From: a virus
IMG/VR virus record: IMGVR_UViG_3300043436_002883
Location: 1 to 64,000 of that record
Direction: 5' to 3' (one strand)
Length of the DNA stretch: 64,000 nt
Part shown: positions 1 to 64,000 of the stretch, piece by piece
How positions within the stretch are numbered: the first letter of the stretch is position 1
Layout of the letters: every line of letters starts with the position of its first letter
Notes under the pieces: model-generated
Told to the model about the DNA's origin: nothing
Seen by the model: only the letters and a program-made list of their open reading frames with translations
Database searches by the model: none
Position numbers and translations under genes: made by a program

Positions 1-45
1 ATGGACTCTTTTAAAGAATATATATTATTCTGTAAAAGAGTCCAT
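1..45. repeat. Perfect 13-bp inverted repeat at window edge
   Basis: Positions 1-13 are the exact reverse complement of 33-45 and enclose a 19-nt AT-rich loop. The stem lies before the first gene. It may be a terminator of a gene left of the window or a bidirectional hairpin. There is no clean U-run after it, so its role is open. Confidence 0.6.
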
Positions 46-90
46 AGACAAATTGGTAGATGCGCTTAAATATGTTGTGAGGTACAACTC

Positions 91-540
91 GTGAAAAACA
101 AAATAATCATATCGTTATTTGTAGTAGTTTCTTTTGCATTTACGATACAAGCGTTCGGAGTAAAGCCTTCTTGCATAAATCTATATGTAGACTATGGATC
201 TCTTGCCAAACAAAATAAATTTAACGAATGCATAGAGCAAGACAATATAAATGCATTAGATTTTATAAAACAATCTGGATACAGTACAGAGGGAACCGTT
301 AAATACGGAGATGCAGTATTATGTAGGTTAAACAATCTTCCTTCAAGCAAAGAGGAATCTTGTAGTGAGATGCCTCCTGAAGATGCATACTGGGCAGTAA
401 TTATAAAAAAGAAACAGGTTCTTCTTTTCCCAAGAAATGAGTGGGGCTGGGCAGAAAAAGCAATTAATGAAACAACTTTGTACGCTGGTGACAGTATAGG
501 GTTGGTTTTTTCAAGTGATGGAGAATTGAGATGGCCTTAA
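91..540 (+). CDS. Secreted transcobalamin-like (DUF4430-like) protein
   Basis: 149 aa with a GTG start. Residues 1-23 form a signal peptide (KNK, then a hydrophobic core, AFG cleavage region). The mature part has the pattern I recall from actinobacterial DUF4430/transcobalamin C-terminal-like proteins: LYVDYGSL, YGDAVLCRLNNLP, a cysteine followed by MPPEDAYWAV, and AGDSIGLVF near the end. Members of that family in actinobacteria often sit beside cobalamin transport genes. The next two genes overlap it, and the second is a cobalamin adenosyltransferase, which supports a corrinoid-binding or capture role outside the membrane. The family call is from memory of motifs; B12 binding is inference. 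Confidence 0.6.
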   Translation: MKNKIIISLFVVVSFAFTIQAFGVKPSCINLYVDYGSLAKQNKFNECIEQDNINALDFIKQSGYSTEGTVKYGDAVLCRLNNLPSSKEESCSEMPPEDAYWAVIIKKKQVLLFPRNEWGWAEKAINETTLYAGDSIGLVFSSDGELRWP

Positions 541-677
541 ATTTATTGGATAAGCCAAATAAAACAAAAAACAAAATATCGATAGAGTATGCAATTCAGC
601 TAGCAGTTACGTTATTCATAATGTATATTGTTAATAAAATTGGAATTGATATTTGGAGAGCGATAAAGGGACACTGA
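531..677 (+). CDS. Single-helix membrane peptide in the cobalamin cluster
   Basis: 48 aa. It overlaps the end of the secreted protein by 10 nt and its TGA stop shares one base with the ATG of the adenosyltransferase (TGATG), so the three look translationally coupled. A basic N-terminal part is followed by one hydrophobic helix at about residues 20-36 and a short basic tail. It may anchor or help the upstream protein, or be a transporter fragment; no family is recognised. Confidence 0.6.
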   Translation: MALNLLDKPNKTKNKISIEYAIQLAVTLFIMYIVNKIGIDIWRAIKGH

Positions 678-1174
678 TGGTAATACTAAGTAAGATTTAT
701 ACCAAAACAGGTGATGATGGCCAAACGTCTAATGCCAACAACGATAGAGTTTCTAAGGCTAGCCCTATTATGGAAGCCATCGGCGCTGTAGATGAGGCTA
801 ACTCTGCTATTGGAATGGCAATCGATGAATATAATGACATTATCGAAAGAGTTCAAAGCGACCTATTTGACCTTGGCGCAGAGCTTGCAGGTGCCGAAAC
901 AATAAAAATATCTGAAAATAGGATTATATATTTAGAGAATGTAATTGATGACTATAATGAATACCTAGAGCCACTTAGATCTTTTGTTTTGCCTACTGGA
1001 GCATTGCATAATGCAAGAACTATCGTTAGAAGAGCAGAGCGTGAAGTTTGGAAAATAAAAAATATTAATCCAAACATTGCTAAATATTTAAATCGTCTAT
1101 CAGACCTACTGTTTGTTATGGCTAGATATCACAACAAAGGAAAAGAAAAAATGTGGGTGCCAAACAATGGGTAG
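677..1174 (+). CDS. PduO-type cob(I)alamin adenosyltransferase
   Basis: 165 aa, which is the usual size of a PduO-type ATP:corrinoid adenosyltransferase. The enzyme transfers adenosyl from ATP to cob(I)alamin, giving adenosylcobalamin. Visible signatures are KIYTKTGDDG near residues 6-15 (ATP-binding), GAVDEANSAIG, LPTGALHNART, RRAER at about 118-122 and NRLSDLLFVMAR. The ATG at 677 gives the normal family N-terminus and overlaps the preceding stop. Its product is the cofactor of the class II ribonucleotide reductase encoded at 47445-49379, so the phage can activate B12 for its own dNTP synthesis (inference). Confidence 0.92.
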   Translation: MVILSKIYTKTGDDGQTSNANNDRVSKASPIMEAIGAVDEANSAIGMAIDEYNDIIERVQSDLFDLGAELAGAETIKISENRIIYLENVIDDYNEYLEPLRSFVLPTGALHNARTIVRRAEREVWKIKNINPNIAKYLNRLSDLLFVMARYHNKGKEKMWVPNNG

Positions 1175-1958
1175 AGATATAGTAAAGAACCTTAAGTTTA
1201 AGAAGCATACTGGCAAGCACTTCGACCCAGAACTATTTGCACAGTTGCTTGATGAGTCGTATCGAAATACTAAACGTGCAGATGGCGAGATGACAAAGAA
1301 GTCATTTAGCCCAAGTTCGCTGGGATACGGTCATGGAACCTGCCCAAGATATTGGTATATGGCTTTCTCTGGAGCAATGTTTATTGATGATAACGATGCA
1401 GTTGCAGTTGCTAATATGGCACAAGGCACACAGGCACACGAAAGACTACAAAAACTTATTTCATCTATGCCACAGTTTAAGGCAGAAGAAGAAGAGATTC
1501 TTAACGAGTATCCACCAATTAGAGGATTTATAGACCTTATTATGGAGTACGATGGTGAAACCGTAATCGGTGAAATCAAGACGGCTAAGCAAGAAGTGTG
1601 GGATACAAGACAGTCTGAGATGAAACCTACAGCTAACCATATGCTTCAATTGCTAACATACATGAAGCTAAAGAATGCTAAAGAAGGTTTCTTTCTATAT
1701 GAGAATAAAAACACACAGGAGATCCTTGTCATTCCAATTTCAATGAATGAAAAGAATACTAAAATAATTGAAGATACCTTTACTTGGATGTGTGAGGTTT
1801 GGGATAACTTTAAAGATGGTGACCTTCCAATGCGCCCTGCAGGTGCTTCAAAATCAAAGATGCCTTGCACATACTGCCCAGTTAAAAAAGAATGCTATTC
1901 AAAAGAAACACCTTTAGGCACTGTTCAAATTGAAAAGTTTGAGGTTCCTCTTGTATGA
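1167..1958 (+). CDS. Cas4/RecB-like PD-(D/E)XK nuclease with Fe-S cysteines
   Basis: 263 aa. The nuclease core is visible as RGFIDLIMEYDG...GEIKTAK at about residues 117-139 (D and E-x-K metal ligands). One cysteine near residue 59 (CPRYW) plus CTYCPVKKEC near 235-243 give the 1+3 cysteine arrangement that binds a 4Fe-4S cluster in Cas4/AddB-type exonucleases. The start at 1167 overlaps the previous stop. There is no CRISPR array or other cas gene in the window, so a role in phage DNA replication, recombination or end processing is more likely; the RuvC-like gene follows two genes later. Confidence 0.85.
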   Translation: MGRDIVKNLKFKKHTGKHFDPELFAQLLDESYRNTKRADGEMTKKSFSPSSLGYGHGTCPRYWYMAFSGAMFIDDNDAVAVANMAQGTQAHERLQKLISSMPQFKAEEEEILNEYPPIRGFIDLIMEYDGETVIGEIKTAKQEVWDTRQSEMKPTANHMLQLLTYMKLKNAKEGFFLYENKNTQEILVIPISMNEKNTKIIEDTFTWMCEVWDNFKDGDLPMRPAGASKSKMPCTYCPVKKECYSKETPLGTVQIEKFEVPLV

Positions 1959-2233
1959 TTTGCGAAAATAAGGAGTGTAAGAAAAAGTTTACACCCAAGA
2001 CACATAATCAAAAGTATTGCAAGGATGAGTGCTGTAGAATTGCAACTAATAAAAGAATTATGGAAAAGTACTATGAGAAAAAAGCAATTAAAAATGGGGC
2101 TGAGAGGCTTTGCAAAAAATGCAACATACAATTAAGCAGGTATAATAAGAATAACATATGCTCATCTTGTGAAAAGAATATAAATACAGGGAATGTTAAT
2201 TCTATTTTAAAGAGGATAAATGACGTTAGCTAG
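1955..2233 (+). CDS. Small zinc-finger protein
   Basis: 92 aa, start ATGA overlapping the nuclease stop. Two Cys-rich modules are visible: an N-terminal one (CENKECKKKF, then QKYCKDEC) and a second CKKC...CSSC. The lysine-rich linker fits nucleic-acid binding. The family is not recognised. It is in an overlapping run between a nuclease and a resolvase. Confidence 0.75.
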   Translation: MICENKECKKKFTPKTHNQKYCKDECCRIATNKRIMEKYYEKKAIKNGAERLCKKCNIQLSRYNKNNICSSCEKNINTGNVNSILKRINDVS

Positions 2234-2786
2234 CTTAAAAAAGATACAGGCCAATAGAGTCTTGGGGATAGATGCATCCACCAACTCTATTGCCTTTTGC
2301 CTTATGGAAAATGACATTCCTTTGAAGTGGGGAAAGATAGACCTAGTTGGGCAAGATATTTATGAGAAAATATATAACGCTAAATTAAGAATGAATATGA
2401 TGCTTAAAGAATTAAAAAGTGATTATATTGCAGTAGAAGGTGCCATACTTGTCAGATCACCCGATGCTGTGATAAAATTGTCTTATGTCTATGGAGTTGT
2501 TATTGCTGAGCTTATGTCTACTGGTTCTAAGGTTATTACTATTAGCCCATCCTCGTGGCAGGCGCACATTGGCAACAAAAATCCTACGAAAGATGAAAAG
2601 TCTGCAATAAGATTAGCCAACCCAGGATATGCAGATTCCTGGTATAAGAATCAGTTACGCAATATGAGAAAGCAGAGAACTGCTGACTACTTTAATAGAA
2701 AGTATAATTTAAATGTGGTGGATTTTGATGTTGCAGATAGCTTTGGTATTGCACATTATGCTAACAAAGTACTAACTGAAAGATGA
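2220..2786 (+). CDS. RuvC-like Holliday junction resolvase
   Basis: 188 aa with the RNase H-fold RuvC pattern: GIDASTNS at about residues 17-24 (first catalytic Asp), AVEGA (Glu), a K-x-W-like PSSWQ segment and a C-terminal DVADSFGIAHYA (last Asp). It should cleave branched DNA during replication and before packaging by the terminase encoded 1.3 kb downstream. It starts 14 nt inside the zinc-finger gene with an AGAGG ribosome site. Confidence 0.9.
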   Translation: MTLASLKKIQANRVLGIDASTNSIAFCLMENDIPLKWGKIDLVGQDIYEKIYNAKLRMNMMLKELKSDYIAVEGAILVRSPDAVIKLSYVYGVVIAELMSTGSKVITISPSSWQAHIGNKNPTKDEKSAIRLANPGYADSWYKNQLRNMRKQRTADYFNRKYNLNVVDFDVADSFGIAHYANKVLTER

Positions 2787-2929
2787 AGTATTATCAAAGC
2801 AAAGACTGGCTATATAGAAGATATATAATTCAAAAGAAAACTGTTACAGAAATAGGAAAAGAATGCGGAGTTTCTGCAATGACTATACAAAGGTACCTAG
2901 ACCAGTTTGGATTAATTAAAAAGCGATGA
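2783..2929 (+). CDS. Tiny helix-turn-helix protein
   Basis: 48 aa, ATGA overlap with the resolvase and a second overlap with the methyltransferase. The segment VTEIGKECGVSAMTIQRYLDQFGL is a clear helix-turn-helix of the homeodomain-like kind seen in phage HNH-associated and resolvase-type proteins. It probably binds DNA; the partner is unknown. Confidence 0.7.
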   Translation: MKYYQSKDWLYRRYIIQKKTVTEIGKECGVSAMTIQRYLDQFGLIKKR

Positions 2930-3675
2930 ATACTATTAACCCATCATCACAATCGATTACATTTTCTAAAGCATTAGATTCGTTCTACGTTTATACTGGA
3001 GACTCCACAGATAGGTATGTTCAAGCAACATGCAGGAACAGCGGGCATTGGGATATAGAGCTTACGCAATGGATGATAACCAATATACAGCCAGGGTGGA
3101 CTTGTCTTGATGTAGGCGCAAACATATTTTACTTTACAGAAGTGATGGCAAGAACTGTGGGCAATCTTGGGTCGGTGTTGGCTTTTGAACCAATCACTAG
3201 ACTTTGTAGATCATACGAAACATCTAGAACCTTTAATGAATACTCAGATGCTGGAAAAATAGAGGTATTTAATATTGCCTTGTCTAACAAAAAAGATAAT
3301 TTAGTTCTAAATATATGGGAAGAAAACATAGGCGGATCGGGAATTGTAAATCAACACCAGTCTGGTAATCATGGTCAACATGGTAATTTTCATACAGAAG
3401 AAATTTTTGCTGATAGATTAGATTCAATATATAATGGCAAAATTGATTTTATTAAGATGGATGTAGAAGGACATGAGCGGTTTGTATTTGAAGGCTTTTC
3501 TGAAGAAGCGTGGAAATGTCCATTACTTGTTGTTGAGCTAGGGGCTGGACAACCAGATGAATTTTTAGTAGAATTAAATGATAAATATACAATGGAATTT
3601 TTAAATGGGGAAGCGGCCACATTTGAAAGAATTAAACAGCATGATGTCGTAAACGTCTTGCTTAGGAGAAAATAA
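2926..3675 (+). CDS. FkbM-family SAM-dependent methyltransferase
   Basis: 249 aa. The SAM-binding motif CLDVGANIFYF (about residues 64-74), FEP after the second strand, and DFIKMDVEGHE followed by VVELG match FkbM-type methyltransferases, which usually methylate hydroxyls of small molecules or sugars. The glycine-rich loop is slightly unusual (GANIFYF rather than GANxG). The substrate cannot be read; sugar or surface modification would fit the carbamoyltransferase and glycosyltransferase elsewhere. Confidence 0.82.
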   Translation: MNTINPSSQSITFSKALDSFYVYTGDSTDRYVQATCRNSGHWDIELTQWMITNIQPGWTCLDVGANIFYFTEVMARTVGNLGSVLAFEPITRLCRSYETSRTFNEYSDAGKIEVFNIALSNKKDNLVLNIWEENIGGSGIVNQHQSGNHGQHGNFHTEEIFADRLDSIYNGKIDFIKMDVEGHERFVFEGFSEEAWKCPLLVVELGAGQPDEFLVELNDKYTMEFLNGEAATFERIKQHDVVNVLLRRK

Positions 3676-4007
3676 TGGCGGGATATCCAGAAAAAGATAA
3701 TGGCTATCAGATGTGGATTACAGATCTACAGCTTATGGCAACAGATGCTCCTTCAGGGCATAAAATTATTAGACAGTGTCTTGAGATTGCACAGATGCTA
3801 ATTGAAAAGAATATATCATATGGAGACTCAGCACTTAGTCCAATTCGTATATTTTCCCAGGCGGACAATCAAGAGCAGATTAAAATCCGCATTGATGATA
3901 AGATAAATAGAATTAAGAATGGATCTGGCTTCGCTGGAGATAATGATATTGATGACATGATTGGATACTTAATCCTTTTAAAGATTGCAAAGGCTAATTC
4001 CAATTGA
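3675..4007 (+). CDS. Nucleotide modification-associated (Nmad1-like) protein
   Basis: 110 aa. The segment KNISYGDSALSPIRIFS, then RIDDKINRIKNG, then DDMIGYLILLKIA resembles the phage 'nucleotide modification associated domain 1' family, which I recall only from motif order. Those proteins are small helical proteins near nucleotide metabolism genes and may be MazG-like pyrophosphohydrolases. It ends just at the -35 box of the terminase promoter. Confidence 0.6.
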   Translation: MAGYPEKDNGYQMWITDLQLMATDAPSGHKIIRQCLEIAQMLIEKNISYGDSALSPIRIFSQADNQEQIKIRIDDKINRIKNGSGFAGDNDIDDMIGYLILLKIAKANSN

Positions 4008-4032
4008 CATTTTAGTCGACTAGAAGTATACT
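4004..4032 (+). promoter_or_regulatory. Sigma70-like promoter of the terminase operon, leaderless
   Basis: TTGACA at 4004-4009, a 17-nt spacer and TATACT at 4027-4032. The start codon of the next gene lies 6 nt after the -10 box, so transcription should start at or next to the A of ATG and the mRNA would have no leader. Confidence 0.85.
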
Positions 4033-4038
4033 GTATTA

Positions 4039-4575
4039 ATGAGCGAAATAGAATTATCACAGCATTTTGACAGAATGAATAGGGTAGTTGAAGAACTCCT
4101 TAAAGGAAGTACGCCTACTCAGATCGCTACAATTACAGGTATCCAGCGCAAAGAAGTTATTGAATTAATTGACGACTGGAAAGACGTTGTGCATAACGAT
4201 AGCAACATCAGAGATCGTGCTAGAGAAGCTATTTCAGGGGCGGATCAACATTATGCAATGCTTATCAAAGAAGCTTGGAAAACGGTAGAAGATGCAGATC
4301 AATCTGGCCAGCTAGGAATTAAGTCTGGCGCATTAAAGCTTATTGCTGATATAGAAACTAAAAGAATTGCAATGCTGCAGTCTATTGGCGTATTAGAAAA
4401 TAATGAAATTGCCGCACAAATTGCAGAGACAGAAAGAAAACAAGATATCCTTGTTAGGATTTTAAAAGAGACCACTTCAACATGCCCTAAGTGTAAGATG
4501 GAAGTTGCAAAAAGATTGTCTCAAATAACTGGAGTGGTTGAATCAGTTCCAGTAGAGGAAGCCAATGTCGTTTGA
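4039..4575 (+). CDS. terS: Terminase small subunit-like protein
   Basis: 178 aa directly upstream of and overlapping terL. An N-terminal HTH-like part (about residues 18-45: STPTQIATITGIQRKEV) would recognise the packaging site; the middle is helical. CPKCKMEV near residue 150 suggests a C-terminal zinc knuckle, unusual for a small terminase. The call rests mainly on position and the HTH. Expressed from a strong leaderless promoter. Confidence 0.7.
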   Translation: MSEIELSQHFDRMNRVVEELLKGSTPTQIATITGIQRKEVIELIDDWKDVVHNDSNIRDRAREAISGADQHYAMLIKEAWKTVEDADQSGQLGIKSGALKLIADIETKRIAMLQSIGVLENNEIAAQIAETERKQDILVRILKETTSTCPKCKMEVAKRLSQITGVVESVPVEEANVV

Positions 4576-6367
4576 GTTTACCGATCTTATCGATATGCTC
4601 GATGGAGAGGAGTTTGATGAAAAACCAGTCGATCTTAAAACGTTTGTTAGAAGTCCAGAATACCTTGGGCTTCCAGAACTTTCAGACTATCAATACACGC
4701 TTATCGAAAAAAGCTCCCAGATTTATAAAGAGTCAACGCTCATCAAGCTTTTTGGAGAAGAAGAGGGAAGAATAAGGTTTAAGCAAACTGCTAATGAAGT
4801 TGTTGCTCAGTTAGGAAAAGGATCTGGAAAAGACTACTGTTCAACTATTGCGGTATCATATATAGTATATTTACTATTGTGCCTTAAAGATCCAGCAACA
4901 TATTATGGAAAGCCCCCAGGCGATAGCATTGATATTATTAACATTGCTATCAACTCTCAACAGGCAAGCAACGTTTTTTTTAAAGGATTTAAAACACGCA
5001 TTGACAAATCCCCTTGGTTTGCTGGAAAATATAATGACAAAGCTTCGGAAGTTAAATTTGATAAAGCTATTACAGTACACTCAGGTCACTCAGAACGTGA
5101 GGCATGGGAAGGATATAACGTAATCGTAGTTATCCTTGATGAGATTTCAGGATTTGCAATTGACAATACAACAGGCCATGAGCAGGCAAAGACAGGCGCA
5201 GCTATATACGATATGTACCGTGCATCCGTAGATTCTCGTTTTCCAGACTTTGGCAAAGTAATTTTGCTTTCATTCCCTAGATATAAGAACGACTATATAC
5301 AGCAAAGATATGATGCCGTAGTAGCACAAAAAGAAACCATTGTTCGTGATCATAAATTTAAAATGGATGAAGACCTTCCAGATAATACACAGGGAAATGA
5401 ATTTAGTGTTGAGTGGGAAGAAGACCACATATTGTCTTATAAAATTCCAAAAGTCTACGCACTTAAGAGACCGACCTGGGAAATAAATCCAGTAAGAAAA
5501 ATTGATGATTTTAAGGTTGCATTTTTTACTAACCCTCTTGATGCTCTATCACGTTTTGCATGCATGCCACCAGATGCAGTTGATGCATTTTTTAAATCAA
5601 GAGAAAAGGTTGAGAAAGCTTTTAATAAAGCACACCTTGCAGTAGATAATTTTGGCAGACTTGAAGAGTGGTTTATTCCAGATCCAGATAAAGAATATTT
5701 TATTCACGTAGACTTAGCGCAAAAGCATGACCATTGTGCAGTAGCAATGGGCCATGTAAACAAGTGGGTAAACGTTAAAGTCACCGATAGCTATTCACAA
5801 CCAGCCCCTGTTGTTGAAATAGATGCAGTCAGGTTTTGGACACCAACAAAAGACAAGTCTGTAGATTTTACTGAAGTAAAAGATTACATTCTTTCTTTAA
5901 AGACACGAGGATTTAAAATTCGTGTATGTACTTTTGACAGATGGAACTCTCATGATATGATGCAACAACTAAAACAATACGGCATCAATACAGAGATTCT
6001 ATCTGTCGCTAAAAAGCATTATGATGATATGGCAATGATTGTGGCAGAAGAAAGACTTTCTGGGCCTCACATACAGTTACTTATAGACGAGTTGCTTCAG
6101 CTTAAAATAATGAGAGACAGGGTTGACCACCCAAGAAAAGGCTCAAAAGACTTGGCGGATGCAGTTTGTGGTGCTATTTACAATGCAATTAGCAGAAGTA
6201 AATTTGATACAAATCAAGAAATAGATATACATACTTATGAATCTATGAGCTACGACAATGATTTTGGAACAGAAAATGATGGCGAAACAAACTCATATAA
6301 TCTAATAAGGGCACCAAGAATGCCAGGAAATTTACGAGACGCAATGGATAGGATGCAAATAATATGA
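4565..6367 (+). CDS. terL: Terminase large subunit
   Basis: 600 aa. The ATPase part has a Walker A-like GKGSGKD at about residues 84-90 and Walker B VVILDE near 190. The nuclease part shows FIHVDLAQKHDHCAVAMG, then VCTFDRW and a C-terminal KDLADAVCGA, supplying the metal-binding Asp residues. It powers DNA translocation into the prohead and cuts the concatemer. It starts inside terS. No portal gene follows, which is unusual. Confidence 0.95.
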   Translation: MSFEFTDLIDMLDGEEFDEKPVDLKTFVRSPEYLGLPELSDYQYTLIEKSSQIYKESTLIKLFGEEEGRIRFKQTANEVVAQLGKGSGKDYCSTIAVSYIVYLLLCLKDPATYYGKPPGDSIDIINIAINSQQASNVFFKGFKTRIDKSPWFAGKYNDKASEVKFDKAITVHSGHSEREAWEGYNVIVVILDEISGFAIDNTTGHEQAKTGAAIYDMYRASVDSRFPDFGKVILLSFPRYKNDYIQQRYDAVVAQKETIVRDHKFKMDEDLPDNTQGNEFSVEWEEDHILSYKIPKVYALKRPTWEINPVRKIDDFKVAFFTNPLDALSRFACMPPDAVDAFFKSREKVEKAFNKAHLAVDNFGRLEEWFIPDPDKEYFIHVDLAQKHDHCAVAMGHVNKWVNVKVTDSYSQPAPVVEIDAVRFWTPTKDKSVDFTEVKDYILSLKTRGFKIRVCTFDRWNSHDMMQQLKQYGINTEILSVAKKHYDDMAMIVAEERLSGPHIQLLIDELLQLKIMRDRVDHPRKGSKDLADAVCGAIYNAISRSKFDTNQEIDIHTYESMSYDNDFGTENDGETNSYNLIRAPRMPGNLRDAMDRMQII

Positions 6368-6594
6368 GTACGTATCAAGAAAAAGCAAAAGAATGTAAAT
6401 GCTGTGGCAAGCATGTTCCGCTTCCTACAGTATTAAAAGAATACAACGGGGTGACCTTGTGCCCGACTACATTTGCCAATGTTGTTGAATATAAAAGAAT
6501 TTGGAACCTGGCGGGCTCAAGACCAATGGGCAACGTTAGAAAGCATTTTTCTGAGTACGTTCAGCAGATAGTAGAGTCCACAATAAATGATTAA
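6364..6594 (+). CDS. Small zinc-ribbon protein behind terL
   Basis: 76 aa, start ATGA overlapping the terL stop. CKCCGKHVPLP near residue 12 and a lone downstream Cys (TLCPTT) suggest a zinc ribbon; the remainder is helical. Proteins of this look follow terL in several actinophages, but no function is known to me. Confidence 0.75.
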   Translation: MSTYQEKAKECKCCGKHVPLPTVLKEYNGVTLCPTTFANVVEYKRIWNLAGSRPMGNVRKHFSEYVQQIVESTIND

Positions 6595-6679
6595 AACAAT
6601 TTTTTATAATGTTTATATATATTTTTATAGAAAAAAAAGCAAAAGAAATATTAAAAAAAGAGGGGACTATATTTACTGA
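6587..6679 (+). CDS. Short basic peptide (uncertain)
   Basis: 30 codons, overlapping the zinc protein at its start and the next gene at its stop (TGATG). It has an aromatic N-terminal stretch and a Lys/Arg-rich end. The double overlap is the only support; it may be a translational coupling device. Confidence 0.4.
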   Translation: MIKTIFYNVYIYFYRKKSKRNIKKRGDYIY

Positions 6680-7695
6680 TGTCTGAAGAAAGCAGATTCT
6701 TTAACTCATTACTTGGTAATGATAAATTTGTTTATAATAGCAATCAAAAAAATAATTTTTTATATCCTACTTTGCAAAACTTGTCTGTCCCTCATTCTGG
6801 TAGACCACGTCTTTGGGGCCCAGATCAAGGAGAGCATTACATAGAAAATTCAAAAAAATGTTTTTATAAAGATCACCCAGACTATAGCTTGTTTAATCAA
6901 GAAAAGTATACATTTAACAGACAATGGTATAGGGGAGAAGATTTTATTAGCGGTAGCCCAGCCGAAGTTGTTGTTGCGGGATGTTCGCAAACTTGGGGTA
7001 CTGGGTTACCAGATAGTTTAATCTGGCCTAATTTATTAAAAGAAAAGTTAAATGCAAAAAGTTTAAACAATTTAGGGCAACCAGGCAAATCTTTAAGAGG
7101 TGTTGTAGAAATAATTTTTGCTTATTTTAAAGAAGTTGGTCACCCAAAAAACTTATTTATTCTTTTGCCTCCACTACATAGATTTAGGACGGCAAGGACT
7201 CCTAATTTTATGCATTCAAATCAAGTTCACAGCCATAACGATATATTAGTTGATGCAAATGTTTATAGAAATAACAACAGCAAATTTTTTAAGATTCCAT
7301 TAAATTTGCAAGAGGTTTTAACAGAAGAAATTGCATATGATCAATCACTTTCTTATTTAAGAGTTTTAGAACAATATTGTAAAAACTTTGATATTAATTT
7401 AAAGTACACAGTTTGGTACCCAGATGACAAAGACCTATTTGATGATATTAGTAATAAAAATGGTTATTATGAAAACTATGTTTCAATTGATTGTGCATGG
7501 TTTAATGAAAGATTTTTTGAAGGGGAGCACCCCAGCTGCCATGAAGATATGGCAAATGATGTAAGGTATAGAATGTTTTGGAAAATAGCAAATGATTATC
7601 TTTTTCATGAAAATGCCCACATAGGTGCTCACGCAAGCATTCACATTGCAGAAAAGTTTTATGAGGAGGTTTTTAATGGATCAACACGGAACTAA
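6679..7695 (+). CDS. SGNH-hydrolase-like protein, copy 1
   Basis: 338 aa. AGCSQTWGTGLP at about residues 99-110 resembles SGNH block I (usually GDSxTxG) but with Cys in place of Asp. NLGQPGKS stands where block II would be, and FILLPPLHRF follows. The C-terminal HIGAHASIHIAE resembles the DxxH-containing end of the family. It is a clear paralogue of the next gene. It might act on acyl or carbamoyl groups of glycans together with the downstream carbamoyltransferase; the activity is not established because the block I Asp is replaced. Confidence 0.6.
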   Translation: MSEESRFFNSLLGNDKFVYNSNQKNNFLYPTLQNLSVPHSGRPRLWGPDQGEHYIENSKKCFYKDHPDYSLFNQEKYTFNRQWYRGEDFISGSPAEVVVAGCSQTWGTGLPDSLIWPNLLKEKLNAKSLNNLGQPGKSLRGVVEIIFAYFKEVGHPKNLFILLPPLHRFRTARTPNFMHSNQVHSHNDILVDANVYRNNNSKFFKIPLNLQEVLTEEIAYDQSLSYLRVLEQYCKNFDINLKYTVWYPDDKDLFDDISNKNGYYENYVSIDCAWFNERFFEGEHPSCHEDMANDVRYRMFWKIANDYLFHENAHIGAHASIHIAEKFYEEVFNGSTRN

Positions 7696-8674
7696 AAAAT
7701 ATTTTGATTGGTACATGGGTTTAAACGAAAAGACATCAAGAGTTATTTGCTCTAACAAAATAGAAGATCAAATATATGTAAATAGATTTCCGAGGGAATC
7801 AAAGATTTTAAATAATTGGAGTCATTTGGGAGTTGATACCTCTATAAATAAATATGGTTTTAGAGATAAAGATTTTTTTGAAAAGGCAGATTTATTAATT
7901 AATGGGTGCTCTCAAACATGGGGTACAGCATTGCCAGAAAAGTATAGATTTTCTAACATAATACAGGAAAGCTTTTCAGGGACTGTTCATAATATTGGTT
8001 ATGAGGGTAATTCGGTAGGCTCAGTTATTAGATCAACATTTGCTTACATTAAAAAATTTGGAAACCCTAAATACATATATTTAATGTTGCCTCCATTTGA
8101 AAGAATAGAGTTTATACCTGACAAAAATACTTTTACTAAGTCAGACTGGCTCGCATCCTATAAAGAGTTTCAAAAAGAAGGTGTAGAGGATATTGATTTT
8201 TCTCCAATACAAATTACTACTGTTGATATACATACCCCTATTTATGCAAAAGCTCCATTTTATATAGAAGATGTTATGAATCCACAATCAGCATTTTTTT
8301 TAAATATGCAAATGCTTTTAATGCTAGAGCAATATTGCGATGTTGCAGGTATTAAGTTTATGTGGTCAGCCTGGAATAACTCATACAGAATATCTGATTA
8401 TATATTTAATATGCAAAATAATTTAAATGAGCACAAAAATTATTTTCATATACCAGTATGGGACTGGGAACTTAATGATGAAAAAATAGACATACTAGAC
8501 ACAGCAGATTGTCATAAAGATTTAGAGAGAGAAGACCAAATATTTTTTAATCATGCAATGGATATTGGAAAAAGAAAAACAGAAACACCGCATTGGGGAT
8601 CTCATAGAAATAGACATATAGCAGAAAAGATTTTGCATGAAATGAAAAATAGATCATATGAAGGGCTACTATGA
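7676..8674 (+). CDS. SGNH-hydrolase-like protein, copy 2
   Basis: 332 aa, start overlapping copy 1. It shares NGCSQTWGTALPEKYRFSN, NIGYEGNSVGSVI, YLMLPPFERIEF and the end HWGSHRNRHIAEKIL with copy 1, so it arose by tandem duplication. Its last codons overlap the carbamoyltransferase start (ATGA), so the three genes form one unit. Confidence 0.6.
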   Translation: MDQHGTKKYFDWYMGLNEKTSRVICSNKIEDQIYVNRFPRESKILNNWSHLGVDTSINKYGFRDKDFFEKADLLINGCSQTWGTALPEKYRFSNIIQESFSGTVHNIGYEGNSVGSVIRSTFAYIKKFGNPKYIYLMLPPFERIEFIPDKNTFTKSDWLASYKEFQKEGVEDIDFSPIQITTVDIHTPIYAKAPFYIEDVMNPQSAFFLNMQMLLMLEQYCDVAGIKFMWSAWNNSYRISDYIFNMQNNLNEHKNYFHIPVWDWELNDEKIDILDTADCHKDLEREDQIFFNHAMDIGKRKTETPHWGSHRNRHIAEKILHEMKNRSYEGLL

Positions 8675-10164
8675 TTATTCTGGGTGTTAATGAAACTTCT
8701 CATGATGCCTCATTATCTTTAATTAAAGATGGAGAAATACTTTTTGCAGGTCATTCAGAAAGATATAGCAAACAAAAAAATGATTGGTATATTAATGATA
8801 GTTTAGTTAAGGACGCTTTGTCATACGGGGTACCAGATAGTATAGCTTACTATGAGAAACCGCTTCTAAAAGCCTCTAGGCTATTTATAAAGGGTGGTGC
8901 AGGAGACTGGAGGCCAAGGTTTGATTTGCCAGGAGTACCCAGAAAATCTTTCAGCCATCATTACTCACACGCATGTGCTGGATATTATACTAGCAAGTTT
9001 ACAGACGCAGTTATTGTAGTTTTAGATGCTATTGGTGAATACAATACCTCAACAATTTGGGTTGGCGAGGGAGAAAAGATTAGCCTAGTTCATAAGAATA
9101 ATTACCCATTTAGCTTTGGGCTATTCTATTCTGCATTTACAAAATTTTTGGGCCTAATGCCAAATCAAGAAGAATATATTATGATGGGCATGGCGGCTTA
9201 TGGAAACCCAGATAGATATTTTGATCAAGTAAATGAATACTTTCCTAGATATAATAGACAAAAGTATAATTTTCATACAGGCATAACAGATTTTAATTGG
9301 GGAACAACCCCTTGTTTTGCAGGATCTGAAGGCACTGGTTATATATCAGAGTGGTTTAAGCAAAGAGAATTTGATTTGGCTGCAGCCGTTCAAAAGGTAT
9401 ATGAAAAAAGACTTATTGAGTATATGCGTTATGCTAAGTTAATTACAAAGAAAACTAATTTAGTTTTTATGGGAGGTTGTGCTTTAAACAGTAAAGCAAA
9501 CACATCCCTATGGAATATATTTAAAGATGTGTGGATTATGCCAAACCCAGGTGACGCTGGTAGTTCCCTTGGTGCGGCAGCAGCACTGTATGGAAAGCAT
9601 TTAGAGTGGAAGACCCCTTACTTGGGTTATGACATGGGCGGGGTTTATCCAGTTCAAGAAATAGTTGATAGCATATTGAAGGACGGTATAGTTGCAGTTG
9701 CTTCAGGAAGAGCGGAATACGGCCCAAGAGCTTTAGGAAATAGAAGTATCTTGGCAGATCCAAGAGATCCAAATGTTAAAGATAAAGTAAATCTAATTAA
9801 ACAAAGAGAGTTATTTCGCCCATTCGCACCAGTGGTTATGGAAGAGTGTGCTTCTAAATGGTTTGACATGGACTTCGCTTCTCCATATATGCAGTATACT
9901 GTTAAGTGTTTAAAGCCAGATTTAATTCCTTCAGTTGTTCATGAAGATGGAACATCTAGAGTTCAAACAGTAAATAAAGAGCAGCACAGAGGTTTGTGGA
10001 GAGTTTTAAATAAATTTTATTTGCAAACGGGTGTACCTGTTTTATTAAATACTAGTTTAAATATAAAAGGTCAGCCATTATTAAACGACCATCAGGACGC
10101 TATTGACTGGCAGGCACATTATGGATATAATATACTAACGGGCAACAATAGCTTAGTTGGTTAA
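8671..10164 (+). CDS. NodU/CmcH-type O-carbamoyltransferase
   Basis: 497 aa. Features: MIILGVNETSHDAS at the N-terminus, SHHYSHACAGYY at about residues 95-106 (catalytic His region), GGCALNSKAN, PGDAGSSLGAA and the C-terminal YGPRALGNRSILADPRDP with FRPFAPVV and LLNTSLN. These match carbamoyltransferases that use carbamoyl phosphate and ATP to carbamoylate a hydroxyl on a sugar, antibiotic or modified base. It is slightly shorter than typical members (about 550-600 aa). Its 3' end lies inside the tRNA-Met gene. The substrate is unknown; the SGNH-like pair upstream is probably functionally linked. Confidence 0.9.
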   Translation: MIILGVNETSHDASLSLIKDGEILFAGHSERYSKQKNDWYINDSLVKDALSYGVPDSIAYYEKPLLKASRLFIKGGAGDWRPRFDLPGVPRKSFSHHYSHACAGYYTSKFTDAVIVVLDAIGEYNTSTIWVGEGEKISLVHKNNYPFSFGLFYSAFTKFLGLMPNQEEYIMMGMAAYGNPDRYFDQVNEYFPRYNRQKYNFHTGITDFNWGTTPCFAGSEGTGYISEWFKQREFDLAAAVQKVYEKRLIEYMRYAKLITKKTNLVFMGGCALNSKANTSLWNIFKDVWIMPNPGDAGSSLGAAAALYGKHLEWKTPYLGYDMGGVYPVQEIVDSILKDGIVAVASGRAEYGPRALGNRSILADPRDPNVKDKVNLIKQRELFRPFAPVVMEECASKWFDMDFASPYMQYTVKCLKPDLIPSVVHEDGTSRVQTVNKEQHRGLWRVLNKFYLQTGVPVLLNTSLNIKGQPLLNDHQDAIDWQAHYGYNILTGNNSLVG

Positions 10165-10215
10165 AGCCCCGAACTCATAATTCGGTAATCGTAGGTTCAA
10201 GTCCTACTTGTTGCA
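10142..10215 (+). tRNA. tRNA-Met (CAU) or tRNA-Ile2
   Basis: Cloverleaf: acceptor GCAACAA/TTGTTGC, anticodon stem CCGAA/TTCGG with loop CTCATAA (anticodon CAT), T arm GTAGG-TTCAAGT-CCTAC, discriminator A. CCA is not encoded (ACA follows). The first 23 nt overlap the end of the carbamoyltransferase gene, whose stop codon lies in the D arm. CAT could also be read as an Ile tRNA after lysidine modification. Confidence 0.9.
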
Positions 10216-10229
10216 CATAAGGAGAAACA

Positions 10230-10517
10230 ATGGAAGATGAGAATCTAGATTATTATATTGAAATAGGTGCAGTAGATATTAGCGGGGTTGACGAAAACGG
10301 AGAAATTCTATTTTCTATTACTGAAAAAGCAAAAGACGTTGCTCCAGATTTGTGGAAAGCCCATGTAAAATTTATAGATGAAGCTTTAGTAGAATTATTT
10401 AATAAAAATTTAATAACTGTTGAGTATAATGAAAATCTAGAAGCCCTTATTTCTTATACTCCAGAGGGAAAATCTTTGCTAAAAGATATTGGATTAAGTC
10501 ACAACGATGGGGATTAG
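10230..10517 (+). CDS. Hypothetical acidic protein between tRNAs
   Basis: 95 aa with a good AAGGAG ribosome site. Acidic, mixed alpha/beta pattern, no recognised motif. Its TAG stop is the TAG at positions 8-10 of tRNA-Asn, so the gene ends inside the tRNA. Confidence 0.7.
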   Translation: MEDENLDYYIEIGAVDISGVDENGEILFSITEKAKDVAPDLWKAHVKFIDEALVELFNKNLITVEYNENLEALISYTPEGKSLLKDIGLSHNDGD

Positions 10518-10583
10518 CTCAGATGGTAGAGCGTCGAACTGTTAATTCGAATGTCGCAGGATCGATGCCTGCATCCCCAGCCA
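10508..10583 (+). tRNA. tRNA-Asn (GUU)
   Basis: Acceptor TGGGGAT/ATCCCCA, D arm GCTC/GAGC, anticodon stem TCGAA/TTCGA with loop CTGTTAA (anticodon GTT), T arm GCAGG/CCTGC, discriminator G and encoded CCA at 10581-10583. The 5' part overlaps the preceding CDS. Confidence 0.93.
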
Positions 10584-10584
10584 T

Positions 10585-10659
10585 ACCCTTGTAGCTCAGC
10601 GGAAGAGCAACAGACTTCTAATCTGTTGGCCGCAGGTTCGATTCCTGCCAGGGGTACCA
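10585..10659 (+). tRNA. tRNA-Arg (UCU)
   Basis: Acceptor ACCCTTG/CAGGGGT, anticodon stem ACAGA/TCTGT with loop CTTCTAA (anticodon TCT), T arm GCAGG-TTCGATT-CCTGC, discriminator A and encoded CCA. Only 1 nt separates it from tRNA-Asn. It reads AGA, a codon common in this AT-rich phage. Confidence 0.95.
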
Positions 10660-10689
10660 TTAAAAGTAGACAATCTAAAAATATTTTGA

Positions 10690-10726
10690 TATAATAATAT
10701 ATAGATCGCTCAATGGAGGATCTATA
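10690..10726 (+). promoter_or_regulatory. hsp20 promoter and 5' hairpin
   Basis: TATAAT at 10690-10695 is followed at the expected transcript start by an 8-bp stem (10700-10707 with 10719-10726, TATAGATC/GATCTATA). The ribosome site GAAAGGGG near 10742 is outside the stem, so the hairpin more likely protects the 5' end than controls translation. Confidence 0.5.
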
Positions 10727-10755
10727 TTAATTTATTCGCTTGAAAGGGGAATAAT

Positions 10756-11181
10756 ATGGTAACACAATTTATGGATCTATTTAATGATCCTTTTTTTATT
10801 GGCTTTAATAGGGATCTAGCCCGTCTCAATAATATACACCGTGAAGCAATCAATGAATCTTATCCGCCGTATGATGTCTTACAGCATGATAACGATGAGT
10901 ATGTCGTTACTTTAGCTGTAGCTGGCTTTAGTAAAGAGGACATTTCGGTACAGGTTGATAATGGCACACTTGTAGTTAAGGGTGAAAGAAAAGATATTAC
11001 GGAAAGCGTTCCAAAGCAGGTAGTTCACAAAGGAATTGCTGCTAGAAAGTTTACACGTACATTTGCATTAAGTGAATATATGGAAGTTACAAATGCCTCA
11101 TTAGAGAATGGACTACTTAATATATTCTTGGAAAGAATTGTTCCAGAAGAAAAAAAGCCTAGAACAATTAAAATTAAGTAG
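10756..11181 (+). CDS. Small heat-shock protein (Hsp20/alpha-crystallin)
   Basis: 141 aa with the alpha-crystallin domain at about residues 35-135: PPYDVLQHDNDEYVVTLAVAGFSKEDI, LVVKGERKD, FTRTFALSEYMEV, ASLENGLLNIFLER, and a C-terminal IKIK that fits the IxI oligomerisation motif. ATP-independent holdase. Similar genes occur in T4-like phages, where they are thought to help virion protein folding. Own promoter and strong ribosome site. Confidence 0.93.
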   Translation: MVTQFMDLFNDPFFIGFNRDLARLNNIHREAINESYPPYDVLQHDNDEYVVTLAVAGFSKEDISVQVDNGTLVVKGERKDITESVPKQVVHKGIAARKFTRTFALSEYMEVTNASLENGLLNIFLERIVPEEKKPRTIKIK

Positions 11182-11183
11182 GG

Positions 11184-11296
11184 TATAATATAAATCTGCA
11201 CCCCTTCATCGGGGGAGTCGCAGGTAGCGGGCCGTTACCCGCAGGATGGACCTGAGCAAGTCCTCAAACTGCTCTCTATTATTAGTTAGGGAAAAT
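11184..11296 (+). ncRNA. Structured 5' leader RNA (unassigned riboswitch-like)
   Basis: TATAAT at 11184-11189 puts the transcript start near 11196. The about 100-nt leader is much more GC-rich than its surroundings and folds on paper into CTGC(A)CCCC-loop-GGGG-GAGTC-GCAG, then the perfect hairpin GCGGG-CCGTTA-CCCGC, then GGAC-CTGAGCAA-GTCC. It ends just before the AGGGA ribosome site of the oxidoreductase gene. I could not match it to a known riboswitch class. Confidence 0.5.
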
Positions 11297-12079
11297 ATGG
11301 ACCTGCATTGGATGTCTGTAAGAGATGATAGTGATTTAATTTCACTTAAACGGCTTTCTAATACTGTCAATGATGCAGGATATAAATCCGTTTTGCTTGT
11401 ATATCACTCCTTGCTCCCAGACTATATGATTAAGGTTGCCAATATTATGGACCCTAAGCATTCGTTTAAATATATGTTTGCAATTAGAACCTATGCTGTT
11501 AGCCCTGAACTTTGTGCAATGATGATGCATTCTTTTCACGAAATAGATAAAGACAGAGTTATGCTGAATGTTGCAGCTGGAGATATGAAAGAAGAAGAAG
11601 ATAGCGTAAACAATATGGTTTTTATATCTGATCAAATGCAAACTAAAGAGCAACGAGTTTTGTATACAACAGAGTGGATAGAAAAGTTTTTAAGGCACCC
11701 AATGTTAGTAAAAAAACCAGATATTGTTATTAGTGGTACATCTGACAAAACAATTGAGAATTCAGAAAAATATGCAGATATTCATTTAGCAATGCTATCA
11801 ACTTATAAAGATGGGTTTAAGGTAAAAACAAAAAGAAAGATGGCATCAACTATAGTTATAATACGTGATACAGATGAAGAGGCTAAGGCGGTAGCCGATC
11901 AAGAAAAAAATGACATGATGCGTAGGTCTATGGTGCATGGAACAGAAGAAACAGTTATACAAAAATTAAAACAACTAAAGCTTTTAGGTCTAACAGACAT
12001 ACTTGTGTCTGATAGCATGTGGGACAATCAGCTATATAGGCTGCATGAAATGGTAAAGAAAGTGCAAGGTGTTCTATAG
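11297..12079 (+). CDS. Luciferase-like (LLM class) flavin-dependent oxidoreductase
   Basis: 260 aa. The start at 11297 gives LHWMSVRDDSD and DAGYKSVLL, the typical N-terminus of SsuD/luciferase-like monooxygenases. VMLNVAAGD, TTEWIEKFLRHP and a C-terminal GTEETVIQKLKQLKLLGLTDILV also match. An in-frame ORF extends upstream to 11246, but that part would be translated leader RNA, so the later start is preferred. Bacterial members are usually 320-390 aa, so this one is compact and lacks part of the insert. The substrate is unknown (organosulfonates or F420-type in relatives). Confidence 0.75.
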   Translation: MDLHWMSVRDDSDLISLKRLSNTVNDAGYKSVLLVYHSLLPDYMIKVANIMDPKHSFKYMFAIRTYAVSPELCAMMMHSFHEIDKDRVMLNVAAGDMKEEEDSVNNMVFISDQMQTKEQRVLYTTEWIEKFLRHPMLVKKPDIVISGTSDKTIENSEKYADIHLAMLSTYKDGFKVKTKRKMASTIVIIRDTDEEAKAVADQEKNDMMRRSMVHGTEETVIQKLKQLKLLGLTDILVSDSMWDNQLYRLHEMVKKVQGVL

Positions 12080-12267
12080 TGCCAGTATATGAATACAAAT
12101 GCAGTCAAGATGATGCACACGCAACACTTGCAGTAACACGCTCAATCTCAGAAGATGATCCAGGATACATCTGTGAAGAATGTGAGGCGGGAATGATTAG
12201 ACACTTCACCCCATTCGGTATACAGTTTAAGGGTAATGGCTTTTATAAAACAGATAATCCTAAATAG
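12079..12267 (+). CDS. FmdB-family zinc-ribbon protein
   Basis: 62 aa, GTG start overlapping the previous stop. VYEYKCSQDD at the start and CEECEAGMIRHFTPFGIQFKGNGFYKTD match FmdB-type putative regulatory proteins with a CxxC zinc ribbon, here with only three clear Cys. Such genes often sit next to oxidoreductases or transport genes. Confidence 0.8.
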   Translation: MPVYEYKCSQDDAHATLAVTRSISEDDPGYICEECEAGMIRHFTPFGIQFKGNGFYKTDNPK

Positions 12268-12324
12268 TTCAATGGTATAATTACTAAGTAAGCAAATATA
12301 TTGCATTACTTAGGAGATACCTAG

Positions 12325-14922
12325 TTGACTAGAAAGATTAAGTACTTTTTAACCAGCCTTTTTGTAATCGGCTGGCTTTTCCTTTTTAGTCCTAATTTTG
12401 CTAATGCTAATGAGCCTCCTGCTCCTGCGGAACAAGTTGTAGTAAGCCCTGCACAACAAGCAGTAAACACAGCAATTGCAACAGCAACAACAGAAGTAGC
12501 ACAGGCAGCGCAAGCCTCAGATACAGCAACAGTAACAATAGCCACAGCGGTCCAAGCAGTAACAGCATCTAATACAGCCGTAGCTGCAGCAAATACTGCG
12601 GTGACTGCAGCAACTACTGCGGTAGCGGAAGTGTCAAATGTATTACCAGCAGTAGAAACTGCAACAACAGTTGTCCAAACAATTACTTCAACAGTAGCGG
12701 CAGTCACACAAGCTGTAGCCGCAATACCAGTAACAGCCACAACCCAAACACCAGAGGTTGTAGCGGCGCAAACAGTAGTAACGCAAGCCGTTGCTACAAT
12801 AGATTCTGCAGTAGCCACGGTAATAGCAACAGCAACTCCATTAATGACGGAGACTCCAACCACGGTTGCACAAGTAGCCACAGCAATTGCAACAGAAGTT
12901 GCCCAATCAGAGACAGCCACAGTTTTAGTTCAATCAGCACAGACAGCAATAGATACGGCTACTGCAACAGTTGCTACAGCAACTACAGCGGTGGCAGCAG
13001 TAACACCTGCACGGACAGAGGCTCAAACACAGTTAACTCAAGCAAACGTAGCAATTAATAACGCCCAAGATGCAGTAAATGCACTTGCCGCAACCATTGG
13101 CACCACAACAAATGTTTTATCTGGTGTAGATGACGCTGGCGTCCGCATGAATCTACCATTTAATTTACAAATGGGTGGGGTTACATACAACAATGTTTAT
13201 GTTGGATCTAACGCAACAATAACTTTTGGAGTAAATGAAGGTGCAAATTACTACACTACGCCAAATGCTCCCTCTATTTCTATAGCTGGATACGACTGGA
13301 CTACTTGGAGTAATGGATCTGGAATCACATATTCAACAACCACAAACACCCTTAGCGTTGCTTGGGATCTTAGAGTTTATCCTTTACAAACAGCCGAGAC
13401 ACAAATGACTCAGGTTAGATTTAACGCAGATGTAAACCCATCAAATGGAGCATGGCAAGCCGATGTAAGTGTTACTGGCCCTATCCCAAATGGGGCTAGA
13501 TTCAACGTAAGAGAGACAACGGGCGGCGCTGTAACAGATATTAATAATACAAGCACTACTACAGGCTTTACTGGAACAATCAGTCAAGGCCCCGCATTTA
13601 CACCTACACCTGATCCAAGCAATGCATCAGTTCAGGCAGCAATAGAAACAGCTAATGCACAAATTGCTACATTAAACTCAGCGGTTACAACAATTGTTGC
13701 AGCAAATACAGCAAACACAAATACAGTTATTGCGCCAATTGCAGCAGTTTCACAAAATACAATTACATCATTAAATAATGCAAGCACAGATTTAACAAAT
13801 AAAGTAACAGCAATTGCAAATGTTTCAGTAGCTGTAGAAAAAGTAACCACTGCACCTACAATAGTAGCAGCAGCACAAACAGTAATTGATGCAGTTCCTG
13901 CACCCGCACCTACTCCTCCACCTGCGCCAGCCCCAGAACCTGTACAGCCTGAGCCAGTTGCTCCACCAGTTGTTGAGCCGCCAGTAGTTGTTCCTCCCGT
14001 TGTTGAGCCACCCGCAGAAGAGCCACCTGCAGAAGAGCCACCCGCAGAAGAGCCACCCGCAGAAGAGCCACCTGCAGAAGAGCCACCCGCAGAAGAGCCA
14101 CCTGCAGAAGAGCCACCCGCAGAAGAGCCACCTGCAGAAGAGCCACCTGCAGAAGAGCCACCTGCAGAAGAGCCCCCTGCAGAAGAGCCACCCGCAGAAG
14201 AGCCACCTGCAGAAGAGCCCCCTGCAGAAGAGCCACCCGCAGAAGAGCCACCCGCAGAAGAGCCACCCGCAGAAGAGCCAGAGGCGGGATCAGAAGAAGC
14301 AGTAGAAGAATCTGTTGATGATGCATTGTCTGATGGGAAAATAGACGAATCAGAAGCAGAAGATATTTTAAATGAATTAGCAAGTGATGGTGAAGTAACT
14401 GTAGAAGAAGTTCAGAACCTTGCAGATGCTTTATCTGAAGATGGAAAATTAACTAATGCAGAAAAGGAATTAGTTGCAGATGCCCTTGTAGAATCCCTTG
14501 AAGATGGAGGGTCTTTAACTAAAGAACAAATACAAGAAGCTGGAATTGAATATAAAGATTTACCACCTTCAACACCAGTAGATGTGAGAACAGATGAAAA
14601 CGGAAATTCTGTTGTAATTACTGCAGCGGTTGCAGCACAGGTAGAATTGCTTCAAGATACAGGAGCACTGATAGAAGAATTATTTACAAATCCAGCAGCA
14701 GCATTGGCTGCATTTGGAAGCATAGGCGCAGATATGTCTGACGAAGAAAGAGAAGAGGCAACAGATATGGTTGTTGCTACAGTAGTTGCAGCAGGTGCTG
14801 CAATTAACGCTGCAGCAGTTGCCACAGGGGGAGCCACAGGAAGTGGCACAGGGGGCGGAGGAAGTTCTGGTGGAGGCTCAGGAGCCAATTCACCAGGTTC
14901 ACGAGGAGGAAGAAAATGGTAA
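12325..14922 (+). CDS. Large secreted Ala/Thr/Val-rich surface protein with PAEEP repeats
   Basis: 865 aa, TTG start with TAGGAG 9 nt upstream; promoter TATAAT near 12254. Signal peptide at residues 1-29 (LTRKIKYFLTSLFVIGWLFLF, ANA). Residues about 35-260 are low-complexity Ala/Thr/Val/Gln. A globular beta-rich part at about 270-400 (VTYNNVYVGSNATITFG, YDWTTWSNGS, GARFNVRETTG) looks like a carbohydrate- or cell-binding sandwich. A second low-complexity part, a Pro/Glu repeat array, three degenerate EF-hand-like DG(K/E)(I/V/L)T segments and a Gly/Ser-rich tail follow. Probably exported or on the virion. Resembles surface proteins of freshwater actinobacteria (inference). It is the first gene before the lysis cassette. 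Confidence 0.7.
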   Translation: MTRKIKYFLTSLFVIGWLFLFSPNFANANEPPAPAEQVVVSPAQQAVNTAIATATTEVAQAAQASDTATVTIATAVQAVTASNTAVAAANTAVTAATTAVAEVSNVLPAVETATTVVQTITSTVAAVTQAVAAIPVTATTQTPEVVAAQTVVTQAVATIDSAVATVIATATPLMTETPTTVAQVATAIATEVAQSETATVLVQSAQTAIDTATATVATATTAVAAVTPARTEAQTQLTQANVAINNAQDAVNALAATIGTTTNVLSGVDDAGVRMNLPFNLQMGGVTYNNVYVGSNATITFGVNEGANYYTTPNAPSISIAGYDWTTWSNGSGITYSTTTNTLSVAWDLRVYPLQTAETQMTQVRFNADVNPSNGAWQADVSVTGPIPNGARFNVRETTGGAVTDINNTSTTTGFTGTISQGPAFTPTPDPSNASVQAAIETANAQIATLNSAVTTIVAANTANTNTVIAPIAAVSQNTITSLNNASTDLTNKVTAIANVSVAVEKVTTAPTIVAAAQTVIDAVPAPAPTPPPAPAPEPVQPEPVAPPVVEPPVVVPPVVEPPAEEPPAEEPPAEEPPAEEPPAEEPPAEEPPAEEPPAEEPPAEEPPAEEPPAEEPPAEEPPAEEPPAEEPPAEEPPAEEPPAEEPPAEEPEAGSEEAVEESVDDALSDGKIDESEAEDILNELASDGEVTVEEVQNLADALSEDGKLTNAEKELVADALVESLEDGGSLTKEQIQEAGIEYKDLPPSTPVDVRTDENGNSVVITAAVAAQVELLQDTGALIEELFTNPAAALAAFGSIGADMSDEEREEATDMVVATVVAAGAAINAAAVATGGATGSGTGGGGSSGGGSGANSPGSRGGRKW
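14008..14281 (+). repeat. 18 tandem 15-bp repeats encoding PAEEP
   Basis: Eighteen near-perfect copies of a 15-nt unit, differing mainly at a C/T third position. They encode a rigid, acidic, proline-rich rod. Such arrays change length by slippage, so the copy number may vary between isolates. Confidence 0.97.
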
Positions 14923-15095
14923 GAATAGTAAAAAATATCCTAAAAGATATGGTAGACCAAGCATGGACCCTTCTTGGTATGTTTATAGCTTGGGTAGTTT
15001 TGGATGGAAGTGCAAAGACTATTGTTGGTTATGGAATCATGGCAACAACTGCTCTTTGGATAATTACAAGCCCAATAAGAAATAAGGAGGAATAA
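14916..15095 (+). CDS. Two-helix membrane protein in lysis cassette
   Basis: 59 aa, overlapping the end of the surface protein gene. Two hydrophobic segments (about residues 14-30 and 35-53) are separated by a short loop with a charged tail at each end. Its size and position before a holin-like gene and an endolysin suggest an antiholin or accessory holin. Confidence 0.7.
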   Translation: MVRIVKNILKDMVDQAWTLLGMFIAWVVLDGSAKTIVGYGIMATTALWIITSPIRNKEE

Positions 15096-15097
15096 AA

Positions 15098-15385
15098 ATG
15101 GCAAAAGCATATATAGAAGAACCAACACAGGTGGGATCAGGAGCAATTGCAAGCATTAATAATATTATCATGCGTATAATTGCTGTATTTGCAGCATCAG
15201 GATTGTCCGTAATTGGAGCAGGTGCAGTGGTAGGAATTGAAACCTACAAGGCAGTAATATTGGCTGGAACTTTAGGGGTAGCAACTGTAGTTGAAAGACT
15301 AGCAAGAGGCTTCCTGGATGATGGAAAGCTAACTGTATCAGAAATTAATGCAGCATTTTCAGCAGTAGACAAAAAAGCAAAATAA
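15098..15385 (+). CDS. Holin-like protein with EF-hand-like tail
   Basis: 95 aa with an excellent AAGGAGG site. Hydrophobic segments at about residues 22-43 and 48-62, then a DDGKLTVSEINAAF segment that looks like an EF-hand loop. The same layout of holin-like helices plus an EF-hand-like DG-K-T motif recurs, in reverse order, in the gene at 49448. Directly upstream of the CHAP endolysin. Confidence 0.72.
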   Translation: MAKAYIEEPTQVGSGAIASINNIIMRIIAVFAASGLSVIGAGAVVGIETYKAVILAGTLGVATVVERLARGFLDDGKLTVSEINAAFSAVDKKAK

Positions 15386-15420
15386 ATGCTATACTACTTG
15401 TAGTCTTAAAGGAGGCAAAA

Positions 15421-15966
15421 ATGTCAAATAACACACACCCAAATGCAGCAAAAGTTGTTGCCGCAGCAAAAAAGTATGCTGACGAAGGATACTCAGAAGG
15501 ACCAAACAACGATACAGTTTTTGGAAAAAGATACGGAATGAATCACCAACCTTGGTGTGCAATGTTCGTTTCAGGATGCTTTGATGACGCAGGACTAGTT
15601 CACCTAGTTGCCGCTTCAACAAAGAAAGGTTTTGCATCATGCGATGCTGGAGCACAATGGTTTGCAAAGAACAAGAGAATTGTTCCAATTGGTCAAGCAC
15701 AAGCAGGCGATGTAGTATTTTTTAACTTTGACAAGACACCAACAGATACAGAGCATGTTGGAATTGTTGTAAAGAATGACGGAAAAAATTTACACTGCTA
15801 CGAAGGAAACACTTCAGGTAATGCAAAGGGATCACAGGCAAACGGAGATGGCGTATTCCTTAAGAAGAGAGCCTACAGCCTAGTAATGTCAGTTGCTCGT
15901 CCAGATTGGGATGCACCAGCACCAAAAGCTGCACCTGCAAAGAAGGCGGCAGTAAAGAAGAAGTAA
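15421..15966 (+). CDS. CHAP-domain endolysin
   Basis: 181 aa, promoter TATACT near 15391 and AAAGGAGG ribosome site. CHAP motifs: HQPWCAMFVSGCF at about residues 42-54 (catalytic Cys), AGDVVFF and TEHVGIVV near 120 (catalytic His), YEGNT. It should cut peptide cross-bridges or the stem amide of peptidoglycan. No separate wall-binding domain; the C-terminus is an Ala/Pro/Lys-rich tail that could bind anionic wall polymers. Confidence 0.9.
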   Translation: MSNNTHPNAAKVVAAAKKYADEGYSEGPNNDTVFGKRYGMNHQPWCAMFVSGCFDDAGLVHLVAASTKKGFASCDAGAQWFAKNKRIVPIGQAQAGDVVFFNFDKTPTDTEHVGIVVKNDGKNLHCYEGNTSGNAKGSQANGDGVFLKKRAYSLVMSVARPDWDAPAPKAAPAKKAAVKKK

Positions 15967-16370
15967 TGTACGAATATCATGTTAAGAAAGTAAACAATGT
16001 GGTAGACGGGGACACAATAGATGTAGATATCGATCTAGGCTTTGACATATCCTTTAGCTCAAGAGTTAGGCTTGCTGGAATAGACACACCAGAAAGCAGA
16101 ACAAAAGATAAAGCTGAAAAGGTTCTCGGGCTTGAAGCTAAAGAATATGTTAAGTCTAAGATTAAAGATGCTAAAGATATTGTAATCAAGACAGAAAAAA
16201 TGGATTCATCAGAAAAATATGGCCGAATACTTGGCTGGTTATATCTAGATGGATCAACAACTTCTGTTAATGAGCAAATGATTGCAGAGGGCTATGCCTG
16301 GGGATACTTGGGCGAAACAAAAGTAAAAGACTTTGAAGCCCTTGCAAAACTAAGAAATAAAAAGAAGTAG
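15966..16370 (+). CDS. Staphylococcal nuclease-like thermonuclease
   Basis: 134 aa, ATG overlapping the endolysin stop. VVDGDTIDVDIDLG, RVRLAGIDTPES and YGRILGWLYLDG...NEQMIAEGYAW are the SNase core with the catalytic Arg and Asp residues. No signal peptide is seen. Next to the endolysin it could degrade host DNA; alternatively it acts in the cell on RNA or DNA. Confidence 0.93.
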   Translation: MYEYHVKKVNNVVDGDTIDVDIDLGFDISFSSRVRLAGIDTPESRTKDKAEKVLGLEAKEYVKSKIKDAKDIVIKTEKMDSSEKYGRILGWLYLDGSTTSVNEQMIAEGYAWGYLGETKVKDFEALAKLRNKKK

Positions 16371-16371
16371 T

Positions 16372-17091
16372 CTATCTGTTTTTATGTTTTTCTAAAAACT
16401 CAAGAGTTGTTTTAACTTCTTGATGGATTCCATTTCTTGCATTAGTGTATCTTTGTGTTTTGTAAAAATCATCTGCATTTCTAGAAGAAGGCCAGAAGAA
16501 TGAAATAAAATTATTTCTTTCACCAGATGTAACGGGAGTAACTTCGTGTGGCACTTCTTCATCTCCAGTAAAGAATATAAAAGTTCCAGGTTTAGGCTTA
16601 ATTTTAAAATTTTGTAATGGAAAGTTTAATTCTCCGCCTTCGCAGTCTGAATAAAAGTATAAAAGTCCAGATCGGTCTAAATCGGCTCCAGGTCTTTCCA
16701 ACAATTCATCTTTTGATGATACAAACCTATTGTCCATGTGTAAAACATTTTGTCCGCCAGTAAGCATCTTGCTGTAAAAAGCTGTCTTTAACTCGTAATC
16801 TTCTTTATAAAAATCAGATATTACACGAGACATAACTGGGCATAACATTGAAAGCAAATCAATTGCAACATTGTGCCAAGGATCGCTATTATATGGAGAA
16901 ATTGTTTTTGTTAAGCCAATCTGCTCTGCATCCGCACCAGCGTTGGGCCCAGAGAATACGGAAGGGCCAGCTTTTTGATGACTCATGTCAACATGAGGAT
17001 TAATAGCATTGTATATAAACATTGCTGTATCTGGAGAAATAAAATCTTCAATAATGTGAATTTTTCCGTCTATGCTTTTGATGTTTTTCAT
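16372..17091 (-). CDS. 2OG-Fe(II) oxygenase (prolyl 4-hydroxylase-like)
   Basis: 239 aa. The double-stranded beta-helix ligands are visible: HMDNRF (HxD), EGGELNFPLQNFKIKPKPGTFIFF, then EVPHEVTPVTSGERNNF with the distal His and the Arg that binds 2-oxoglutarate. Such enzymes hydroxylate Pro or other residues. It is one of a set of related genes in this phage. Leaderless promoter TATAGT 6 nt before the start. Confidence 0.9.
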   Translation of the reverse strand: MKNIKSIDGKIHIIEDFISPDTAMFIYNAINPHVDMSHQKAGPSVFSGPNAGADAEQIGLTKTISPYNSDPWHNVAIDLLSMLCPVMSRVISDFYKEDYELKTAFYSKMLTGGQNVLHMDNRFVSSKDELLERPGADLDRSGLLYFYSDCEGGELNFPLQNFKIKPKPGTFIFFTGDEEVPHEVTPVTSGERNNFISFFWPSSRNADDFYKTQRYTNARNGIHQEVKTTLEFLEKHKNR

Positions 17092-17097
17092 ATATAT

Positions 17098-17121
17098 ACT
17101 ATACCATATTTGTGCTATAAT
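17098..17121. promoter_or_regulatory. Divergent pair of leaderless promoters
   Basis: On the minus strand TATAGT (17098-17103) lies 6 nt before the oxygenase ATG. On the plus strand TATAAT (17116-17121) lies 6 nt before the ATG at 17128. The two -10 boxes are only 12 nt apart, so the polymerases would compete. Confidence 0.75.
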
Positions 17122-17127
17122 TGATAC

Positions 17128-17274
17128 ATGGAAAAATATTTAATTAAAGTCAATATTGATATAGAGGTTGAAGCCTTCAATGAATCTGATGCAAAAGAAT
17201 ATGCCCTTGACGTATTAAATATAGATAACGAAATTAAACATATAGATATTTTAAAGATAAAAAAAGTCAAATAG
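17128..17274 (+). CDS. Small hypothetical protein
   Basis: 48 aa, leaderless start. A short beta-alpha-beta pattern (YLIKVNIDIEVEAFNESDAKEYALD) reminiscent of small 'DpnD/PcfM-like' phage domains, but too short for a firm family call. Confidence 0.65.
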   Translation: MEKYLIKVNIDIEVEAFNESDAKEYALDVLNIDNEIKHIDILKIKKVK

Positions 17275-17278
17275 TCTA

Positions 17279-17308
17279 TTGACAATATAGGCTCAGATAT
17301 TATATAAT
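17279..17308 (+). promoter_or_regulatory. Sigma70-like promoter
   Basis: TTGACA at 17279-17284, 18-nt spacer, TATAAT at 17303-17308, followed by an about 28-nt leader to the GTG at 17343. Confidence 0.8.
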
Positions 17309-17342
17309 AGGATATAGGCGGAACTAACAGACAGGAAAATAA

Positions 17343-17576
17343 GTGCTAGTTTTGACGCCTAAAGGAGTTGATGTCTTTATTAAAAGATTTAGCTCTAAAG
17401 ACAGACAGTCCTATTGGGACAACTATAATCTCATTATATGGAAAAGGAACCCTACTGGATTCTCTAATAAAAATGGATTATTTAAAAATAATTCTTGGGG
17501 AATTGCAGAAAACTTTCCTATAAATACAGACGGAACATGGAAGATGTCGGACAAATATGTCAAATATTTTAAATGA
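17343..17576 (+). CDS. Hypothetical protein upstream of WhiB
   Basis: 77 aa, GTG start, aromatic-rich (YWDNYNLIIWKRN, NNSWGIAENF). No family recognised. It overlaps the whiB-like gene by 20 nt. Confidence 0.65.
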   Translation: MLVLTPKGVDVFIKRFSSKDRQSYWDNYNLIIWKRNPTGFSNKNGLFKNNSWGIAENFPINTDGTWKMSDKYVKYFK

Positions 17577-17868
17577 TCTAGGTGTAGAAGAGAACGATTT
17601 TAAGTGGTTTGATATTGCTGTATGTAGAGGTATGGATACAAATTTATTCTTTGATAAATATGAATCAGACCCAGTTATAGCGGCAAGCATTGATGAGGCC
17701 TGCTTAAGTTGTCCAGTTTCCAAAGACTGTTTTGAGTCAGGCTCCATAAACAATGATCACGGAGTATGGGGCGGAATCTATCTAAACTCTGGCGAGATAG
17801 ATAAGGTAAAAAATATTCACAAGACAAAAGACTTGTGGCAAAAAATTAGAACAAAAAATGGTATTTAA
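17557..17868 (+). CDS. WhiB-family Fe-S transcription regulator
   Basis: 103 aa. Cys in IAVCRG, then CLSCPVSKDC gives the C...CxxCx5C cluster-binding set, followed by the GVWGG turn and a basic tail that contacts DNA. WhiB proteins are restricted to actinobacteria and their phages; they bind sigma factor region 4 and respond to redox state or NO. Phage versions can block superinfection or redirect host transcription. Confidence 0.93.
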   Translation: MSNILNDLGVEENDFKWFDIAVCRGMDTNLFFDKYESDPVIAASIDEACLSCPVSKDCFESGSINNDHGVWGGIYLNSGEIDKVKNIHKTKDLWQKIRTKNGI

Positions 17869-17870
17869 CG

Positions 17871-18200
17871 GTGGAGTTTATCAATAAAGATAAAGATCAC
17901 TTTAAGTATGGTGTTAATGAATGGACAGGTGAACCAAATAAGCCTGTATTTTATACCGCAGAAATGGCAAAAAGAATCAGGGAAATTAAAAAGCCTGATA
18001 TGGGTTTGCAGATGGACATAGTGAAGTATCCACAGTTTTTAGCAATAAGACTATATGAAGACAATTTTTTAAAATACGAAGGTGTTAAAAAAGAAATGGT
18101 AATTGATTATGTTGGAAAGGTTAAAAAGGTAATCGAGTCTTACGGAGTAAGATGCGAACTAGAGGGGGTACCAAGTGCGAGAATACTACGAAGTAATTAA
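17871..18200 (+). CDS. Hypothetical protein
   Basis: 109 aa, GTG start 3 nt after the whiB stop. A conserved-looking C-terminus (YVGKVKKVIESYGVRCELEGVPSARIL) suggests an alpha/beta fold. No function recognised. Confidence 0.65.
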   Translation: MEFINKDKDHFKYGVNEWTGEPNKPVFYTAEMAKRIREIKKPDMGLQMDIVKYPQFLAIRLYEDNFLKYEGVKKEMVIDYVGKVKKVIESYGVRCELEGVPSARILRSN

Positions 18201-18372
18201 GATCGTATTCATTCATTCTGAAAGAGTATACGGCTCAGTAGAAAGCTTGGGCCTATATGCATCAAAAGTTAGATACCAAAAAGATGGTATTGAAATAGAA
18301 GAGGTGTTGGAAAATGATGAGTTTACTGTAATGGATGAAATTATTTTTGAGCACGAAGAGGAATCTAATTAA
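18175..18372 (+). CDS. Hypothetical protein
   Basis: 65 aa, GTG start overlapping the previous gene by 26 nt. Beta-rich N-terminal half and an acidic C-terminus. Not recognised. Confidence 0.6.
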   Translation: MREYYEVIKIVFIHSERVYGSVESLGLYASKVRYQKDGIEIEEVLENDEFTVMDEIIFEHEEESN

Positions 18373-18608
18373 TGGAAAAAATATTGTGTTACTGCTGTAA
18401 CAAGACAAAAAATAAGCTAAATGTAAGAAAATCAATCTTGATGCCAATTAACCTATTAATGTGCGAAACATGCATAGCGTCTAAATTTGAGCCAAGATGG
18501 GTAGTAATTCTTGCGGGCAGGCAACTGGGATCTGAAGCTGTTAAAGAATTCATTATTAAAAAAAGATACGCAGGCAATGACATTATTGCCTCTGAACTTT
18601 TGGTTTAA
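18372..18608 (+). CDS. Four-cysteine zinc protein
   Basis: 78 aa. CYCCNKTKN and CETCIASKFEPRWVVILAGR form a CxxC...CxxC zinc site. The segment after it (FEPRWVVILAGR...IIKKRYAGNDIIASEL) is a pattern I associate with small actinophage proteins of unknown role. Confidence 0.75.
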   Translation: MEKILCYCCNKTKNKLNVRKSILMPINLLMCETCIASKFEPRWVVILAGRQLGSEAVKEFIIKKRYAGNDIIASELLV

Positions 18609-18679
18609 GTCAACTAAAAATAATTTAATAAATTTAGATTAGTTTTGAATTATAACTATTAGTCAAGTATAATTTACAC

Positions 18680-18961
18680 ATGAGCTTATTAGAATGGATT
18701 GTGCTGTCGGCTGCTGCAAGCGCTGGACTAGGATACTTTGTAGGCAAATTCATTAAACTATTTAAGACTTGGTTTGATTTTATTGATGAGTGGTATGGAA
18801 CGGAAGATACTCCAGGAATAACCGCTAGGCTAAATGACGGACAAGAGCATTTTAATAAAATAGACATTGAGCTGGCAACAATTAAAGCTGAGCTATTTAA
18901 TAATGGCGGGTCTTCCTTGCGTGATGCAATTGACCGCATTGAAAAAAATACCTCAAAATAG
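18680..18961 (+). CDS. Membrane-anchored helical protein
   Basis: 93 aa. One N-terminal membrane helix (about residues 6-24), then amphipathic and coiled-coil-like helices. Leaderless promoter: TTGAAT, 17 nt, TATAAT and 6 nt to the ATG. It may be a spanin-like or lysis accessory protein; unproven. Confidence 0.65.
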   Translation: MSLLEWIVLSAAASAGLGYFVGKFIKLFKTWFDFIDEWYGTEDTPGITARLNDGQEHFNKIDIELATIKAELFNNGGSSLRDAIDRIEKNTSK

Positions 18962-18998
18962 ACTATACCTTCGAATTTATATTTAGTATACTAGATGT

Positions 18999-19556
18999 AT
19001 GACCTGTATAGTAGCTATTGCCCAAAATGGTGTTGTTTATATGGCATCCGACCATGCCGCATCGGATGACAAAACTGGCTGGATCCTTGCAAGAAAAGAA
19101 CCTAAAGTATTTAAAGTAGGTCAGTATGGGATTGCATTTACAGATTCATTTCGCATGGGACAAATTTTGCAGTATTCGTGGGCTCCACCAAAGTATACAC
19201 CAACAAAAACTAATTCAGGTTTAGATAAGTTTATGAGAACTAAATTTATTGATTCAGTAAAACAAGCATTTAAAGACAATGGTTATGGAAGCATTGGATC
19301 TTCTTCAGAAGAAGATACGGGTGGAATTTTTATAGTCGGTGTGTGTGGTCGCATATTTACAATAGATGAAGATTTTCATGTTGGAGAAAATGTTGTTAAC
19401 TATATGGCGGAGGGAAGCGGAGGAATGATAGCACTAGGGGCTCTGTATGCTACAAAGAATCAGAAGAATCCACGCTTGCGCTTAAAGGCTGCATTAGAAG
19501 CTGCTTCAGAGTTCAATATGAGCGTATCTGCTCCCTATACATACATTCAGGTTTAA
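18999..19556 (+). CDS. Ntn-hydrolase, proteasome beta/HslV-like
   Basis: 185 aa. TCIVAIAQNGVVYMASDHAAS directly after the initiator Met matches the N-terminal nucleophile (Thr2) strand of proteasome beta and HslV subunits, and SGGMIALGALYA matches the GSG-x-A(L)GAL motif of the fold. Met removal would expose Thr as nucleophile. No ATPase partner is encoded nearby. It could form its own peptidase ring or join host proteasome-like machinery. Leaderless promoter TATACT. Confidence 0.82.
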   Translation: MTCIVAIAQNGVVYMASDHAASDDKTGWILARKEPKVFKVGQYGIAFTDSFRMGQILQYSWAPPKYTPTKTNSGLDKFMRTKFIDSVKQAFKDNGYGSIGSSSEEDTGGIFIVGVCGRIFTIDEDFHVGENVVNYMAEGSGGMIALGALYATKNQKNPRLRLKAALEAASEFNMSVSAPYTYIQV

Positions 19557-19570
19557 GGTATAATAGAACT

Positions 19571-19924
19571 ATGAAATGGCTCATAGTAATTGCAGTTACT
19601 CTTGCAGTATACATCTGGGCATCAAAAGTTAAAGCCAGGATTAAGCTATTCTTTGATAACTATGAGGTTTTGCTGGTAGACAAAGAAGATGTAGAACGAG
19701 AAGGATCACACACTGACGATATTTTAAATCTTCGTCCAGAAACTTACGAAAACTCTATTGATTTAAGAGGCACTCCAACTCACATTTGTCCCTGTGGATC
19801 ACAAATATGGAGCCTTAAGGTTATATTTGAAGATTTTGAAATTGCTACATATTTCTTAGACATGGAATGTGTTAGTTGTGGTAGTGTTGCTACAGCACCT
19901 ACTCCCGTAGACAGAAAGGAATAA
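19571..19924 (+). CDS. Membrane-anchored zinc-ribbon protein
   Basis: 117 aa. N-terminal membrane helix (residues 2-17), basic stretch, then a zinc ribbon CPCGSQIWSL...CVSCGSVATAP in the last third. Leaderless promoter (TATAAT 6 nt before ATG). Unknown role. Confidence 0.7.
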   Translation: MKWLIVIAVTLAVYIWASKVKARIKLFFDNYEVLLVDKEDVEREGSHTDDILNLRPETYENSIDLRGTPTHICPCGSQIWSLKVIFEDFEIATYFLDMECVSCGSVATAPTPVDRKE

Positions 19925-20106
19925 TGATGAGAAAGTCAGAAAGACTAAGACTGCTCGAAATGCAGGTAGTCAGACTTGAAATGATGGTGGAGCTATACAC
20001 ACAAAGCTTAACTAATCTATTACAATCTCAGGGCCTACAGTCACCAACCAACCTAGACGCTGGTAAATGGTATAAGGCTAAATTAGATACACTAGACAAA
20101 GAATAG
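19924..20106 (+). CDS. Small coiled-coil protein
   Basis: 60 aa, overlapping the previous stop. Residues 5-35 are a regular heptad-type helix (RLRLLEMQVVRLEMMVEL). May oligomerise with a neighbour. Confidence 0.6.
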   Translation: MMRKSERLRLLEMQVVRLEMMVELYTQSLTNLLQSQGLQSPTNLDAGKWYKAKLDTLDKE

Positions 20107-20145
20107 GCTATTGACAATCTGTCATTATTTAGTAGAATAGATAGT

Positions 20146-21087
20146 ATGAATAAAAAAATAATCACGGCTCTAGTAGCCCTAGCACTGGTTTTACCTACAA
20201 CTGCAACTGCTGCTGTTAAAAACAACATCAGCAATAAGTCAGCACAAGTTCCAACAATAGCAATCCTTGATACAGCGATTGACACATCTCTACCAATGTT
20301 TAAAGACAAAATTATTTATGAGGCATGCGTTGTTCAATGGAGCTCATGTCCTAATGGACTATCTGTTATGGAAGGCCCAGGATCTGCTACATTAAAGACA
20401 GAATGGCTTTCAAAGAACGGATTTGACCACGGAACACAAATGTCATCTCTTGCGGTTAGGACAAACCCAAACATCAATATTGTTTTTGTTAAAATTATCG
20501 GTACAAATATTAATGGACTAAGACAGGCTGCTGGAGAAGCAACTGTATTCAATGCATTAGATTGGGTAATTCAAAACAAAAATAGGTTTAACATTCAAGC
20601 AGTTTCTATGTCCCAGGGGCACCACAACCTTGCGACTGGTTCAGATTATTGCCCTAAGACGCCAATAACTGAATCAAAAATTGAAACATTAAAGTCAATG
20701 GACGTTGGAGTATTTTTCCCAACAGGGAACGCTAGAGACTATTCAAGAATTGATTGGCCTGCATGTATTCCTTCTGCGATAGCAATTGGTGCTACAATGC
20801 CAACAAAAACAGTTGCGGTCTATAGCAACTATGACCCTAAGCTTACAGATTTTTTTGCACAGGGAACAACTCAAGCAATAACTGTAGGCGGAAAAACTAT
20901 CAACGTTGCGGGAACTTCTAATGCAACTGTAATTGCAGCAACCTCTTGGGCAACAATCAAAGCCTCAAAGCCAAACCTTACATATGCACAGATATATGAC
21001 TTAATTGCTAGAACATCAATCAATACATCTAGTTCTAAAGTACTTTCGGGTAAGTTAATTGATCTAACTGGCGCTCTTAATGGCTGA
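20146..21087 (+). CDS. Secreted subtilisin-like (S8) serine protease
   Basis: 313 aa with signal peptide (residues 1-22). Catalytic triad: Asp42 in AILDTAID, His95 in DHGTQMS, Ser258 in GTSNATVIAA, plus oxyanion Asn in PTGNAR. Complete catalytic domain without a recognisable propeptide. Exported from the infected cell or carried on the virion, it could degrade surface proteins. Promoter TTGACA, 16 nt, TAGAAT with 7 nt to the start. Confidence 0.9.
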   Translation: MNKKIITALVALALVLPTTATAAVKNNISNKSAQVPTIAILDTAIDTSLPMFKDKIIYEACVVQWSSCPNGLSVMEGPGSATLKTEWLSKNGFDHGTQMSSLAVRTNPNINIVFVKIIGTNINGLRQAAGEATVFNALDWVIQNKNRFNIQAVSMSQGHHNLATGSDYCPKTPITESKIETLKSMDVGVFFPTGNARDYSRIDWPACIPSAIAIGATMPTKTVAVYSNYDPKLTDFFAQGTTQAITVGGKTINVAGTSNATVIAATSWATIKASKPNLTYAQIYDLIARTSINTSSSKVLSGKLIDLTGALNG

Positions 21088-21289
21088 TCAGTTAACCGTA
21101 CTTGAAGAAATTATTAAAGAAATCGGTGAGGAGTTGTACCAGAAATGGTACAACGCCCTTGCGATGGAAGATAGAAACGAAGAAGCTTCAAAAGCAATGT
21201 CTGTAAATGCAGGCGAAACTGCGTTTTGGGTTGTTCAAACATTTATGAATAAATTTAATAATGCAGCAGAGGAACTAAAAGGAGAGTAA
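21080..21289 (+). CDS. Small helical protein
   Basis: 69 aa, overlapping the protease gene. Entirely helical, acidic. No family recognised; coupled to the thioredoxin gene that follows. Confidence 0.6.
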   Translation: MADQLTVLEEIIKEIGEELYQKWYNALAMEDRNEEASKAMSVNAGETAFWVVQTFMNKFNNAAEELKGE

Positions 21290-21290
21290 G

Positions 21291-21593
21291 TTGATAGTTA
21301 CAGATGAAAGCTTTGATGGAGTGCTTAAGTCTCACGATTTAGTTCTCATTGATTTCTGGGCTCCATGGTGTGGTCCTTGCAAAAAGATCTCTCCAATCCT
21401 AGATGAAATATCAAATGAGCGTGGATTGTGGGTCGGAAAGTTAAATGTTGATGAGAATCCTATCAAAACAGCAGAATACTCTGTAACTTCTATCCCTTAT
21501 ATGGTATTATTTAAATCGGGAAAGCCAGTAAAAACAATTGCTGGCGCTAAGCCTAAGCATCTAATGCTGGAAGAGATTTCAGAATGGATTTAG
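21291..21593 (+). CDS. Thioredoxin
   Basis: 100 aa, TTG start with GGAG upstream. LIDFWAPWCGPCKKISPIL carries the WCGPC active site; cis-Pro is in TSIPYMVLF. The normal length of bacterial thioredoxin. A likely electron donor for the class II ribonucleotide reductase at 47445-49379, whose C-terminal Cys pair needs re-reduction. Confidence 0.95.
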   Translation: MIVTDESFDGVLKSHDLVLIDFWAPWCGPCKKISPILDEISNERGLWVGKLNVDENPIKTAEYSVTSIPYMVLFKSGKPVKTIAGAKPKHLMLEEISEWI

Positions 21594-21784
21594 AATTTGA
21601 TTCCGAAGACTCTAATCACTTAGAGTTTGAAATCTGGCTTAAGAATGGCTATGACCGTGGATGGGTATCGGATGTATTTTGCGATACTCATGATGGTCCA
21701 CCAATGTCAGATGAAGAAATGCAAGAATGGGATGAAGGTGGAGATCCCTGCTCGTTTCATGTAAAGATACATGAATTACACTAA
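21584..21784 (+). CDS. Small conserved acidic protein
   Basis: 66 aa. GWVSDVFCDTHDGPPMSDEE and GGDPCSFHVKIHEL form a pattern seen in short proteins of actinobacteria and their phages; Cys and His could bind a metal. Function unknown. Confidence 0.7.
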   Translation: MDLEFDSEDSNHLEFEIWLKNGYDRGWVSDVFCDTHDGPPMSDEEMQEWDEGGDPCSFHVKIHELH

Positions 21785-21786
21785 CT

Positions 21787-21811
21787 TTCTGTGCTCACAT
21801 AAGACACAGAA
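21787..21811 (+). terminator. Hairpin before the surface-protein gene
   Basis: TTCTGTG at 21787-21793 pairs with CACAGAA at 21805-21811. There is no U-run after it, so it may be a 5' leader hairpin of the next gene rather than a terminator. Confidence 0.35.
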
Positions 21812-21832
21812 GAAATAAGGAGAATAAATTAA

Positions 21833-22864
21833 ATGAACTCATTTAAGAAAGTATCGCTAATCATCGCTGCAGCCCTGACTAGCACAATGCTAGTATCGCC
21901 AGCAGCTAACGCTAACGCTGGAACTGTCACCCTAACGGTGGCGGGTTCTGCAGCAACAGGTGGAACAGTAGTAACAACTCCTGTAGCACTGCCAGTACCA
22001 GCAGATAACAGTATCGATGCAGCAGATGCATTGAAGATTGCCGTAACATCAGTAGACACAGGCACAGTAGTAACAGCAGTTGCAGTTAATGCAACAATTG
22101 TTCCTGCCCTAACTGGAACTACAGTAGTCACAGCATCATCTGGAACATCAACACTTTCAGTTTCAACAGGAACTGGAAACTCAGCAGACTTTTATGTATA
22201 TACTAAAAGTACAGCAGTAGGATCAGTATCGATTACTCGTGCTGGAACTACAACAGTTTACTATGTACAAGGTACCGCAGGTGCTTTGAACTCAATTACA
22301 CTAACCGCTCCTGCATCAGCAGCAGCAGGTACATCACAGGTGCTTAAGGTATCTGGATTTGACGTGTTCGGTAATCCAAAGAGTGGGGCCACTATCAATA
22401 CATTGGTTTCAAGCTCAGGTGCAGCATTGTCAACAGCGCTAACAACTGACACAGCAACAGCAACTATTGGAACAAAAGAGCAGACAATTACAATTCCTGC
22501 AACTGGTTCAGTAACAGTAGTTGCATACGCAACAGTTGCTACAGCAGTAACAGGACTTGCAACTCCAATTGGATCAGCAAGTGCTACTATTGCAGTGCGT
22601 GATGTAGTAGGAGAGCTTGCAGCAGCAAACTCAACAATTGCAACACTTCGTGCAGAACTAGCAGCAGCTAATTCAGCACTAACAGCAGAAAAGGCTGGAC
22701 GTGCAGCAGACAAGGCTGCATCAGATTCAGCAACAGTTACCGCCAAGGCAGCATCTGATCTAGCGGCAGCAACAGCAGCAGCAAAGTACAAGGCGGAATA
22801 CAATGCACTTGCTACAAAGTGGAACAAGAAGTTCCCTAAGCTAAAGGTAGCACTAAAGAAGTAA
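21833..22864 (+). CDS. Secreted Ala/Thr-rich surface protein
   Basis: 343 aa with AAGGAG ribosome site. Signal peptide at residues 1-27 (KKVSLIIAAALTSTMLVSPAANA). Low-complexity Thr/Val/Ala beta-rich body with an Ig-like segment (SGFDVFGNPKSGATINTLV), then an alanine-rich coiled coil (ELAAANSTIATLRAELAAAN) and a basic end. It resembles S-layer-like secreted proteins of freshwater actinobacteria. Perhaps made to coat the infected cell or the virion; inference only. Confidence 0.75.
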   Translation: MNSFKKVSLIIAAALTSTMLVSPAANANAGTVTLTVAGSAATGGTVVTTPVALPVPADNSIDAADALKIAVTSVDTGTVVTAVAVNATIVPALTGTTVVTASSGTSTLSVSTGTGNSADFYVYTKSTAVGSVSITRAGTTTVYYVQGTAGALNSITLTAPASAAAGTSQVLKVSGFDVFGNPKSGATINTLVSSSGAALSTALTTDTATATIGTKEQTITIPATGSVTVVAYATVATAVTGLATPIGSASATIAVRDVVGELAAANSTIATLRAELAAANSALTAEKAGRAADKAASDSATVTAKAASDLAAATAAAKYKAEYNALATKWNKKFPKLKVALKK

Positions 22865-22875
22865 TTCTTTAAATT

Positions 22876-22905
22876 AAAGGGGCAGGACTTAGGTCTTGCC
22901 CCTTT
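22876..22905 (+). terminator. Rho-independent terminator
   Basis: 13-bp stem AAAGGGGCAGGAC / GTCTTGCCCCTTT with a 4-nt loop directly behind the surface-protein gene, ending in a T-rich stretch. Confidence 0.88.
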
Positions 22906-22930
22906 ATACTATAAATGATAGAATAGGGCT

Positions 22931-23086
22931 ATGGATAAACTCATAGAGTACCTAGATGAAAATCATAGAAAAAAAATTGCGGACGAGATAAAATATTTAG
23001 AATTGCCTCCAGAGTGGAGACCACATGAAGTTATACGATATATAGTAAGGATTATAGAAAAGCAAAATGGGCAAACACCACGATAA
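22931..23086 (+). CDS. Small helical protein
   Basis: 51 aa, leaderless start (TAGAAT 6 nt upstream). Amphipathic helices with many charged residues. No family recognised. Confidence 0.6.
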   Translation: MDKLIEYLDENHRKKIADEIKYLELPPEWRPHEVIRYIVRIIEKQNGQTPR

Positions 23087-23210
23087 GATTAAAAAAGCAC
23101 TAGAGCAAAGAATTGCTGCAACACCAAACGGTGCAGGATTTAAAAAGCCTGGTTCTATGAATAAAAAGAAGACAGGTTACCGTGGTCAAACGGCCAAAGG
23201 ATCTAAATAG
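23067..23210 (+). CDS. Small basic protein
   Basis: 47 aa, overlaps both neighbours. Lys/Gly-rich, probably unstructured and nucleic-acid binding. Not recognised. Confidence 0.5.
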   Translation: MGKHHDKIKKALEQRIAATPNGAGFKKPGSMNKKKTGYRGQTAKGSK

Positions 23211-23332
23211 TGTTTGGTGAAATATGTGAGTGGCCTGGATGTAGCAACAAATCCACTAGGATAGCTGCTAAACCAGAAGGCGGAATTATAGATATCTGTG
23301 ACAAATGCTGGCACAATAGCTACAAAAGTTAA
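23210..23332 (+). CDS. Tiny zinc-finger protein
   Basis: 40 aa, GTG start sharing a base with the previous stop. CEWPGC and CDKCWHN give a four-Cys zinc site with a GIIDICDKCW pattern typical of short phage zinc fingers. Confidence 0.6.
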   Translation: MFGEICEWPGCSNKSTRIAAKPEGGIIDICDKCWHNSYKS

Positions 23333-23342
23333 GAGGAATGAA

Positions 23343-23561
23343 ATGGAATCAAATAAAAGAAGTCTGTACAAGTCATTGTCTTGGCCTGCAGTTCATATCC
23401 TTTTTGTAGGAACATTAGTTTATTGTTTTGAACTGCTTATTACTGGAGAAGCACACTGGGAATATGCTGGTACATTTGCAATAATTTATACTATGTGTGA
23501 AGCCCTAGGCTTTTTCCTACACGAAAGAGCATGGAACAAGTATGGGAATAAAATTAAGTAA
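23343..23561 (+). CDS. DUF2061-family membrane protein
   Basis: 72 aa from the ATG at 23343 with AGAGG upstream. RSLYKSLSWPAVH, a membrane helix, ITGEAHWEYAGTFAIIYTMCEALGFFLHERAW: the two-helix DUF2061 pattern ending in HERxW. Role unknown. Confidence 0.8.
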   Translation: MESNKRSLYKSLSWPAVHILFVGTLVYCFELLITGEAHWEYAGTFAIIYTMCEALGFFLHERAWNKYGNKIK

Positions 23562-24178
23562 TGAAAATATTATCAGACAGAATTTTCATAATTGAAGATT
23601 TTTTATCTGAAGATACTTGTAATTTTTTAATAAAAAGCTTTTCTAATAATCTAATAAAAGCACCAGAGTGGACACTTGGATCAGGAGATTATTCTGGCGG
23701 AGCGAGTAAAGGGTTCTGGAAAGAAGGAGTTTTTGCAGGACCATCTTACGGATACAAGCATAGGCAAGTAGAGCTTTCTGCTACCAACAAAATAATACCT
23801 TATAATGGGGATAACGATTTATCAAAAGATTTATTAACTGGCGTAGGTATTTTACAAGAAAAAGCAGTTGCAAATATATTTAAAAAAGATATATATTTAG
23901 ATCATATGCTTTACTGCCATATGATACCAGGTGCAAAAAATGAATTGCATTGGGACAATTGGCTAGACATTCAGACAGAAGATCACTCTGGATTATTATA
24001 TTTAACTGATGATTATGAAGGCGGACTTCTTCAGTTTCCAGATCAGGGTATTTCTTTAAAGCCTAAAAGAGGAACTTTTATATGCTTTAAGGGAGATGAT
24101 GATTTGCCGCATGAGGTTACAGAAGTGACCTCTGGAAATCGTATAAATCTAATAACATTCTACTCAATTAGATCTTAG
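23561..24178 (+). CDS. 2OG-Fe(II) oxygenase (prolyl 4-hydroxylase-like)
   Basis: 205 aa, start overlapping the previous stop. ELHWDNW (HxD), YEGGLLQFPDQGISLKPKRGTFICF and DLPHEVTEVTSGNRINLITF contain all three iron ligands and the 2OG-binding Arg. Closest in layout to the gene at 16372-17091. Confidence 0.9.
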   Translation: MKILSDRIFIIEDFLSEDTCNFLIKSFSNNLIKAPEWTLGSGDYSGGASKGFWKEGVFAGPSYGYKHRQVELSATNKIIPYNGDNDLSKDLLTGVGILQEKAVANIFKKDIYLDHMLYCHMIPGAKNELHWDNWLDIQTEDHSGLLYLTDDYEGGLLQFPDQGISLKPKRGTFICFKGDDDLPHEVTEVTSGNRINLITFYSIRS

Positions 24179-24258
24179 TCTATTAAAAAATAAATGCTAT
24201 AATAGAGGTATAGATGGACCTCTAGACCCATCTAAATACAACCTATAGGAGTAATACA

Positions 24259-24417
24259 ATGACAAACGGAAATGATCTAACAGGATTCAATGAAGTAAAA
24301 GCACCAACAACAACAGCTTGGAATGGCGAGCAATATGCAGCAGATCCTGCAGCAGCGTTCCCATCAACAGATAAGTCGTCACAAGATGGTTCAGGCCTAG
24401 GCAACGGCGGTAAGTAA
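24259..24417 (+). CDS. Small low-complexity protein
   Basis: 52 aa, TATAGGAG ribosome site; TATAAT near 24199 with a leader that contains AGATGG/CCATCT. Rich in Ala, Thr, Gly, probably disordered. May be a virion decoration or scaffold peptide; unknown. Confidence 0.55.
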   Translation: MTNGNDLTGFNEVKAPTTTAWNGEQYAADPAAAFPSTDKSSQDGSGLGNGGK

Positions 24418-24419
24418 TA

Positions 24420-24566
24420 ATGTGTACAGAATGCGGATGCAACATCTTTGGAATGGCTTATATGGAGCCAGTAACCATCGTTGATGTGTCAACAGATGGA
24501 GAGTCAGGTCTAACATTAGAAATGACTGCAACACCAGAGCAGACAAGACAATTTATTAATGAGTAA
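24420..24566 (+). CDS. Small Cys-containing protein
   Basis: 48 aa. CTECGC at the N-terminus, then a beta-like acidic part. The N-terminal cysteines resemble those of the peptide at 24825. Unknown role. Confidence 0.55.
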   Translation: MCTECGCNIFGMAYMEPVTIVDVSTDGESGLTLEMTATPEQTRQFINE

Positions 24567-24771
24567 TTTTCAAAAAGAAGACGGTACTGGAATGACTCCA
24601 CCAGTTGGAGCAGGTTCTCCTTCTGGAGCGGTAACAAGTCGTGATGCTACAAGAAAATATCCAAAGCAAGGCATTAAGCCAAGAATGAAGATAGATGTTA
24701 ATAGTCACGGAATACGCAGAGAGACATCATTAGATCCAAAGCCTAAGAAGACAAGACCAAAGAAGGTCTAA
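24559..24771 (+). CDS. Small basic Pro/Lys-rich protein
   Basis: 70 aa, overlapping the previous gene. Gly/Ser/Pro-rich start and basic end (KPKKTRPKKV). Likely disordered, nucleic-acid binding. Confidence 0.6.
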   Translation: MSNFQKEDGTGMTPPVGAGSPSGAVTSRDATRKYPKQGIKPRMKIDVNSHGIRRETSLDPKPKKTRPKKV

Positions 24772-24787
24772 CTATATATTAGATATG

Positions 24788-24803
24788 GCCCCGTAACTGG
24801 GGC
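24788..24803 (+). terminator. Short GC hairpin with T-rich tail
   Basis: GCCCC-GTAACT-GGGGC (24788-24792 with 24799-24803) followed by TATATTTATTT behind the gene ending at 24771. A weak intrinsic terminator. Confidence 0.55.
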
Positions 24804-24824
24804 TATATTTATTTAAGGATAACA

Positions 24825-24914
24825 ATGTGCAAGAAATGTGGTAACTGTTCAGCAGAGCATAATGGAAGAACTATAGATGATGCTATAGATGAGATCCTTG
24901 ACTCCCCTATTTAA
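24825..24914 (+). CDS. 29-residue Cys-rich peptide
   Basis: AAGGAT upstream. CKKCGNC at the start, then an acidic helix (TIDDAIDEILD). Possibly a metal-binding micro-protein. Low certainty because of its size. Confidence 0.45.
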   Translation: MCKKCGNCSAEHNGRTIDDAIDEILDSPI

Positions 24915-24973
24915 ATATTATATAATGTTATATAGTCACAATTAGTGCAAAAAGTGCGGCGAAAAGAGAAGGC

Positions 24974-25111
24974 ATGTTAAGAATTAAAAGTATTTTGTGT
25001 AAGATTAAAGGACACACATTAGTAATGGCGGGATCATGCCCTTTTACTGGATCAACTTATGAATATTGTGAAAGATGCACTGCAATGATTCCTGTTCAGG
25101 TGGCAGTATGA
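24974..25111 (+). CDS. Small zinc protein
   Basis: 45 aa. CKIKGH, GSCPFTGSTYEYCERCTAM: a Cys/His set like the short 'DUF1660-type' phage zinc proteins. The next gene starts inside its stop codon (ATGA). Confidence 0.6.
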   Translation: MLRIKSILCKIKGHTLVMAGSCPFTGSTYEYCERCTAMIPVQVAV

Positions 25112-25218
25112 GAGAGCCAAAGATTATGAAGATGGACTGGCGTTCATTAGGCTATTGGCCTGTATATAAAGATGGAAAGCTTACATGGGAAAAGGATCCA
25201 GATGAAAATGTTAATTGA
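25108..25218 (+). CDS. 36-residue hypothetical peptide
   Basis: Overlaps both neighbours (ATGA at its start; the next gene starts before its stop). Tryptophan-rich (DWRSLGYWPVYKDGKLTWEKD). Supported by coupling only. Confidence 0.45.
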   Translation: MREPKIMKMDWRSLGYWPVYKDGKLTWEKDPDENVN

Positions 25219-25483
25219 GTTTGTAGAAAAATATCTAATGCGTCCTAAGCGCCTGCGACATGCAATTGAGGCGGTTGTTCATGAGAATGATGAATTGCTA
25301 CGTAGACTATCAGAGTATAAAGAAGATGGACCAACCAATCTGACATGGGCTGAAGGCGATAAATGGTATGGCTGGACATATAATAAGTCTAAGGGTAGAT
25401 ACTACTTTGATGACATTGGCAACGAATCACTGATGGGTCTATGGGAAGATCAATGGGCTAGGGAAGAAACAGAATCTAAATAA
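25202..25483 (+). CDS. Hypothetical protein
   Basis: 93 aa from the ATG at 25202 (a longer frame begins at 25172 but has no ribosome site). Helical N-terminus, then an aromatic region WAEGDKWYGWTYNKSKGRYYFDD that looks like a small beta sheet. Confidence 0.6.
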   Translation: MKMLIEFVEKYLMRPKRLRHAIEAVVHENDELLRRLSEYKEDGPTNLTWAEGDKWYGWTYNKSKGRYYFDDIGNESLMGLWEDQWAREETESK

Positions 25484-25695
25484 TGTGGTCATATGTATTA
25501 GCAGCCATTGGCGTAACAGGCATATTTTTTGTTGGTCGTAAGACTATATGGGGATGGCCTGTATTGCTTCTAAATGAATGTCTATGGATTATATATGCGG
25601 TAACAACTGAGCAGTATGGATTTATATTTGCAGCAATTGCTTATGGAGTTGTTTATATTAAGTCTTATTTACTTTGGCGACGTGAAGCAATATGA
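25483..25695 (+). CDS. Membrane protein, PnuC-like fragment
   Basis: 70 aa with three short hydrophobic segments. WPVLLLNECLWIIYAVTTEQYGFIFAAIAYGVVYIKSY resembles part of PnuC/SemiSWEET-size transporters; a single triple-helix unit could dimerise. Weak call. Confidence 0.6.
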   Translation: MWSYVLAAIGVTGIFFVGRKTIWGWPVLLLNECLWIIYAVTTEQYGFIFAAIAYGVVYIKSYLLWRREAI

Positions 25696-25895
25696 GAAAG
25701 CTTTTAGATGGGTCGGAAGTTCCAGAGACAGATAAAGCAATAGATCTAACAATACATACAAAGGCTCCAGGCAAATGGCTCTTAATTGATTTAGAGACGG
25801 GCCAAGAGTATATTGGATCAGAGCAACCTAACCTATATGGTAAATGGAAACGCATTAAGGACAGGTCTGAGTTTTCTCAAGACGAATTATGGTAG
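25692..25895 (+). CDS. Hypothetical protein
   Basis: 67 aa, ATGA overlap. Beta-rich (GKWLLIDLETGQEYIGSEQ). No function recognised. Confidence 0.6.
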   Translation: MRKLLDGSEVPETDKAIDLTIHTKAPGKWLLIDLETGQEYIGSEQPNLYGKWKRIKDRSEFSQDELW

Positions 25896-26068
25896 CAGGA
25901 GATTATACTTATTCCTTTATATGTAAATGTAAAGCTGAAACATATATCGAATTGTCTAAAGAAATAGATTACAATCCTAAATGTCTTAAATGTAATTCTA
26001 GTCAACTAAGATTAAGATACACAATAATTAATGGTGAGCTTTGGATGGATCCAAGACTACACGAATAA
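25889..26068 (+). CDS. Zinc-ribbon protein
   Basis: 59 aa. CKC near residue 12 and CLKC near 32 form a zinc ribbon, followed by a beta strand and an acidic end. Starts inside the previous gene. Confidence 0.6.
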   Translation: MVAGDYTYSFICKCKAETYIELSKEIDYNPKCLKCNSSQLRLRYTIINGELWMDPRLHE

Positions 26069-26076
26069 AGAAATGG

Positions 26077-26088
26077 TATAATTGGAAT
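26077..26088 (+). promoter_or_regulatory. Leaderless promoter
   Basis: TATAAT directly followed by TGGAAT and then the ATG at 26089. The 6-nt distance matches the other leaderless genes here and decides the start against an upstream in-frame ATG at 26041. Confidence 0.7.
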
Positions 26089-26853
26089 ATGAGCAAAGAG
26101 GGATATAAGCCAACTTCAGGAATGCAATCTGCTGCACGTAGAGCAATTAAGCTTAAAGAGCAGGGCAAGGCAAATGGTGCAGGAACAGCCGTAGGCTGGA
26201 CAAGAGCTGGACAATTAGCAAGAGGCGAAGCGTTGAGCTTGTCTACAGTTAAGCGTATGTATTCTTATTTTTCACGTCACGAAGTAGATAAAAAGGGTAA
26301 GGATTGGGATAACGCAGAGAGCCCATCAAATGGCAAGATTATGTGGCTTGCTTGGGGCGGGGATGCAGGATTCTCCTGGTCTAGAAAAATTGTTGAAAGA
26401 GAGAAGAATATGAAAAAAGACTGGCACGGGCACGAAGAAGAAATCATAGAAGAGATTAAAGATATGTTGGATGATGTAGTCAACCCTATTACTAAAGCAA
26501 TTGAAATTGAGATTGAAGAAGAAGACGAAGAAGAAATGGAAGACACAGAGGGCTGTGAGTGTGAAGGATGCACTGAATGTAAGGCAAAGGGCGGATGCGT
26601 TAATAAGATGTGCTCTGGACACAAAAAGGTAAAGAAGTTAGAAACCCTTACTGATGAAGAGATTTCCAAGTCATATGAGTCAGACAACGAAGAAGAAGAC
26701 AACTGGGATAACATCCAGAAAGCTTGCTGGGCGGGATACAAGCAAGTAGGAATGAAGGATAAAGGCGGAAGAAAAGTTCCTAATTGTGTTCCTATCAAGA
26801 AGTCAATCTTTGGTACCGAAGGGCCTCAATCAATCATACCTAGGAATAAGTAA
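26089..26853 (+). CDS. Conserved phage protein with acidic Cys-rich middle
   Basis: 254 aa. N-terminal 105 residues (AARRAIKLKEQG, GWTRAGQLARGEALSLSTVKRMYSYFSRHEVD, MWLAWGGDAGFSWSRK) match a domain found alone or fused to head-maturation proteases in phages. The middle is very acidic, followed by CECEGCTECKAKGGC, a Cys cluster. The end (ACWAGYKQVGMKDKGGRKVPNCVP) is a short motif also seen at the ends of phage structural proteins. Perhaps a DNA- or capsid-associated protein. Confidence 0.7.
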   Translation: MSKEGYKPTSGMQSAARRAIKLKEQGKANGAGTAVGWTRAGQLARGEALSLSTVKRMYSYFSRHEVDKKGKDWDNAESPSNGKIMWLAWGGDAGFSWSRKIVEREKNMKKDWHGHEEEIIEEIKDMLDDVVNPITKAIEIEIEEEDEEEMEDTEGCECEGCTECKAKGGCVNKMCSGHKKVKKLETLTDEEISKSYESDNEEEDNWDNIQKACWAGYKQVGMKDKGGRKVPNCVPIKKSIFGTEGPQSIIPRNK

Positions 26854-26854
26854 T

Positions 26855-27025
26855 ATGGGTATTCTAGATAACCTTGAATCTTATTTAGAGCAATCTGAAG
26901 ATAAAGATAAGTGCCATTATTGTACAAATAAAGCTAAATATACAGACGTTGCTGAGATAGCCAAGCAAGGCTATGCGGTTATAGGTGTATGTCAATGTCA
27001 TTATATACAAGATGTAAGTAGTTAA
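26855..27025 (+). CDS. Small zinc-binding protein
   Basis: 56 aa from the ATG at 26855. CHYCTNKAKYTDVAEIAKQGYAVIGVCQCHY is a CxxC...CxCH zinc site. Confidence 0.65.
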   Translation: MGILDNLESYLEQSEDKDKCHYCTNKAKYTDVAEIAKQGYAVIGVCQCHYIQDVSS

Positions 27026-27076
27026 ATATTATTATATAGGTCCGAATAGTGAAAAAGTTCGGCGGTAGAGACCCCC

Positions 27077-27105
27077 TTGACGGTACCCGTCAGATATACT
27101 ATAAT
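27077..27105 (+). promoter_or_regulatory. Sigma70-like leaderless promoter
   Basis: TTGACG at 27077-27082, 17-nt spacer, TATAAT at 27100-27105, then 6 nt to ATG 27112. This places the start at 27112 and not at the upstream in-frame GTG 27049. Confidence 0.8.
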
Positions 27106-27111
27106 ATAAAT

Positions 27112-27321
27112 ATGATTCAAGATATGGAAATCCCTGATCCATTTGCTAAATTTGTGGCGCACAAGTATGCCAACTTTAAAGGTATGCAATATGACTTCTT
27201 TGGCAAGGAATGGCATTTAAAGACTGCCTGCTGTGGGGAAGAGCTTTATGCCCCTAATAAGAAGATCATGAATAAGATTAGGCTATATCACACTCGTAAC
27301 GAGTGTTTGGGCGGGTACTAG
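27112..27321 (+). CDS. Small Cys-containing protein
   Basis: 69 aa. Helical start, then KTACCGEELYAPNKKIMNKIRLYHTRNEC. The two Cys plus His/Cys end could bind zinc. Leaderless. Confidence 0.65.
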   Translation: MIQDMEIPDPFAKFVAHKYANFKGMQYDFFGKEWHLKTACCGEELYAPNKKIMNKIRLYHTRNECLGGY

Positions 27322-27337
27322 AAAAGGCGGGGAACCA

Positions 27338-27664
27338 ATGGCATATAGCAGATTCACCAATAGCGATATATACATATATCCCAATGTAGCAGGACATATC
27401 GAATGTGCAGCCTGTTATTTAAATGAACCACAAGATGAATATTCCTTATTTTCAATGTCTGAGAATATAACCAATGATGATCAATTAAGAGCTCATCTGG
27501 AAGAACATGCCAGAGCTGGTCATGATATGCCAGAGAACTTGCTTCAAGATATCCTGGCTGATCCAGACAGATATGGCAGAATGATAGGATATTCTACAGG
27601 CAAATGGTCAGATGATGATGATATGCATCCTACAATCACTCCTATATTTGGACCAAATAGGTAG
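27338..27664 (+). CDS. Conserved zinc-finger-like actinophage protein
   Basis: 108 aa with AAGGCGGGG upstream. DIYIYPNVAGHIECAACYL then LRAHLEEHARAGHDMPE give a CxxC...HxxxH zinc finger, a recurring actinophage pattern. Last gene of the leftward + block; acidic tail. Confidence 0.75.
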   Translation: MAYSRFTNSDIYIYPNVAGHIECAACYLNEPQDEYSLFSMSENITNDDQLRAHLEEHARAGHDMPENLLQDILADPDRYGRMIGYSTGKWSDDDDMHPTITPIFGPNR

Positions 27665-28188
27665 CTAACTCCTATATCCCCCCGCCCATAAACATGGCTC
27701 ATATGGCCTCCTAGACCCCTTATAAATGGAGTAAAGTGGAGCATAGTGGAGAATTTATACTATAGATACAGTTAGATTAGTTATAGCTTTATCGACAAAT
27801 ATATGTATGTGTAATTGTGCCCTTTCATATGATGCGCCGTAATGTCAAATTTGATCTGGAGACATATGGACACATCTACCAAATTTCAGGGATTTTGTCA
27901 ATGCCCTCGTAAATGGCATATTTTGCCCACATTGTCAATAGATTTTATGTAGAAAATTCTGACAAATTCTGGGTATATTATGCTTAATTCATTATATGTT
28001 TTAAATGATTTTATATAGATTTGTCGACATTTCCTACAAATTTCAGGGATTTTTAATATGCTGTCGTAAAGGAGAAATTTTGCCCACATGACCACAACAA
28101 AAAATCCACAGGATGTGGATAACCCTGTGGATAATTTGGGCTCATATACTAACCAACTAAGTATATGTTTGCCTTAGATAAATTTAAT
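27665..28188. other. Intergenic region between converging gene blocks, with repeats and DnaA-like boxes
   Basis: About 520 nt without a gene. It contains two related units that begin CAAATTTCAGGGATTTT (near 27883 and 28039), continue with (C/G)TCGTAAA and end in TTTTGCCCACAT, plus GTCGACA motifs near 27792 and 28021 and two TTATCCACA boxes at 28114-28134. No clean terminator is seen for either block. It may be a replication origin or a regulatory end of the repeat series found in 31-42 kb. Confidence 0.7.
28104..28134. promoter_or_regulatory. Paired DnaA-box-like sites
   Basis: TGTGGATAA (reverse of TTATCCACA) at 28114-28122 and 28126-28134, with an opposed ATCCACA at 28104-28110 giving an inverted repeat ATCCACA-GGA-TGTGGAT. 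This is the most compact cluster of such boxes in the window. Confidence 0.65.
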
Positions 28189-28401
28189 CTATTGCCATCT
28201 ATGTCTAGGTTTTTCTAGATTGATTAATATAGGTGATAGATCTATATTAGGTGAAGATGTTACTACCAGTCCCACCCGCCTTGGTTTAATGCTTGGCTTA
28301 GGGTTGTTAACAGCTTTGTGTGCGTTCCTGATGTGATCAGGTAGTGATCTTTCCCATCGAGCAAGCTCTTGGGTGGTTGGATATTTTCTTTTTTCTTTCA
28401 T
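28189..28401 (-). CDS. Small hypothetical protein, possibly DNA-binding
   Basis: 70 aa. Basic N-terminal half (KEKRKYPTTQELARWERSLPDHIRNAHKA), Pro-rich end. Overall basic. No family recognised. Last gene of the minus block. Confidence 0.65.
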   Translation of the reverse strand: MKEKRKYPTTQELARWERSLPDHIRNAHKAVNNPKPSIKPRRVGLVVTSSPNIDLSPILINLEKPRHRWQ

Positions 28402-28403
28402 GA

Positions 28404-28829
28404 TTAGATAAAGGGATGGTCTATCGTTACATGTGTTCTGGTATCTGTGTCGTGCAACCAGGAATGTCGGTAGCTTTGGGTTTCAACCTTCGGCATCTTT
28501 TTAATAAACTTAGCAGGGTCCACTGGAAGCTTTATATTTTCCCATTTGTAAGTCTTAATTAATCTATTAAGAGTTTCATTTAACTCATTTGCTAGGAACA
28601 ATCCTTCAGATGATTGTCCTGAATTATATATACCGTCTTCTGTATTTAATTCATCATTATGTCTGTTGGCCTGCCACCTAATAATTTGGGCGACTAGTTC
28701 CATAATGCGGTCAACTGTATAAAATGGTTGGTCTGTTAGATATCTCGCCAATATGGCAGGATTAAACCAATGGTCTTCCGTTAGGTTGACTAGGTCTTCT
28801 GCTACTTTGATTTCTCTTGTCTTACTCAT
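28404..28829 (-). CDS. Hypothetical helical protein
   Basis: 141 aa. Mainly helical, with a conserved-looking WFNPAILARYLTDQPFYTVDRIMELVAQIIRW. No motif recognised. Two codons from the next gene. Confidence 0.65.
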   Translation of the reverse strand: MSKTREIKVAEDLVNLTEDHWFNPAILARYLTDQPFYTVDRIMELVAQIIRWQANRHNDELNTEDGIYNSGQSSEGLFLANELNETLNRLIKTYKWENIKLPVDPAKFIKKMPKVETQSYRHSWLHDTDTRTHVTIDHPFI

Positions 28830-28875
28830 ACTTCCGCCTTCCGCCTTGGTAACTACTCATTATATCAAAATTAGG

Positions 28876-28906
28876 GAGGGGTGGCAACTCTCGTCCACCA
28901 CCCCTC
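28876..28906 (-). terminator. Terminator hairpin behind the Lsr2-like gene
   Basis: GAGGGGTGG (28876-28884) pairs with CCACCCCTC (28898-28906), 13-nt loop. On the minus strand the stem is followed by CCTAATTTTGAT. It sits between the Lsr2-like gene and the gene ending at 28404. Confidence 0.65.
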
Positions 28907-28913
28907 GTTCTAT

Positions 28914-29066
28914 TTACTTAGCCTTGTTGGTAACTGGCTGTGGGTCTGTAAAGGTAACGCCTTTGTTCATAGCTTCCTGGATTGCAACCTTAGCTGCGCC
29001 TGAGAAACGTCCACGTACACCTACTGTGATGCCTTGTGACTTGAGATATTCTCGCTTTGTTGTCAT
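28914..29066 (-). CDS. Mini Lsr2-like DNA-binding protein
   Basis: 50 aa, GAAAGGA ribosome site, TATAAT about 25 nt upstream. KREYLKSQGITVGVRGRFSGAAKVAIQEA matches the C-terminal DNA-binding domain of Lsr2 (xREWAxxxGxxVxxRGRI), whose RGR loop enters the AT minor groove. The dimerisation half of Lsr2 is missing. It may compete with host Lsr2 silencing of AT-rich DNA (inference). Confidence 0.72.
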   Translation of the reverse strand: MTTKREYLKSQGITVGVRGRFSGAAKVAIQEAMNKGVTFTDPQPVTNKAK

Positions 29067-29149
29067 TATGATCCTTTCTAGATCTTTTATTAATTATAAC
29101 AGATTTTCACGGGATTGTAAATACCTGTCGTAAAGCGGACAATTTGCCC

Positions 29150-29314
29150 CTACTTTAAAATTTTTGCTGCCAACTTATCTTTAATTAGTTTTTGTTCTTC
29201 ACGCCAGCGCTGCCAATGATTAACTTGTTTAATCTCAACATCAACTTCGGGCGGGCATTCGAGAATGTATGGGACTCCCCCAACTATCTCTATCTTTACT
29301 TTATACTGACTCAT
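29150..29314 (-). CDS. Small hypothetical protein
   Basis: 54 aa. One beta hairpin followed by a basic amphipathic helix (HWQRWREEQKLIKDKLAAKIL). Overlaps the end of the upstream gene. Confidence 0.6.
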   Translation of the reverse strand: MSQYKVKIEIVGGVPYILECPPEVDVEIKQVNHWQRWREEQKLIKDKLAAKILK

Positions 29315-29438
29315 CGACTAACCTATCTTTAATCAGTTTAGCAATTAGATTATGTGCTTCGATGTTCTCTGTTTCAGATCCGCCCCACAAAAGCTTTTGG
29401 GCCTCTGCAAGGACGGAGTCTACATATTGATCACTCAT
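29301..29438 (-). CDS. Small helical protein
   Basis: 45 aa from the ATG at 29438, which overlaps the previous stop (longer upstream in-frame ATGs lie inside that gene). Helical, ends overlapping the next start. Confidence 0.55.
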   Translation of the reverse strand: MSDQYVDSVLAEAQKLLWGGSETENIEAHNLIAKLIKDRLVDESV

Positions 29439-29748
29439 CTTCATCTTCTTCCTCCTCTTCATCCTCGAACATTGTGTCGACAATGTAATCTCTATTCATC
29501 ATCCATTCAAGGACGTCCTCTTGATGTTGTTCCGCCCCATATTCCAGAGAGAACCCGTGGCCAGCCTCCACAGCCTCGCACAGGTGTCCCCACATATCAT
29601 CCTGAGTAACTTTAGCCCTGTAGGTCTCGTCGTCTAGGATGTTATTGATTGTGCTCCACGTCCACAGCCAAACTAGTGATAGGCCTAGGTCCGTAGTATC
29701 TAGAATCTTTAAACATTCGTTTAGTTTATCTTTATCTGCTGGCTTCAT
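29431..29748 (-). CDS. Hypothetical acidic protein
   Basis: 105 aa. Helical with a run of Glu/Asp at the C-terminus (EDEEEEEDEDE). Possibly a DNA mimic; no family recognised. Confidence 0.65.
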   Translation of the reverse strand: MKPADKDKLNECLKILDTTDLGLSLVWLWTWSTINNILDDETYRAKVTQDDMWGHLCEAVEAGHGFSLEYGAEQHQEDVLEWMMNRDYIVDTMFEDEEEEEDEDE

Positions 29749-29986
29749 ATGCTAATTCCTTTTCTTCCCATTGTGCGAGTGTTCTGACTGTAAAGTCTTT
29801 TCCGAGATTGTAGCAGAATCGAACGGATTCCTCAAGTGTGGTAGCACTAAAAATCGGAGGATTAGAATGGTCACGTTCATCAAGACTATAGACTTCAAAC
29901 TCATCAATACCTCCAGGACTAATAGAATAGTTTACTTCTAAAATTTCTAAACTAGGTTTATCATACATCTCGTGCTCCAATCGCAA
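29732..29986 (-). CDS. Hypothetical protein
   Basis: 84 aa, alpha/beta, acidic. Overlaps neighbours on both sides. Not recognised. Confidence 0.65.
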   Translation of the reverse strand: MRLEHEMYDKPSLEILEVNYSISPGGIDEFEVYSLDERDHSNPPIFSATTLEESVRFCYNLGKDFTVRTLAQWEEKELAYEASR

Positions 29987-30236
29987 ATGATAGTTGATAT
30001 GTTAGATTATATAGTTCTACTAGCATATCTAGGCGCCCTTCACATTCTGTGCGGACCATAGAATCCATTGCCTCTTCTGACAATGCCTCCTGTTCTAATG
30101 CGGTTGCTAGGTCTTGCTCAGCAATTAGCATTAGGTTCTTTAGTTCCCCGTGCATTATATCTAATCCACTAACACCTGCATTGACCATTCGTTGCAAGTG
30201 GGGCGGGAGCCCAATATCTTCTGCAGTCATATTCAT
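29961..30236 (-). CDS. Hypothetical helical protein
   Basis: 91 aa, nearly all helix, acidic. Preceded by CAACGAAAGGG, the ribosome-site variant common in this block, and by a TGTCAG-type promoter. Confidence 0.65.
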   Translation of the reverse strand: MNMTAEDIGLPPHLQRMVNAGVSGLDIMHGELKNLMLIAEQDLATALEQEALSEEAMDSMVRTECEGRLDMLVELYNLTYQLSFAIGARDV

Positions 30237-30433
30237 TAATATACCCTTTCGTTGTCATTCATTATATCAGTTGCCACTGACAATATATGCCTGGTATTCG
30301 CAATTTCTGCTTCTTTAACTCTATAGAAATGATGACCATTTACATAATCAATCTGTTCTAAGTCTTGTTCTAAACTAATTAGATGTATCTTTAGATACTC
30401 CATAAATCTAGATGATTTAGTCGGTGTGGTCAA
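30236..30433 (-). CDS. Hypothetical protein
   Basis: 65 aa, helical, basic start. Overlaps the next upstream gene by 17 nt. Its 3' end contains the promoter at 30261-30282. Confidence 0.6.
   Translation of the reverse strand: MTTPTKSSRFMEYLKIHLISLEQDLEQIDYVNGHHFYRVKEAEIANTRHILSVATDIMNDNERVY
30261..30282 (-). promoter_or_regulatory. TGTCAG-type promoter
   Basis: Minus strand: TGTCAG, 10 nt, TATAAT preceded by TGA (extended -10). Lies inside the end of the upstream gene and would drive the gene ending its start at 30236. Confidence 0.65.
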
Positions 30434-30599
30434 AGTAACCCTCCGCCCATAAGCCCTGCATAAAACTAACAGCCATTTCTAAATCATTCCTTAGTTCTGT
30501 CTTATCCATTAAATCGGACGGGGTTCTAAGATAGAAAAGCTTAGCATCGTGTATAGCATTAATCATTCTATTTAGATCGGATTCAGTATAACCTAGCAT
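30417..30599 (-). CDS. Hypothetical protein
   Basis: 60 aa, helical with acidic ends. Overlaps neighbours. Not recognised. Confidence 0.6.
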   Translation of the reverse strand: MLGYTESDLNRMINAIHDAKLFYLRTPSDLMDKTELRNDLEMAVSFMQGLWAEGYFDHTD

Positions 30600-30766
30600 A
30601 ATTCATACTCCAAATCCCAAGACACATCAGGCCAATTTAAATCAAATTTAGCACTCTCAACTTGGCCAAGGTCGTCAAGATGTAAGTTAATCTTTTCATT
30701 TGCCTCTTCTTCATTTCTAGCATAGACACTGCCTGCTAATTTGATTACAAAATTATAGTATTTCAT
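30593..30766 (-). CDS. Small hypothetical protein
   Basis: 57 aa. Beta-alpha-beta pattern (YNFVIKLAGSVYARNEEEANEKI...), as in small ferredoxin-fold phage proteins. Start overlaps the previous stop. Confidence 0.62.
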   Translation of the reverse strand: MKYYNFVIKLAGSVYARNEEEANEKINLHLDDLGQVESAKFDLNWPDVSWDLEYELC

Positions 30767-30978
30767 AGTAAGTATTCATCTCCCTCAATATATCCGTAGT
30801 ATTCGTTGTATTGCTGCTTTAATTCATCTGAGGCATATTGCATAAATTGCCATTCGGCATAATCGCTGCCCTCATCTAAATTCTTATTGGACCAATCATC
30901 AAACAATTGCTCCGCTATTTCTTGTTGCATTGCACCTGTAATGTGCTCTGCTACCGTATCTATAAATTGTTCAGCCAT
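30763..30978 (-). CDS. Hypothetical acidic protein
   Basis: 71 aa, helical, Tyr-rich acidic end. Overlaps the neighbouring genes (ATGA). Confidence 0.62.
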   Translation of the reverse strand: MAEQFIDTVAEHITGAMQQEIAEQLFDDWSNKNLDEGSDYAEWQFMQYASDELKQQYNEYYGYIEGDEYLL

Positions 30979-31762
30979 TTATTGCCTCCTCCATTGTGTA
31001 TGTCTTCAAAGGTAATAATACCTTATGGGTCTGACATTCTGCCATAGCCTTTTCATCCTGCCAAGAACCCTCATTGCATTCTGAGCAGAATTCACCACAG
31101 TCATCTTCACAATAACTCATTGTGTCAAAAGACTGGCAAGCATAGCAACGGTTTTCATATTCTAATAGTTCTTTTACTTCTCCACGGACAATCTCATACT
31201 CTCCACCCCAGCCTGTTTCTTCTTCATACTCTAATGTGAGCAGGCAGTTAGGAACAAGATTACTTAGTTTAGTTAAGATAGTTACAGCAGGTGACCAAGC
31301 AGTTTCATACTTATATACAACCCAGTTGTCTTCACCCTCTGATTTATATTCAAGCAATTCTGTATTTGAATACTCTTCACCGTCACGAACTGCAACATCC
31401 CATTTAGTTCCCCAGTTAGAGTTATTCCACGAATACCAGTCCTTCTGAGTTTTAGCAAACTCAATAGACTTGCGGAACCAATCAGGGTCATTTGTATCTA
31501 TGCCACCACGAGAAGGCTGGCAGGCATATTCCTCATCAGTAATACCGTCATCCTTATATGAATGGATATTGAAGAATGCAAAGACAGGATTAGAATAAGT
31601 AACCTGTTGAATTTTGGTGGGGAAACCAGAAGAACTAATATCACCCATACCATAAGTCTCTTGTGCTAATGTAAAAGGCTTATTCAATCTATCTTTAATC
31701 ATATCTACCTCAGACTTAGGTCCTTGAATAGTTAATGTGTTATAACACCAGTTTGGCATTTT
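30971..31762 (-). CDS. Api92/DUF1281-like protein with zinc fingers
   Basis: 263 aa from MPNWCYNTLTIQG, the typical start of Api92-like (DUF1281) ferredoxin-fold phage/plasmid proteins; an upstream extension to 31843 lacks a ribosome site. The middle is Trp/Tyr-rich. The C-terminal 50 residues contain CYACQSF...CEDDCGEFCSEC, a probable zinc domain. Preceded by CAACGAAAGGATAT. Confidence 0.75.
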   Translation of the reverse strand, partial: KMPNWCYNTLTIQGPKSEVDMIKDRLNKPFTLAQETYGMGDISSSGFPTKIQQVTYSNPVFAFFNIHSYKDDGITDEEYACQPSRGGIDTNDPDWFRKSIEFAKTQKDWYSWNNSNWGTKWDVAVRDGEEYSNTELLEYKSEGEDNWVVYKYETAWSPAVTILTKLSNLVPNCLLTLEYEEETGWGGEYEIVRGEVKELLEYENRCYACQSFDTMSYCEDDCGEFCSECNEGSWQDEKAMAECQTHKVLLPLKTYTMEEAING

Positions 31763-31786
31763 ATATCCTTTCGTTGATATGTGATT

Positions 31787-31808
31787 ATTATACATTGGAC
31801 CACTGACA
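31787..31808 (-). promoter_or_regulatory. TGTCAG-type promoter with upstream CRP-like half-perfect site
   Basis: TGTCAG, 10 nt, TATAAT on the minus strand. About 70 nt further upstream is TGTGG-N6-TCACA (31854-31869), one mismatch from the CRP/GlxR palindrome. Confidence 0.72.
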
Positions 31809-31936
31809 AATGGAATAGCAAATGGGTGTGTTCCACACCACATTTTTGATCATTGTGGTCAACATCACAAAATTTCAGGGCATTTTAAATTGACCTCGTA
31901 AACAAATTATGATACCCTCTGCTTTTGCGGGCAAGT

Positions 31937-32079
31937 AAAAAACCCCAGCTTGCGCTGAGGTTTAAGAAAGTAAAGGCCGCTAGGATCTACCAACGAAAGT
32001 AAAAAGTCCTGCATTGCTTAGCGACTTGGGGATCCCCTGGTAGCCGCACCTGTACTCATGAAGAAGGTCCCTGGACCTA
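31937..32079 (-). ncRNA. Candidate small RNA with promoter and terminator
   Basis: On the minus strand TATAAT (32085-32090) is followed by about 140 GC-richer nt without a long ORF, ending in AACCTCAGC-GCAA-GCTGGGGTT plus a T run (31937-31963), a textbook intrinsic terminator. Internal pairing is seen (AGGTC/GACCT; CTACCA/TGGTAG; a GGGGATCCCC palindrome). A 13-codon ORF (ATG at 32056 on the minus strand) is embedded. I do not recognise the class. Confidence 0.65.
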
Positions 32080-32085
32080 CCTCAA

Positions 32086-32451
32086 TTATACCATAACTAG
32101 TTGACTGTATTTACTACAGAATTTATCTAAAGATAAACTAAACACTTCTGTAGTTAGGTCCTCTTCAAACAAAGTAAACGTTTGAGTGGACCAATCAATT
32201 ACAGGAATCTTGTGCTCATTATCTAGAATTCTATTAACACTTAAGCCCCAGCCTGTCTCGGACTTCCAGTCTTCGTTAATCATTTGTGATACACAAATAC
32301 GTGTAGCATATGATTCATCCGTCCACCTTGGCCGTGCTGCCTCGACAGCATTGGCTAAGCGCTCCAACATACCGTGGCCTGCCCAGTGTCCGTATAGAAA
32401 GATTGTATCCCCCTTGGAATCTTTAAATCCAAAGTTTGCTCTGTCTCCCAT
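32086..32451 (-). CDS. Conserved phage protein (GDRANFGF family)
   Basis: 121 aa. MGDRANFGFKDSKGDTIFLYGHWAGHGM is a widespread start in actinophage and other phage small proteins of unknown function. Mixed alpha/beta. Its stop overlaps the -10 box of the candidate small RNA. Confidence 0.8.
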   Translation of the reverse strand: MGDRANFGFKDSKGDTIFLYGHWAGHGMLERLANAVEAARPRWTDESYATRICVSQMINEDWKSETGWGLSVNRILDNEHKIPVIDWSTQTFTLFEEDLTTEVFSLSLDKFCSKYSQLVMV

Positions 32452-32452
32452 T

Positions 32453-32662
32453 TTATTCCGCCGTTTCTAGTTGAGGTACTGCTTCTTCTATTTTGTTTAA
32501 TTCTATCACTTCGTATGAGACCTTGTCAAGGCCTGCTTTGTTTTTATTGTAGTGGTGGCCACAAAAGAACAGTTCACCATCTACTAGTTTAATTAAATAC
32601 ATAGCCTGAGCTGTGCCACATTGGTCGCAGCCGATCCATCTTGTTAGGTCTTCAGTTGTCAT
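32453..32662 (-). CDS. DUF7455-like zinc protein
   Basis: 69 aa. CDQCGTAQAMYLIKLVDGELFFCGHHYNKN matches the short actinobacterial family with CxxC...CxHH zinc ligands. Unknown role. Confidence 0.8.
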   Translation of the reverse strand: MTTEDLTRWIGCDQCGTAQAMYLIKLVDGELFFCGHHYNKNKAGLDKVSYEVIELNKIEEAVPQLETAE

Positions 32663-32805
32663 AGTTTCCCGCCTTCTATCATTTCACAAAGACGGTCAAG
32701 AATCCAAGTATCGATATCATTAATATCAATCTCTGATAGTCTTTCCATCATTTCTTCACGAGCAAATTTATACCCGTCATCAAAACCATCTTTGTAATCT
32801 GACAT
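32659..32805 (-). CDS. Small acidic helical protein
   Basis: 48 aa. KDGFDDGYKFAREEMMERL resembles the DG(Y/F)xxG helix of small phage proteins. Overlaps both neighbours. Confidence 0.6.
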   Translation of the reverse strand: MSDYKDGFDDGYKFAREEMMERLSEIDINDIDTWILDRLCEMIEGGKL

Positions 32806-33017
32806 TATTTCTCCTTGTATCCTGTCGCTTCTCTGTCTGACCAGTAACTCTCAGTTAGATTATACTTGTCACGAATGCGACTTACTTTCTCAATACTACC
32901 AGTTCCAATGTTGAATGTCAACGGTGACATTGCTTCGGGGTCGAGCCCTGTGATTTGTGCATCCCAATAGGCCATCTCCATAGATAGCCTATCGGGAGCA
33001 GTCAACTCAAAATACAT
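32805..33017 (-). CDS. Hypothetical protein
   Basis: 70 aa, coupled to both neighbours by single-base overlaps. Mixed fold; not recognised. Confidence 0.62.
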   Translation of the reverse strand: MYFELTAPDRLSMEMAYWDAQITGLDPEAMSPLTFNIGTGSIEKVSRIRDKYNLTESYWSDREATGYKEK

Positions 33018-33676
33018 TATGCTTCTCTAACGTGGCAAACTTCGGTGTCATCAATTTGAATGTTACCGTTATTTGATTCAGCATAAAGAGCATCTGTAAC
33101 TTCTGAATCAAGGTCTAATTCATAGTCGGAGTCAAGAATGTTGTATGTATATGTTCCGCTAACTTCAAGAGTTGCGGTGAATAGAACTTCTCTTACGAGT
33201 TCAATTGAAAGCGCTTCAGCAATTGCACGAAGTGTATCTTTATCCTCTGAGTCTTCATATGCCTCAGTGATAATATCTTTGACTTTGTTAATCTTGTCTT
33301 CAAATACTCCGACACGCTTCTGTGATTGACGTGCATTGTGTAGGTCCCACTCAATTGATGTAACCTTATCAGTTGCATATTCCGCATCTGAGTATCCCTT
33401 GATTACTTTATAGGTAACCAAAAGATTAGGATTATATGTATCGGGAATTGTTGTAGTTGTTGGTTCTTCCATTTTTTCCTCTTTCGTTTGGGTTGTTGGA
33501 GCAATTGTAGCATTGACCACTGACAATAAGACTGGCTTACGGCCACACGGGCAAGTGATTTCCATCACACCCGACGGGAATCCAAAACCGTCAGATGATG
33601 TTAGTTCTATTAGTACATCACAATTGTCTGGGTCACAGGCAAATGTATATTTAGTTGATACTAGTTCGTTGGTCAT
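33017..33676 (-). CDS. Zinc-ribbon protein with helical tail
   Basis: 219 aa from ATG 33676 (TACAAT 6 nt upstream, leaderless). CDPDNCD near residue 14 and CPCGRKP near 41 form an N-terminal zinc ribbon. A linker is followed by a helical and beta domain of unknown function (AIAEALSIELVREVLFTATLEVSGTY). A longer upstream frame would cover the promoter and is rejected. Confidence 0.68.
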   Translation of the reverse strand: MTNELVSTKYTFACDPDNCDVLIELTSSDGFGFPSGVMEITCPCGRKPVLLSVVNATIAPTTQTKEEKMEEPTTTTIPDTYNPNLLVTYKVIKGYSDAEYATDKVTSIEWDLHNARQSQKRVGVFEDKINKVKDIITEAYEDSEDKDTLRAIAEALSIELVREVLFTATLEVSGTYTYNILDSDYELDLDSEVTDALYAESNNGNIQIDDTEVCHVREA

Positions 33677-33682
33677 GGAAGA

Positions 33683-33757
33683 ATTGTACCAGGGCCCACT
33701 GACATATACAAGCTTTTCCAGGGAATTTTTTATCATTCCCGTATGATCAATATCACA
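33683..33757 (-). promoter_or_regulatory. TGTCAG-type promoter with CRP-like site
   Basis: Minus strand: TGTCAG (33699-33704), 10 nt, TACAAT (33683-33688) with TGG before it. TATGA-N6-TCACA is centred at 33749.5, about 66 nt from the end of the -10 box. TTGTCGACAA follows at about 33778. Confidence 0.7.
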
Positions 33758-33792
33758 CCCGCAATACTGCGGGCATTGTCGACAAATCTATT

Positions 33793-33869
33793 TGGCGACC
33801 CCTACGGGACTTGAACCCGTGACCTCTACCGTGACAGGGTAGCGCTCTAACCAACTGAGCTAAGAGATC
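33793..33869 (-). tRNA. tRNA-Asp (GUC)
   Basis: Minus strand: acceptor GATCTCT/AGGGGTC (three G-U pairs), D arm GCTC/GAGC, anticodon stem CTACC/GGTAG with loop CTGTCAC (anticodon GTC), T arm ACGGG-TTCAAGT-CCCGT, discriminator G, encoded CCA. Isolated from the other tRNAs. Confidence 0.92.
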
Positions 33870-33908
33870 TTGCAGGCAGTTTTAAATCTTGCCTAGGATT
33901 TTTATTAT

Positions 33909-34916
33909 TTAGAAAGTTGCAACCATTCGATACAACTTATTTTTTTCTGCGGTAAGAATTGGGTCAAAACCTGATGCACCCGCCATAAGTGTTTCAGAAT
34001 TGCCACGACCTGAACGATAGTAATCAAGGCGCTCAGTTAGTGCATTGAACGCACCCCACTTAGTTCCCTTGATTGTAGCGTTAGTTGGTGAGTTATGATA
34101 AAGGTCATCAAGTAGAACAACCTTATTCTCCCACTTAGTTAGCGCAACTTTAGCAGCATCTTTATCTGGCTTAGGATAAATTGTCTGAATCAACTTAGAG
34201 AATTCAGCATCAGTAATTGCCTGAGAGTAAAGTGCTTTTGCTTGAACTTCGAATTCATCAAAGTATCCAAGAGCAAGCCCAAGAGTTTCACGAGCAACTT
34301 GAATGCGACCTTCAACAGATTGCGTGTGGCGAATCTTGAAAGATTGCTTAGCATTCTTCATTGCAAGGTTTAGCGTGTTTTGGCATACAACACGAACAGG
34401 AGTAACGGCTGCTTGAACAGCAACAGAACCATCGTGTGATGTCCATACGATAAGATAAAGTTTAGTTTCATCATTAGCGCCTTGTGGGTCAAGAACCATT
34501 GTGCGGGGAATATCTACAGTTCCGAACACAACTTTGCCCTTCTTCAATGAGCCAGCAGATTCCCAACGGCAATCGGCATTAGCATCGTGAATTGCATCAG
34601 CGAATGCAAATAGTTCTTCATTCTGAACTGGCTTGTAACGCTTACCAACAGTTGCAAGAACATCAGTTCCGCCATTGAATGGATTTGTGCGAACAACTAG
34701 AGATGAATCTGAAACATCATTCCAAGATTCGTCAATGTGATTTGTGATTGGAGATAAGCGAACATTCCAATTTGCTAACTTTGCTTCGCTAAGCATTGAG
34801 GCAGTTGTAACTTCCTCATCTTTTGCAAAGATACGATTTGCTAGGTTGTGCCAAGCAGGTGCGCCACGGAGAGCGAAAGCAACTTCGCCATTTTCCATTT
34901 CGAGATTATGAGCCAT
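33909..34916 (-). CDS. DUF932 phage/plasmid-like protein
   Basis: 335 aa. ALRGAPAWHNLANRI, VLATVGKRYKPVQNEELFAFAD, TPVRVVCQNTLNLAMKNAKQSFKIRHT and GTKWGAFNALTERLDYYR are hallmarks of the DUF932 (TIGR03299) family common in actinophages. Family role unknown; often early expressed and abundant. Own TGTCAG/CRP-like promoter and a CCGAAAGGAAAT ribosome site. Confidence 0.92.
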   Translation of the reverse strand: MAHNLEMENGEVAFALRGAPAWHNLANRIFAKDEEVTTASMLSEAKLANWNVRLSPITNHIDESWNDVSDSSLVVRTNPFNGGTDVLATVGKRYKPVQNEELFAFADAIHDANADCRWESAGSLKKGKVVFGTVDIPRTMVLDPQGANDETKLYLIVWTSHDGSVAVQAAVTPVRVVCQNTLNLAMKNAKQSFKIRHTQSVEGRIQVARETLGLALGYFDEFEVQAKALYSQAITDAEFSKLIQTIYPKPDKDAAKVALTKWENKVVLLDDLYHNSPTNATIKGTKWGAFNALTERLDYYRSGRGNSETLMAGASGFDPILTAEKNKLYRMVATF

Positions 34917-34947
34917 ATTTATTTCCTTTCGGTTGGTTGATTAGTTT

Positions 34948-35023
34948 ATTATAACAGGTGGCACTGACATTGTATAGAGTTAGTTACAATATGTCCGAAT
35001 TGATCCGTGTGAGTAATCTCACA
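34948..35023 (-). promoter_or_regulatory. TGTCAG-type promoter with perfect CRP/GlxR-like operator
   Basis: TATAAT (34948-34953) preceded by TGT, 10 nt, TGTCAG (34964-34969). Perfect TGTGA-GTAATC-TCACA at 35008-35023, centred about 74 nt before the expected transcript start. No -35 hexamer at the normal distance. Confidence 0.78.
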
Positions 35024-35058
35024 AATTTCCAGGGCTTTTCCACAGGAAGCCGTAAGCC

Positions 35059-35096
35059 TGTGGATAACCCCGCAGCTTTGGGGGCATTGTCGACAA
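35059..35096. promoter_or_regulatory. DnaA-like box and GTCGAC palindrome
   Basis: TGTGGATAA at 35059-35067, part of the inverted repeat TCCACAGG...CCTGTGGA starting near 35038. TTGTCGACAA follows at about 35087-35096. Confidence 0.6.
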
Positions 35097-35136
35097 ATAG
35101 ATAGGGCGGGATTTTAAATTGATCCCGCCCCAGCTT

Positions 35137-35364
35137 TTAATTTGTTTGGAATTTATTAGTTATACTTTCATCAAGGAACATTGCTGTAACCTTTTTCTTT
35201 TTTACATTGTCATACACGTAAGCATTTACTCTTCCGCTAAACTTACGCAAATTAGAAAAAACTAATTCAGTTAGGTATTCTCTATCAACACCTTGCTCTG
35301 AATAAATAGTTACATCATTTGCTTTGTTTGCGTCATAGATTTCTACACGATAACGATTTTTCAT
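35137..35364 (-). CDS. Hypothetical protein
   Basis: 75 aa, beta-rich (RYRVEIYDANKANDVTIYSEQG), basic. TATAAT about 28 nt upstream but without TGTCAG. Confidence 0.65.
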   Translation of the reverse strand: MKNRYRVEIYDANKANDVTIYSEQGVDREYLTELVFSNLRKFSGRVNAYVYDNVKKKKVTAMFLDESITNKFQTN

Positions 35365-35402
35365 TTTATTCTTTCTTTAGTAGGGATAAGAATTATAACA
35401 TT

Positions 35403-35425
35403 GGGGCTAGGTTCTGTCTAGCCCC
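35403..35425 (-). terminator. Stem-loop between two minus-strand genes
   Basis: GGGGCTAG (35403-35410) pairs with CTAGCCCC (35418-35425), 7-nt loop, immediately after the gene ending at 35433 on the minus strand. The following AATGTTATAAT holds the next promoter. Confidence 0.6.
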
Positions 35426-35432
35426 CATAAGA

Positions 35433-35615
35433 TTATGCGCCGATTTTTACCATAGCCCAACGCAAACCATTTTCTGTATTCAATCCAAGTTTAGTTAGAG
35501 TTGGACGAATAGAAACGATTTCCGTGATAGTGCCAGTAATTCCTGATTTGCCAGTTGTGAATACATCGCCCTTGCGATAGAAGCGACCCTTAGCGGTATC
35601 TAGAATTGGTGACAT
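35433..35615 (-). CDS. Small beta-rich protein, paralogue A
   Basis: 60 aa from ATG 35615 with CGAAAGGAAAT upstream. RFYRKGDVFTTGKSGITGTITEIVSI...NGLRWAMVKI is an SH3-like pattern that also occurs in the gene at 36263-36436. Confidence 0.68.
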   Translation of the reverse strand: MSPILDTAKGRFYRKGDVFTTGKSGITGTITEIVSIRPTLTKLGLNTENGLRWAMVKIGA

Positions 35616-35708
35616 TTTATTTCCTTTCGTTAGTTGGTTGGTTGAGCAGTTTAGCAACTTGCTCAGGTTGTTAGGGTTCAGGACTTTAGGTTGCCCCCCT
35701 AAGTTTAG

Positions 35709-36125
35709 TTAGAGATACTTAGCAATCTGCTTCATTGTGGAAGCATTTACTGTTTCCTCATCTGTCATTTTGAGAATTGTGAGAGCATTTGTGATGTCCT
35801 CTTTGATTTCACGATACTGATGTGTATGAACTACCTCAAAATCCTTTTCAGGTTCTTTAGGAAAAGTTCCCTCTTTAGTGATAATGTCAAAATCAACATT
35901 GAGAGTGTTGTTCCATTGGCGATAGTTTGTGCGAAGGTTCTCAGCCTTTGAGAAGTTAGCAATAGCCCACTTGCCTACTTCCTTTTTCCAAGCCTCATAA
36001 GCCTTAGTGTGCTTTGCTTCATTTGCTGTTTGGTCTGCGTAGTCCTTTTCCAATTTAGCAAGGCGAGTTTCTAGTGCCTTGATTACTTTGGTCGTTGCTA
36101 CCTTTACTGTGATTTGTCTGCTCAT
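35709..36125 (-). CDS. Coiled-coil protein
   Basis: 138 aa. Long Lys/Glu-rich helix (ALETRLAKLEKDYADQTANEAKHTKAYEAWKKEV), then a short beta segment and a helix. Not recognised. CAACGAAAGGC upstream. Confidence 0.68.
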   Translation of the reverse strand: MSRQITVKVATTKVIKALETRLAKLEKDYADQTANEAKHTKAYEAWKKEVGKWAIANFSKAENLRTNYRQWNNTLNVDFDIITKEGTFPKEPEKDFEVVHTHQYREIKEDITNALTILKMTDEETVNASTMKQIAKYL

Positions 36126-36160
36126 TTATTTATTGCCTTTCGTTGGTTGGTTGTTTGAGT

Positions 36161-36182
36161 AGTATAACATAGGGGTCTGACA
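36161..36182 (-). promoter_or_regulatory. TGTCAG-type promoter
   Basis: Minus strand: TGTCAG, 10 nt, TATACT with TGT before it. No CRP-like palindrome is seen upstream; instead GAGAGTTCT and AGAACACTCTC form a stem between 36188 and 36231. Confidence 0.68.
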
Positions 36183-36262
36183 TTTACCCCGAAGGGTGAG
36201 AGTTCTTACTTAGGACATTGGGCGAGAACACTCTCTAAACTGCCCCTGTTTCCTTTATTTAG

Positions 36263-36436
36263 TTATGCTAGACTATCGGCAAGAACTGTTGTCCAGCGTT
36301 CTCCGTTGTCTGTTTCCAGACGAACTCTCACCGAGCCAGATGAGTTAGGAATAATCTCTTTGATTACGCCTGTTTCTTTAGACTTCAGGGTAGTGAATAA
36401 ATCACCGACCTGATAGACTTTGTTATCTATTGTCAT
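36263..36436 (-). CDS. Small beta-rich protein, paralogue B
   Basis: 57 aa. VYQVGDLFTTLKSKETGVIKEIIPN...VRLETDNGERWTTV aligns along its length with the gene at 35433-35615, so a local duplication is likely. Confidence 0.68.
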   Translation of the reverse strand: MTIDNKVYQVGDLFTTLKSKETGVIKEIIPNSSGSVRVRLETDNGERWTTVLADSLA

Positions 36437-36462
36437 TTTGCTTCCTTTCTTGTTAGTGTCCT

Positions 36463-36537
36463 ATTATAGCAAAGGGGTCTGACATTTTCTACCCCAATCT
36501 CATTATGCGAGATACCAAGCGTGTGAGATAACTCACA
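36463..36537 (-). promoter_or_regulatory. TGTCAG-type promoter with perfect CRP/GlxR-like operator
   Basis: TATAAT (36463-36468) with TGC before it, 10 nt, TGTCAG (36479-36484). Perfect TGTGA-GATAAC-TCACA at 36522-36537, centred about 73 nt before the start site; with flanks GCG/CGC it is a longer palindrome. Confidence 0.78.
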
Positions 36538-36552
36538 CGCCTAGTTTTGATC

Positions 36553-36834
36553 TCAGTATTCGCTTTCAGGTAGCCAAGCGTCTAAGTGGTGTTGTTCAAT
36601 AATAGCGGAGGCAGGTGCAAACTTTTCTCCACGATACAATACGCCTTCAGGCATTTCGATTAGTTTATTATAGTCCTCGTCATAGTATGCATCGATAGCA
36701 TCTATGCAAGGTTGCACCATAGAAAGTGGAACGGGTGGGTAATGATTACCTTGTAGGTGATAACCGATAGCGGTTTCTAAATCTAAATCGAATAAATCAT
36801 TATCCGCTAATTCTGTTGCAAAGTTACTTCCCAT
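36553..36834 (-). CDS. Conserved actinophage protein
   Basis: 93 aa. AIGYHLQGNHYPPVPLSMVQPCIDAIDAYYDEDYNKLIEMPEGVLYRGEKFAPASAIIEQHHLDAWL is a pattern I associate with actinobacterial phages and plasmids. No known activity. Confidence 0.75.
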   Translation of the reverse strand: MGSNFATELADNDLFDLDLETAIGYHLQGNHYPPVPLSMVQPCIDAIDAYYDEDYNKLIEMPEGVLYRGEKFAPASAIIEQHHLDAWLPESEY

Positions 36835-36836
36835 TA

Positions 36837-37061
36837 TTAGTTACCTTCCTTGATAGTTACTTCAGCCCAAGTGTTATTTTCATTTGCAATTTGCAATACC
36901 TTAGCCTCAGCAAGTGCGTGTAGTGTTGCACCCTTGCACATCGTTAGTAAATCTGTTTCAGTTAGTTTTAGTAATGCAGGTAATAGGTTAGCAGGTATTT
37001 TATCAAGGTCAATAATAGCCTCGAATACTATGGAGTGTGGAACTTTTATTTGATTAGACAT
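36837..37061 (-). CDS. Hypothetical protein
   Basis: 74 aa, helical; ACAACGAAAGGTAAC upstream. Not recognised. Confidence 0.65.
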   Translation of the reverse strand: MSNQIKVPHSIVFEAIIDLDKIPANLLPALLKLTETDLLTMCKGATLHALAEAKVLQIANENNTWAEVTIKEGN

Positions 37062-37090
37062 TTGTTACCTTTCGTTGTTGGAATAAGAGT

Positions 37091-37161
37091 ATTTTAGCAT
37101 AGGCCACTGACATTACCTAATCCATTATGGGCGTGTCGCAGCTTTTGTGATAATACTCACA
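37091..37161 (-). promoter_or_regulatory. TGTCAG-type promoter with perfect CRP/GlxR-like operator
   Basis: TAAAAT (37091-37096) with TGC before it, 10 nt, TGTCAG (37107-37112). Perfect TGTGA-TAATAC-TCACA at 37146-37161. Confidence 0.75.
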
Positions 37162-37173
37162 TTTTTGGGGGGT

Positions 37174-37203
37174 TGTGGATAACTGCCGTAAACCTGTGGA
37201 TAA
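37174..37203. promoter_or_regulatory. Two DnaA-like boxes
   Basis: TGTGGATAA at 37174-37182 and 37195-37203, direct repeats 21 nt apart, in the same intergenic module as the CRP-like site. TTGTCAAGTCGACACGCC follows near 37232. Confidence 0.65.
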
Positions 37204-37250
37204 GCCGCCACCTTTGCGGGCCAGCTTGATCTTGTCAAGTCGACACGCCG

Positions 37251-37346
37251 TTAGCCTTTAAGTACGGCCCATATAGCAATTGGAATCGGAAGTACAATAG
37301 CGCTAATAAATATAATTGCAAGAATTGATCCGAGAGTATCTGCCAT
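37251..37346 (-). CDS. 31-residue membrane peptide
   Basis: One hydrophobic helix covering most of the peptide (LAIIFISAIVLPIPIAIWAVL). It starts on the stop codon of the preceding gene. Confidence 0.5.
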   Translation of the reverse strand: MADTLGSILAIIFISAIVLPIPIAIWAVLKG

Positions 37347-38095
37347 TATTTTTTACTCGCAGAAAATCTAATATCCGCTTTACCGTAGACACATAAGCCA
37401 CAAGATACACAAGCGGACCCAGCATTGCTAATAAGCGGAATGCTTTTCATATTCTCTGGACACTTAGCACCAGGCTTGCCAGTCAATTCTTTCATTGTGC
37501 TCTCAGTTACGGCGAATGTCTTTCCTAGATAAGCAAGGCGGATACCAGAATTAACTTTCAAATCATGGCCCGTTTCTTTATTCTCATCATCGGTAGAATA
37601 ATAAAGAGATAGATTAGATACATCCTTAAGAATAAGCGCTGCAGACTTTACTCGTGTATAAACCCAAAATTGAACATCGGGGTGGTTAGAAATAATAGTC
37701 TTCCAGGCATAGGTATAAGTATCATTGAAGAAATCTCCGTCCCAGTGGATACGGAATAACTTAGGAGCGTCTTTCTTTTCACAATCTGCAACAAATTCTA
37801 CAATCATCTCATCTAATAGAATAAGCATAGTATCGGTATCTGCATTGCGTAGCAATTCCCAGTTGTGCAGAAGATTAGCCTTTACTCCCTTGAAGAGCTT
37901 TTCGAGTTTTCCTGCGTAGCAAACACTCTCACAAATACTAGTGGCACCAGGGCATGAGTAAGCCTTTCCAGCGGGGAGACCGAACGTGTTAGCAATTGCG
38001 GCTTGCTTTCCATTTTTTGTGACAAGGTTAGCCACCTTTCTATCATTAGAACGTTTTAGTTTCATAGGGGTAATTATAGCGGTTAGATCTGACAT
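37346..38095 (-). CDS. GP88-family phage protein
   Basis: 249 aa from ATG 38095. SCPGATSICESVCYAGK, FRIHWDGDFFNDTYTYAWKTI and QFWVYTRV match the GP88-type family of phage proteins; a C-terminal CVSCGLCVYG adds a second Cys cluster. Metal or Fe-S binding is likely, activity unknown. The upstream extension to 38134 covers the preceding gene and is rejected. Confidence 0.8.
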   Translation of the reverse strand: MSDLTAIITPMKLKRSNDRKVANLVTKNGKQAAIANTFGLPAGKAYSCPGATSICESVCYAGKLEKLFKGVKANLLHNWELLRNADTDTMLILLDEMIVEFVADCEKKDAPKLFRIHWDGDFFNDTYTYAWKTIISNHPDVQFWVYTRVKSAALILKDVSNLSLYYSTDDENKETGHDLKVNSGIRLAYLGKTFAVTESTMKELTGKPGAKCPENMKSIPLISNAGSACVSCGLCVYGKADIRFSASKK

Positions 38096-38096
38096 A

Positions 38097-38306
38097 TTAG
38101 TAATCCTCATCCATTCCGTGTCCTGCAGACGCAAGAGCGTCGGAATCGGACCAGCCCGTTAGTTCATAGAATTCCATTTCTTCAGAATCATAGCATTCTG
38201 CACACATATAGTCATCACCGAATACTTCATAATCAGACTCAGAATCAAAAGTCATAGTTGTGCCACAAATTTCAGAGTTTAGGCAAGCGACGGTAAATAG
38301 TTCCAT
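38097..38306 (-). CDS. Zinc-binding acidic protein
   Basis: 69 aa. CLNSEIC, then CAECYD give a CxxxxxC...CxxC site; acidic tail. AACGAAAGAGG upstream. Confidence 0.65.
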   Translation of the reverse strand: MELFTVACLNSEICGTTMTFDSESDYEVFGDDYMCAECYDSEEMEFYELTGWSDSDALASAGHGMDEDY

Positions 38307-38336
38307 AATGGACCTCTTTCGTTAGTAGATATTGGA

Positions 38337-38358
38337 ATTATAGCAGGTTAGACTGACA
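38337..38358 (-). promoter_or_regulatory. TGTCAG-type promoter
   Basis: TATAAT (38337-38342) with TGC before it, 10 nt, TGTCAG (38353-38358). No CRP palindrome; TTTGTCGACAAA lies at 38441-38452. Confidence 0.7.
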
Positions 38359-38458
38359 TTTGCTAATCGACACGCAAATTTCCAGGGTGTTTTAGATCAC
38401 ACCCTTAACGACACGCCCGACCCCGTAGCTATGTGGGCGCTTTGTCGACAAATTAATT

Positions 38459-38590
38459 TTATTGATCGAATTTATTTTTATGTTTGATCTTGCGTGTGTA
38501 TTTTTTTTTATTGCGAACAGGTTGCGCCGCATTACTGCGACGCAATTCCTGAATGCGTTTTACTTTATCTTGAAGTGAAGTTAGGAACAT
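38459..38590 (-). CDS. 43-residue basic protein
   Basis: Helix followed by a strongly basic tail (NKKKYTRKIKHKNKF). Probable nucleic-acid binding. Overlaps the preceding gene. Confidence 0.55.
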   Translation of the reverse strand: MFLTSLQDKVKRIQELRRSNAAQPVRNKKKYTRKIKHKNKFDQ

Positions 38591-38756
38591 TATACCCACT
38601 CGCTTCGTGAAATCGTTTTACATCAAATCGCTCATTGTCAATCGCAAACATTTCCGCAAAATCATTTACGATTTTAGAAAATACAGCGGGGTGAGTTTTA
38701 TTGCTCGCATACTTTAGAATTTCTGCGGTTGCGATGTAATCTTTTCGTGTCATCAT
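38565..38756 (-). CDS. Small conserved helical protein
   Basis: 63 aa. TRKDYIATAEILKYAS...FAEMFAIDNERFDVKRFHEA is a short pattern recurring in phages (DYxxTAxxL and F-x-x-DNxRFDxxRF). Function unknown. Confidence 0.72.
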   Translation of the reverse strand: MMTRKDYIATAEILKYASNKTHPAVFSKIVNDFAEMFAIDNERFDVKRFHEASGYNVPNFTSR

Positions 38757-38956
38757 TTTACTACGACCTCTCCTGAACGATAAAATAATTTAGTATACAT
38801 TTTGCCAGTTGGCGTTGATAGATTTACAGTTGAGTATTCGTTAGCCATTCCCCAATCGGTAAAACGGAAAAAGTTTTCCCACGCACCAAATTCGTTTTCG
38901 TATTCGGCAGACCAATGCGGAGCGTTGCTATCATAAGCGCAAGTTAGTTTATACAT
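38753..38956 (-). CDS. Hypothetical protein
   Basis: 67 aa, beta-rich with many aromatic residues; overlaps both neighbours. Confidence 0.62.
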   Translation of the reverse strand: MYKLTCAYDSNAPHWSAEYENEFGAWENFFRFTDWGMANEYSTVNLSTPTGKMYTKLFYRSGEVVVK

Positions 38957-39120
38957 TATTCATTCACCCAATCTACAGTTAGTTCATCAGAAATTTCATC
39001 TACGCAAGCGCAAGGCTCTACATCATAATTATTTTCATTTCCAAAGAATAAAAATCCTGCGCCACCGCATTCATCACATTCAGCAGAAATAATTTCTATG
39101 TATTCTTTTACTTTAGCCAT
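38956..39120 (-). CDS. Small zinc-ribbon protein
   Basis: 54 aa. CDECGGAGFLFFG...CACVDE is a DnaJ-like CxxCxG zinc half-module with a second CxC. Acidic end. Confidence 0.65.
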   Translation of the reverse strand: MAKVKEYIEIISAECDECGGAGFLFFGNENNYDVEPCACVDEISDELTVDWVNE

Positions 39121-39238
39121 TTAGGTTTTCCCTTTCGTTTGTTTGAGTTGTAATTGTAGCAGATAGCACTGACAAGGCTTGCGCCTTGCTTGCTTCACGT
39201 TGTGCGATAACGTGCTTCTTGAATTCGTCTAAGTTCAT
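39113..39238 (-). CDS. 41-residue peptide spanning a promoter (uncertain)
   Basis: A good GGAG site precedes the ATG, and the first 20 residues form a charged helix. Its second half reads through the TGTCAG promoter at 39153-39174 and the next ribosome site, so the coding end may be accidental. Confidence 0.42.
   Translation of the reverse strand: MNLDEFKKHVIAQREASKAQALSVLSATITTQTNERENLNG
39153..39174 (-). promoter_or_regulatory. TGTCAG-type promoter
   Basis: TACAAT (39153-39158) with TGC before it, 10 nt, TGTCAG (39169-39174); leader ends in AAACGAAAGGG. Confidence 0.68.
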
Positions 39239-39360
39239 TCGAACGCTCCTTCTTCTAGTAATCCTAATTCGATGTTGAATAATTCATCTGGAGTGGCTTC
39301 GGCTAAATCAACCCAGCCCGCACCATCTTCATTCATTCTGAAAATTTCGATGTATCCCAT
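39235..39360 (-). CDS. Small acidic protein
   Basis: 41 aa, overlapping the following gene (ATGA). Acidic, helical C-terminus. Not recognised. Confidence 0.55.
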   Translation of the reverse strand: MGYIEIFRMNEDGAGWVDLAEATPDELFNIELGLLEEGAFE

Positions 39361-39362
39361 TA

Positions 39363-39569
39363 TTATTCACCAACCTTTACTGCGATTGTTGCGAATTTAT
39401 TTCGCAGACCGCCCGTGCGAATTTCGATTAGATACGCTTCGGTTTTTTCGCCGTAGTAAATTTCAGGGCGAGCCTCAGCAGAAACGATTTCGCCTGAAAA
39501 GTGGCGAGAGTTTGAGCGATAGTTTTTTCCTACAAGTAGGCTTTCGATTGTGTAGAGTTTAGTAGCCAT
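39363..39569 (-). CDS. Small beta-rich protein
   Basis: 68 aa from ATG 39569. LYTIESLLVGKNYRSNSRHFSGEIVSAEAR...YLIEIRTGG looks like an SH3/OB-like barrel. Confidence 0.62.
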   Translation of the reverse strand: MATKLYTIESLLVGKNYRSNSRHFSGEIVSAEARPEIYYGEKTEAYLIEIRTGGLRNKFATIAVKVGE

Positions 39570-39604
39570 TAGTGGCACCTTCTTTCGTTGTTGTTATAGT
39601 AGAG

Positions 39605-39626
39605 ATTATACACGAACGGACTGACA
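39605..39626 (-). promoter_or_regulatory. TGTCAG-type promoter
   Basis: TATAAT (39605-39610), 10 nt, TGTCAG (39621-39626). Confidence 0.75.
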
Positions 39627-39673
39627 TTTTCCAATTTGGCAAGGGTTTGTCTCATTATTTGGAGCGTGGGCTT

Positions 39674-39712
39674 TGTGATAAGCATCACACAAGTTATGTG
39701 ATAAGCATCACA
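39674..39712 (-). promoter_or_regulatory. Tandem perfect CRP/GlxR-like operators
   Basis: TGTGA-TAAGCA-TCACA at 39674-39689 and again, identically, at 39697-39712, 23 nt apart. It is the only tandem pair found. The nearer site is centred about 83 nt before the expected transcript start. Confidence 0.78.
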
Positions 39713-39846
39713 CAAAATGTCCGATTTGTCTGTCAAGTCGACACGCCGTAGAATCCAGGGAATTTTATAACGACTTCATAACGACACGCCCGACGCCGCA
39801 CCCTTGTGGGCGCAGCTGTCAATTTGTCAAGTCGACACGCCGTTAG

Positions 39847-39942
39847 TTATTCAAAATCTTCAAATATTTTTTCTAGTTGAAGAATTTGCTCATCGGTAAG
39901 ATGATCTAATTCAATTGCGTGTTCAAATCCATAAAATTCCAT
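39847..39942 (-). CDS. 31-residue acidic peptide
   Basis: Helical, acidic; ATG overlaps the stop of the upstream gene. Supported by coupling only. Confidence 0.48.
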   Translation of the reverse strand: MEFYGFEHAIELDHLTDEQILQLEKIFEDFE

Positions 39943-40136
39943 TATTCGTTTTCCATTTCTGCTAAATAATCTTCGTGTTCAACTAGGCCAATCGCAAATG
40001 CTACTGGGTCGCAACATTCTAGAATTTCGGCGGGAGTAAAAGTAGAGTAACCAATTTTTACAGTAGGATAAACATCATTTAGTAAGTCAATAAAACTTTC
40101 TTTGATTTCTAAATCTTTTTCTAATTGTGATTTCAT
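39942..40136 (-). CDS. Small acidic helical protein
   Basis: 64 aa; contains SFIDLLNDVYPTVKIGYSTFTPAEILECCDPVAF, a short pattern found in phage early proteins. Role unknown. Confidence 0.65.
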   Translation of the reverse strand: MKSQLEKDLEIKESFIDLLNDVYPTVKIGYSTFTPAEILECCDPVAFAIGLVEHEDYLAEMENE

Positions 40137-40252
40137 TTATATTCTCCTTTTGAGATAAGTTCGTCTAGCATTTTTGCTAAATCGGGGTGAATGCCAATTG
40201 GGGCATCTTTCCAATAATTTTCTAATTCTAAGTTAGTAACGAAATCTCTCAT
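40133..40252 (-). CDS. 39-residue hypothetical peptide
   Basis: Overlaps both neighbours (ATGA and ATG sharing). Helical C-terminus. Confidence 0.52.
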   Translation of the reverse strand: MRDFVTNLELENYWKDAPIGIHPDLAKMLDELISKGEYK

Positions 40253-40443
40253 TAGATACACGCTACGCATTCGCATTTAGGATTTTCACGAATAAGAACT
40301 TTTAGCAAAACCTTGCGTTGATAAACGCTAAGACCATAAGTGCTTTTAGCACCACCATTATTCCAATCGTGGAGAATACGATTTTCAAGAGCACCAGATA
40401 TTCCTAGTGCTAAGCCGATATTTGTTTTTTCTAGTGTAGTCAT
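40252..40443 (-). CDS. Hypothetical protein with Cys end
   Basis: 63 aa from ATG 40443 with AGAAAGG upstream; ends CECVACI. Helical. Upstream in-frame codons lie in the promoter region. Confidence 0.62.
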   Translation of the reverse strand: MTTLEKTNIGLALGISGALENRILHDWNNGGAKSTYGLSVYQRKVLLKVLIRENPKCECVACI

Positions 40444-40477
40444 TTGAGACCACCTTTCTTTTTGTTTGTATGTCGCT

Positions 40478-40553
40478 AGTATAGCAGGGGGGTCTGACAT
40501 TTTGACCCCTTTTTCGGGCGTGTCGGAAAACTATTTTTGTGATAAACCTCACA
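40478..40553 (-). promoter_or_regulatory. TGTCAG-type promoter with perfect CRP/GlxR-like operator
   Basis: TATACT (40478-40483) with TGC before it, 10 nt, TGTCAG (40494-40499). Perfect TGTGA-TAAACC-TCACA at 40538-40553, at the same spacing as in the modules at 34948 and 36463. Confidence 0.78.
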
Positions 40554-40566
40554 AATTCTAGGGTGT

Positions 40567-40599
40567 TTATCCACAGACCCTTAATCACCCTGTGGATAA
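40567..40599. promoter_or_regulatory. Inverted pair of DnaA-like boxes
   Basis: TTATCCACA at 40567-40575 and TGTGGATAA at 40591-40599 face each other; with flanking G/C they form a TATCCACAG...CTGTGGATA inverted repeat with a 14-nt loop. Confidence 0.68.
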
Positions 40600-40654
40600 C
40601 TCCCTCAAGTACTTGCGGGCGGATCAGCTTTTGTCAAGCCGACACGCCGTTAGG

Positions 40655-40780
40655 TTAGTGTGATTTATCCCACTCTCTAAAGTCTGCGACGATCTCCCGC
40701 CACATTAGGCGCATCATTAGCAGGGTAGGTATTCCGATACCTATTTGGACGGCGGTAGTTAGTAGGCGATTAGTAGTCAT
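40655..40780 (-). CDS. Small membrane protein
   Basis: 41 aa with one hydrophobic segment (TTAVQIGIGIPTLLMMRLMW) and a charged end. Overlaps the previous stop. Confidence 0.52.
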   Translation of the reverse strand: MTTNRLLTTAVQIGIGIPTLLMMRLMWREIVADFREWDKSH

Positions 40781-40935
40781 TACTTATTCTTCTTTCTCTT
40801 GTAAATCTTATAGGCGGTTATTACTAGGGCGGTGATAATGATAGTGTGCCAAGGTAGATAGATAGCCCCTAAGAAACTATCTAATTCTAATCCGTAGTCG
40901 CTTGTTATGTATAACTCTAATCCGTCCGCTATCAT
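40780..40935 (-). CDS. Small membrane protein
   Basis: 51 aa, one membrane helix near residues 28-44 (LPWHTIIITALVITAYKIY), basic end. Confidence 0.58.
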   Translation of the reverse strand: MIADGLELYITSDYGLELDSFLGAIYLPWHTIIITALVITAYKIYKRKKNK

Positions 40936-41102
40936 TAGTCATTCCAATCTAGTGTTAGTGATTTGTGTAATTCATCATCATCAAAATCATCAGCGCCAAA
41001 ATCTACGCCTTCTGCTAGTGCCTTGTTATAGGCTTCTTCTTCATCTATGTAGACATAAGCATCTGCTACATCTGCCTGAATAGTATCCCATTTAGTCATC
41101 AT
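40935..41102 (-). CDS. Small acidic protein
   Basis: 55 aa (two adjacent ATGs), very acidic (DFGADDFDDDELH). Starts on the stop of the upstream gene. Confidence 0.58.
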   Translation of the reverse strand: MMTKWDTIQADVADAYVYIDEEEAYNKALAEGVDFGADDFDDDELHKSLTLDWND

Positions 41103-41251
41103 TACATTGACACCTTTCTCATATGTGCCACTACATTAGTGGAAACCTTTTGTAAGTCTGCTACGACTTTATTCATTTCATCTGCGCTATTAGCGGTAAA
41201 GTCAACGCCTAGTAATTGTGCGCCGTCCCATAGTGAGTATGTTATTGTCAT
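41102..41251 (-). CDS. Small hypothetical protein
   Basis: 49 aa. Beta hairpin plus helix. ACAAAGGATAG ribosome site. The leader is long and contains two copies of GTGAGCCTAGCAAATAA. Confidence 0.58.
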   Translation of the reverse strand: MTITYSLWDGAQLLGVDFTANSADEMNKVVADLQKVSTNVVAHMRKVSM

Positions 41252-41371
41252 TTTATTTTCTATCCTTTGTTAGTAGTTGTTAGTTAGTTGTTGAGCGGTT
41301 ATTTGCTAGGCTCACCTTTCGGATTATTTGCTAGGCTCACGCTCTAATTCTTATTTAGTTGTTATGCTGTA

Positions 41372-41438
41372 ATTGTAGCCGATAGGGCTGACATTTACAA
41401 GCGACACGCCGTTAGGCGTTAGTGTGATTATGCTCACA
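41372..41438 (-). promoter_or_regulatory. TGTCAG-type promoter with perfect CRP/GlxR-like operator
   Basis: TACAAT (41372-41377), 10 nt, TGTCAG (41388-41393). Perfect TGTGA-TTATGC-TCACA at 41423-41438, which lies inside the end of the upstream small gene. Confidence 0.72.
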
Positions 41439-41516
41439 CTTGGACTCTATCTCGTGTCCATATTCCTCTACGAGTTCCTCGTAGATTTCATCCATATAGT
41501 CTAGATAATCGTTCAT
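41412..41516 (-). CDS. 34-residue acidic peptide
   Basis: Acidic helix (NDYLDYMDEIYEELVEEYG), ending CEHNHTNA. Its last codons cover the CRP-like site. Confidence 0.45.
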   Translation of the reverse strand: MNDYLDYMDEIYEELVEEYGHEIESKCEHNHTNA

Positions 41517-41683
41517 TAGTTATTCTCCTTTCCAAGAGTGTTGTGTGTAGCGTAGTTACCGCCACACATTACGCAGAGTGTCCAAGCGGTTACTCTACCG
41601 CACCCTGCTGAGCAAGATACATAGCCTAGACGCTGAGCGTCATTCTGATAGTCGTTACGACTTTCCCAAATTCTATTTGTCAT
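41516..41683 (-). CDS. Small zinc protein
   Basis: 55 aa. CSAGCGRVTAWTLCVMCGG is a compact four-Cys zinc site. First gene of the minus block. Confidence 0.62.
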   Translation of the reverse strand: MTNRIWESRNDYQNDAQRLGYVSCSAGCGRVTAWTLCVMCGGNYATHNTLGKENN

Positions 41684-42219
41684 TTTATTGACCTTTCTTT
41701 ATTAAGGTTAACTCCTTGTTAACTTCTTATACTATAAGCCTAACAGGGGGGACTGACATTTAGGGGGGTTACTGATGAGTATTCTCAAACTATTTTTGTG
41801 AGTTACACCACACTCACGCTCAAAATTATAGGGTTATGGGCGCACTATCGGACAAATCGGACATTAAAAATAGTGTGTATCATACATATTAAAAATATAT
41901 TAACATTTTCTCAAAAGTGACTTTGATCTATTGACTTACGAAAATATCAAATGTTATACTTGGAAAGGTTTCGGGGGGTTACACTAAGACTCAATATACC
42001 AAGTAATGCTTGGATTAGAATCTAGTAAAGCTCTCCCCTATCTTTCCAAAAAGATTTTTTAAATTTGGGGGGTAGGGGGGGTTTGCTAAAATCTAATTCC
42101 CAAGTATCCACTATACAATAAATGATAAAGATAAACAATATAGAAAAAATATTTTATTAACATTATGTAAAATCTTAAATCCTAGTCGACTGATAATTAT
42201 ACTGCTATATAATTAAGCT
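41684..42219. other. Intergenic region where the minus block and the HNH gene diverge
   Basis: About 535 nt without a gene. On the minus side are TATAGT (41731-41736), TGTCAG (41753-41758, here 16 nt away) and an imperfect TGTGA-N6-CCACA (41797-41812). On the plus side are TTGACT-18-TATACT (41931-41960) followed by a possible structured RNA, G-rich runs near 42065-42080 and TATAAT 6 nt before the ATG at 42220. Confidence 0.7.
41931..42056 (+). ncRNA. Possible short structured RNA
   Basis: TTGACT (41931-41936), 18 nt, TATACT (41955-41960), then about 90 nt in which TTGGAAAG (from 41960) pairs with CTTTCCAA near 42042, GGGG with CCCC, and CCAAG-TAATG-CTTGG forms an inner hairpin; a T-rich run follows. 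The outer stem starts slightly before the predicted transcript start, so the call is tentative. Confidence 0.35.
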
Positions 42220-42501
42220 ATGTCTCCAGAGAAGATGTCGATCAAGAAACAAAAAGACTATCTGGCACGTTATTTAAAAGAGATAAAAGAAAAGAACCCT
42301 TGTATGGATTGCAAGATATCCTATCCGTATTATATGATGGACTTTGATCATGTTCGTGGAACCAAACATGCAAATGTGGCGGAACTAATCAATACGTTAT
42401 CTAAGAAACGAATAGATGCAGAAATAGCCAAGTGTGAGATAGTATGTTCTAATTGCCATAGAATAAGAACACATATGAGAAAAAAGCGGAAGGCAGGATA
42501 A
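42220..42501 (+). CDS. HNH endonuclease
   Basis: 93 aa. CMDCKISYPYYMMDFDHVRGTK, then CEIVCSNCHRIRTH: the ββα-metal HNH motif (DH...H) framed by two CxxC zinc knuckles. It may be a free-standing homing nuclease or assist packaging cleavage. Leaderless promoter. Confidence 0.9.
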   Translation: MSPEKMSIKKQKDYLARYLKEIKEKNPCMDCKISYPYYMMDFDHVRGTKHANVAELINTLSKKRIDAEIAKCEIVCSNCHRIRTHMRKKRKAG

Positions 42502-42612
42502 ATGAAATTTTGTAGTTATTGCGATAAGCTATCATATACATCTAAGATGTTAACAGATGGATCTATGAGATATTACTGCTCAGATCATGCATTAAATATT
42601 GCAGTTGACTAG
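42502..42612 (+). CDS. 36-residue zinc peptide
   Basis: CSYCDK...YYCSDHA gives a CxxC...CxxH zinc site. 1-nt gap to the HNH gene. Confidence 0.55.
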   Translation: MKFCSYCDKLSYTSKMLTDGSMRYYCSDHALNIAVD

Positions 42613-42632
42613 GATTATGGTATAATATAAAA

Positions 42633-42710
42633 ATGAACTGGATACAAGCAACAGTCATATTTGGACCAATAGTGGTTCTACTAATAGCATTTTGGAAAGA
42701 TATCAAATGA
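42633..42710 (+). CDS. 25-residue membrane peptide
   Basis: One helix (ATVIFGPIVVLLIAFW). TATAAT 6 nt before the ATG, so a leaderless gene; the next gene overlaps by ATGA. Confidence 0.5.
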   Translation: MNWIQATVIFGPIVVLLIAFWKDIK

Positions 42711-42850
42711 AAAAGATCTATGCGTTAATTGCGTTAACTGCGACAGCAGTCTTATCAGGTGTAGCTTTGTCTAAATTTTTAAATTGGGCGGGACAGATAG
42801 AAATCTTTGATTTTGACCTAGATGAAGATATTGATCTTGAAGACTTCTAA
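42707..42850 (+). CDS. Small secreted or anchored acidic protein
   Basis: 47 aa. N-terminal signal or anchor helix (KKIYALIALTATAVLSGVAL), then a very acidic end (DFDLDEDIDLEDF). Coupled to the preceding membrane peptide. Confidence 0.58.
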   Translation: MKKIYALIALTATAVLSGVALSKFLNWAGQIEIFDFDLDEDIDLEDF

Positions 42851-42944
42851 ACTATATAGGTCAATACTCTGGCTATCTTGGCTTCTTATGGGTATGTATA
42901 TTATATCCTGGCTATTGTAGAAAATTGCTAGCTTTTTTTCTCCC

Positions 42945-42962
42945 GCCCTTTTAAGGGCTTTT
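42945..42962 (+). terminator. Intrinsic terminator
   Basis: GCCCTTTTAAGGGC followed by TTTTG, behind the small-gene run. Two related hairpins follow (CCCTTTAAGGG near 42983 and CCCTCGTAGAGGG near 43011). Confidence 0.6.
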
Positions 42963-43127
42963 GTATCGGAGATACCAATTATGACCCTTTAAGGGCTTAG
43001 AACCCTCGTAGAGGGCTTATATGGGATATTCTAGAAAATAGCATAGATGACAAATGTGGTCTTCTCTCGCCGAAGCACTTTTTTCGCACTTTTTGCACTA
43101 TATGTCTAATATGTCTGTATTGTTACT

Positions 43128-43403
43128 TTATTTTTCAATAATCATAACTGCACAAGTTACAGTATTATCTTCGCCAAGAGCCCAAAGTCTGTCATCCTTA
43201 TACACATCTATAGACAAAGGCATTGAATCGTGTTCTAGTCTAATCCCGTAATTTGTAGTGCTTACATCGCTATTTCCAATAATGAGATGCTTATTGGAGC
43301 TTGTATTAGATATTATCAGTGTTGACTTTGCATTGATCTCATCTTCAATTGTTAGTTCAACAGGCGTTGTGTTATCTAGCGTATAGTTTCTAGTTCTTAT
43401 CAT
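43128..43403 (-). CDS. Beta-rich hypothetical protein
   Basis: 91 aa. TPVELTIEDEINAKSTLIISNTSSNKHLIIGNSDVSTTNYGI resembles short beta-sandwich domains in phage tail or baseplate proteins, such as the start of the 1004-aa tail protein at 55812. Confidence 0.6.
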   Translation of the reverse strand: MIRTRNYTLDNTTPVELTIEDEINAKSTLIISNTSSNKHLIIGNSDVSTTNYGIRLEHDSMPLSIDVYKDDRLWALGEDNTVTCAVMIIEK

Positions 43404-43407
43404 TTGA

Positions 43408-44055
43408 TTAACCCATTACCCAATCGCTGTGCTTATAGACCCAGTCAACAAAAGTATATTTAATTCCAGATGTAACATCTTTTGACTTATATACCTGTCC
43501 TCCATCTATAGGAAAGCAATACAAAGTGTTTGTTTCAGGAAGAATTTCAGATCCATCTGATAATGTTATAATTTCTCCGCCAGTCCATTCACCAAGGTAA
43601 TAGCATGCTACATAGTCTGCTGATTTCCAGGTGTCTGCTCCGCCCCATATTCTATCTACATTGTCACTAGGTCTTGTTCTGTTAATTGTGTTATGTTCGT
43701 TAGTCCAGTATTCGTTAATTATACATTCAATAATTGAAGAGTTTAAAGTTTGAATGGAAAGAGGTGTAGAAATTCTACCGTGAATTTCAGAGTCTGTTGG
43801 GTGAGTAGACCAAGACTCTTCATCAAGAGCATCACATTGAAATAGTATATAGTTGTAGTCATCCAGGTTTAACAAGTCTGGGTATTTAAGAATTCCATTG
43901 CCCATATCAACAAACCCTAGCTTTTTACTAAGATGAACTTGTTCAATTGGACGGTCACCTTTAGATTCAGAAATAGATATTTCATTAGATATTTCTTCAA
44001 CAGGTTCTTCGTTATTGTTTTCAGGTAGATTTGTTTCCCAAATAATTTCAGCCAT
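43408..44055 (-). CDS. Degenerate 2OG-Fe(II) oxygenase-fold protein
   Basis: 215 aa. The fold can be traced (YVACYYLGEWTGGEIITL, LPETNTLYCFPID, DVTSGIKYTFVDWVYKH), but the HxD pair is not seen before it and the distal His is Tyr (QVYKSKDVTSG). Arg is replaced by Lys. It may be a catalytically dead partner or binding protein. It ends 3 nt before the start of an intact oxygenase gene. Confidence 0.6.
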   Translation of the reverse strand: MAEIIWETNLPENNNEEPVEEISNEISISESKGDRPIEQVHLSKKLGFVDMGNGILKYPDLLNLDDYNYILFQCDALDEESWSTHPTDSEIHGRISTPLSIQTLNSSIIECIINEYWTNEHNTINRTRPSDNVDRIWGGADTWKSADYVACYYLGEWTGGEIITLSDGSEILPETNTLYCFPIDGGQVYKSKDVTSGIKYTFVDWVYKHSDWVMG

Positions 44056-44057
44056 TT

Positions 44058-44615
44058 TTATTTCTTTTCCGTTAAAAAAGTAGAGTAAGCATATCTTATT
44101 CCACTTGTAACTTCTGCAACACCGTGTCTAATTAAAGCACCATGTATTAACAGATCACCAGATTTTGGTTTAATTTTTAATCCCAATAATGGGTAGTATA
44201 TTTCTCCACCTTCAAACTTATCTGTAAAGTATGCTACAACTCCATATTTTGTAATAGCACATGTGTTGAAGTCATCATTTGAAGTTGCTTCTCCATCTTC
44301 CCCGCAAGTATCTTCGTGCTCGTGCATACTATCTCCAACAAACATTCTGTGGAAAGAAGAGTTTGCAGTAGCTACATAGCCAGGAGATACGAGATCATTT
44401 ACTCTGCTATTTATATCAAGAAGTTCTGGGATAGCAATGCTTACCTTTCCGTTGTACCAATCTAGTGGGCTATTTGCTTCATTCCATTGTGGCTCAGTAA
44501 GTCCGTTAGCAATGTTCTCTAAAGAAACGCACTCCTCTTCATTTAAAAAGTTTTCATACACCCAGATATCGTCATATATTTTTTTAACGTTAGGATTGTT
44601 GTCAAAATTAAGCAT
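44058..44615 (-). CDS. 2OG-Fe(II) oxygenase (prolyl 4-hydroxylase-like)
   Basis: 185 aa. MHEHEDTCG (HxHxD), VVAYFTDKFEGGEIYYPLLGLKIKPKSGDLLIH and LIRHGVAEVTSGIRYAYSTF carry all iron ligands and the 2OG Arg. Upstream of the degenerate copy. Confidence 0.88.
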   Translation of the reverse strand: MLNFDNNPNVKKIYDDIWVYENFLNEEECVSLENIANGLTEPQWNEANSPLDWYNGKVSIAIPELLDINSRVNDLVSPGYVATANSSFHRMFVGDSMHEHEDTCGEDGEATSNDDFNTCAITKYGVVAYFTDKFEGGEIYYPLLGLKIKPKSGDLLIHGALIRHGVAEVTSGIRYAYSTFLTEKK

Positions 44616-44769
44616 TTTTTTTCTTTCTCCAAAAAAATATTTTAGATAGAATTTTTTCTATCCGTAATTCTATTCTAGTTTCCATTTTGCCTGCATTAGT
44701 TTCTTCCTTATAATACTTTGTTCCAAAATAAGGGTTTTTCATTTGTTTAGAAAACTCATGAGGGGTCAT
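44608..44769 (-). CDS. Small basic protein
   Basis: 53 aa from the ATG at 44769, with TATAAT 6 nt upstream on the minus strand (leaderless). Basic, helical end. An upstream frame to 44805 covers the promoter. Confidence 0.6.
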   Translation of the reverse strand: MTPHEFSKQMKNPYFGTKYYKEETNAGKMETRIELRIEKILSKIFFWRKKKNA

Positions 44770-44800
44770 ATATCTATTATACACCCCAATAAACAAAAAA

Positions 44801-44826
44801 CCCAATCAGAGGCGGATCCGATTGGG
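44801..44826 (-). terminator. Rho-independent terminator
   Basis: Minus strand: CCCAATC-loop-GATTGGG followed by TTTTTTG. It ends the lysozyme-gene operon (46270 to 44915) just before the next promoter. Confidence 0.85.
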
Positions 44827-44914
44827 CTTTGCTGCCATTTAAGGCAATTATAGGGAACAATAAATTGCTCGACCTATAACATTATTGTATTGGATACAAT
44901 ATTTTAAGTCAATA

Positions 44915-45109
44915 CTAATCTACAGAAATCATTCCTCTTGCGATTAGTGCATCAACAATTCCACTGCACATATGATTATAAGCAGGTTGTGCTTGTAATA
45001 GAGCCTTTTCCAGCTCAACCAAGTCTCCCTTATTTTGCACAGTTGCTTGTCTAGATTGAATATTAATTTGTTCAACCATTGTGTCTACAACAGATTCTTT
45101 ACTCGCCAT
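44915..45109 (-). CDS. Small hypothetical protein
   Basis: 64 aa, helical, acidic. AAGGGAAGAAA upstream. Not recognised. Confidence 0.62.
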   Translation of the reverse strand: MASKESVVDTMVEQINIQSRQATVQNKGDLVELEKALLQAQPAYNHMCSGIVDALIARGMISVD

Positions 45110-45311
45110 TTTCTTCCCTTTCGTCTATTGAATAAGATGGACTAGGACCCAGAAGGAATCCCTCTTTATGATATTGTATCATTTTTCCTACTTCTTCTCC
45201 ACCTACTGCTCCTTTTGCCACCAAGGTCAGCATATCGTAAATTCGGTGAAGCATTATATAATTTACCATAGGTAAATTGTCTTCCAGAGATTGAGGCTCT
45301 TTTTCTTCCAT
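45099..45311 (-). CDS. Small hypothetical protein
   Basis: 70 aa from ATG 45311. Helical (NYIMLHRIYDMLTLVAKGAVGGEEVGKMIQYHKEG), acidic ends. Confidence 0.6.
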   Translation of the reverse strand: MEEKEPQSLEDNLPMVNYIMLHRIYDMLTLVAKGAVGGEEVGKMIQYHKEGFLLGPSPSYSIDEREENGE

Positions 45312-45514
45312 TATGGTCTCCCCATATCTTCCCAAAATTTTTCTCTCCCCATAGAATCTGTTTCCGTAAGGGTGTTTGACTCAAATTCATATGAAGAAAA
45401 TGTCTCTTCATCCGCCGCACTGAAATTCGCACTATTTTGCGGAATCACTTTAATGTGAAAAAAATTCTCTTCTTGTTCACAGGCACATTGCCCGTTTTTA
45501 CATTTATCCAACAT
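45311..45514 (-). CDS. Small Cys-containing acidic protein
   Basis: 67 aa. CKNGQCACEQEE at the start. The rest is acidic and low in structure. Overlaps both neighbours. Confidence 0.6.
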   Translation of the reverse strand: MLDKCKNGQCACEQEENFFHIKVIPQNSANFSAADEETFSSYEFESNTLTETDSMGREKFWEDMGRP

Positions 45515-45713
45515 TTTCCACCGCTTTCACGATATTGTCGTAATCTTTAGATCCAAGGACTTTTTTATAATTACAGGATAAGCAGTAAACAAATACCCTG
45601 TCTTCGCCGTCTTGATTAGGATAAAGAGAGCCTTGATCCATTGGGCATAAAAGCTCTGGAACAAGGCCCTCTTGTGATAAAGAGAGATACTTCGATACAT
45701 ACTGTACCTTCAT
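45504..45713 (-). CDS. Zinc-ribbon protein
   Basis: 69 aa. ELLCPMDQGS and VFVYCLSCNYKKVLG give a CxxxD...CxxC ribbon of the type in transcript-associated small proteins. Confidence 0.65.
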   Translation of the reverse strand: MKVQYVSKYLSLSQEGLVPELLCPMDQGSLYPNQDGEDRVFVYCLSCNYKKVLGSKDYDNIVKAVENVG

Positions 45714-45718
45714 TTATC

Positions 45719-46270
45719 CTACTTCTTTTCAGTTGTTGGGAATCGCAATAGCCATTCCTGCGCTTTTGGGGTCATACCCTTCCAGCTTGACCAATCTAAA
45801 CCGCCGTTGGTCATATAGTACGTTATCTCTGCGTTTGTTACTGGGTCGAATAACTCTTTGTTACTCTTTAGGTTGAATTTCTCTAGTCTGTCTGGACCGA
45901 GATCTCCAATCATGTTTATCTGGAATACTCCGTAAGAACTATCTCCAGTTTTCCTATCCCCGTTATATGCAAGCGGTCTTCCGTTAGATTCACGCTTTGC
46001 TATTGACCAAGCTTTCTTAAGGCCTGCTCCTTCGAATCCTACAGTCTTGAGTAGCAATACTAGCTCTTCGTCTGTAAGCATCTCAGATGGTTTGTAAACT
46101 TGATTACTGAACTTATCTAAGACTTCTTGCTTTAGTTGGGCTTCAGTTTTCACTAAAGGTTTTACTACTAAGGCTTGTGCGGGCTGGACTGGAAACATAA
46201 ATAATGTTATCATTACTATTGTAACCAGATTATGAGCCAAATCACTAACCTGTTGTTTTATTTTCTCCAT
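45719..46270 (-). CDS. Membrane-anchored lysozyme/transglycosylase-like protein
   Basis: 183 aa from ATG 46270 (GGAGG 8 nt upstream). N-terminal signal anchor (residues 10-33). The SLT/lysozyme-like fold is visible in AWSIAKRESNGRPLAYNGDRKTGDSSYGVFQINM, with catalytic Glu in RESNGRP. C-terminal half: DPVTNAEITYYMTNGGLDWSSW. It may work with the CHAP endolysin or open the wall for entry. Confidence 0.82.
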   Translation of the reverse strand: MEKIKQQVSDLAHNLVTIVMITLFMFPVQPAQALVVKPLVKTEAQLKQEVLDKFSNQVYKPSEMLTDEELVLLLKTVGFEGAGLKKAWSIAKRESNGRPLAYNGDRKTGDSSYGVFQINMIGDLGPDRLEKFNLKSNKELFDPVTNAEITYYMTNGGLDWSSWKGMTPKAQEWLLRFPTTEKK

Positions 46271-46303
46271 TGGCATTTCCTCCTCTAGAGATAACGAACT
46301 ACA

Positions 46304-46333
46304 ATCATAACATTGATAGGATAAGCCTGTCAA
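46304..46333 (-). promoter_or_regulatory. Sigma70-like promoter of the lysozyme operon
   Basis: Minus strand: TTGACA (46328-46333), 18 nt, TATGAT (46304-46309). It diverges from the glycosyltransferase gene. Confidence 0.75.
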
Positions 46334-46355
46334 GCCAGTCAACCAGAAAGAAAAC

Positions 46356-47357
46356 ATGGATATATCTTATTATACTATTCAAGCAGGACTAAATCCTGCG
46401 GTTGGCTTTGGCTATGCGGGAAAAAATATTGTTAAATCATTAAATAATCTAGGACACTCTGTATCTTTTGCAAATCCTAAATCTACTATTCAATTAAATT
46501 TTACTCAGCCTCATCATTATAAGCTTCACAGAAATCAGTATCAAATTGGATATACTCCGTGGGAGTCAACATCTATGAGATCAGACTGGGTTGAAAGATT
46601 TAACGCTTGTGATGAAGTGTGGGCAACATCTGATTGGTGTGCACAAGTTTTTAAAGAAAACGGAATAACAAAACCAATATATGTTTATCCACACGGTATT
46701 GAAGATTTTTGGAAACCAAAGCGCAGGGTTGTTAAAGAAGGACAACCGTTAAAGTTTTTACACATTGGAGAACCATCTCCAAGAAAAGACGGGCAGCTAG
46801 CAGTAGACACTTTTATCAAGCTATATGGCAATAACCCAAACTATCATTTAACTATTAAAGCACACAATTTTAACACTGTTAGAGTTTATGATAAAGATAA
46901 TCAGTTTATGAGTCCAGAGATGGCATATAATAATATTACTTTAATAACAGATGAGATTAAAGAAGCAGATCTTGTTGCTTTGTATCACAGCCATCATGTT
47001 TTGTTGTATCCCACATGGGGAGAAGGTTTTGGGTTTATTCCGCTTCAAGGTTTAGCAACAGGCATGCCAGTTATATCAACATATGATTGGTCTCACTATG
47101 TGGACTATATGGGACCACTTAAATTAAAATCTAAACTTACAGATGAGACTTTGCCAAAAGCAGTTGGAGACGGACACATTGGAAAAATGTTTAAACCAGA
47201 TGCAAAACATTTAGAGCAACTAATGCGTGAAGTTTCTCTTGATTATAAAGCATACTCTGGTTATTATTTTGCTCAGTCAATTAAAATACATGAAGATTAT
47301 AATTGGGATCAGTTGACCAAGAAAGCATTTGATCATTTAGTAGAAAAATTTTCCTAG
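46356..47357 (+). CDS. GT4-like glycosyltransferase
   Basis: 333 aa. N-terminal GFGYAGKNIVKSL, middle GYTPWES, C-terminal FLHIGEPSPRKDGQ and YPTWGEGFGFIPLQGLATGMPVIST with the E-x-F-G-x-x-x-x-E-like nucleotide-sugar site (Gln replaces the last Glu). It transfers a sugar, perhaps to DNA, a virion protein or the wall. Hydroxyproline glycosylation would be a natural link to the oxygenases but is speculation. Confidence 0.85.
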   Translation: MDISYYTIQAGLNPAVGFGYAGKNIVKSLNNLGHSVSFANPKSTIQLNFTQPHHYKLHRNQYQIGYTPWESTSMRSDWVERFNACDEVWATSDWCAQVFKENGITKPIYVYPHGIEDFWKPKRRVVKEGQPLKFLHIGEPSPRKDGQLAVDTFIKLYGNNPNYHLTIKAHNFNTVRVYDKDNQFMSPEMAYNNITLITDEIKEADLVALYHSHHVLLYPTWGEGFGFIPLQGLATGMPVISTYDWSHYVDYMGPLKLKSKLTDETLPKAVGDGHIGKMFKPDAKHLEQLMREVSLDYKAYSGYYFAQSIKIHEDYNWDQLTKKAFDHLVEKFS

Positions 47358-47444
47358 CGCTTCCACTTTTAATTATTCTTTGGTAGAATAGGATCTTCAC
47401 ACTAAATCAAATTAACCGCTAGGCGGAGAAACAGGTAATTTTAA

Positions 47445-49379
47445 ATGTCTAAGACTATTGCAAACCCATACGAAAATTTTATTGCGTTATCACGTTACGC
47501 TAGATGGATTCCAGAAGAGAATAGACGTGAGACATGGGGAGAAACAGTAGATCGATATTTTTCTTTTATGTTAAATCATTTAAAAGAAAATCATAATTAT
47601 ATTCCAACTGAGAAGCTTGTAGCGGAATTAAAAGACGGTGTATTTAACAGAAATGTGATGCCGTCTATGCGCTCCGTGATGACATCAGGAGCAGCATTAG
47701 AAAGAGACAATGTGGCTGGATACAATTGTTCATTTGTTCCAGTAGATTCTCCACGTTCATTTGATGAAACAATGTATATTCTTATGTGCGGAACAGGTGT
47801 AGGATTTTCTGTTGAATACAAGTACGTTAATAAACTTCCTGCCGTCCCAGATTCGTTTGAAAAGTCAGATACAGTAATTGTTGTAGAAGATTCAAAACAG
47901 GGTTGGGCAAAAGCATATCGTGAGCTACTAGCATTGCTCTGGACTGGACACATTCCAGCAATTGACGTTTCTAAAGTACGTCCCGCAGGTGCACGTCTTA
48001 AGACAATGGGTGGACGCTCATCGGGACCACAACCACTTGTAAATCTTTTTGATTTTACTATTGCAAAGTTTAAAAATGCAGCAGGTCGTCAACTTAAGCC
48101 TATTGAGGCGCATGACATTATGTGTAAGATTGGAGAAGTTGTTGTCGTTGGCGGAGTACGTAGATCAGCAATGATTTCTCTTTCCAACATTAATGATATT
48201 GAGATGGCTGCAGCAAAGTCAGGCAACTGGTGGGAAAATAATACACAACGTGCACTTTCAAATAACTCTGTTGCTTATTCACGCAAGCCAGAGATGGAGC
48301 AGTTTATAGCAGAATGGAAAAACCTTTATGATTCAAAATCAGGAGAACGAGGTATATACAATGTGGCCGCAGCTCAAGCCCAAGCAGCCAAGTATGGAAG
48401 AAGAGATCCAGATATTCACTACGGAACTAACCCATGCTCAGAGATTATCTTACGTCCTTACCAGTTTTGTAATCTTTCAGAAGTCGTACTTCGTGAAAAA
48501 GATACAGTTGAAGATGTTGCAAACAAAGTTCGCCTTGCTACAATTTTGGGAACATGGCAATCAACGCTAACAGATTTTAAGTATTTACGTAAAATATGGA
48601 AAGATAATACAGAAGAAGAACGCCTGCTTGGTGTATCCTTAACTGGACAATTTGGACATAAGTTCTTTTCTGGAAAGCAGGGCTTGGATAAGTTGGAAAC
48701 AACTCTATCGGGTCTTCGTGAATATGCAAGAGAAACGAATAAAGAAGAGGCTGGGAAAATTGGGATTCCTGAGTCTGCAGCTATTACATGTGTAAAGCCT
48801 TCTGGCACAGTATCTCAATTGGTCGGGGTATCTTCAGGAATGCATCCTTGGCATTCACCATATTACATTCGTACAGTTCGTGGCTCAAAGGGAGATCCAA
48901 TTTCTACATTCTTAAAGGAAGTCGGAATTCCAGTAGAAGATGATGTTATGAAGCCAAATGATACATACGTATTTTCATTTCCAGTTAAGGCACCAGAGGG
49001 TGCAATTGTTAGAAATGATTTAACAGCATTAGACCACCTAAATACATGGTTAGTTTATCAACGTGCATGGTGTGAGCACAAGCCTTCAATTACAGTTTCT
49101 GTAAAAGAAGATGAGTGGATGGAGGTTGGGGCATGGGTATATAAGCATTTTGATGAGGTATCTGGAATTTCATTCCTGCCTCATTCAGATCACTCATACA
49201 AGCAGGCTCCCTACCAAGAAGTAGATAAAGCAGAATATGATGCACTTGTTGCAAAGATGCCTAAAGAAATTCGCTGGGAAGATTTATCTTTTTATGAGAC
49301 AGAAGATGGCACTTCTACTAATGCCACTCTTGCCTGCAGCTCAGATGGAAACTGTGAGCTTGTAGATATTTCCGCTTAA
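47445..49379 (+). CDS. nrdJ: Adenosylcobalamin-dependent (class II) ribonucleotide reductase
   Basis: 644 aa, a single-chain enzyme. Active-site Cys: C95 (GYNCSF), about C331 (NPCSE, radical Cys), about C342 (FCNL); C-terminal redox pair C631/C637. VRPAGARLKTMGGRSSGP, VVGGVRRSAMIS, KPSGTVSQLVGVSSGMHPWHSPYY and RTVRGSKGDP are typical of monomeric NrdJ/RTPR enzymes. It makes dNTPs with a B12-derived radical, not an iron subunit. The cofactor can come from the adenosyltransferase at 677-1174 and electrons from the thioredoxin at 21291. TAGAAT promoter near 47384. Confidence 0.95.
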   Translation: MSKTIANPYENFIALSRYARWIPEENRRETWGETVDRYFSFMLNHLKENHNYIPTEKLVAELKDGVFNRNVMPSMRSVMTSGAALERDNVAGYNCSFVPVDSPRSFDETMYILMCGTGVGFSVEYKYVNKLPAVPDSFEKSDTVIVVEDSKQGWAKAYRELLALLWTGHIPAIDVSKVRPAGARLKTMGGRSSGPQPLVNLFDFTIAKFKNAAGRQLKPIEAHDIMCKIGEVVVVGGVRRSAMISLSNINDIEMAAAKSGNWWENNTQRALSNNSVAYSRKPEMEQFIAEWKNLYDSKSGERGIYNVAAAQAQAAKYGRRDPDIHYGTNPCSEIILRPYQFCNLSEVVLREKDTVEDVANKVRLATILGTWQSTLTDFKYLRKIWKDNTEEERLLGVSLTGQFGHKFFSGKQGLDKLETTLSGLREYARETNKEEAGKIGIPESAAITCVKPSGTVSQLVGVSSGMHPWHSPYYIRTVRGSKGDPISTFLKEVGIPVEDDVMKPNDTYVFSFPVKAPEGAIVRNDLTALDHLNTWLVYQRAWCEHKPSITVSVKEDEWMEVGAWVYKHFDEVSGISFLPHSDHSYKQAPYQEVDKAEYDALVAKMPKEIRWEDLSFYETEDGTSTNATLACSSDGNCELVDISA

Positions 49380-49447
49380 TGGTAGAATATGAGTATTGGG
49401 TATTAACCCAAAATTCTGGGCACCCCGCCCAAAATGGAGATGATAAA

Positions 49448-49690
49448 ATGGCTATCAAAAAATTTGATAAGGCTGACTTGAACAAAGATGGGAAAGTAAC
49501 AATGCAAGAACAAATTTTAGCAGCAATTGGAACATACGGAAGAGCATTTTTGGCAGCAGCCACAGCTCTATACATGACTGGAAATACAAATCCAAAGGAT
49601 TTGATTGCAGCTGGCGTAGCAGCAATTGCTCCAGTAATTCTAAAGGCATTAAGCCCAAGCAACAAAGAATTTGGATTTACAAGCAAGTAA
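49448..49690 (+). CDS. Holin-like protein with EF-hand-like motif
   Basis: 80 aa from ATG 49448 with GGAGATGATAAA upstream. DKADLNKDGKVTMQEQI is an EF-hand-like loop. Then two hydrophobic segments: GRAFLAAATALYMTG and NPKDLIAAGVAAIAPVIL, a pattern I recall in actinophage holins (AAxALYxTGxxxPKDLxxAG). It is far from the endolysin. Confidence 0.75.
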   Translation: MAIKKFDKADLNKDGKVTMQEQILAAIGTYGRAFLAAATALYMTGNTNPKDLIAAGVAAIAPVILKALSPSNKEFGFTSK

Positions 49691-49713
49691 TTTAATTATT
49701 ACTGTTAGGATAG

Positions 49714-49743
49714 CTCCTGTGCTAAAATAAGCATAGGAGTTTT
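49714..49743 (+). terminator. Rho-independent terminator
   Basis: CTCCTGTGCT (49714-49723) pairs with AGCATAGGAG (49730-49739, one G-U) and is followed by TTTT. It separates the holin-like gene from the tail block; TAAAAT within it could also be a -10 box for that block. Confidence 0.75.
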
Positions 49744-49764
49744 CCTATTTAGGAGTACTATAAA

Positions 49765-50112
49765 ATGGCAGGGCAAAAGAATTTCGAAGTGGATCAAAAT
49801 GCCACATTTTCATTTATTGTTGAATACAAAGACGATAATGGGCTACCTATTGACCTAACAGGCTCAACAGCAAAAATGCAGGTAAGAGATACAAAAGGTG
49901 GAACTAAATTAGCTTTTAGTTTAACTTCACCATCAGGCGGAATCACAATAACCCCACTACTTGGCAAGTTAACTATTAAAATGACTCCAACACAAACCAA
50001 TAAACTATTCTATCCAAAATCATCATATGACATTATGCTGACAGATTCAAACGCAAATAAAATTAAATTGCTAGAGGGCTTTATGACACTTAGCAGATCG
50101 GTGACAATATAA
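49765..50112 (+). CDS. Baseplate/tail protein (BppU-like N-terminal fold)
   Basis: 115 aa. FSFIVEYKDDNGLPIDLTGSTAKMQVRDTKGGTKLAFSL is the pattern of small beta-sandwich phage baseplate proteins. TTTAGGAG site. First of a colinear structural block. Confidence 0.72.
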   Translation: MAGQKNFEVDQNATFSFIVEYKDDNGLPIDLTGSTAKMQVRDTKGGTKLAFSLTSPSGGITITPLLGKLTIKMTPTQTNKLFYPKSSYDIMLTDSNANKIKLLEGFMTLSRSVTI

Positions 50113-50549
50113 TGGTAGAGACAATTGTTGTAACAGTTCCAAGCAACGAAGTTGTAGTTTCTACTCCTGGCCCCCAAGGCCCAAGAGGAAAAAGCATACT
50201 TAATGGAGTAGGTGCTCCTGCAGAAAATTTTGGTCTTGAAGGAGATTTTTACTATGATAAAAATACAACAAGATTCTATGGGCCAAAGCCAACAGATCTA
50301 ACTTGGGCAGGAGCAACAAATTACCTTTTAAACATGACTTTAGAGTACTCTTGGGAACTTACACAAGTTACTGGACCAGTATCTGGAGTATATTCTGTAG
50401 AAATTAATCATAATTTAGGCATGAAGCCAAACGTTACAATTAAATCAAGCGCAGGCGACGTTTTAGAAACAGGAATAGATTATAATAGTAGTAACAAAAT
50501 AACACTGACAATGGCTCAACCATTCTCAGGGACAGCGTACCTGTCTTAA
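50112..50549 (+). CDS. Tail fibre protein with collagen-like start
   Basis: 145 aa, overlapping the previous stop. TPGPQGPRGKS near residue 17 is a short collagen-like element. C-terminal NHNLGMKPNVTIKSS...GTAYLS resembles the C-terminus of the 473-aa fibre that follows. Confidence 0.72.
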   Translation: MVETIVVTVPSNEVVVSTPGPQGPRGKSILNGVGAPAENFGLEGDFYYDKNTTRFYGPKPTDLTWAGATNYLLNMTLEYSWELTQVTGPVSGVYSVEINHNLGMKPNVTIKSSAGDVLETGIDYNSSNKITLTMAQPFSGTAYLS

Positions 50550-50561
50550 GGGAGTTAGCAA

Positions 50562-51983
50562 ATGGCAAGAAAATTTTTAGTTAGCGTTGATCTCAATAAG
50601 AATGAGCTTCTCAATGCCAGAATCCAAAACCTCGGAGCTGCACCATCTAGCCCAGTAACTGGACAAATTTACTATGACAGCGGCAACAATGTCATGTACT
50701 ACTACAATGGATTACCTTCACCAAATGGTCCATGGATGCCAATGTCTGGCTCTACAGAAGTTATCCAAGATGTTATTGGGTCTTCAGTATTAGGTGGAAA
50801 TGTTTTAACAGCGACATACGATGACACCGCTGGAACAACAACAATTGATTTAGACAATACAGCAGTAACAGCTGGATCTTATGGTTCAACAACAGCAATT
50901 CCAACATTTACAGTAGACGCACAAGGTCGTTTAACTGCTGCAAGTACAGTAAGCGTAGCAACAGCTCTTTCAATTGCTGCAGAATCTGGAACAGCAGACA
51001 CAGTAGACCTTCTAACAGATACACTAACCTTTGCCGCAGGCGAAGGAATTAATACAGATGTTACAAACAACACAATTACAATTTCTGGAGAAGATGCCTC
51101 TACAAGCAATAAGGGTATTGCGTCATTTAATTCAGATGATTTTAATACAACAGATGGACATGTAGAGCTAGAGGATACAGTTGTTAAAACAGTTACAACA
51201 GACTCTGGAGCTCTTACTCCATCATCACACGGCCTCTCTATTCTTGGCGGAGAAGGAATTGATGTAACGCATTCTGGAACATCAATTACAGTGGCTGGAG
51301 AAGATGCAAGTACAACTAATAAGGGTGTGGCTTCATTCTCAACAGATGACTTTACAGTAACATCTGGTGCAGTAACAATCAAGAATGTGAATCTTGCTAC
51401 ACAGACAACTGGAAATTATATTGCAACAATTGCTGGAACAGAAAATGAAGTTACAGTTTCAGGATCTGGAACAGAAAATTCAGCAGTAACAATTGGACTT
51501 CCAGACGATGTATCAATTACTAACAACTTAACAGTTGGCGGAAACCTAACAGTTAATGGTACAGTAACTGCGGTAAATACAGAAACAACAACATTAAATG
51601 ATAATATTATTGTTTTAAATAACAATGAAACAGGTACTCCGTCCCAAAACGCAGGACTTGAAGTAGAACGTGGAACATCTGCTAATGTTTCAATAGTATG
51701 GAATGAATCTTCAGATCAATGGACACTTACAAATGATGGTACAAACTATCATGAAGTAGTACGTAAGTGGAAATCTAATATTACTACAACCACTGAAGCC
51801 CCTTACACATTTGCGGCAGAGCATAATCTTGGAACACGTGATGTAACGGTTGCAGTTTATTCAAACTCTACTCCATATTCCGAGGTTGAGGTAGATGTTG
51901 ATCATACATCAGATACTACAGTTACACTAACATTTGCAATCGCACCAACAGCTGGAGCATATAGAGTAGTAATTACAGGATAA
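50562..51983 (+). CDS. Tail fibre protein
   Basis: 473 aa. It contains two internal repeats ([18 protein letters not shown] and [18 protein letters not shown]), the [27 protein letters not shown] adaptor near the start and [19 protein letters not shown] before the tip. Thr/Ser-rich trimeric beta-helix-type fibre. Confidence 0.82.
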
Positions 51984-51986
51984 AGT

Positions 51987-52403
51987 ATGACAAAAAAATT
52001 CTTAACGCCTATAGCACCACCAGCGCTTACTGAAGATCCATCTGTAGGAATAACTGGAGCTATTTACTATAATAGTTTAACTGGAAAGTTAAAGATTTAT
52101 TCTGGTACGGCTTGGGAAAATGTTTCTACAGGAGTTTCAGTATTATCGGGACCACCATCTAATCCAGATTTAGGGCAACTTTATTTTGATACATCAGAAA
52201 GTACATTTAAAGGCTACAATGGACAAGTTTGGTATGACGTTGCGGGACCAAAAGAAATTTTGGAGCATACACACAACGCATCAAGTGGTATAGTAGAAGA
52301 AGTAAATTATGGAGAGTATGTTGATGACTCTAGAATTTTTGCAAGTTCAGGCAGTGCTAGTTCAAATTTTATAGGTGATTATATTGACGGAGGTGGTGCA
52401 TAA
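51987..52403 (+). CDS. Tail fibre/adaptor protein
   Basis: 138 aa. ITGAIYYNSLTGKLKIYSGTAWENV and LGQLYFDTSESTFKGYNGQVWYDV are two copies of the short YxN/D-GTW adaptor repeat found at fibre joints, also present in the previous gene. Confidence 0.72.
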   Translation: MTKKFLTPIAPPALTEDPSVGITGAIYYNSLTGKLKIYSGTAWENVSTGVSVLSGPPSNPDLGQLYFDTSESTFKGYNGQVWYDVAGPKEILEHTHNASSGIVEEVNYGEYVDDSRIFASSGSASSNFIGDYIDGGGA

Positions 52404-55400
52404 TGGCAATTAGAATTCAATTACGCAGAGACACAGCAGCAAATTGGACTTCAGCAAATCCTGTTTTAAGAGCAGGAGAATTTGGTGTTGAAACAGATAC
52501 ACTTAAGGTAAAGGTAGGTAATGGCACCAGTACATGGACACAAATATCTAGCTACCTAAATATTACACCCGCACAACTAGCAACAACAGTTACAGCAGTA
52601 AATGCTTATACAGATGCAGCAGTAGCATCTTTAGGAAATACTGCATCAACCACTTATGTTCCTCTTTCAGATGTTGGAAATATAGATGGCGTTGCCTCAC
52701 TTGATGCCACTGGTAAAATCCCAGATTCACAAATTCCAGCAGGAATAACTAGAGACACAGAGCTATCTTCTGCTATTTCAACAGCAATTAATAATCTTAT
52801 TGATGGTGCGCCAGGCGCATTAGACACACTTAACGAGCTTGCAGCAGCAATTAATGACGATGCATCATATGCATCAACTATAACAACAGCCCTTGGTTTA
52901 AAAGCACCACTGGCCTCACCAGCACTTACTGGAACACCTACTGCACCAACAGCAGCGGCAGACACAAGTACAACTCAAATTGCAACCACAGCTTTTGCTA
53001 AATCCGAAGCAGATGCAGCACAAGCAGCCGCAATCTCTGAAGCAGCAACAGATGCTACAACAAAAGCAAACGCAGCAAAGTCTGGCGCAGAAGCAACAGC
53101 AGCATCTGCACTTTCTTTGCACGAATCAGATACAACAAATATACATGGTATTGCAGATACAGCAGAACTGGCAACCAAAGCATTTGCAGCAGAGCTGCTT
53201 ACAAATGCTACAAAGTCTAATATATCAATTACAGGAGATAAAAACGGACTTACTATTAATGCTGAAAATGGAGTGGCGGACTCTACAACAGACGCCTTAG
53301 CTGAAGGTGGTACAAATAAATACTTTACAGATGATAGAGCACAGGATGCTGTAGCAACCGCTTTAGCAGCTGGTACACATACAAATATTTCAGTATCTTA
53401 TGATGATGTAGCAAATTCAATTTCTTTAACTGGAGCGGTAACATATACAGATGAAAATGCTCAAGATGCAATAGGAAATGCAGTTGGAACAGGCCTTTCT
53501 TATAACGATACAACTGGAGCAATTTCTGTAGACCCTTCAGAATTTGCACTAAATACAGTCGGTGCACCAACTGGCAACGTATCTCTTGCTACCTATAAAA
53601 TCACAAGCCTTGGAACACCAACTGATTCAACAGATGCTGCTACAAAGGCTTACGTTGACTCAGTAACAGAAGGTCTTCATATTCACGAGTCCGTAATTGC
53701 AGCAACAACTACAAATGTTAATCTCGCAAATGCTCTTGAAAACGGTGACACTCTTGACGGAGTAACCCTTGCAACTGGCAACCGAATTCTTGTTAAAAAT
53801 CAGACAACTACATCTGAAAACGGTATTTACGTAGTTCAGGCTTCAGGACAACCAGTACGTGCAGCCGATTTTGATACAGCAGCAGAAGTTGATTCTGGTG
53901 ATTTTGTATTCGTATATTCAGGAACAGCAAATGCTAGCACTGGATGGGTACAAACAAATAAACCAGCAACAATTGGAACGGACCCAATAGTATTTACACA
54001 GTTCTCAGGTGCTGGTACATATCTTGCGGGTAATGGATTAAGCCTTAATGGAAATACATTTAGTATTAATACAGGAACAACTGTAGATTTAAATACAGCT
54101 CAAACTCTTTCAAACAAAACACTGACATCTCCAGTTATAAATGGTGCAACAATTGGTGGAAGCTTAATTCCATCAGCAAATGCCTCATATGACCTTGGAT
54201 CTGCAGCTAACAAGTTTAAAGATCTATATTTGTCTGGAACAACACTTTACCTAGATACAGCATCTATGCAGTTGGATTCTGGAAATATTCAATTTAGTCA
54301 TAGCGGAAATACAACAACAATTCCAGTTGCAAATGGTGCACATACAGTAACAACTCGTGCTGGTATTGAAACTTTAACAAATAAAACTTTAACTGCTCCA
54401 GTTATTAATAATCCAACTGGAATCACAAAATCTGATGTAGGTCTTGCAAATGTTGATAATACTTCAGATGCAAATAAGCCAGTTTCAACTGCTACACAAA
54501 CAGCACTTGACCTTAAGGCACCACTTGCGTCACCAGCACTTAGTGGTGTACCAACTGCCCCAACAGCAGCAGCCAACACAAATACAACTCAAATTGCAAC
54601 AACTGCTTACGTGCAAACAGAGATTGCTGACTTGATTGCAGCTGCTCCTGGAGCACTAGATACTCTTGATGAGTTGGCAGCAGCTCTTGGTGATGACGCA
54701 AACTATGCAGCTACAATAACAACAGCACTTGGTACCAAGGCTCCAATAGCATCACCTACATTTACAGGGACAGTAGTACTTCCAAATAATACAATTACCA
54801 ACGCAATGTTAGCTGGATCAATTGAAAACAACAAGCTTGTAAATTCCTCTATTACAATTAATGGGAACGCAGTATCTTTGGGTGGAACGGTTACGCTGGC
54901 CACTTCTGCAGCAACTGAAAATACTCTTGGAACTGTATACGGAAAGGTAACAACATCTGGTGTTGACAACACATCACTAGGAAGCCTAACTTTACAGAAT
55001 ATAGAAACTGGAACTGAAAATACAGCACTCGGAAATGAATCTTTAAGATCATTAACAGAAGGAAGCAGAAACGCAGTGCTAGGATTCCAGGCTGGTACTT
55101 TAATAACAAGTGGAATAGGAAACGTCCTATTAGGAACTAGCGCAGGAAGCAATTTGGTCGGCGGAAGTAATAACATTATTATCGGTGATGTTGTACAGTC
55201 CACTACAAGTAATACCAGCAACGAAATTATTATTGGAAATAATGCAAGCAACGCATTTAAAATTCCAGGAATAGGTCTTTCAGCATCAGTAGCTAACTAT
55301 ATTATAACAGCAACAGATACACAAAATTTAACCAATAAAACAATAACAGCACCAACAATTAGCAACCCTAACTTTACTGGGCCAATATCTGTTGCAGACC

Positions 55401-55807
55401 CAGTATCTGCAAGTCACGCAGTAAATAAAGCTTACCTTGAAGCAGAAATTGCCGATTCGGTAGGAAGCGATATATATCCTTTAGACTCATTGTCTCAATT
55501 GTTTGATGGATATACTTCAAGATTTAAGCTAAAATTTGATGGAGTAGATTTTATTCCATCAAACCCATATAAGCTTTTTATAACAATTAATGGTATAATT
55601 CAAATATTGGGAAACCAAGATCAGCACTGGCTCAGCGCATTGCCGTCCGAGGGGTACTTTTTAGATAATGATGGATATATTCAGTTCGGGGAACCAATTC
55701 CAGCTGGGTCATCATTTGAGGCAAAGTATATCTCAGGACCAAATACGCAAACAGTTAAAAAATCTAGATATCCGTTCAGAGCAACAGATATATTATTAGG
55801 AGATTAA
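52403..55807 (+). CDS. Large tail fibre protein
   Basis: 1134 aa. N-terminal RIQLRRDTAANWTSANPVLRAGEFGVETDTLKVKVGNG is the typical receptor-binding fibre adaptor. At least two long repeats include GAPGALDTLNELAAAINDD...APLASPALTGTPTAPTAA and TTQIATTAF. A later part NVLLGTSAGSNLVGGSNNIIIGD looks like an intramolecular beta-helix. C-terminal about 120 residues form a distinct tip domain. Probable host-range determinant. Confidence 0.9.
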   Translation: MAIRIQLRRDTAANWTSANPVLRAGEFGVETDTLKVKVGNGTSTWTQISSYLNITPAQLATTVTAVNAYTDAAVASLGNTASTTYVPLSDVGNIDGVASLDATGKIPDSQIPAGITRDTELSSAISTAINNLIDGAPGALDTLNELAAAINDDASYASTITTALGLKAPLASPALTGTPTAPTAAADTSTTQIATTAFAKSEADAAQAAAISEAATDATTKANAAKSGAEATAASALSLHESDTTNIHGIADTAELATKAFAAELLTNATKSNISITGDKNGLTINAENGVADSTTDALAEGGTNKYFTDDRAQDAVATALAAGTHTNISVSYDDVANSISLTGAVTYTDENAQDAIGNAVGTGLSYNDTTGAISVDPSEFALNTVGAPTGNVSLATYKITSLGTPTDSTDAATKAYVDSVTEGLHIHESVIAATTTNVNLANALENGDTLDGVTLATGNRILVKNQTTTSENGIYVVQASGQPVRAADFDTAAEVDSGDFVFVYSGTANASTGWVQTNKPATIGTDPIVFTQFSGAGTYLAGNGLSLNGNTFSINTGTTVDLNTAQTLSNKTLTSPVINGATIGGSLIPSANASYDLGSAANKFKDLYLSGTTLYLDTASMQLDSGNIQFSHSGNTTTIPVANGAHTVTTRAGIETLTNKTLTAPVINNPTGITKSDVGLANVDNTSDANKPVSTATQTALDLKAPLASPALSGVPTAPTAAANTNTTQIATTAYVQTEIADLIAAAPGALDTLDELAAALGDDANYAATITTALGTKAPIASPTFTGTVVLPNNTITNAMLAGSIENNKLVNSSITINGNAVSLGGTVTLATSAATENTLGTVYGKVTTSGVDNTSLGSLTLQNIETGTENTALGNESLRSLTEGSRNAVLGFQAGTLITSGIGNVLLGTSAGSNLVGGSNNIIIGDVVQSTTSNTSNEIIIGNNASNAFKIPGIGLSASVANYIITATDTQNLTNKTITAPTISNPNFTGPISVADPVSASHAVNKAYLEAEIADSVGSDIYPLDSLSQLFDGYTSRFKLKFDGVDFIPSNPYKLFITINGIIQILGNQDQHWLSALPSEGYFLDNDGYIQFGEPIPAGSSFEAKYISGPNTQTVKKSRYPFRATDILLGD

Positions 55808-55811
55808 GAAA

Positions 55812-58800
55812 ATGGCAAGAAAAGTATTACTAGAAACGTCTTATACGTTTACCCCATCAACAAGAACTATTTCGATTCCAAAAACAATCTTGAAAGAAAG
55901 ATTGCTTTTGATCACGAACGTAACAACAAATCAGGTTATTTATAATTTTTCAGATCCAAGCTTGGGTTCAACATCATACTCAGCTACTACAAACTCTGCG
56001 ATGGTAGAAAATACAACAATTGTTCTATCATATAACACTGCATCTATGACATCAACAGATAAACTTATGTTTACAATTGATACATTTGATGAAAGCTTTA
56101 CTCCAGCAGAGTCACAGCTAGACCCAGCTAACAAGTTTAGAGTTTCACAACCAAGAGCTCTTATCGACACTGATTTTGAATACGGAACACAGACTTCTAA
56201 GTGGGAAAACCTAGGATTAATTAACAATAGACCATTTTCTTATGCAAGACCAACACCTATTGCTAATATCTCTTCTATTAATCTCCCAACAGGCTCAAAA
56301 ACAGTAACAGTTACACTCAGCTCTGGAACAGCTCCAGCAAACGGAACTCCAGTTACAATCCAAGATTCATTTTTGGCAATTGCAGATGGTAACTTTATTA
56401 TCGAAAACGGCGGTGGAGGATCTAGCTTCACATATACAGCCTCTGCTATTAACAGAACAAGCATTACAGAAATCCTTGATCCAAACAAGACAATAGTTAA
56501 TCAGGGAGTTCTTTTTAGCGGTGCTCAAATTGGCGGAAGTGCATCATTAACTTATTCAGGAAGAAAGATTACAGCAGTAACATCAGTTCCTCACGGACTT
56601 GCCCTAGGAAATGAAATTGTTGTACTTGGAGCTACAGCAACAACTAATCCTCCAAATGGCAATCAAGAAGTTGCTCAGATAATTAACACAACAACATTTG
56701 CATTCTATGTAGATGCAGCACCAACAGGAACAATTGCTGGTGGAATTGCAATTTTTGTAAGACCACAGTCTACATTTGCACATAGACCACATGATGGTGG
56801 TGTTTTGTTTAGTGCTAACTCAGGCTCTAACTATGCACAATGCGTTCGTCAAACACGTCGCTACTTTAGATATCAATCAGGTAAGGGAATTCAGATTTCT
56901 TCAGGAACAGTTCTAAAGCCTTACGCAGGAATTGAAAATATAACATCAAATAACACAGTAGCAGTAACAGTTCAAACAAAAGAAAAGCACAATCTACAAC
57001 CAGGAACAGTTATTAAAATTGGTGGATGTAATGAAGTTGCATACAATGGAACATTTACAATTACGAATGTATTAAGTGCTACAGCTTTCCAATATCAAGC
57101 ACTATCAATTCCTTCAGCCACAGTTGCAACAGGACCATTCTACGCATCAGTAGAATCTTGGTATGGTTGCCAAAATAGACTAGGTGCTTTTGATGAGCAG
57201 AATGGTTTGTTCTGGGAGTACGACGGAACTACACTTTATGCAGTTCGCAGAAGCTCAACTTTCCAGCTATCTGGTAAGGTAACAGTTTCACAAAACTCTG
57301 CAACAATTCTACAATCTAGCGCAGAATTCCCAACATATTTCTCTAAGCAGCTAATCCCAGGAGATAAGATTGTAATCAGAGGACAATCATATAAGGTTGT
57401 TTCAATTGCATCAGATACATCTCTAACAATTAGCCCAGCATACCGTGGAGCAAGTGCTTCAATGTGTATTGTTTCTAGAACAGATGATACAAAAATTGCT
57501 CAAAGCGATTTTAATCTAGATAAGATTGACGGTACAGGGCCTTCTCAGTACAACATTGATCTTGGAAAGATGCAAATGTTCTACATCGACTATACATGGT
57601 ATGGTGCAGGATTCGTAAGATGGGGAGTTAGAGGGCCAAAGGGTAACGTTATTTACGTACACAAGATGCCTAATAACAACGTTAATACAGAAGCCTACAT
57701 GCGCTCTGGTAACCTTCCAGGTAGATATGAAAGCTCAACAAATCCACCTTACACAAAGGCAACTACAGAAATTTTAACAACAGATGCAGCGCTAACAGTT
57801 GCTTCTACAGCTGGATTCCCACCTTCAGGAACACTAGTTATAAGAAACGAAAATACTTATGAGTATGTTAACTACACAGGAAAGTCAGCAACAACATTTA
57901 CTGGACTTACAAGAGGAAAAGCTGGTGTAGAAGCAGGACTAACTGTTACTATAGCAACTGGAACAAGCACTGGAACAGTAGCAAGCGCAACTGGAATTCA
58001 GGTAGGACAAAGAGTTATATCTAATGCCTTCCCTGAAGGAACATTTATTTCTTCAATTACTGGTACATCAGTTCAGTTTAGCAAAGCAGCTTTAACAGAT
58101 AACCCTACTGGAGTAATTATTGCTCCAATGGGAGCCACATCCGCTCAAGCCTTTACATTTGCAGCAACTTCACCAACAATGGTTGAGTTAGCATTCCCAT
58201 CATTCTCAGCATCCATATCACACTGGGGAACATCGGTAATCATGGACGGTAACTTTGATGAAGATAAGTCTCTCGTGTTTACATACGGACAGAGAACTGG
58301 AAACTCTATTCCAGCAGGACAATCAAGAGCACTATTTGCAATCCGTGTAGCACCTTCAGTAGATAATGGTATTGCTGCAGCATTCGGACAAAGAGAACTA
58401 ATTAACCGTATGCAGCTTACACTTAAAGCACTAGATGTTACAACGTCTCTAGCTAACGCTAACCTTCTTGTAACTGCAGTTCTAAATGGAGTTCCATCAA
58501 CAACAAATGCATGGACTAATGCGGTAGGAAACGTAGCAGGAGTAGCAAACTCATCACTAGCACAGATTGTAGATTATCAAGGTAGCTCAACCACTTTATC
58601 TGGTGGAGAAACTACTGCAGGTTTCTTCGTAGGAACTGGAGCTAACTCAATCGATCTGTCAAACGTTAGAGATCTTGGAAACTCAATTGTGGGTGGAGGA
58701 TCAGTAAACTCAAATACAAACATCTACCCAGATGGTCCAGACACACTAACAATTGTTGTTGCAAATCTTGGTTCAACAACAGCTCCAGTGTTCGCAAGAC

Positions 58801-58826
58801 TATCCTGGACTGAGGCACAGGCATAG
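55812..58826 (+). CDS. Large virion/tail protein
   Basis: 1004 aa. N-terminal beta domain (LITNVTTNQVIYNFSDPSLGS), several Ig- and beta-type repeats with SIxLPTGSKTVTVTLSSG and TVQTKEKHNLQPGTVIKIGG patterns, a central WYGAGFVRWGVRGPKGNVIYVHKMPNNN, and a C-terminal jelly-roll-like region. This set is common in baseplate wedge or fibre proteins of T4-like phages. No catalytic motif is seen. Confidence 0.82.
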   Translation: MARKVLLETSYTFTPSTRTISIPKTILKERLLLITNVTTNQVIYNFSDPSLGSTSYSATTNSAMVENTTIVLSYNTASMTSTDKLMFTIDTFDESFTPAESQLDPANKFRVSQPRALIDTDFEYGTQTSKWENLGLINNRPFSYARPTPIANISSINLPTGSKTVTVTLSSGTAPANGTPVTIQDSFLAIADGNFIIENGGGGSSFTYTASAINRTSITEILDPNKTIVNQGVLFSGAQIGGSASLTYSGRKITAVTSVPHGLALGNEIVVLGATATTNPPNGNQEVAQIINTTTFAFYVDAAPTGTIAGGIAIFVRPQSTFAHRPHDGGVLFSANSGSNYAQCVRQTRRYFRYQSGKGIQISSGTVLKPYAGIENITSNNTVAVTVQTKEKHNLQPGTVIKIGGCNEVAYNGTFTITNVLSATAFQYQALSIPSATVATGPFYASVESWYGCQNRLGAFDEQNGLFWEYDGTTLYAVRRSSTFQLSGKVTVSQNSATILQSSAEFPTYFSKQLIPGDKIVIRGQSYKVVSIASDTSLTISPAYRGASASMCIVSRTDDTKIAQSDFNLDKIDGTGPSQYNIDLGKMQMFYIDYTWYGAGFVRWGVRGPKGNVIYVHKMPNNNVNTEAYMRSGNLPGRYESSTNPPYTKATTEILTTDAALTVASTAGFPPSGTLVIRNENTYEYVNYTGKSATTFTGLTRGKAGVEAGLTVTIATGTSTGTVASATGIQVGQRVISNAFPEGTFISSITGTSVQFSKAALTDNPTGVIIAPMGATSAQAFTFAATSPTMVELAFPSFSASISHWGTSVIMDGNFDEDKSLVFTYGQRTGNSIPAGQSRALFAIRVAPSVDNGIAAAFGQRELINRMQLTLKALDVTTSLANANLLVTAVLNGVPSTTNAWTNAVGNVAGVANSSLAQIVDYQGSSTTLSGGETTAGFFVGTGANSIDLSNVRDLGNSIVGGGSVNSNTNIYPDGPDTLTIVVANLGSTTAPVFARLSWTEAQA

Positions 58827-58838
58827 GAAAACATAACA

Positions 58839-59339
58839 ATGTCTATTACTAAAGGAAAGTTTCCCTACGAAACAGATTTGCAGGTTAAATCATTATCAGT
58901 TTCTGATAACTGCGGTCTTTCTGGAATAACAACATTTTCTGGAGTAGTAAAGTTAAGTGGAACACTTGACAGCACATTGGGTAATATTCAGTTTATAGAT
59001 GGGGTACAGTCAAAACAAGGTACCCCGTCTATAACACCTATATATACTAAATTTTTTAATTACACATTAAGTAATTTAAATGAAAGAGATTCCATTATCG
59101 ATATGAGAATGACTGTTGCAAATACAGTAACCATTCCAGCAGATACGGTTATCAATTTCCCAGTTGGTACTACTCTTGATATTTTACAAACAGGAGCAGG
59201 ACAAACTACGGTTCAAGCAGGACCTGGTGTAGTATTAAACTTTACTCCAGGACAAAAGTTAAGATTTCAATGGTCAATTGCAACAATATTAAAAAGAGAT
59301 GCCAACACTTGGCTTTTGTTCGGAGACTTGACAGCGTAA
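58839..59339 (+). CDS. Small fibre/structural protein
   Basis: 166 aa. LQVKSLSVSDNCGLSGITTFSGVVKLSG then a beta-rich C-terminus (FPVGTTLDILQTGAGQTTVQAGPGVVLN) with the capping-domain pattern of phage fibres. Confidence 0.72.
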   Translation: MSITKGKFPYETDLQVKSLSVSDNCGLSGITTFSGVVKLSGTLDSTLGNIQFIDGVQSKQGTPSITPIYTKFFNYTLSNLNERDSIIDMRMTVANTVTIPADTVINFPVGTTLDILQTGAGQTTVQAGPGVVLNFTPGQKLRFQWSIATILKRDANTWLLFGDLTA

Positions 59340-59355
59340 GAAGGGTATTTAAAAA

Positions 59356-61020
59356 ATGGGTAAAAAGACGGGTAGAAAAGCGCAACTTTCTGGAGATTTT
59401 GAATATCCAGTACCACCAATAAATGTAGTTGCAACAGATGTAGGAACAAATAGACCATATAACAATGGGGCTATAAATATTACTTTTGAATACCCAACAG
59501 GCCAATTGCCTATTATAAATTACACTGCAAAGTTTACTCCTAATACTGGATCAGTAACTTATACAGATTTTTCTGCAACATCCCCAATTTTAATTACTGG
59601 AATACCTTCAGGACTAACTGGCTTTGTAACAGTAAATGCAACAAATGTAAATGGAACTTCTCAGGAGTCTACCGCAACCGCCCCTCTTTTAGTTACAACA
59701 GTTCCACAATCACCAAGAACAGTTACAGCAGTATCTAACACTACAGGTCCAGGCCATAGCACAGAAGGTACACAAACCACTACACCAGGACAACGTGGAC
59801 AAGATATTGTTTCATGGGGGCACCCAGCAACTGGTGGAAAAGATATATCAAAATATATAATTACATCTTCAGATTTAACTACACAGCCAGGCGGACTAGC
59901 ATCACCATATGAAGCTAATTTCCCAGCAACATCTATAGCAATTAGAGAGACTATGGCAAGTGCCCAGATATATACAGTAAAAGCAGTAAACGCAAATGGA
60001 ACTTCTTTAGGTTCTGCAACTGGTGAAGTTACAACATTCTTTTCACCACCAGCTTTTTTCTCCCCACCAAACTTCTTTGCGCCACCTAACTTTTTTGCGC
60101 CACCTAACTTTTTTGCGCCACCTAACTTTTTTGCTCCACCAAACTTCTTTGTGCCGCCAAACTTCTTTGCGCCACCACAATTCTTTGCGCCACCAAACTT
60201 CTTCGTGCCGCCACAGTTCTTTGCGCCACCACAGTTCTTTGTGCCACCACTATTTTTTACACCACCAAACTTCTTTACACCTCCACTATTCTTTAGCCCT
60301 CCAAGATTCTTTTCACCTCCAGGGTTCTTTAGCCCTCCAAGATTCTTTTCACCTCCAAGATTTTTTGCACCTCCAGGATTCTTTGGCCCTCCAAGATTCT
60401 TTGGCCCTCCAGGATTCTGTATACCAGCAGATACGGAGGTGCTTACTAAGGACGGATACAAAAAAGCAAAAGATATAAAGATAGATGATATTCTTTTAAC
60501 CGCTTATTTTGATAATTTGCCAGAACATTCTTCTAACTGTGCACAAGGATACATAAGCACAGACTGCATGATTCAAGTTGCTTCATGGAGAGATTCTAAT
60601 TTAATTAATCAAAAAACATTAGAGTCAAAGGTTACAAATATATTCAAGGAAACAAAATCATCAGTTGTAAGAATTAATAACAATCCTAAATATGATTTGT
60701 CATTAGTAGAACAACCTGTGATAAAAAGAGGCAATGAATATATGCTTCCAGAAGCAGCTAACCTAGAAATTGGCGATGAAATATTTAATTACGATAACCC
60801 TTCTGATCCAATAGTTGTTGAGTCCTTGGATCTTGTAGAAAAAGATACAGACGTATTTTTATTCTACAGAGAACCGTGGGGACTTCTTGTGGCAGGATCA
60901 ATGCTTGCATATAATGGATGCGAAACTTACAGCGAGATAGATCCAAATGATGTGGACCCTCATATTGCTGAAAATCCACACAATGAAGAAGAGTCGGACG
61001 CAGAATTTCAGGATAACTAA
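59356..61020 (+). CDS. Fibronectin-III/FFxPPx-repeat virion protein with Hint-like C-terminus
   Basis: 554 aa. Residues about 20-225: two fibronectin type III-like domains (PINVVATDVGTNRPYNNGAINITFEYP; VSWGHPATGGKDISKYIIT). Residues 228-353: 21 tandem FFxPPx hexamers. From Cys355: CIPADTEVLTKDGYKKAKDIKIDDILL, the N-terminal block of a Hint (hedgehog/intein) domain. Near residues 445-480 SLVEQPVIKRGNEYMLPEAANLEIGDEIF stands where the block B His should be (Gln instead); the end LLVAGSMLAYNGC resembles the intein C-terminal block with Tyr for the penultimate His. An acidic tail of about 30 residues follows. Self-cleavage or splicing is possible but key residues are altered. Confidence 0.8.
   Translation: MGKKTGRKAQLSGDFEYPVPPINVVATDVGTNRPYNNGAINITFEYPTGQLPIINYTAKFTPNTGSVTYTDFSATSPILITGIPSGLTGFVTVNATNVNGTSQESTATAPLLVTTVPQSPRTVTAVSNTTGPGHSTEGTQTTTPGQRGQDIVSWGHPATGGKDISKYIITSSDLTTQPGGLASPYEANFPATSIAIRETMASAQIYTVKAVNANGTSLGSATGEVTTFFSPPAFFSPPNFFAPPNFFAPPNFFAPPNFFAPPNFFVPPNFFAPPQFFAPPNFFVPPQFFAPPQFFVPPLFFTPPNFFTPPLFFSPPRFFSPPGFFSPPRFFSPPRFFAPPGFFGPPRFFGPPGFCIPADTEVLTKDGYKKAKDIKIDDILLTAYFDNLPEHSSNCAQGYISTDCMIQVASWRDSNLINQKTLESKVTNIFKETKSSVVRINNNPKYDLSLVEQPVIKRGNEYMLPEAANLEIGDEIFNYDNPSDPIVVESLDLVEKDTDVFLFYREPWGLLVAGSMLAYNGCETYSEIDPNDVDPHIAENPHNEEESDAEFQDN
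60037..60414 (+). repeat. 21 tandem 18-bp repeats encoding FFxPPx
   Basis: Twenty-one units of FF-(A/S/V/T/G)-PP-(N/Q/L/R/G/A) in frame. The first half is N/Q-rich and the second R/G-rich. Nucleotide identity is high in the first copies and lower later, so the array grew by local duplication. Confidence 0.97.
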
Positions 61021-61023
61021 TCC

Positions 61024-61052
61024 TTGACTATATTACGCAAAAATGCTATTCT
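61024..61052 (+). promoter_or_regulatory. Leaderless sigma70-like promoter
   Basis: TTGACT (61024-61029), 17 nt, TATTCT (61047-61052), then 6 nt to ATG 61059. It may start an operon of oxygenase and DUF6065-like genes apart from the fibre genes. Confidence 0.72.
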
Positions 61053-61058
61053 TTAATA

Positions 61059-61682
61059 ATGATATACAACAAAAAACAGTTGTACCCTGGGATATGGGTA
61101 TATCCTAATTCTTTTCCAAAAGAACTTGATTTAATTAATCGTATTGAAGATTGCGTATCCAGCAAAGAAACTGACTGGAATAGTGCAACTGTTTGTTTAG
61201 AAGAGACAGATAAAACATACAGGGATGCATGGGACTTTAAGATCTCTGCTCTTGGAAAATCTCACCCACTTTACAAAGATATTTATAATTGCCAAAAAGA
61301 TGCAGTTGAAGATTTTTGCAATATGTATTCAATTAAAATGGATTTTTGGGAATGGACTAATGTAGTTAAATATTACCCTAATCAATTTTTTCAAGAGCAT
61401 GCAGATGACGGGTGGTCATATAAATGTGCCGTATCTTTAGTCGGATATCCAAATGATGGTTATACTGGCGGTGGGCTATATTTTCCTAAATTTAATTTAC
61501 ATATAACACCAGAGATAGGGGATTTAGTTATATTTCCTTCCTCTTTTATATATTCTCACGTAGCTCTTCCAGTTGAGTCAGGAGTCAAGTATTCTTTTGT
61601 TACCATGCTAGACTACAATGATGATGCCCATACCGAAGAATATGATAGAATGATAGATAACAAACACAAGGGGAAAAAATAA
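61059..61682 (+). CDS. 2OG-Fe(II) oxygenase
   Basis: 207 aa. FFQEHADDGWSYKCAVSLVGYPNDGYTGGGLYFPKFNLHITPEIGDLVIFPSSFIYSHVALPVESGVKYSFVTMLDY: HxD, distal His (YSHV) and the binding strand are present; Lys stands where the 2OG Arg usually is. 41 nt after the FFxPPx gene. Close paralogue of the next gene. Confidence 0.87.
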   Translation: MIYNKKQLYPGIWVYPNSFPKELDLINRIEDCVSSKETDWNSATVCLEETDKTYRDAWDFKISALGKSHPLYKDIYNCQKDAVEDFCNMYSIKMDFWEWTNVVKYYPNQFFQEHADDGWSYKCAVSLVGYPNDGYTGGGLYFPKFNLHITPEIGDLVIFPSSFIYSHVALPVESGVKYSFVTMLDYNDDAHTEEYDRMIDNKHKGKK

Positions 61683-61683
61683 T

Positions 61684-62424
61684 ATGCTTCCAAATGCAGA
61701 AACTATATATCCAGGAATTATTGTATACAGAGACGTCTTTAAAAAAGAGTACAATCTGGCAGAAAGACTAGAAAAGGTTTTAGAAAAACAAGAAAGCAAG
61801 AAGCACTGGAACCTGGCTCAAACAGGCTTTGATACACTAAATACAGATTATCGTGATGCCTGGGATTTTAAAATTAAAGAAAATGACGGCGGATCCCTAA
61901 TGTATGGCAATGGAAATCATGTTCAGCAAGAAGATCTTACAGAGGATGAAATAGAGCTAAGACAGATATGGAGAGACTCAAAAGGAGTACAGCTTAACGC
62001 TGTAGCAGATTACATGAAAATGTTTCAGCTTCCACCCTTAAACTATTGGGAATCTTTTAACTTTATTAAGTATGCAAAAAATCAACACTTTAATGTCCAT
62101 TCAGATCACGGATATTCATATGTGTGTGTGCTTTCATCAGTAGGTTATATTAACGACGACTACGAAGGCGGAGAGTTGTTTTTCGATAAGCTTGGCTTAA
62201 AGATTAAACCTAAAGCTGGAGATCTATATCTTTTTCCTTCTTCTTATATTTATTCTCATGCAGCAATGCCAGTAAAATCTGGAACTAAATATGCAATTGT
62301 TACAATGTTAGATTATCAAGAGGCTCCACACACACCTCTTTATAGAGAAATAGAGGCAGGCTATGAATATAACCATTTTACCGAAGGTAAAAAATTTATC
62401 CCAGCAGAACAAAGGGATAATTAA
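61684..62424 (+). CDS. 2OG-Fe(II) oxygenase
   Basis: 246 aa. HFNVHSDHGYSYVCVLSSVGYINDDYEGGELFFDKLGLKIKPKAGDLYLFPSSYIYSHAAMPVKSGTKYAIVTMLDYQ aligns with the previous gene along its length, showing tandem duplication. Iron ligands intact; the Arg position is Lys. Confidence 0.87.
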   Translation: MLPNAETIYPGIIVYRDVFKKEYNLAERLEKVLEKQESKKHWNLAQTGFDTLNTDYRDAWDFKIKENDGGSLMYGNGNHVQQEDLTEDEIELRQIWRDSKGVQLNAVADYMKMFQLPPLNYWESFNFIKYAKNQHFNVHSDHGYSYVCVLSSVGYINDDYEGGELFFDKLGLKIKPKAGDLYLFPSSYIYSHAAMPVKSGTKYAIVTMLDYQEAPHTPLYREIEAGYEYNHFTEGKKFIPAEQRDN

Positions 62425-63138
62425 TTGATTAAGGTAACAGCATATGATAATTTGCAAGATACAGCTAACATAGAGCCACTCTCTGCAAAAAGAGATTGGA
62501 TGGACCAGACGGAGCATAATCATGCATACAGGTGCTTTCCACTAACTCTAGCAAATCAATTAGGCTGGGGAATATCTTTTCCAGAAGATATAACTTTTAT
62601 GTGGGATGGAGTAACAAGTACCTATCCACATAATGTTCAGGTTTTACAAGGACAAAAATACTGCGAAACTGGTAGAGGTCACTCAACAATTAATTTTAAA
62701 ACAAATCTAACTTTTGAAACAGAAAGTAATTACACATTGCTATCTTTCCCAGTTCCAAATATGTTTGTTGATGGAGCCCAGGCCGTAACAAGCTTACTAA
62801 CAACATCTTTTTTTGGTAGCCCATTGCCAGTTGCATGGAAGATTACAAAGCCATACGTTCCAATCACAATCAAAGCTGGACAACCAGTAATTGCAATTTT
62901 GCCAATATCTTTAACAGAGCTAAACAACTCTACTCTTGAAGTAAAGGATATAAGGCATATGCCACAGCCACACTTTGAGAATGTTCCAACTTATGAAGGA
63001 GCAGTTGCTGCAGCTAAAGAGGCGGCAGAAAAACAAATTTGGACAGACTACTATAGAGATGCCACAGACTATCTAGGAAATAAACTAGGATCTCATGAAG
63101 TAAAATCAATTAAGCTGAAAGTCAATAAATACAAATGA
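62425..63138 (+). CDS. DUF6065-like protein
   Basis: 237 aa, TTG start directly after the oxygenase stop. YRCFPLTLANQLGWGISFPEDITFMWDG...YCETGRGHSTINFKTNLTFET...LLSFPVPNMFVDG...PVAWKITKP...AGQPVIAILPIS matches DUF6065, a beta-rich family of unknown function in phages and bacteria that often accompanies 2OG oxygenases. Confidence 0.75.
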   Translation: MIKVTAYDNLQDTANIEPLSAKRDWMDQTEHNHAYRCFPLTLANQLGWGISFPEDITFMWDGVTSTYPHNVQVLQGQKYCETGRGHSTINFKTNLTFETESNYTLLSFPVPNMFVDGAQAVTSLLTTSFFGSPLPVAWKITKPYVPITIKAGQPVIAILPISLTELNNSTLEVKDIRHMPQPHFENVPTYEGAVAAAKEAAEKQIWTDYYRDATDYLGNKLGSHEVKSIKLKVNKYK

Positions 63139-63845
63139 AAATTGTTTTTAATTCAAATAGACACTATAACAATAAAGATCTTGTTCCAAGCCCTACAAAA
63201 AATGTTATGCCAGGATGGTTTAAGAATGCTAGCAAGTACTGGAAAGATTTTGAAGGAAATGATGTAGTCGGTCCTCCAGACAATCAAAGAGGCCCAGGCT
63301 TTAAAGCCTGTCCAGCCTTACATGATATTTTTACGACAGGATATATGCTTACAACACCATGCGACATTAATGTTTTTATAAAAGACGGATACACATTAGT
63401 GCAAGCAGAGCCAGGATTTGATGACTTTGTTTCAATTCGTTCGCACATGGGAGAATTTCATTATCCAGAAGGATATTATAAATTTGTTTATCACTGGTAT
63501 CCAAATTGGGGATTTACCCTTCCAGAAGGGTATAGCGCTTTAGTTGTACAGCCTATTAATAATTTTGAGCTGCCTTTTTTAACGGTAGGCGGTATAATTG
63601 ATAGTGATAGGTATGCCCCGCCAGGGCTAATGCCATTTTTTATTAGAGATGGCTTTAAAGGAATTATTCCAAAAGGAACTCCCTATGCACAAATAATTCC
63701 AATCAAAAGAGAAGAATGGAAATCAGAGTTTAATTTGTATACGTATCAAGAAATGCAAAAAAGACACAATGACCATGTGGCCATATATAGAGCAAATACT
63801 GGAGTATATAAAAAAAATACCTGGGTACCCAAGAAATATGAATAG
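63135..63845 (+). CDS. Protein related to the DUF6065-like neighbour
   Basis: 236 aa, ATGA overlap. MPGWFKNASKYWKDF, FKACPALHDIFTTGYMLTTPCDINVFI and PEGYSALVVQPINNFELPFLTVGGIIDSD are a pattern seen in marine and freshwater phages. The beta-rich second half (GFKGIIPKGTPYAQIIPIKREEW) resembles that of the preceding gene. Confidence 0.68.
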   Translation: MKIVFNSNRHYNNKDLVPSPTKNVMPGWFKNASKYWKDFEGNDVVGPPDNQRGPGFKACPALHDIFTTGYMLTTPCDINVFIKDGYTLVQAEPGFDDFVSIRSHMGEFHYPEGYYKFVYHWYPNWGFTLPEGYSALVVQPINNFELPFLTVGGIIDSDRYAPPGLMPFFIRDGFKGIIPKGTPYAQIIPIKREEWKSEFNLYTYQEMQKRHNDHVAIYRANTGVYKKNTWVPKKYE

Positions 63846-63854
63846 GAAAAATAA

Positions 63855-64000
63855 ATGGAAAACACTGTAGAGAACCCTTCGGATATTAGAAAGCACAGAA
63901 CATCAATCACGCCTTCTGGTTATTTTGGCAATGGTAAAGAAAACATTGTTGAAATAGAGAACTTGTTAACGGAAGAAGAAAACGAATACCTTTTAAATTT
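63855..64000 (+). CDS. N-terminal part of a probable 2OG oxygenase (cut by window)
   Basis: 48 codons read to the window end. SGYFGNGKENIVEIENLLTEEENEYLLNF resembles the start of the oxygenase at 23561 (IFIIEDFLSEDTCNFLI), the helix-strand start of this family. GGAAAAATAA ribosome site. The iron-binding part lies outside. Confidence 0.55.
   Translation, partial: MENTVENPSDIRKHRTSITPSGYFGNGKENIVEIENLLTEEENEYLLN

Follow-up and report, generated by a model that had tools for sequence, protein, structure and literature searches.

Results

Organization of the locus

The window analysed here is a stretch of 64,000 bases, bases 1-64000 of a virus record of 109,282 bases; the genes of interest lie toward its end and run on into the rest of the record (Table 1). 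The central gene encodes a protein laid out as two FN3-like domains, 21 FFxPPx hexamers from residue 228, a cysteine (Cys355) that is the first past the array, a 166-residue Hint fold and a short acidic tail. Direct searches of Pfam, PHROG and NCBIfam with this FFxPP-Hint protein gave no match; its relatives, at 43-100% identity, come from 14 loci. Much of this layout had been proposed in a preliminary description of the DNA, and the count of 21 hexamers was reproduced here, as were the two FN3-like domains through the Pfam fn3 family, which is present in 39 of 48 aligned relatives (the window copy itself falling below threshold).

Immediately upstream are two genes for structural proteins. 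The larger product is 43-45% identical over its full length to cyanophage structural or fibre proteins, and a homologue of the smaller gene precedes nearly every FFxPP gene for which upstream sequence is available. Downstream, only 38 nt separate the FFxPP gene from oxyA. The two oxygenase genes that the preliminary description had placed directly after the repeat gene, oxyA and oxyB, both score above the PF13640 cut-off; of the two further proteins it had listed, the one described as DUF6065-like, encoded right after oxyB, indeed belongs to DUF6065, and what it had taken for the start of another oxygenase is that of oxyC, the first of four more such genes spanning 63855 to 66696. The run thus comprises six oxygenases in total, not two plus one. 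Beyond oxyF come a LamG-domain protein and then the portal, protease and capsid genes.

Table 1. Genes and features at the FFxPP locus
Feature	Position	Strand	Basis
Virion structural protein (phrog_5838), upstream neighbour	55812..58826	+	PHROG 5838, 1027 bits
Short tail-fibre or structural protein	58839..59339	+	PHROG matches to structural and tail proteins
FFxPP-Hint protein, ATG start, 554 aa	59356..61020	+	ORF
N-terminal part, two FN3-like domains	59356..60036	+	fn3 in relatives
21 x FFxPPx array, proposed hydroxylation substrate	60037..60414	+	
Hint fold, Cys355 to Asn520	60418..60915	+	Profile match, AlphaFold2 model
oxyA, 2OG-Fe(II) oxygenase	61059..61682	+	PF13640 8.8e-8
oxyB, 2OG-Fe(II) oxygenase	61684..62424	+	PF13640 8.7e-12
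DUF6065 protein	62425..63138	+	PF19541 5.7e-34
phrog_7084 protein	63135..63845	+	PHROG match
oxyC, third oxygenase	63855..64000 in the window, end at 64538 of the full record	+	PF13640
oxyD	64531-65391 (full record, beyond the window)	+	PF13640
oxyE	65385-66101 (full record, beyond the window)	+	PF13640
oxyF	66094-66696 (full record, beyond the window)	+	PF13640

The portal of the window virus is about 60% identical to those of Streptomyces phages such as BillNye (Stanwilliamsviridae), and the two viruses share the gene order glycosyltransferase, ribonucleotide reductase ... portal, protease, capsid. Within the 29 kb of BillNye that were examined there is no FFxPP array and no such oxygenase. 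The window virus likely has an actinobacterial host.

The FFxPPx array and its distribution

The 21 units of the window array stand in perfect six-residue register, with F1, F2, P4 and P5 unchanged in 21/21 units and positions 3 and 6 varying freely. Because the FF and PP residues are invariant while their codons differ synonymously between units (TTC/TTT; CCA/CCT/CCG), the pattern is kept by selection on the protein and not just by DNA slippage. Among the matches listed, taken across viruses, the exact six-residue period holds at 1096 of 1137 array steps, position 3 is occupied almost exclusively by Ala, Ser or Gly (mostly Ala or Ser), and about half of all units have Gly at position 6. PPG, the classic recognition sequence of prolyl 4-hydroxylases (P4Hs), occurs at about half of the units among these matches but at only 3 of the 21 in the window array, which weighs against the window array as a P4H substrate. 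The uninterrupted Gly-X-Y by which collagen is recognized is not found in the FFxPPx array. Two peptide forms can stand for the array: FFAPPNFFAPPN and FFSPPGFFSPPG.

Arrays of this kind are common in IMG/VR viruses and occur in a large group of uncultured viruses from water: a degenerate nucleotide pattern spanning three successive FFxPPx units matched at least 120 IMG/VR stretches. Searches of phage isolates by tblastn and blastn with the N-terminal part, the C-terminal part, the array DNA and two divergent relatives returned nothing relevant; the array may have been masked as low complexity, and given this, absence from isolates is unproven for very divergent FFxPP proteins. The triple pattern was also run against 84,980 bacterial and archaeal species, where its 11 matches were all short chance runs or low-complexity frames. 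Its structural neighbours, and the tail-fibre chaperone domain (S74) carried by one relative, suggest that the FFxPP protein is a virion protein.

The oxygenases and the two intervening proteins

The PF13640 cut-off is exceeded by five of the six oxygenases and narrowly missed by oxyC (26.7 vs 27 bits). They are divergent, the other enzymes being 18-45% identical to oxyA, and both oxyA and oxyB match phrog_61. In an alignment of the six enzymes with five relatives the HxD...H iron-binding triad is invariant (His114, Asp116 and His167 in oxyA), and the residue read as binding the 2OG carboxylate is conserved as Lys or Arg in all eleven, being Lys in oxyA, oxyB, oxyD and oxyF and Arg in oxyC and oxyE. 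When the oxygenase profile was compared with the PDB, the best match was the Bacillus anthracis P4H (4.8e-11), followed by prolyl 3-hydroxylase 1 (1.7e-10), further P4Hs, PKHD-type enzymes, LH3 and EGLN1. The same comparison was made with three single enzymes: the first match of oxyB was PDB 3itq (2e-5), the B. anthracis enzyme, that of oxyF was likewise the P4H 3itq, and oxyD gave only a weak match to P3H1. This resemblance favours a protein as the substrate, with proline the likeliest residue to be modified. Two points weigh against hydroxylation of the array: six different enzymes exceed the need of one repeat, and PF13640 enzymes are able to act on other substrates.

The DUF6065 protein is predicted to have a dUTPase-like fold: its model (pLDDT 92.2) found dUTPases as best Foldseek matches with probability 1.00 and an E-value of about 1e-3. 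An alignment of the phrog_7084 protein with the DUF6065 protein indicates that the two are probably distantly related.

The Hint domain

A Hint-like C-terminus beginning at Cys355 had also been proposed, and the Hint fold is real. The window copy has no Pfam match in this region; among 37 aligned members, however, 11 match Intein_splicing and 6 match Hint_2, a profile search matched a solved bacterial intein-like (BIL) domain at E=7e-7, and an AlphaFold2 model (pLDDT 88.9) had BIL, intein and hedgehog Hint structures as its best Foldseek matches in the PDB. The catalytic residues are less well preserved. The window protein keeps the N-terminal nucleophile Cys355 and Asn520, and two of the three Hint catalytic motifs are substituted: the TxxH histidine is replaced by Gln453 (SLVEQ) and the penultimate His by Tyr519, with Gly521 as the +1 residue (LAYN|G). 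In the family at large, the catalytic Cys is missing from 6 of 37 aligned Hint-like tails and the TxxH histidine is retained by a minority of relatives; by a simple motif count, which is crude, HN occurs in 24 of 54 tails among the matches listed and Cys, [ST]xxH and HN occur together in 7 of 54.

Linkage of the array to oxygenase genes

Among the matches listed are 77 distinct FFxPP genes whose downstream sequence extends for 2 kb or more, and for 67 of these an oxygenase gene on the same strand begins no further than 2 kb downstream; for the 64 that have 2 kb of upstream sequence, none lies within 2 kb upstream. Reducing these matches to a set non-redundant at 88% left 45/51 downstream and 0/53 upstream, the distance often being 12-90 nt. 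The relationship also holds in reverse, as an FFxPP array precedes every one of the 50 oxyB relatives for which 2.3 kb or more of upstream sequence was available.

Thirty whole records were searched, mainly those without an oxygenase near the array or with a short locus, and 28 of them contain oxygenases, at 1-17 each. The preliminary description had held that related phages with the repeat gene and no oxygenases would count against it; the two records of that sort are fragments of 8.5 and 13.5 kb. The possibility that the apparent exceptions are oxygenase-free viruses is thus rejected for the records searched, and several exceptions are second FFxPP genes, with the cluster beside the other FFxPP gene of the same virus.

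Viral genes for collagen-like fibres served as a control: 5 of 37 are followed by an oxygenase gene and 0 of 36 are preceded by one (Fisher p=1.7e-14 for FFxPP against this control). The control was not blind to such enzymes, since the oxygenase model built from FFxPP loci detects distant cyanophage enzymes. Linkage as a property of any fibrous protein is ruled out by this comparison.

Shared descent and domain shuffling

The linkage may be due in part to shared descent: a single portal family is common to 20 of 25 records tested, and one clearly separate lineage was found. It consists of four large FFxPP viruses (98-205 kb) that lack the actinophage portal and have no match to the Pfam portal model that includes it; a search for a T4-type portal in this second lineage gave no match, and neither did the control. 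All four records contain oxygenases, which, where the neighbourhood was examined, sit beside the array along with DUF6065-like genes. The short N-terminal region before the array in these viruses resembles PASTA by eye; the short proteins have no Pfam match, and weak PASTA matches occur in two longer FFxPP proteins.

The domains joined to the array vary at both ends, being FN3, PASTA-like or other at the N-terminus and Hint, Cys-rich, S74 chaperone or none at the C-terminus. Within the main lineage, among the matches listed, 54 of 101 tails are Hint-like in length, and in 38 of the 101 proteins no more than 30 residues follow the array; one FFxPP relative carries the Peptidase_S74 chaperone domain, which is typical of phage fibres. 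About half of the FFxPP proteins among these matches lack Hint and still keep the oxygenases. Array and enzymes are the constant pair amid varied N- and C-terminal domains.

Discussion

The explanation that we favour, at a probability of roughly 60%, is that the locus is a cassette with which the virus modifies its own fibre protein post-translationally, the oxygenases hydroxylating the array. Their likeliest targets would be the paired prolines, modified ahead of assembly or in the course of it, and 4-hydroxylation could then stiffen the rod or provide hydroxyl groups that serve in packing, binding or glycosylation. The rod itself would probably be polyproline-II-like, because the period is compatible with a three-residue repeat, giving two aromatic/proline faces and one small-residue face. 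That each virus has several enzymes suggests that labour might be split between positions or between FFxPP proteins. The earlier proposal that the repeat would be a substrate of prolyl hydroxylation is a hypothesis well supported by genome context, by the nearest enzymes and by domain shuffling; against it, FFxPPx is not known to be recognized by P4Hs. It is tempting to go further, if only tentatively, and to regard FFxPPx arrays as fibrous proteins of a new class, in which the rod would depend on multi-enzyme prolyl (and perhaps phenylalanine) hydroxylation supplied by the virus and the cassette would move between unrelated phages of aquatic bacteria, as a counterpart of the maturation of animal collagen or plant extensin.

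The oxygenases might instead modify the FFxPP protein or its neighbours at residues other than proline (Phe, Asn/Asp or Lys, for example) or within the FN3, Hint or Cys-rich regions. Six enzymes as divergent as these do suggest more than one target, and lysyl and PKHD-type hydroxylases are among the profile matches; we nevertheless consider this unlikely, as the best matches are prolyl hydroxylases and the FFxPPx array is the sole part common to all the linked proteins. Rather improbable is that they are auxiliary metabolic, nucleotide-modifying or DNA-modifying genes that lie beside a fibre gene through inherited gene order. Most FFxPP viruses do have a portal family in common, and distant cyanophage relatives of oxyB can sit between uvsX and primase-helicase genes, but the linkage is strict in both directions with nothing upstream, it persists without such a portal and with other N- and C-terminal domains, and the closest solved structures are protein hydroxylases.

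The reading of the preliminary description, prolyl hydroxylation combined with a Hint domain that would process itself and so trim the fibre near residue 354, strikes us as distinctly improbable in its second half. The Hint fold and a Cys355 at the array boundary are real, and 7 of the 54 tails keep all of Cys, [ST]xxH and HN by the simple motif count among the matches listed. Against this, the window copy has Gln, Tyr and Gly at the key sites, a share of its relatives (6/37) is without the Cys, and 38 of the 101 listed proteins stop soon after the array. Trimming cannot be a general step of the FFxPP system, because the domain is missing from about half of the FFxPP proteins. We regard it as a C-terminal cap, exchangeable with several others, that in the window protein is probably structural or at most a weak cleaver.

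The nearest precedent for virus-supplied hydroxylation of the array is the P4H-type enzyme encoded by chlorovirus PBCV-1, whose peptide substrates reportedly resembled proline-rich repeats of viral proteins. PBCV-1 has one enzyme and is a virus of eukaryotes, whereas the FFxPP viruses are tailed phages with six or more enzymes each and a dedicated repeat protein adjacent to them. A review that cites Eriksson (1999) for the chlorovirus P4H states that it hydroxylates proline peptides, that its role is not known and that no hydroxyproline was detected in the virions (PMC7019647). By analogy, this last point is a caution for the proline-hydroxylation reading.

Viral P4H itself is not new. Phage 2OG-Fe(II) oxygenases with P4H-like structure have been catalogued without a substrate (PMC12774648), and viral P4HA is among the commonest auxiliary metabolic genes of aquatic viruses, present at 62% of Baltic water stations, and how viruses use P4H 'remains cryptic' (PMC9301287). 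The PHROG 61 oxygenases and viral P4HA belong to the same superfamily as oxyA and oxyB and have the same metal-binding residues; the cyanophage relatives that were checked differ in lying next to genes of DNA replication or following an S74 tail protein, and phage isolates gave no match to the FFxPP protein. Literature searches that covered FFxPP, DUF6065 and the hydroxylation of phage fibres turned up no earlier account of the arrays or the cassette.

The linkage suggests that these viruses harden or prime a structural protein of their own by chemical means. A likely substrate, the adjacent repeat protein, can now be named for one large set of phages, and the role of the viral hydroxylase becomes testable. 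If array hydroxylation is correct, some phages mature a fibre by hydroxylation with virus-encoded enzymes, and their oxygenases would be virion-assembly rather than metabolic genes, so that their annotation would change; in that case FFxPPx would, in addition, offer a new self-contained set of substrate and enzymes for engineered hydroxylated protein rods.

Two further likenesses are to Hint systems and to collagen-like fibres. The C-terminal part of the window protein shares with BILs, inteins and the hedgehog C-terminal domain the fold, the N-terminal Cys block and the C-terminal Asn, and differs from them in having kept neither the TxxH His nor the penultimate His, in ending a fibre-type protein and in being dispensable in the family. 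Collagen-like phage fibres are similarly proline-rich fibrous repeats, a minority of which (5/37) have an oxygenase downstream, but the FFxPP array has a period of six rather than three, no obligatory Gly, paired Phe and a much tighter linkage to its enzymes.

Oxygenases beside other fibre and tail genes

The collagen-like viral genes that served as control loci (L219 onward) carry an oxygenase downstream in 5 of 37 cases and upstream in none of 36, and this downstream-only placement is a weaker form of the linkage between FFxPP genes and oxygenases. The arrangement of the FFxPP cassette is matched in an isolated cyanophage, Synechococcus phage Sf-FS3 (locus L341, 1–4558), where two 2OG oxygenase genes, one annotated as a prolyl 4-hydroxylase, come immediately after the gene for a Peptidase_S74 tail protein. 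Actinomycetia phage DSL-LC01 (L217) has several collagen-like genes, and neither an FFxPP array nor a cassette-type oxygenase was found within the 37 kb read; one of its structural proteins is related, with 41% identity in a partial alignment. Records G006, G018 and G014 (those of loci L052, L120 and L034), with genomes of 107–113 kb, each hold 15–17 oxygenase-like genes.

Other features of the window virus

Features of the window discussed here
Feature	Position	Remark
DUF6065 and phrog_7084 proteins	62425-63845	cassette members beside the oxygenases
Promoter-like TTGACT-17-TATTCT	61024-61052	just 5' of oxyA; leader almost absent
Glycosyltransferase and ribonucleotide reductase	46356-49379	gene order common to Streptomyces phage BillNye
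15-nt unit, ~18 copies	14005-14280	within an 865-aa ORF

The DUF6065 and phrog_7084 proteins are only slightly less constant in the cassette than the oxygenases. By fold, the structure predicted for the DUF6065 protein (pLDDT 92) resembles dUTPases, but sequence identity to them is ~10%. One possible role is that of a trimeric component of the virion or of a chaperone. The promoter-like sequence may be a chance match, because such matches in the region are fewer than in shuffles. That the glycosyltransferase acts on hydroxylated residues is speculation.

The ORF with the 15-nt unit (consensus GAGCCACCCGCAGAA, which could translate into an EPPAE-type repeat) would encode a second proline-rich repeat protein besides the FFxPP protein.
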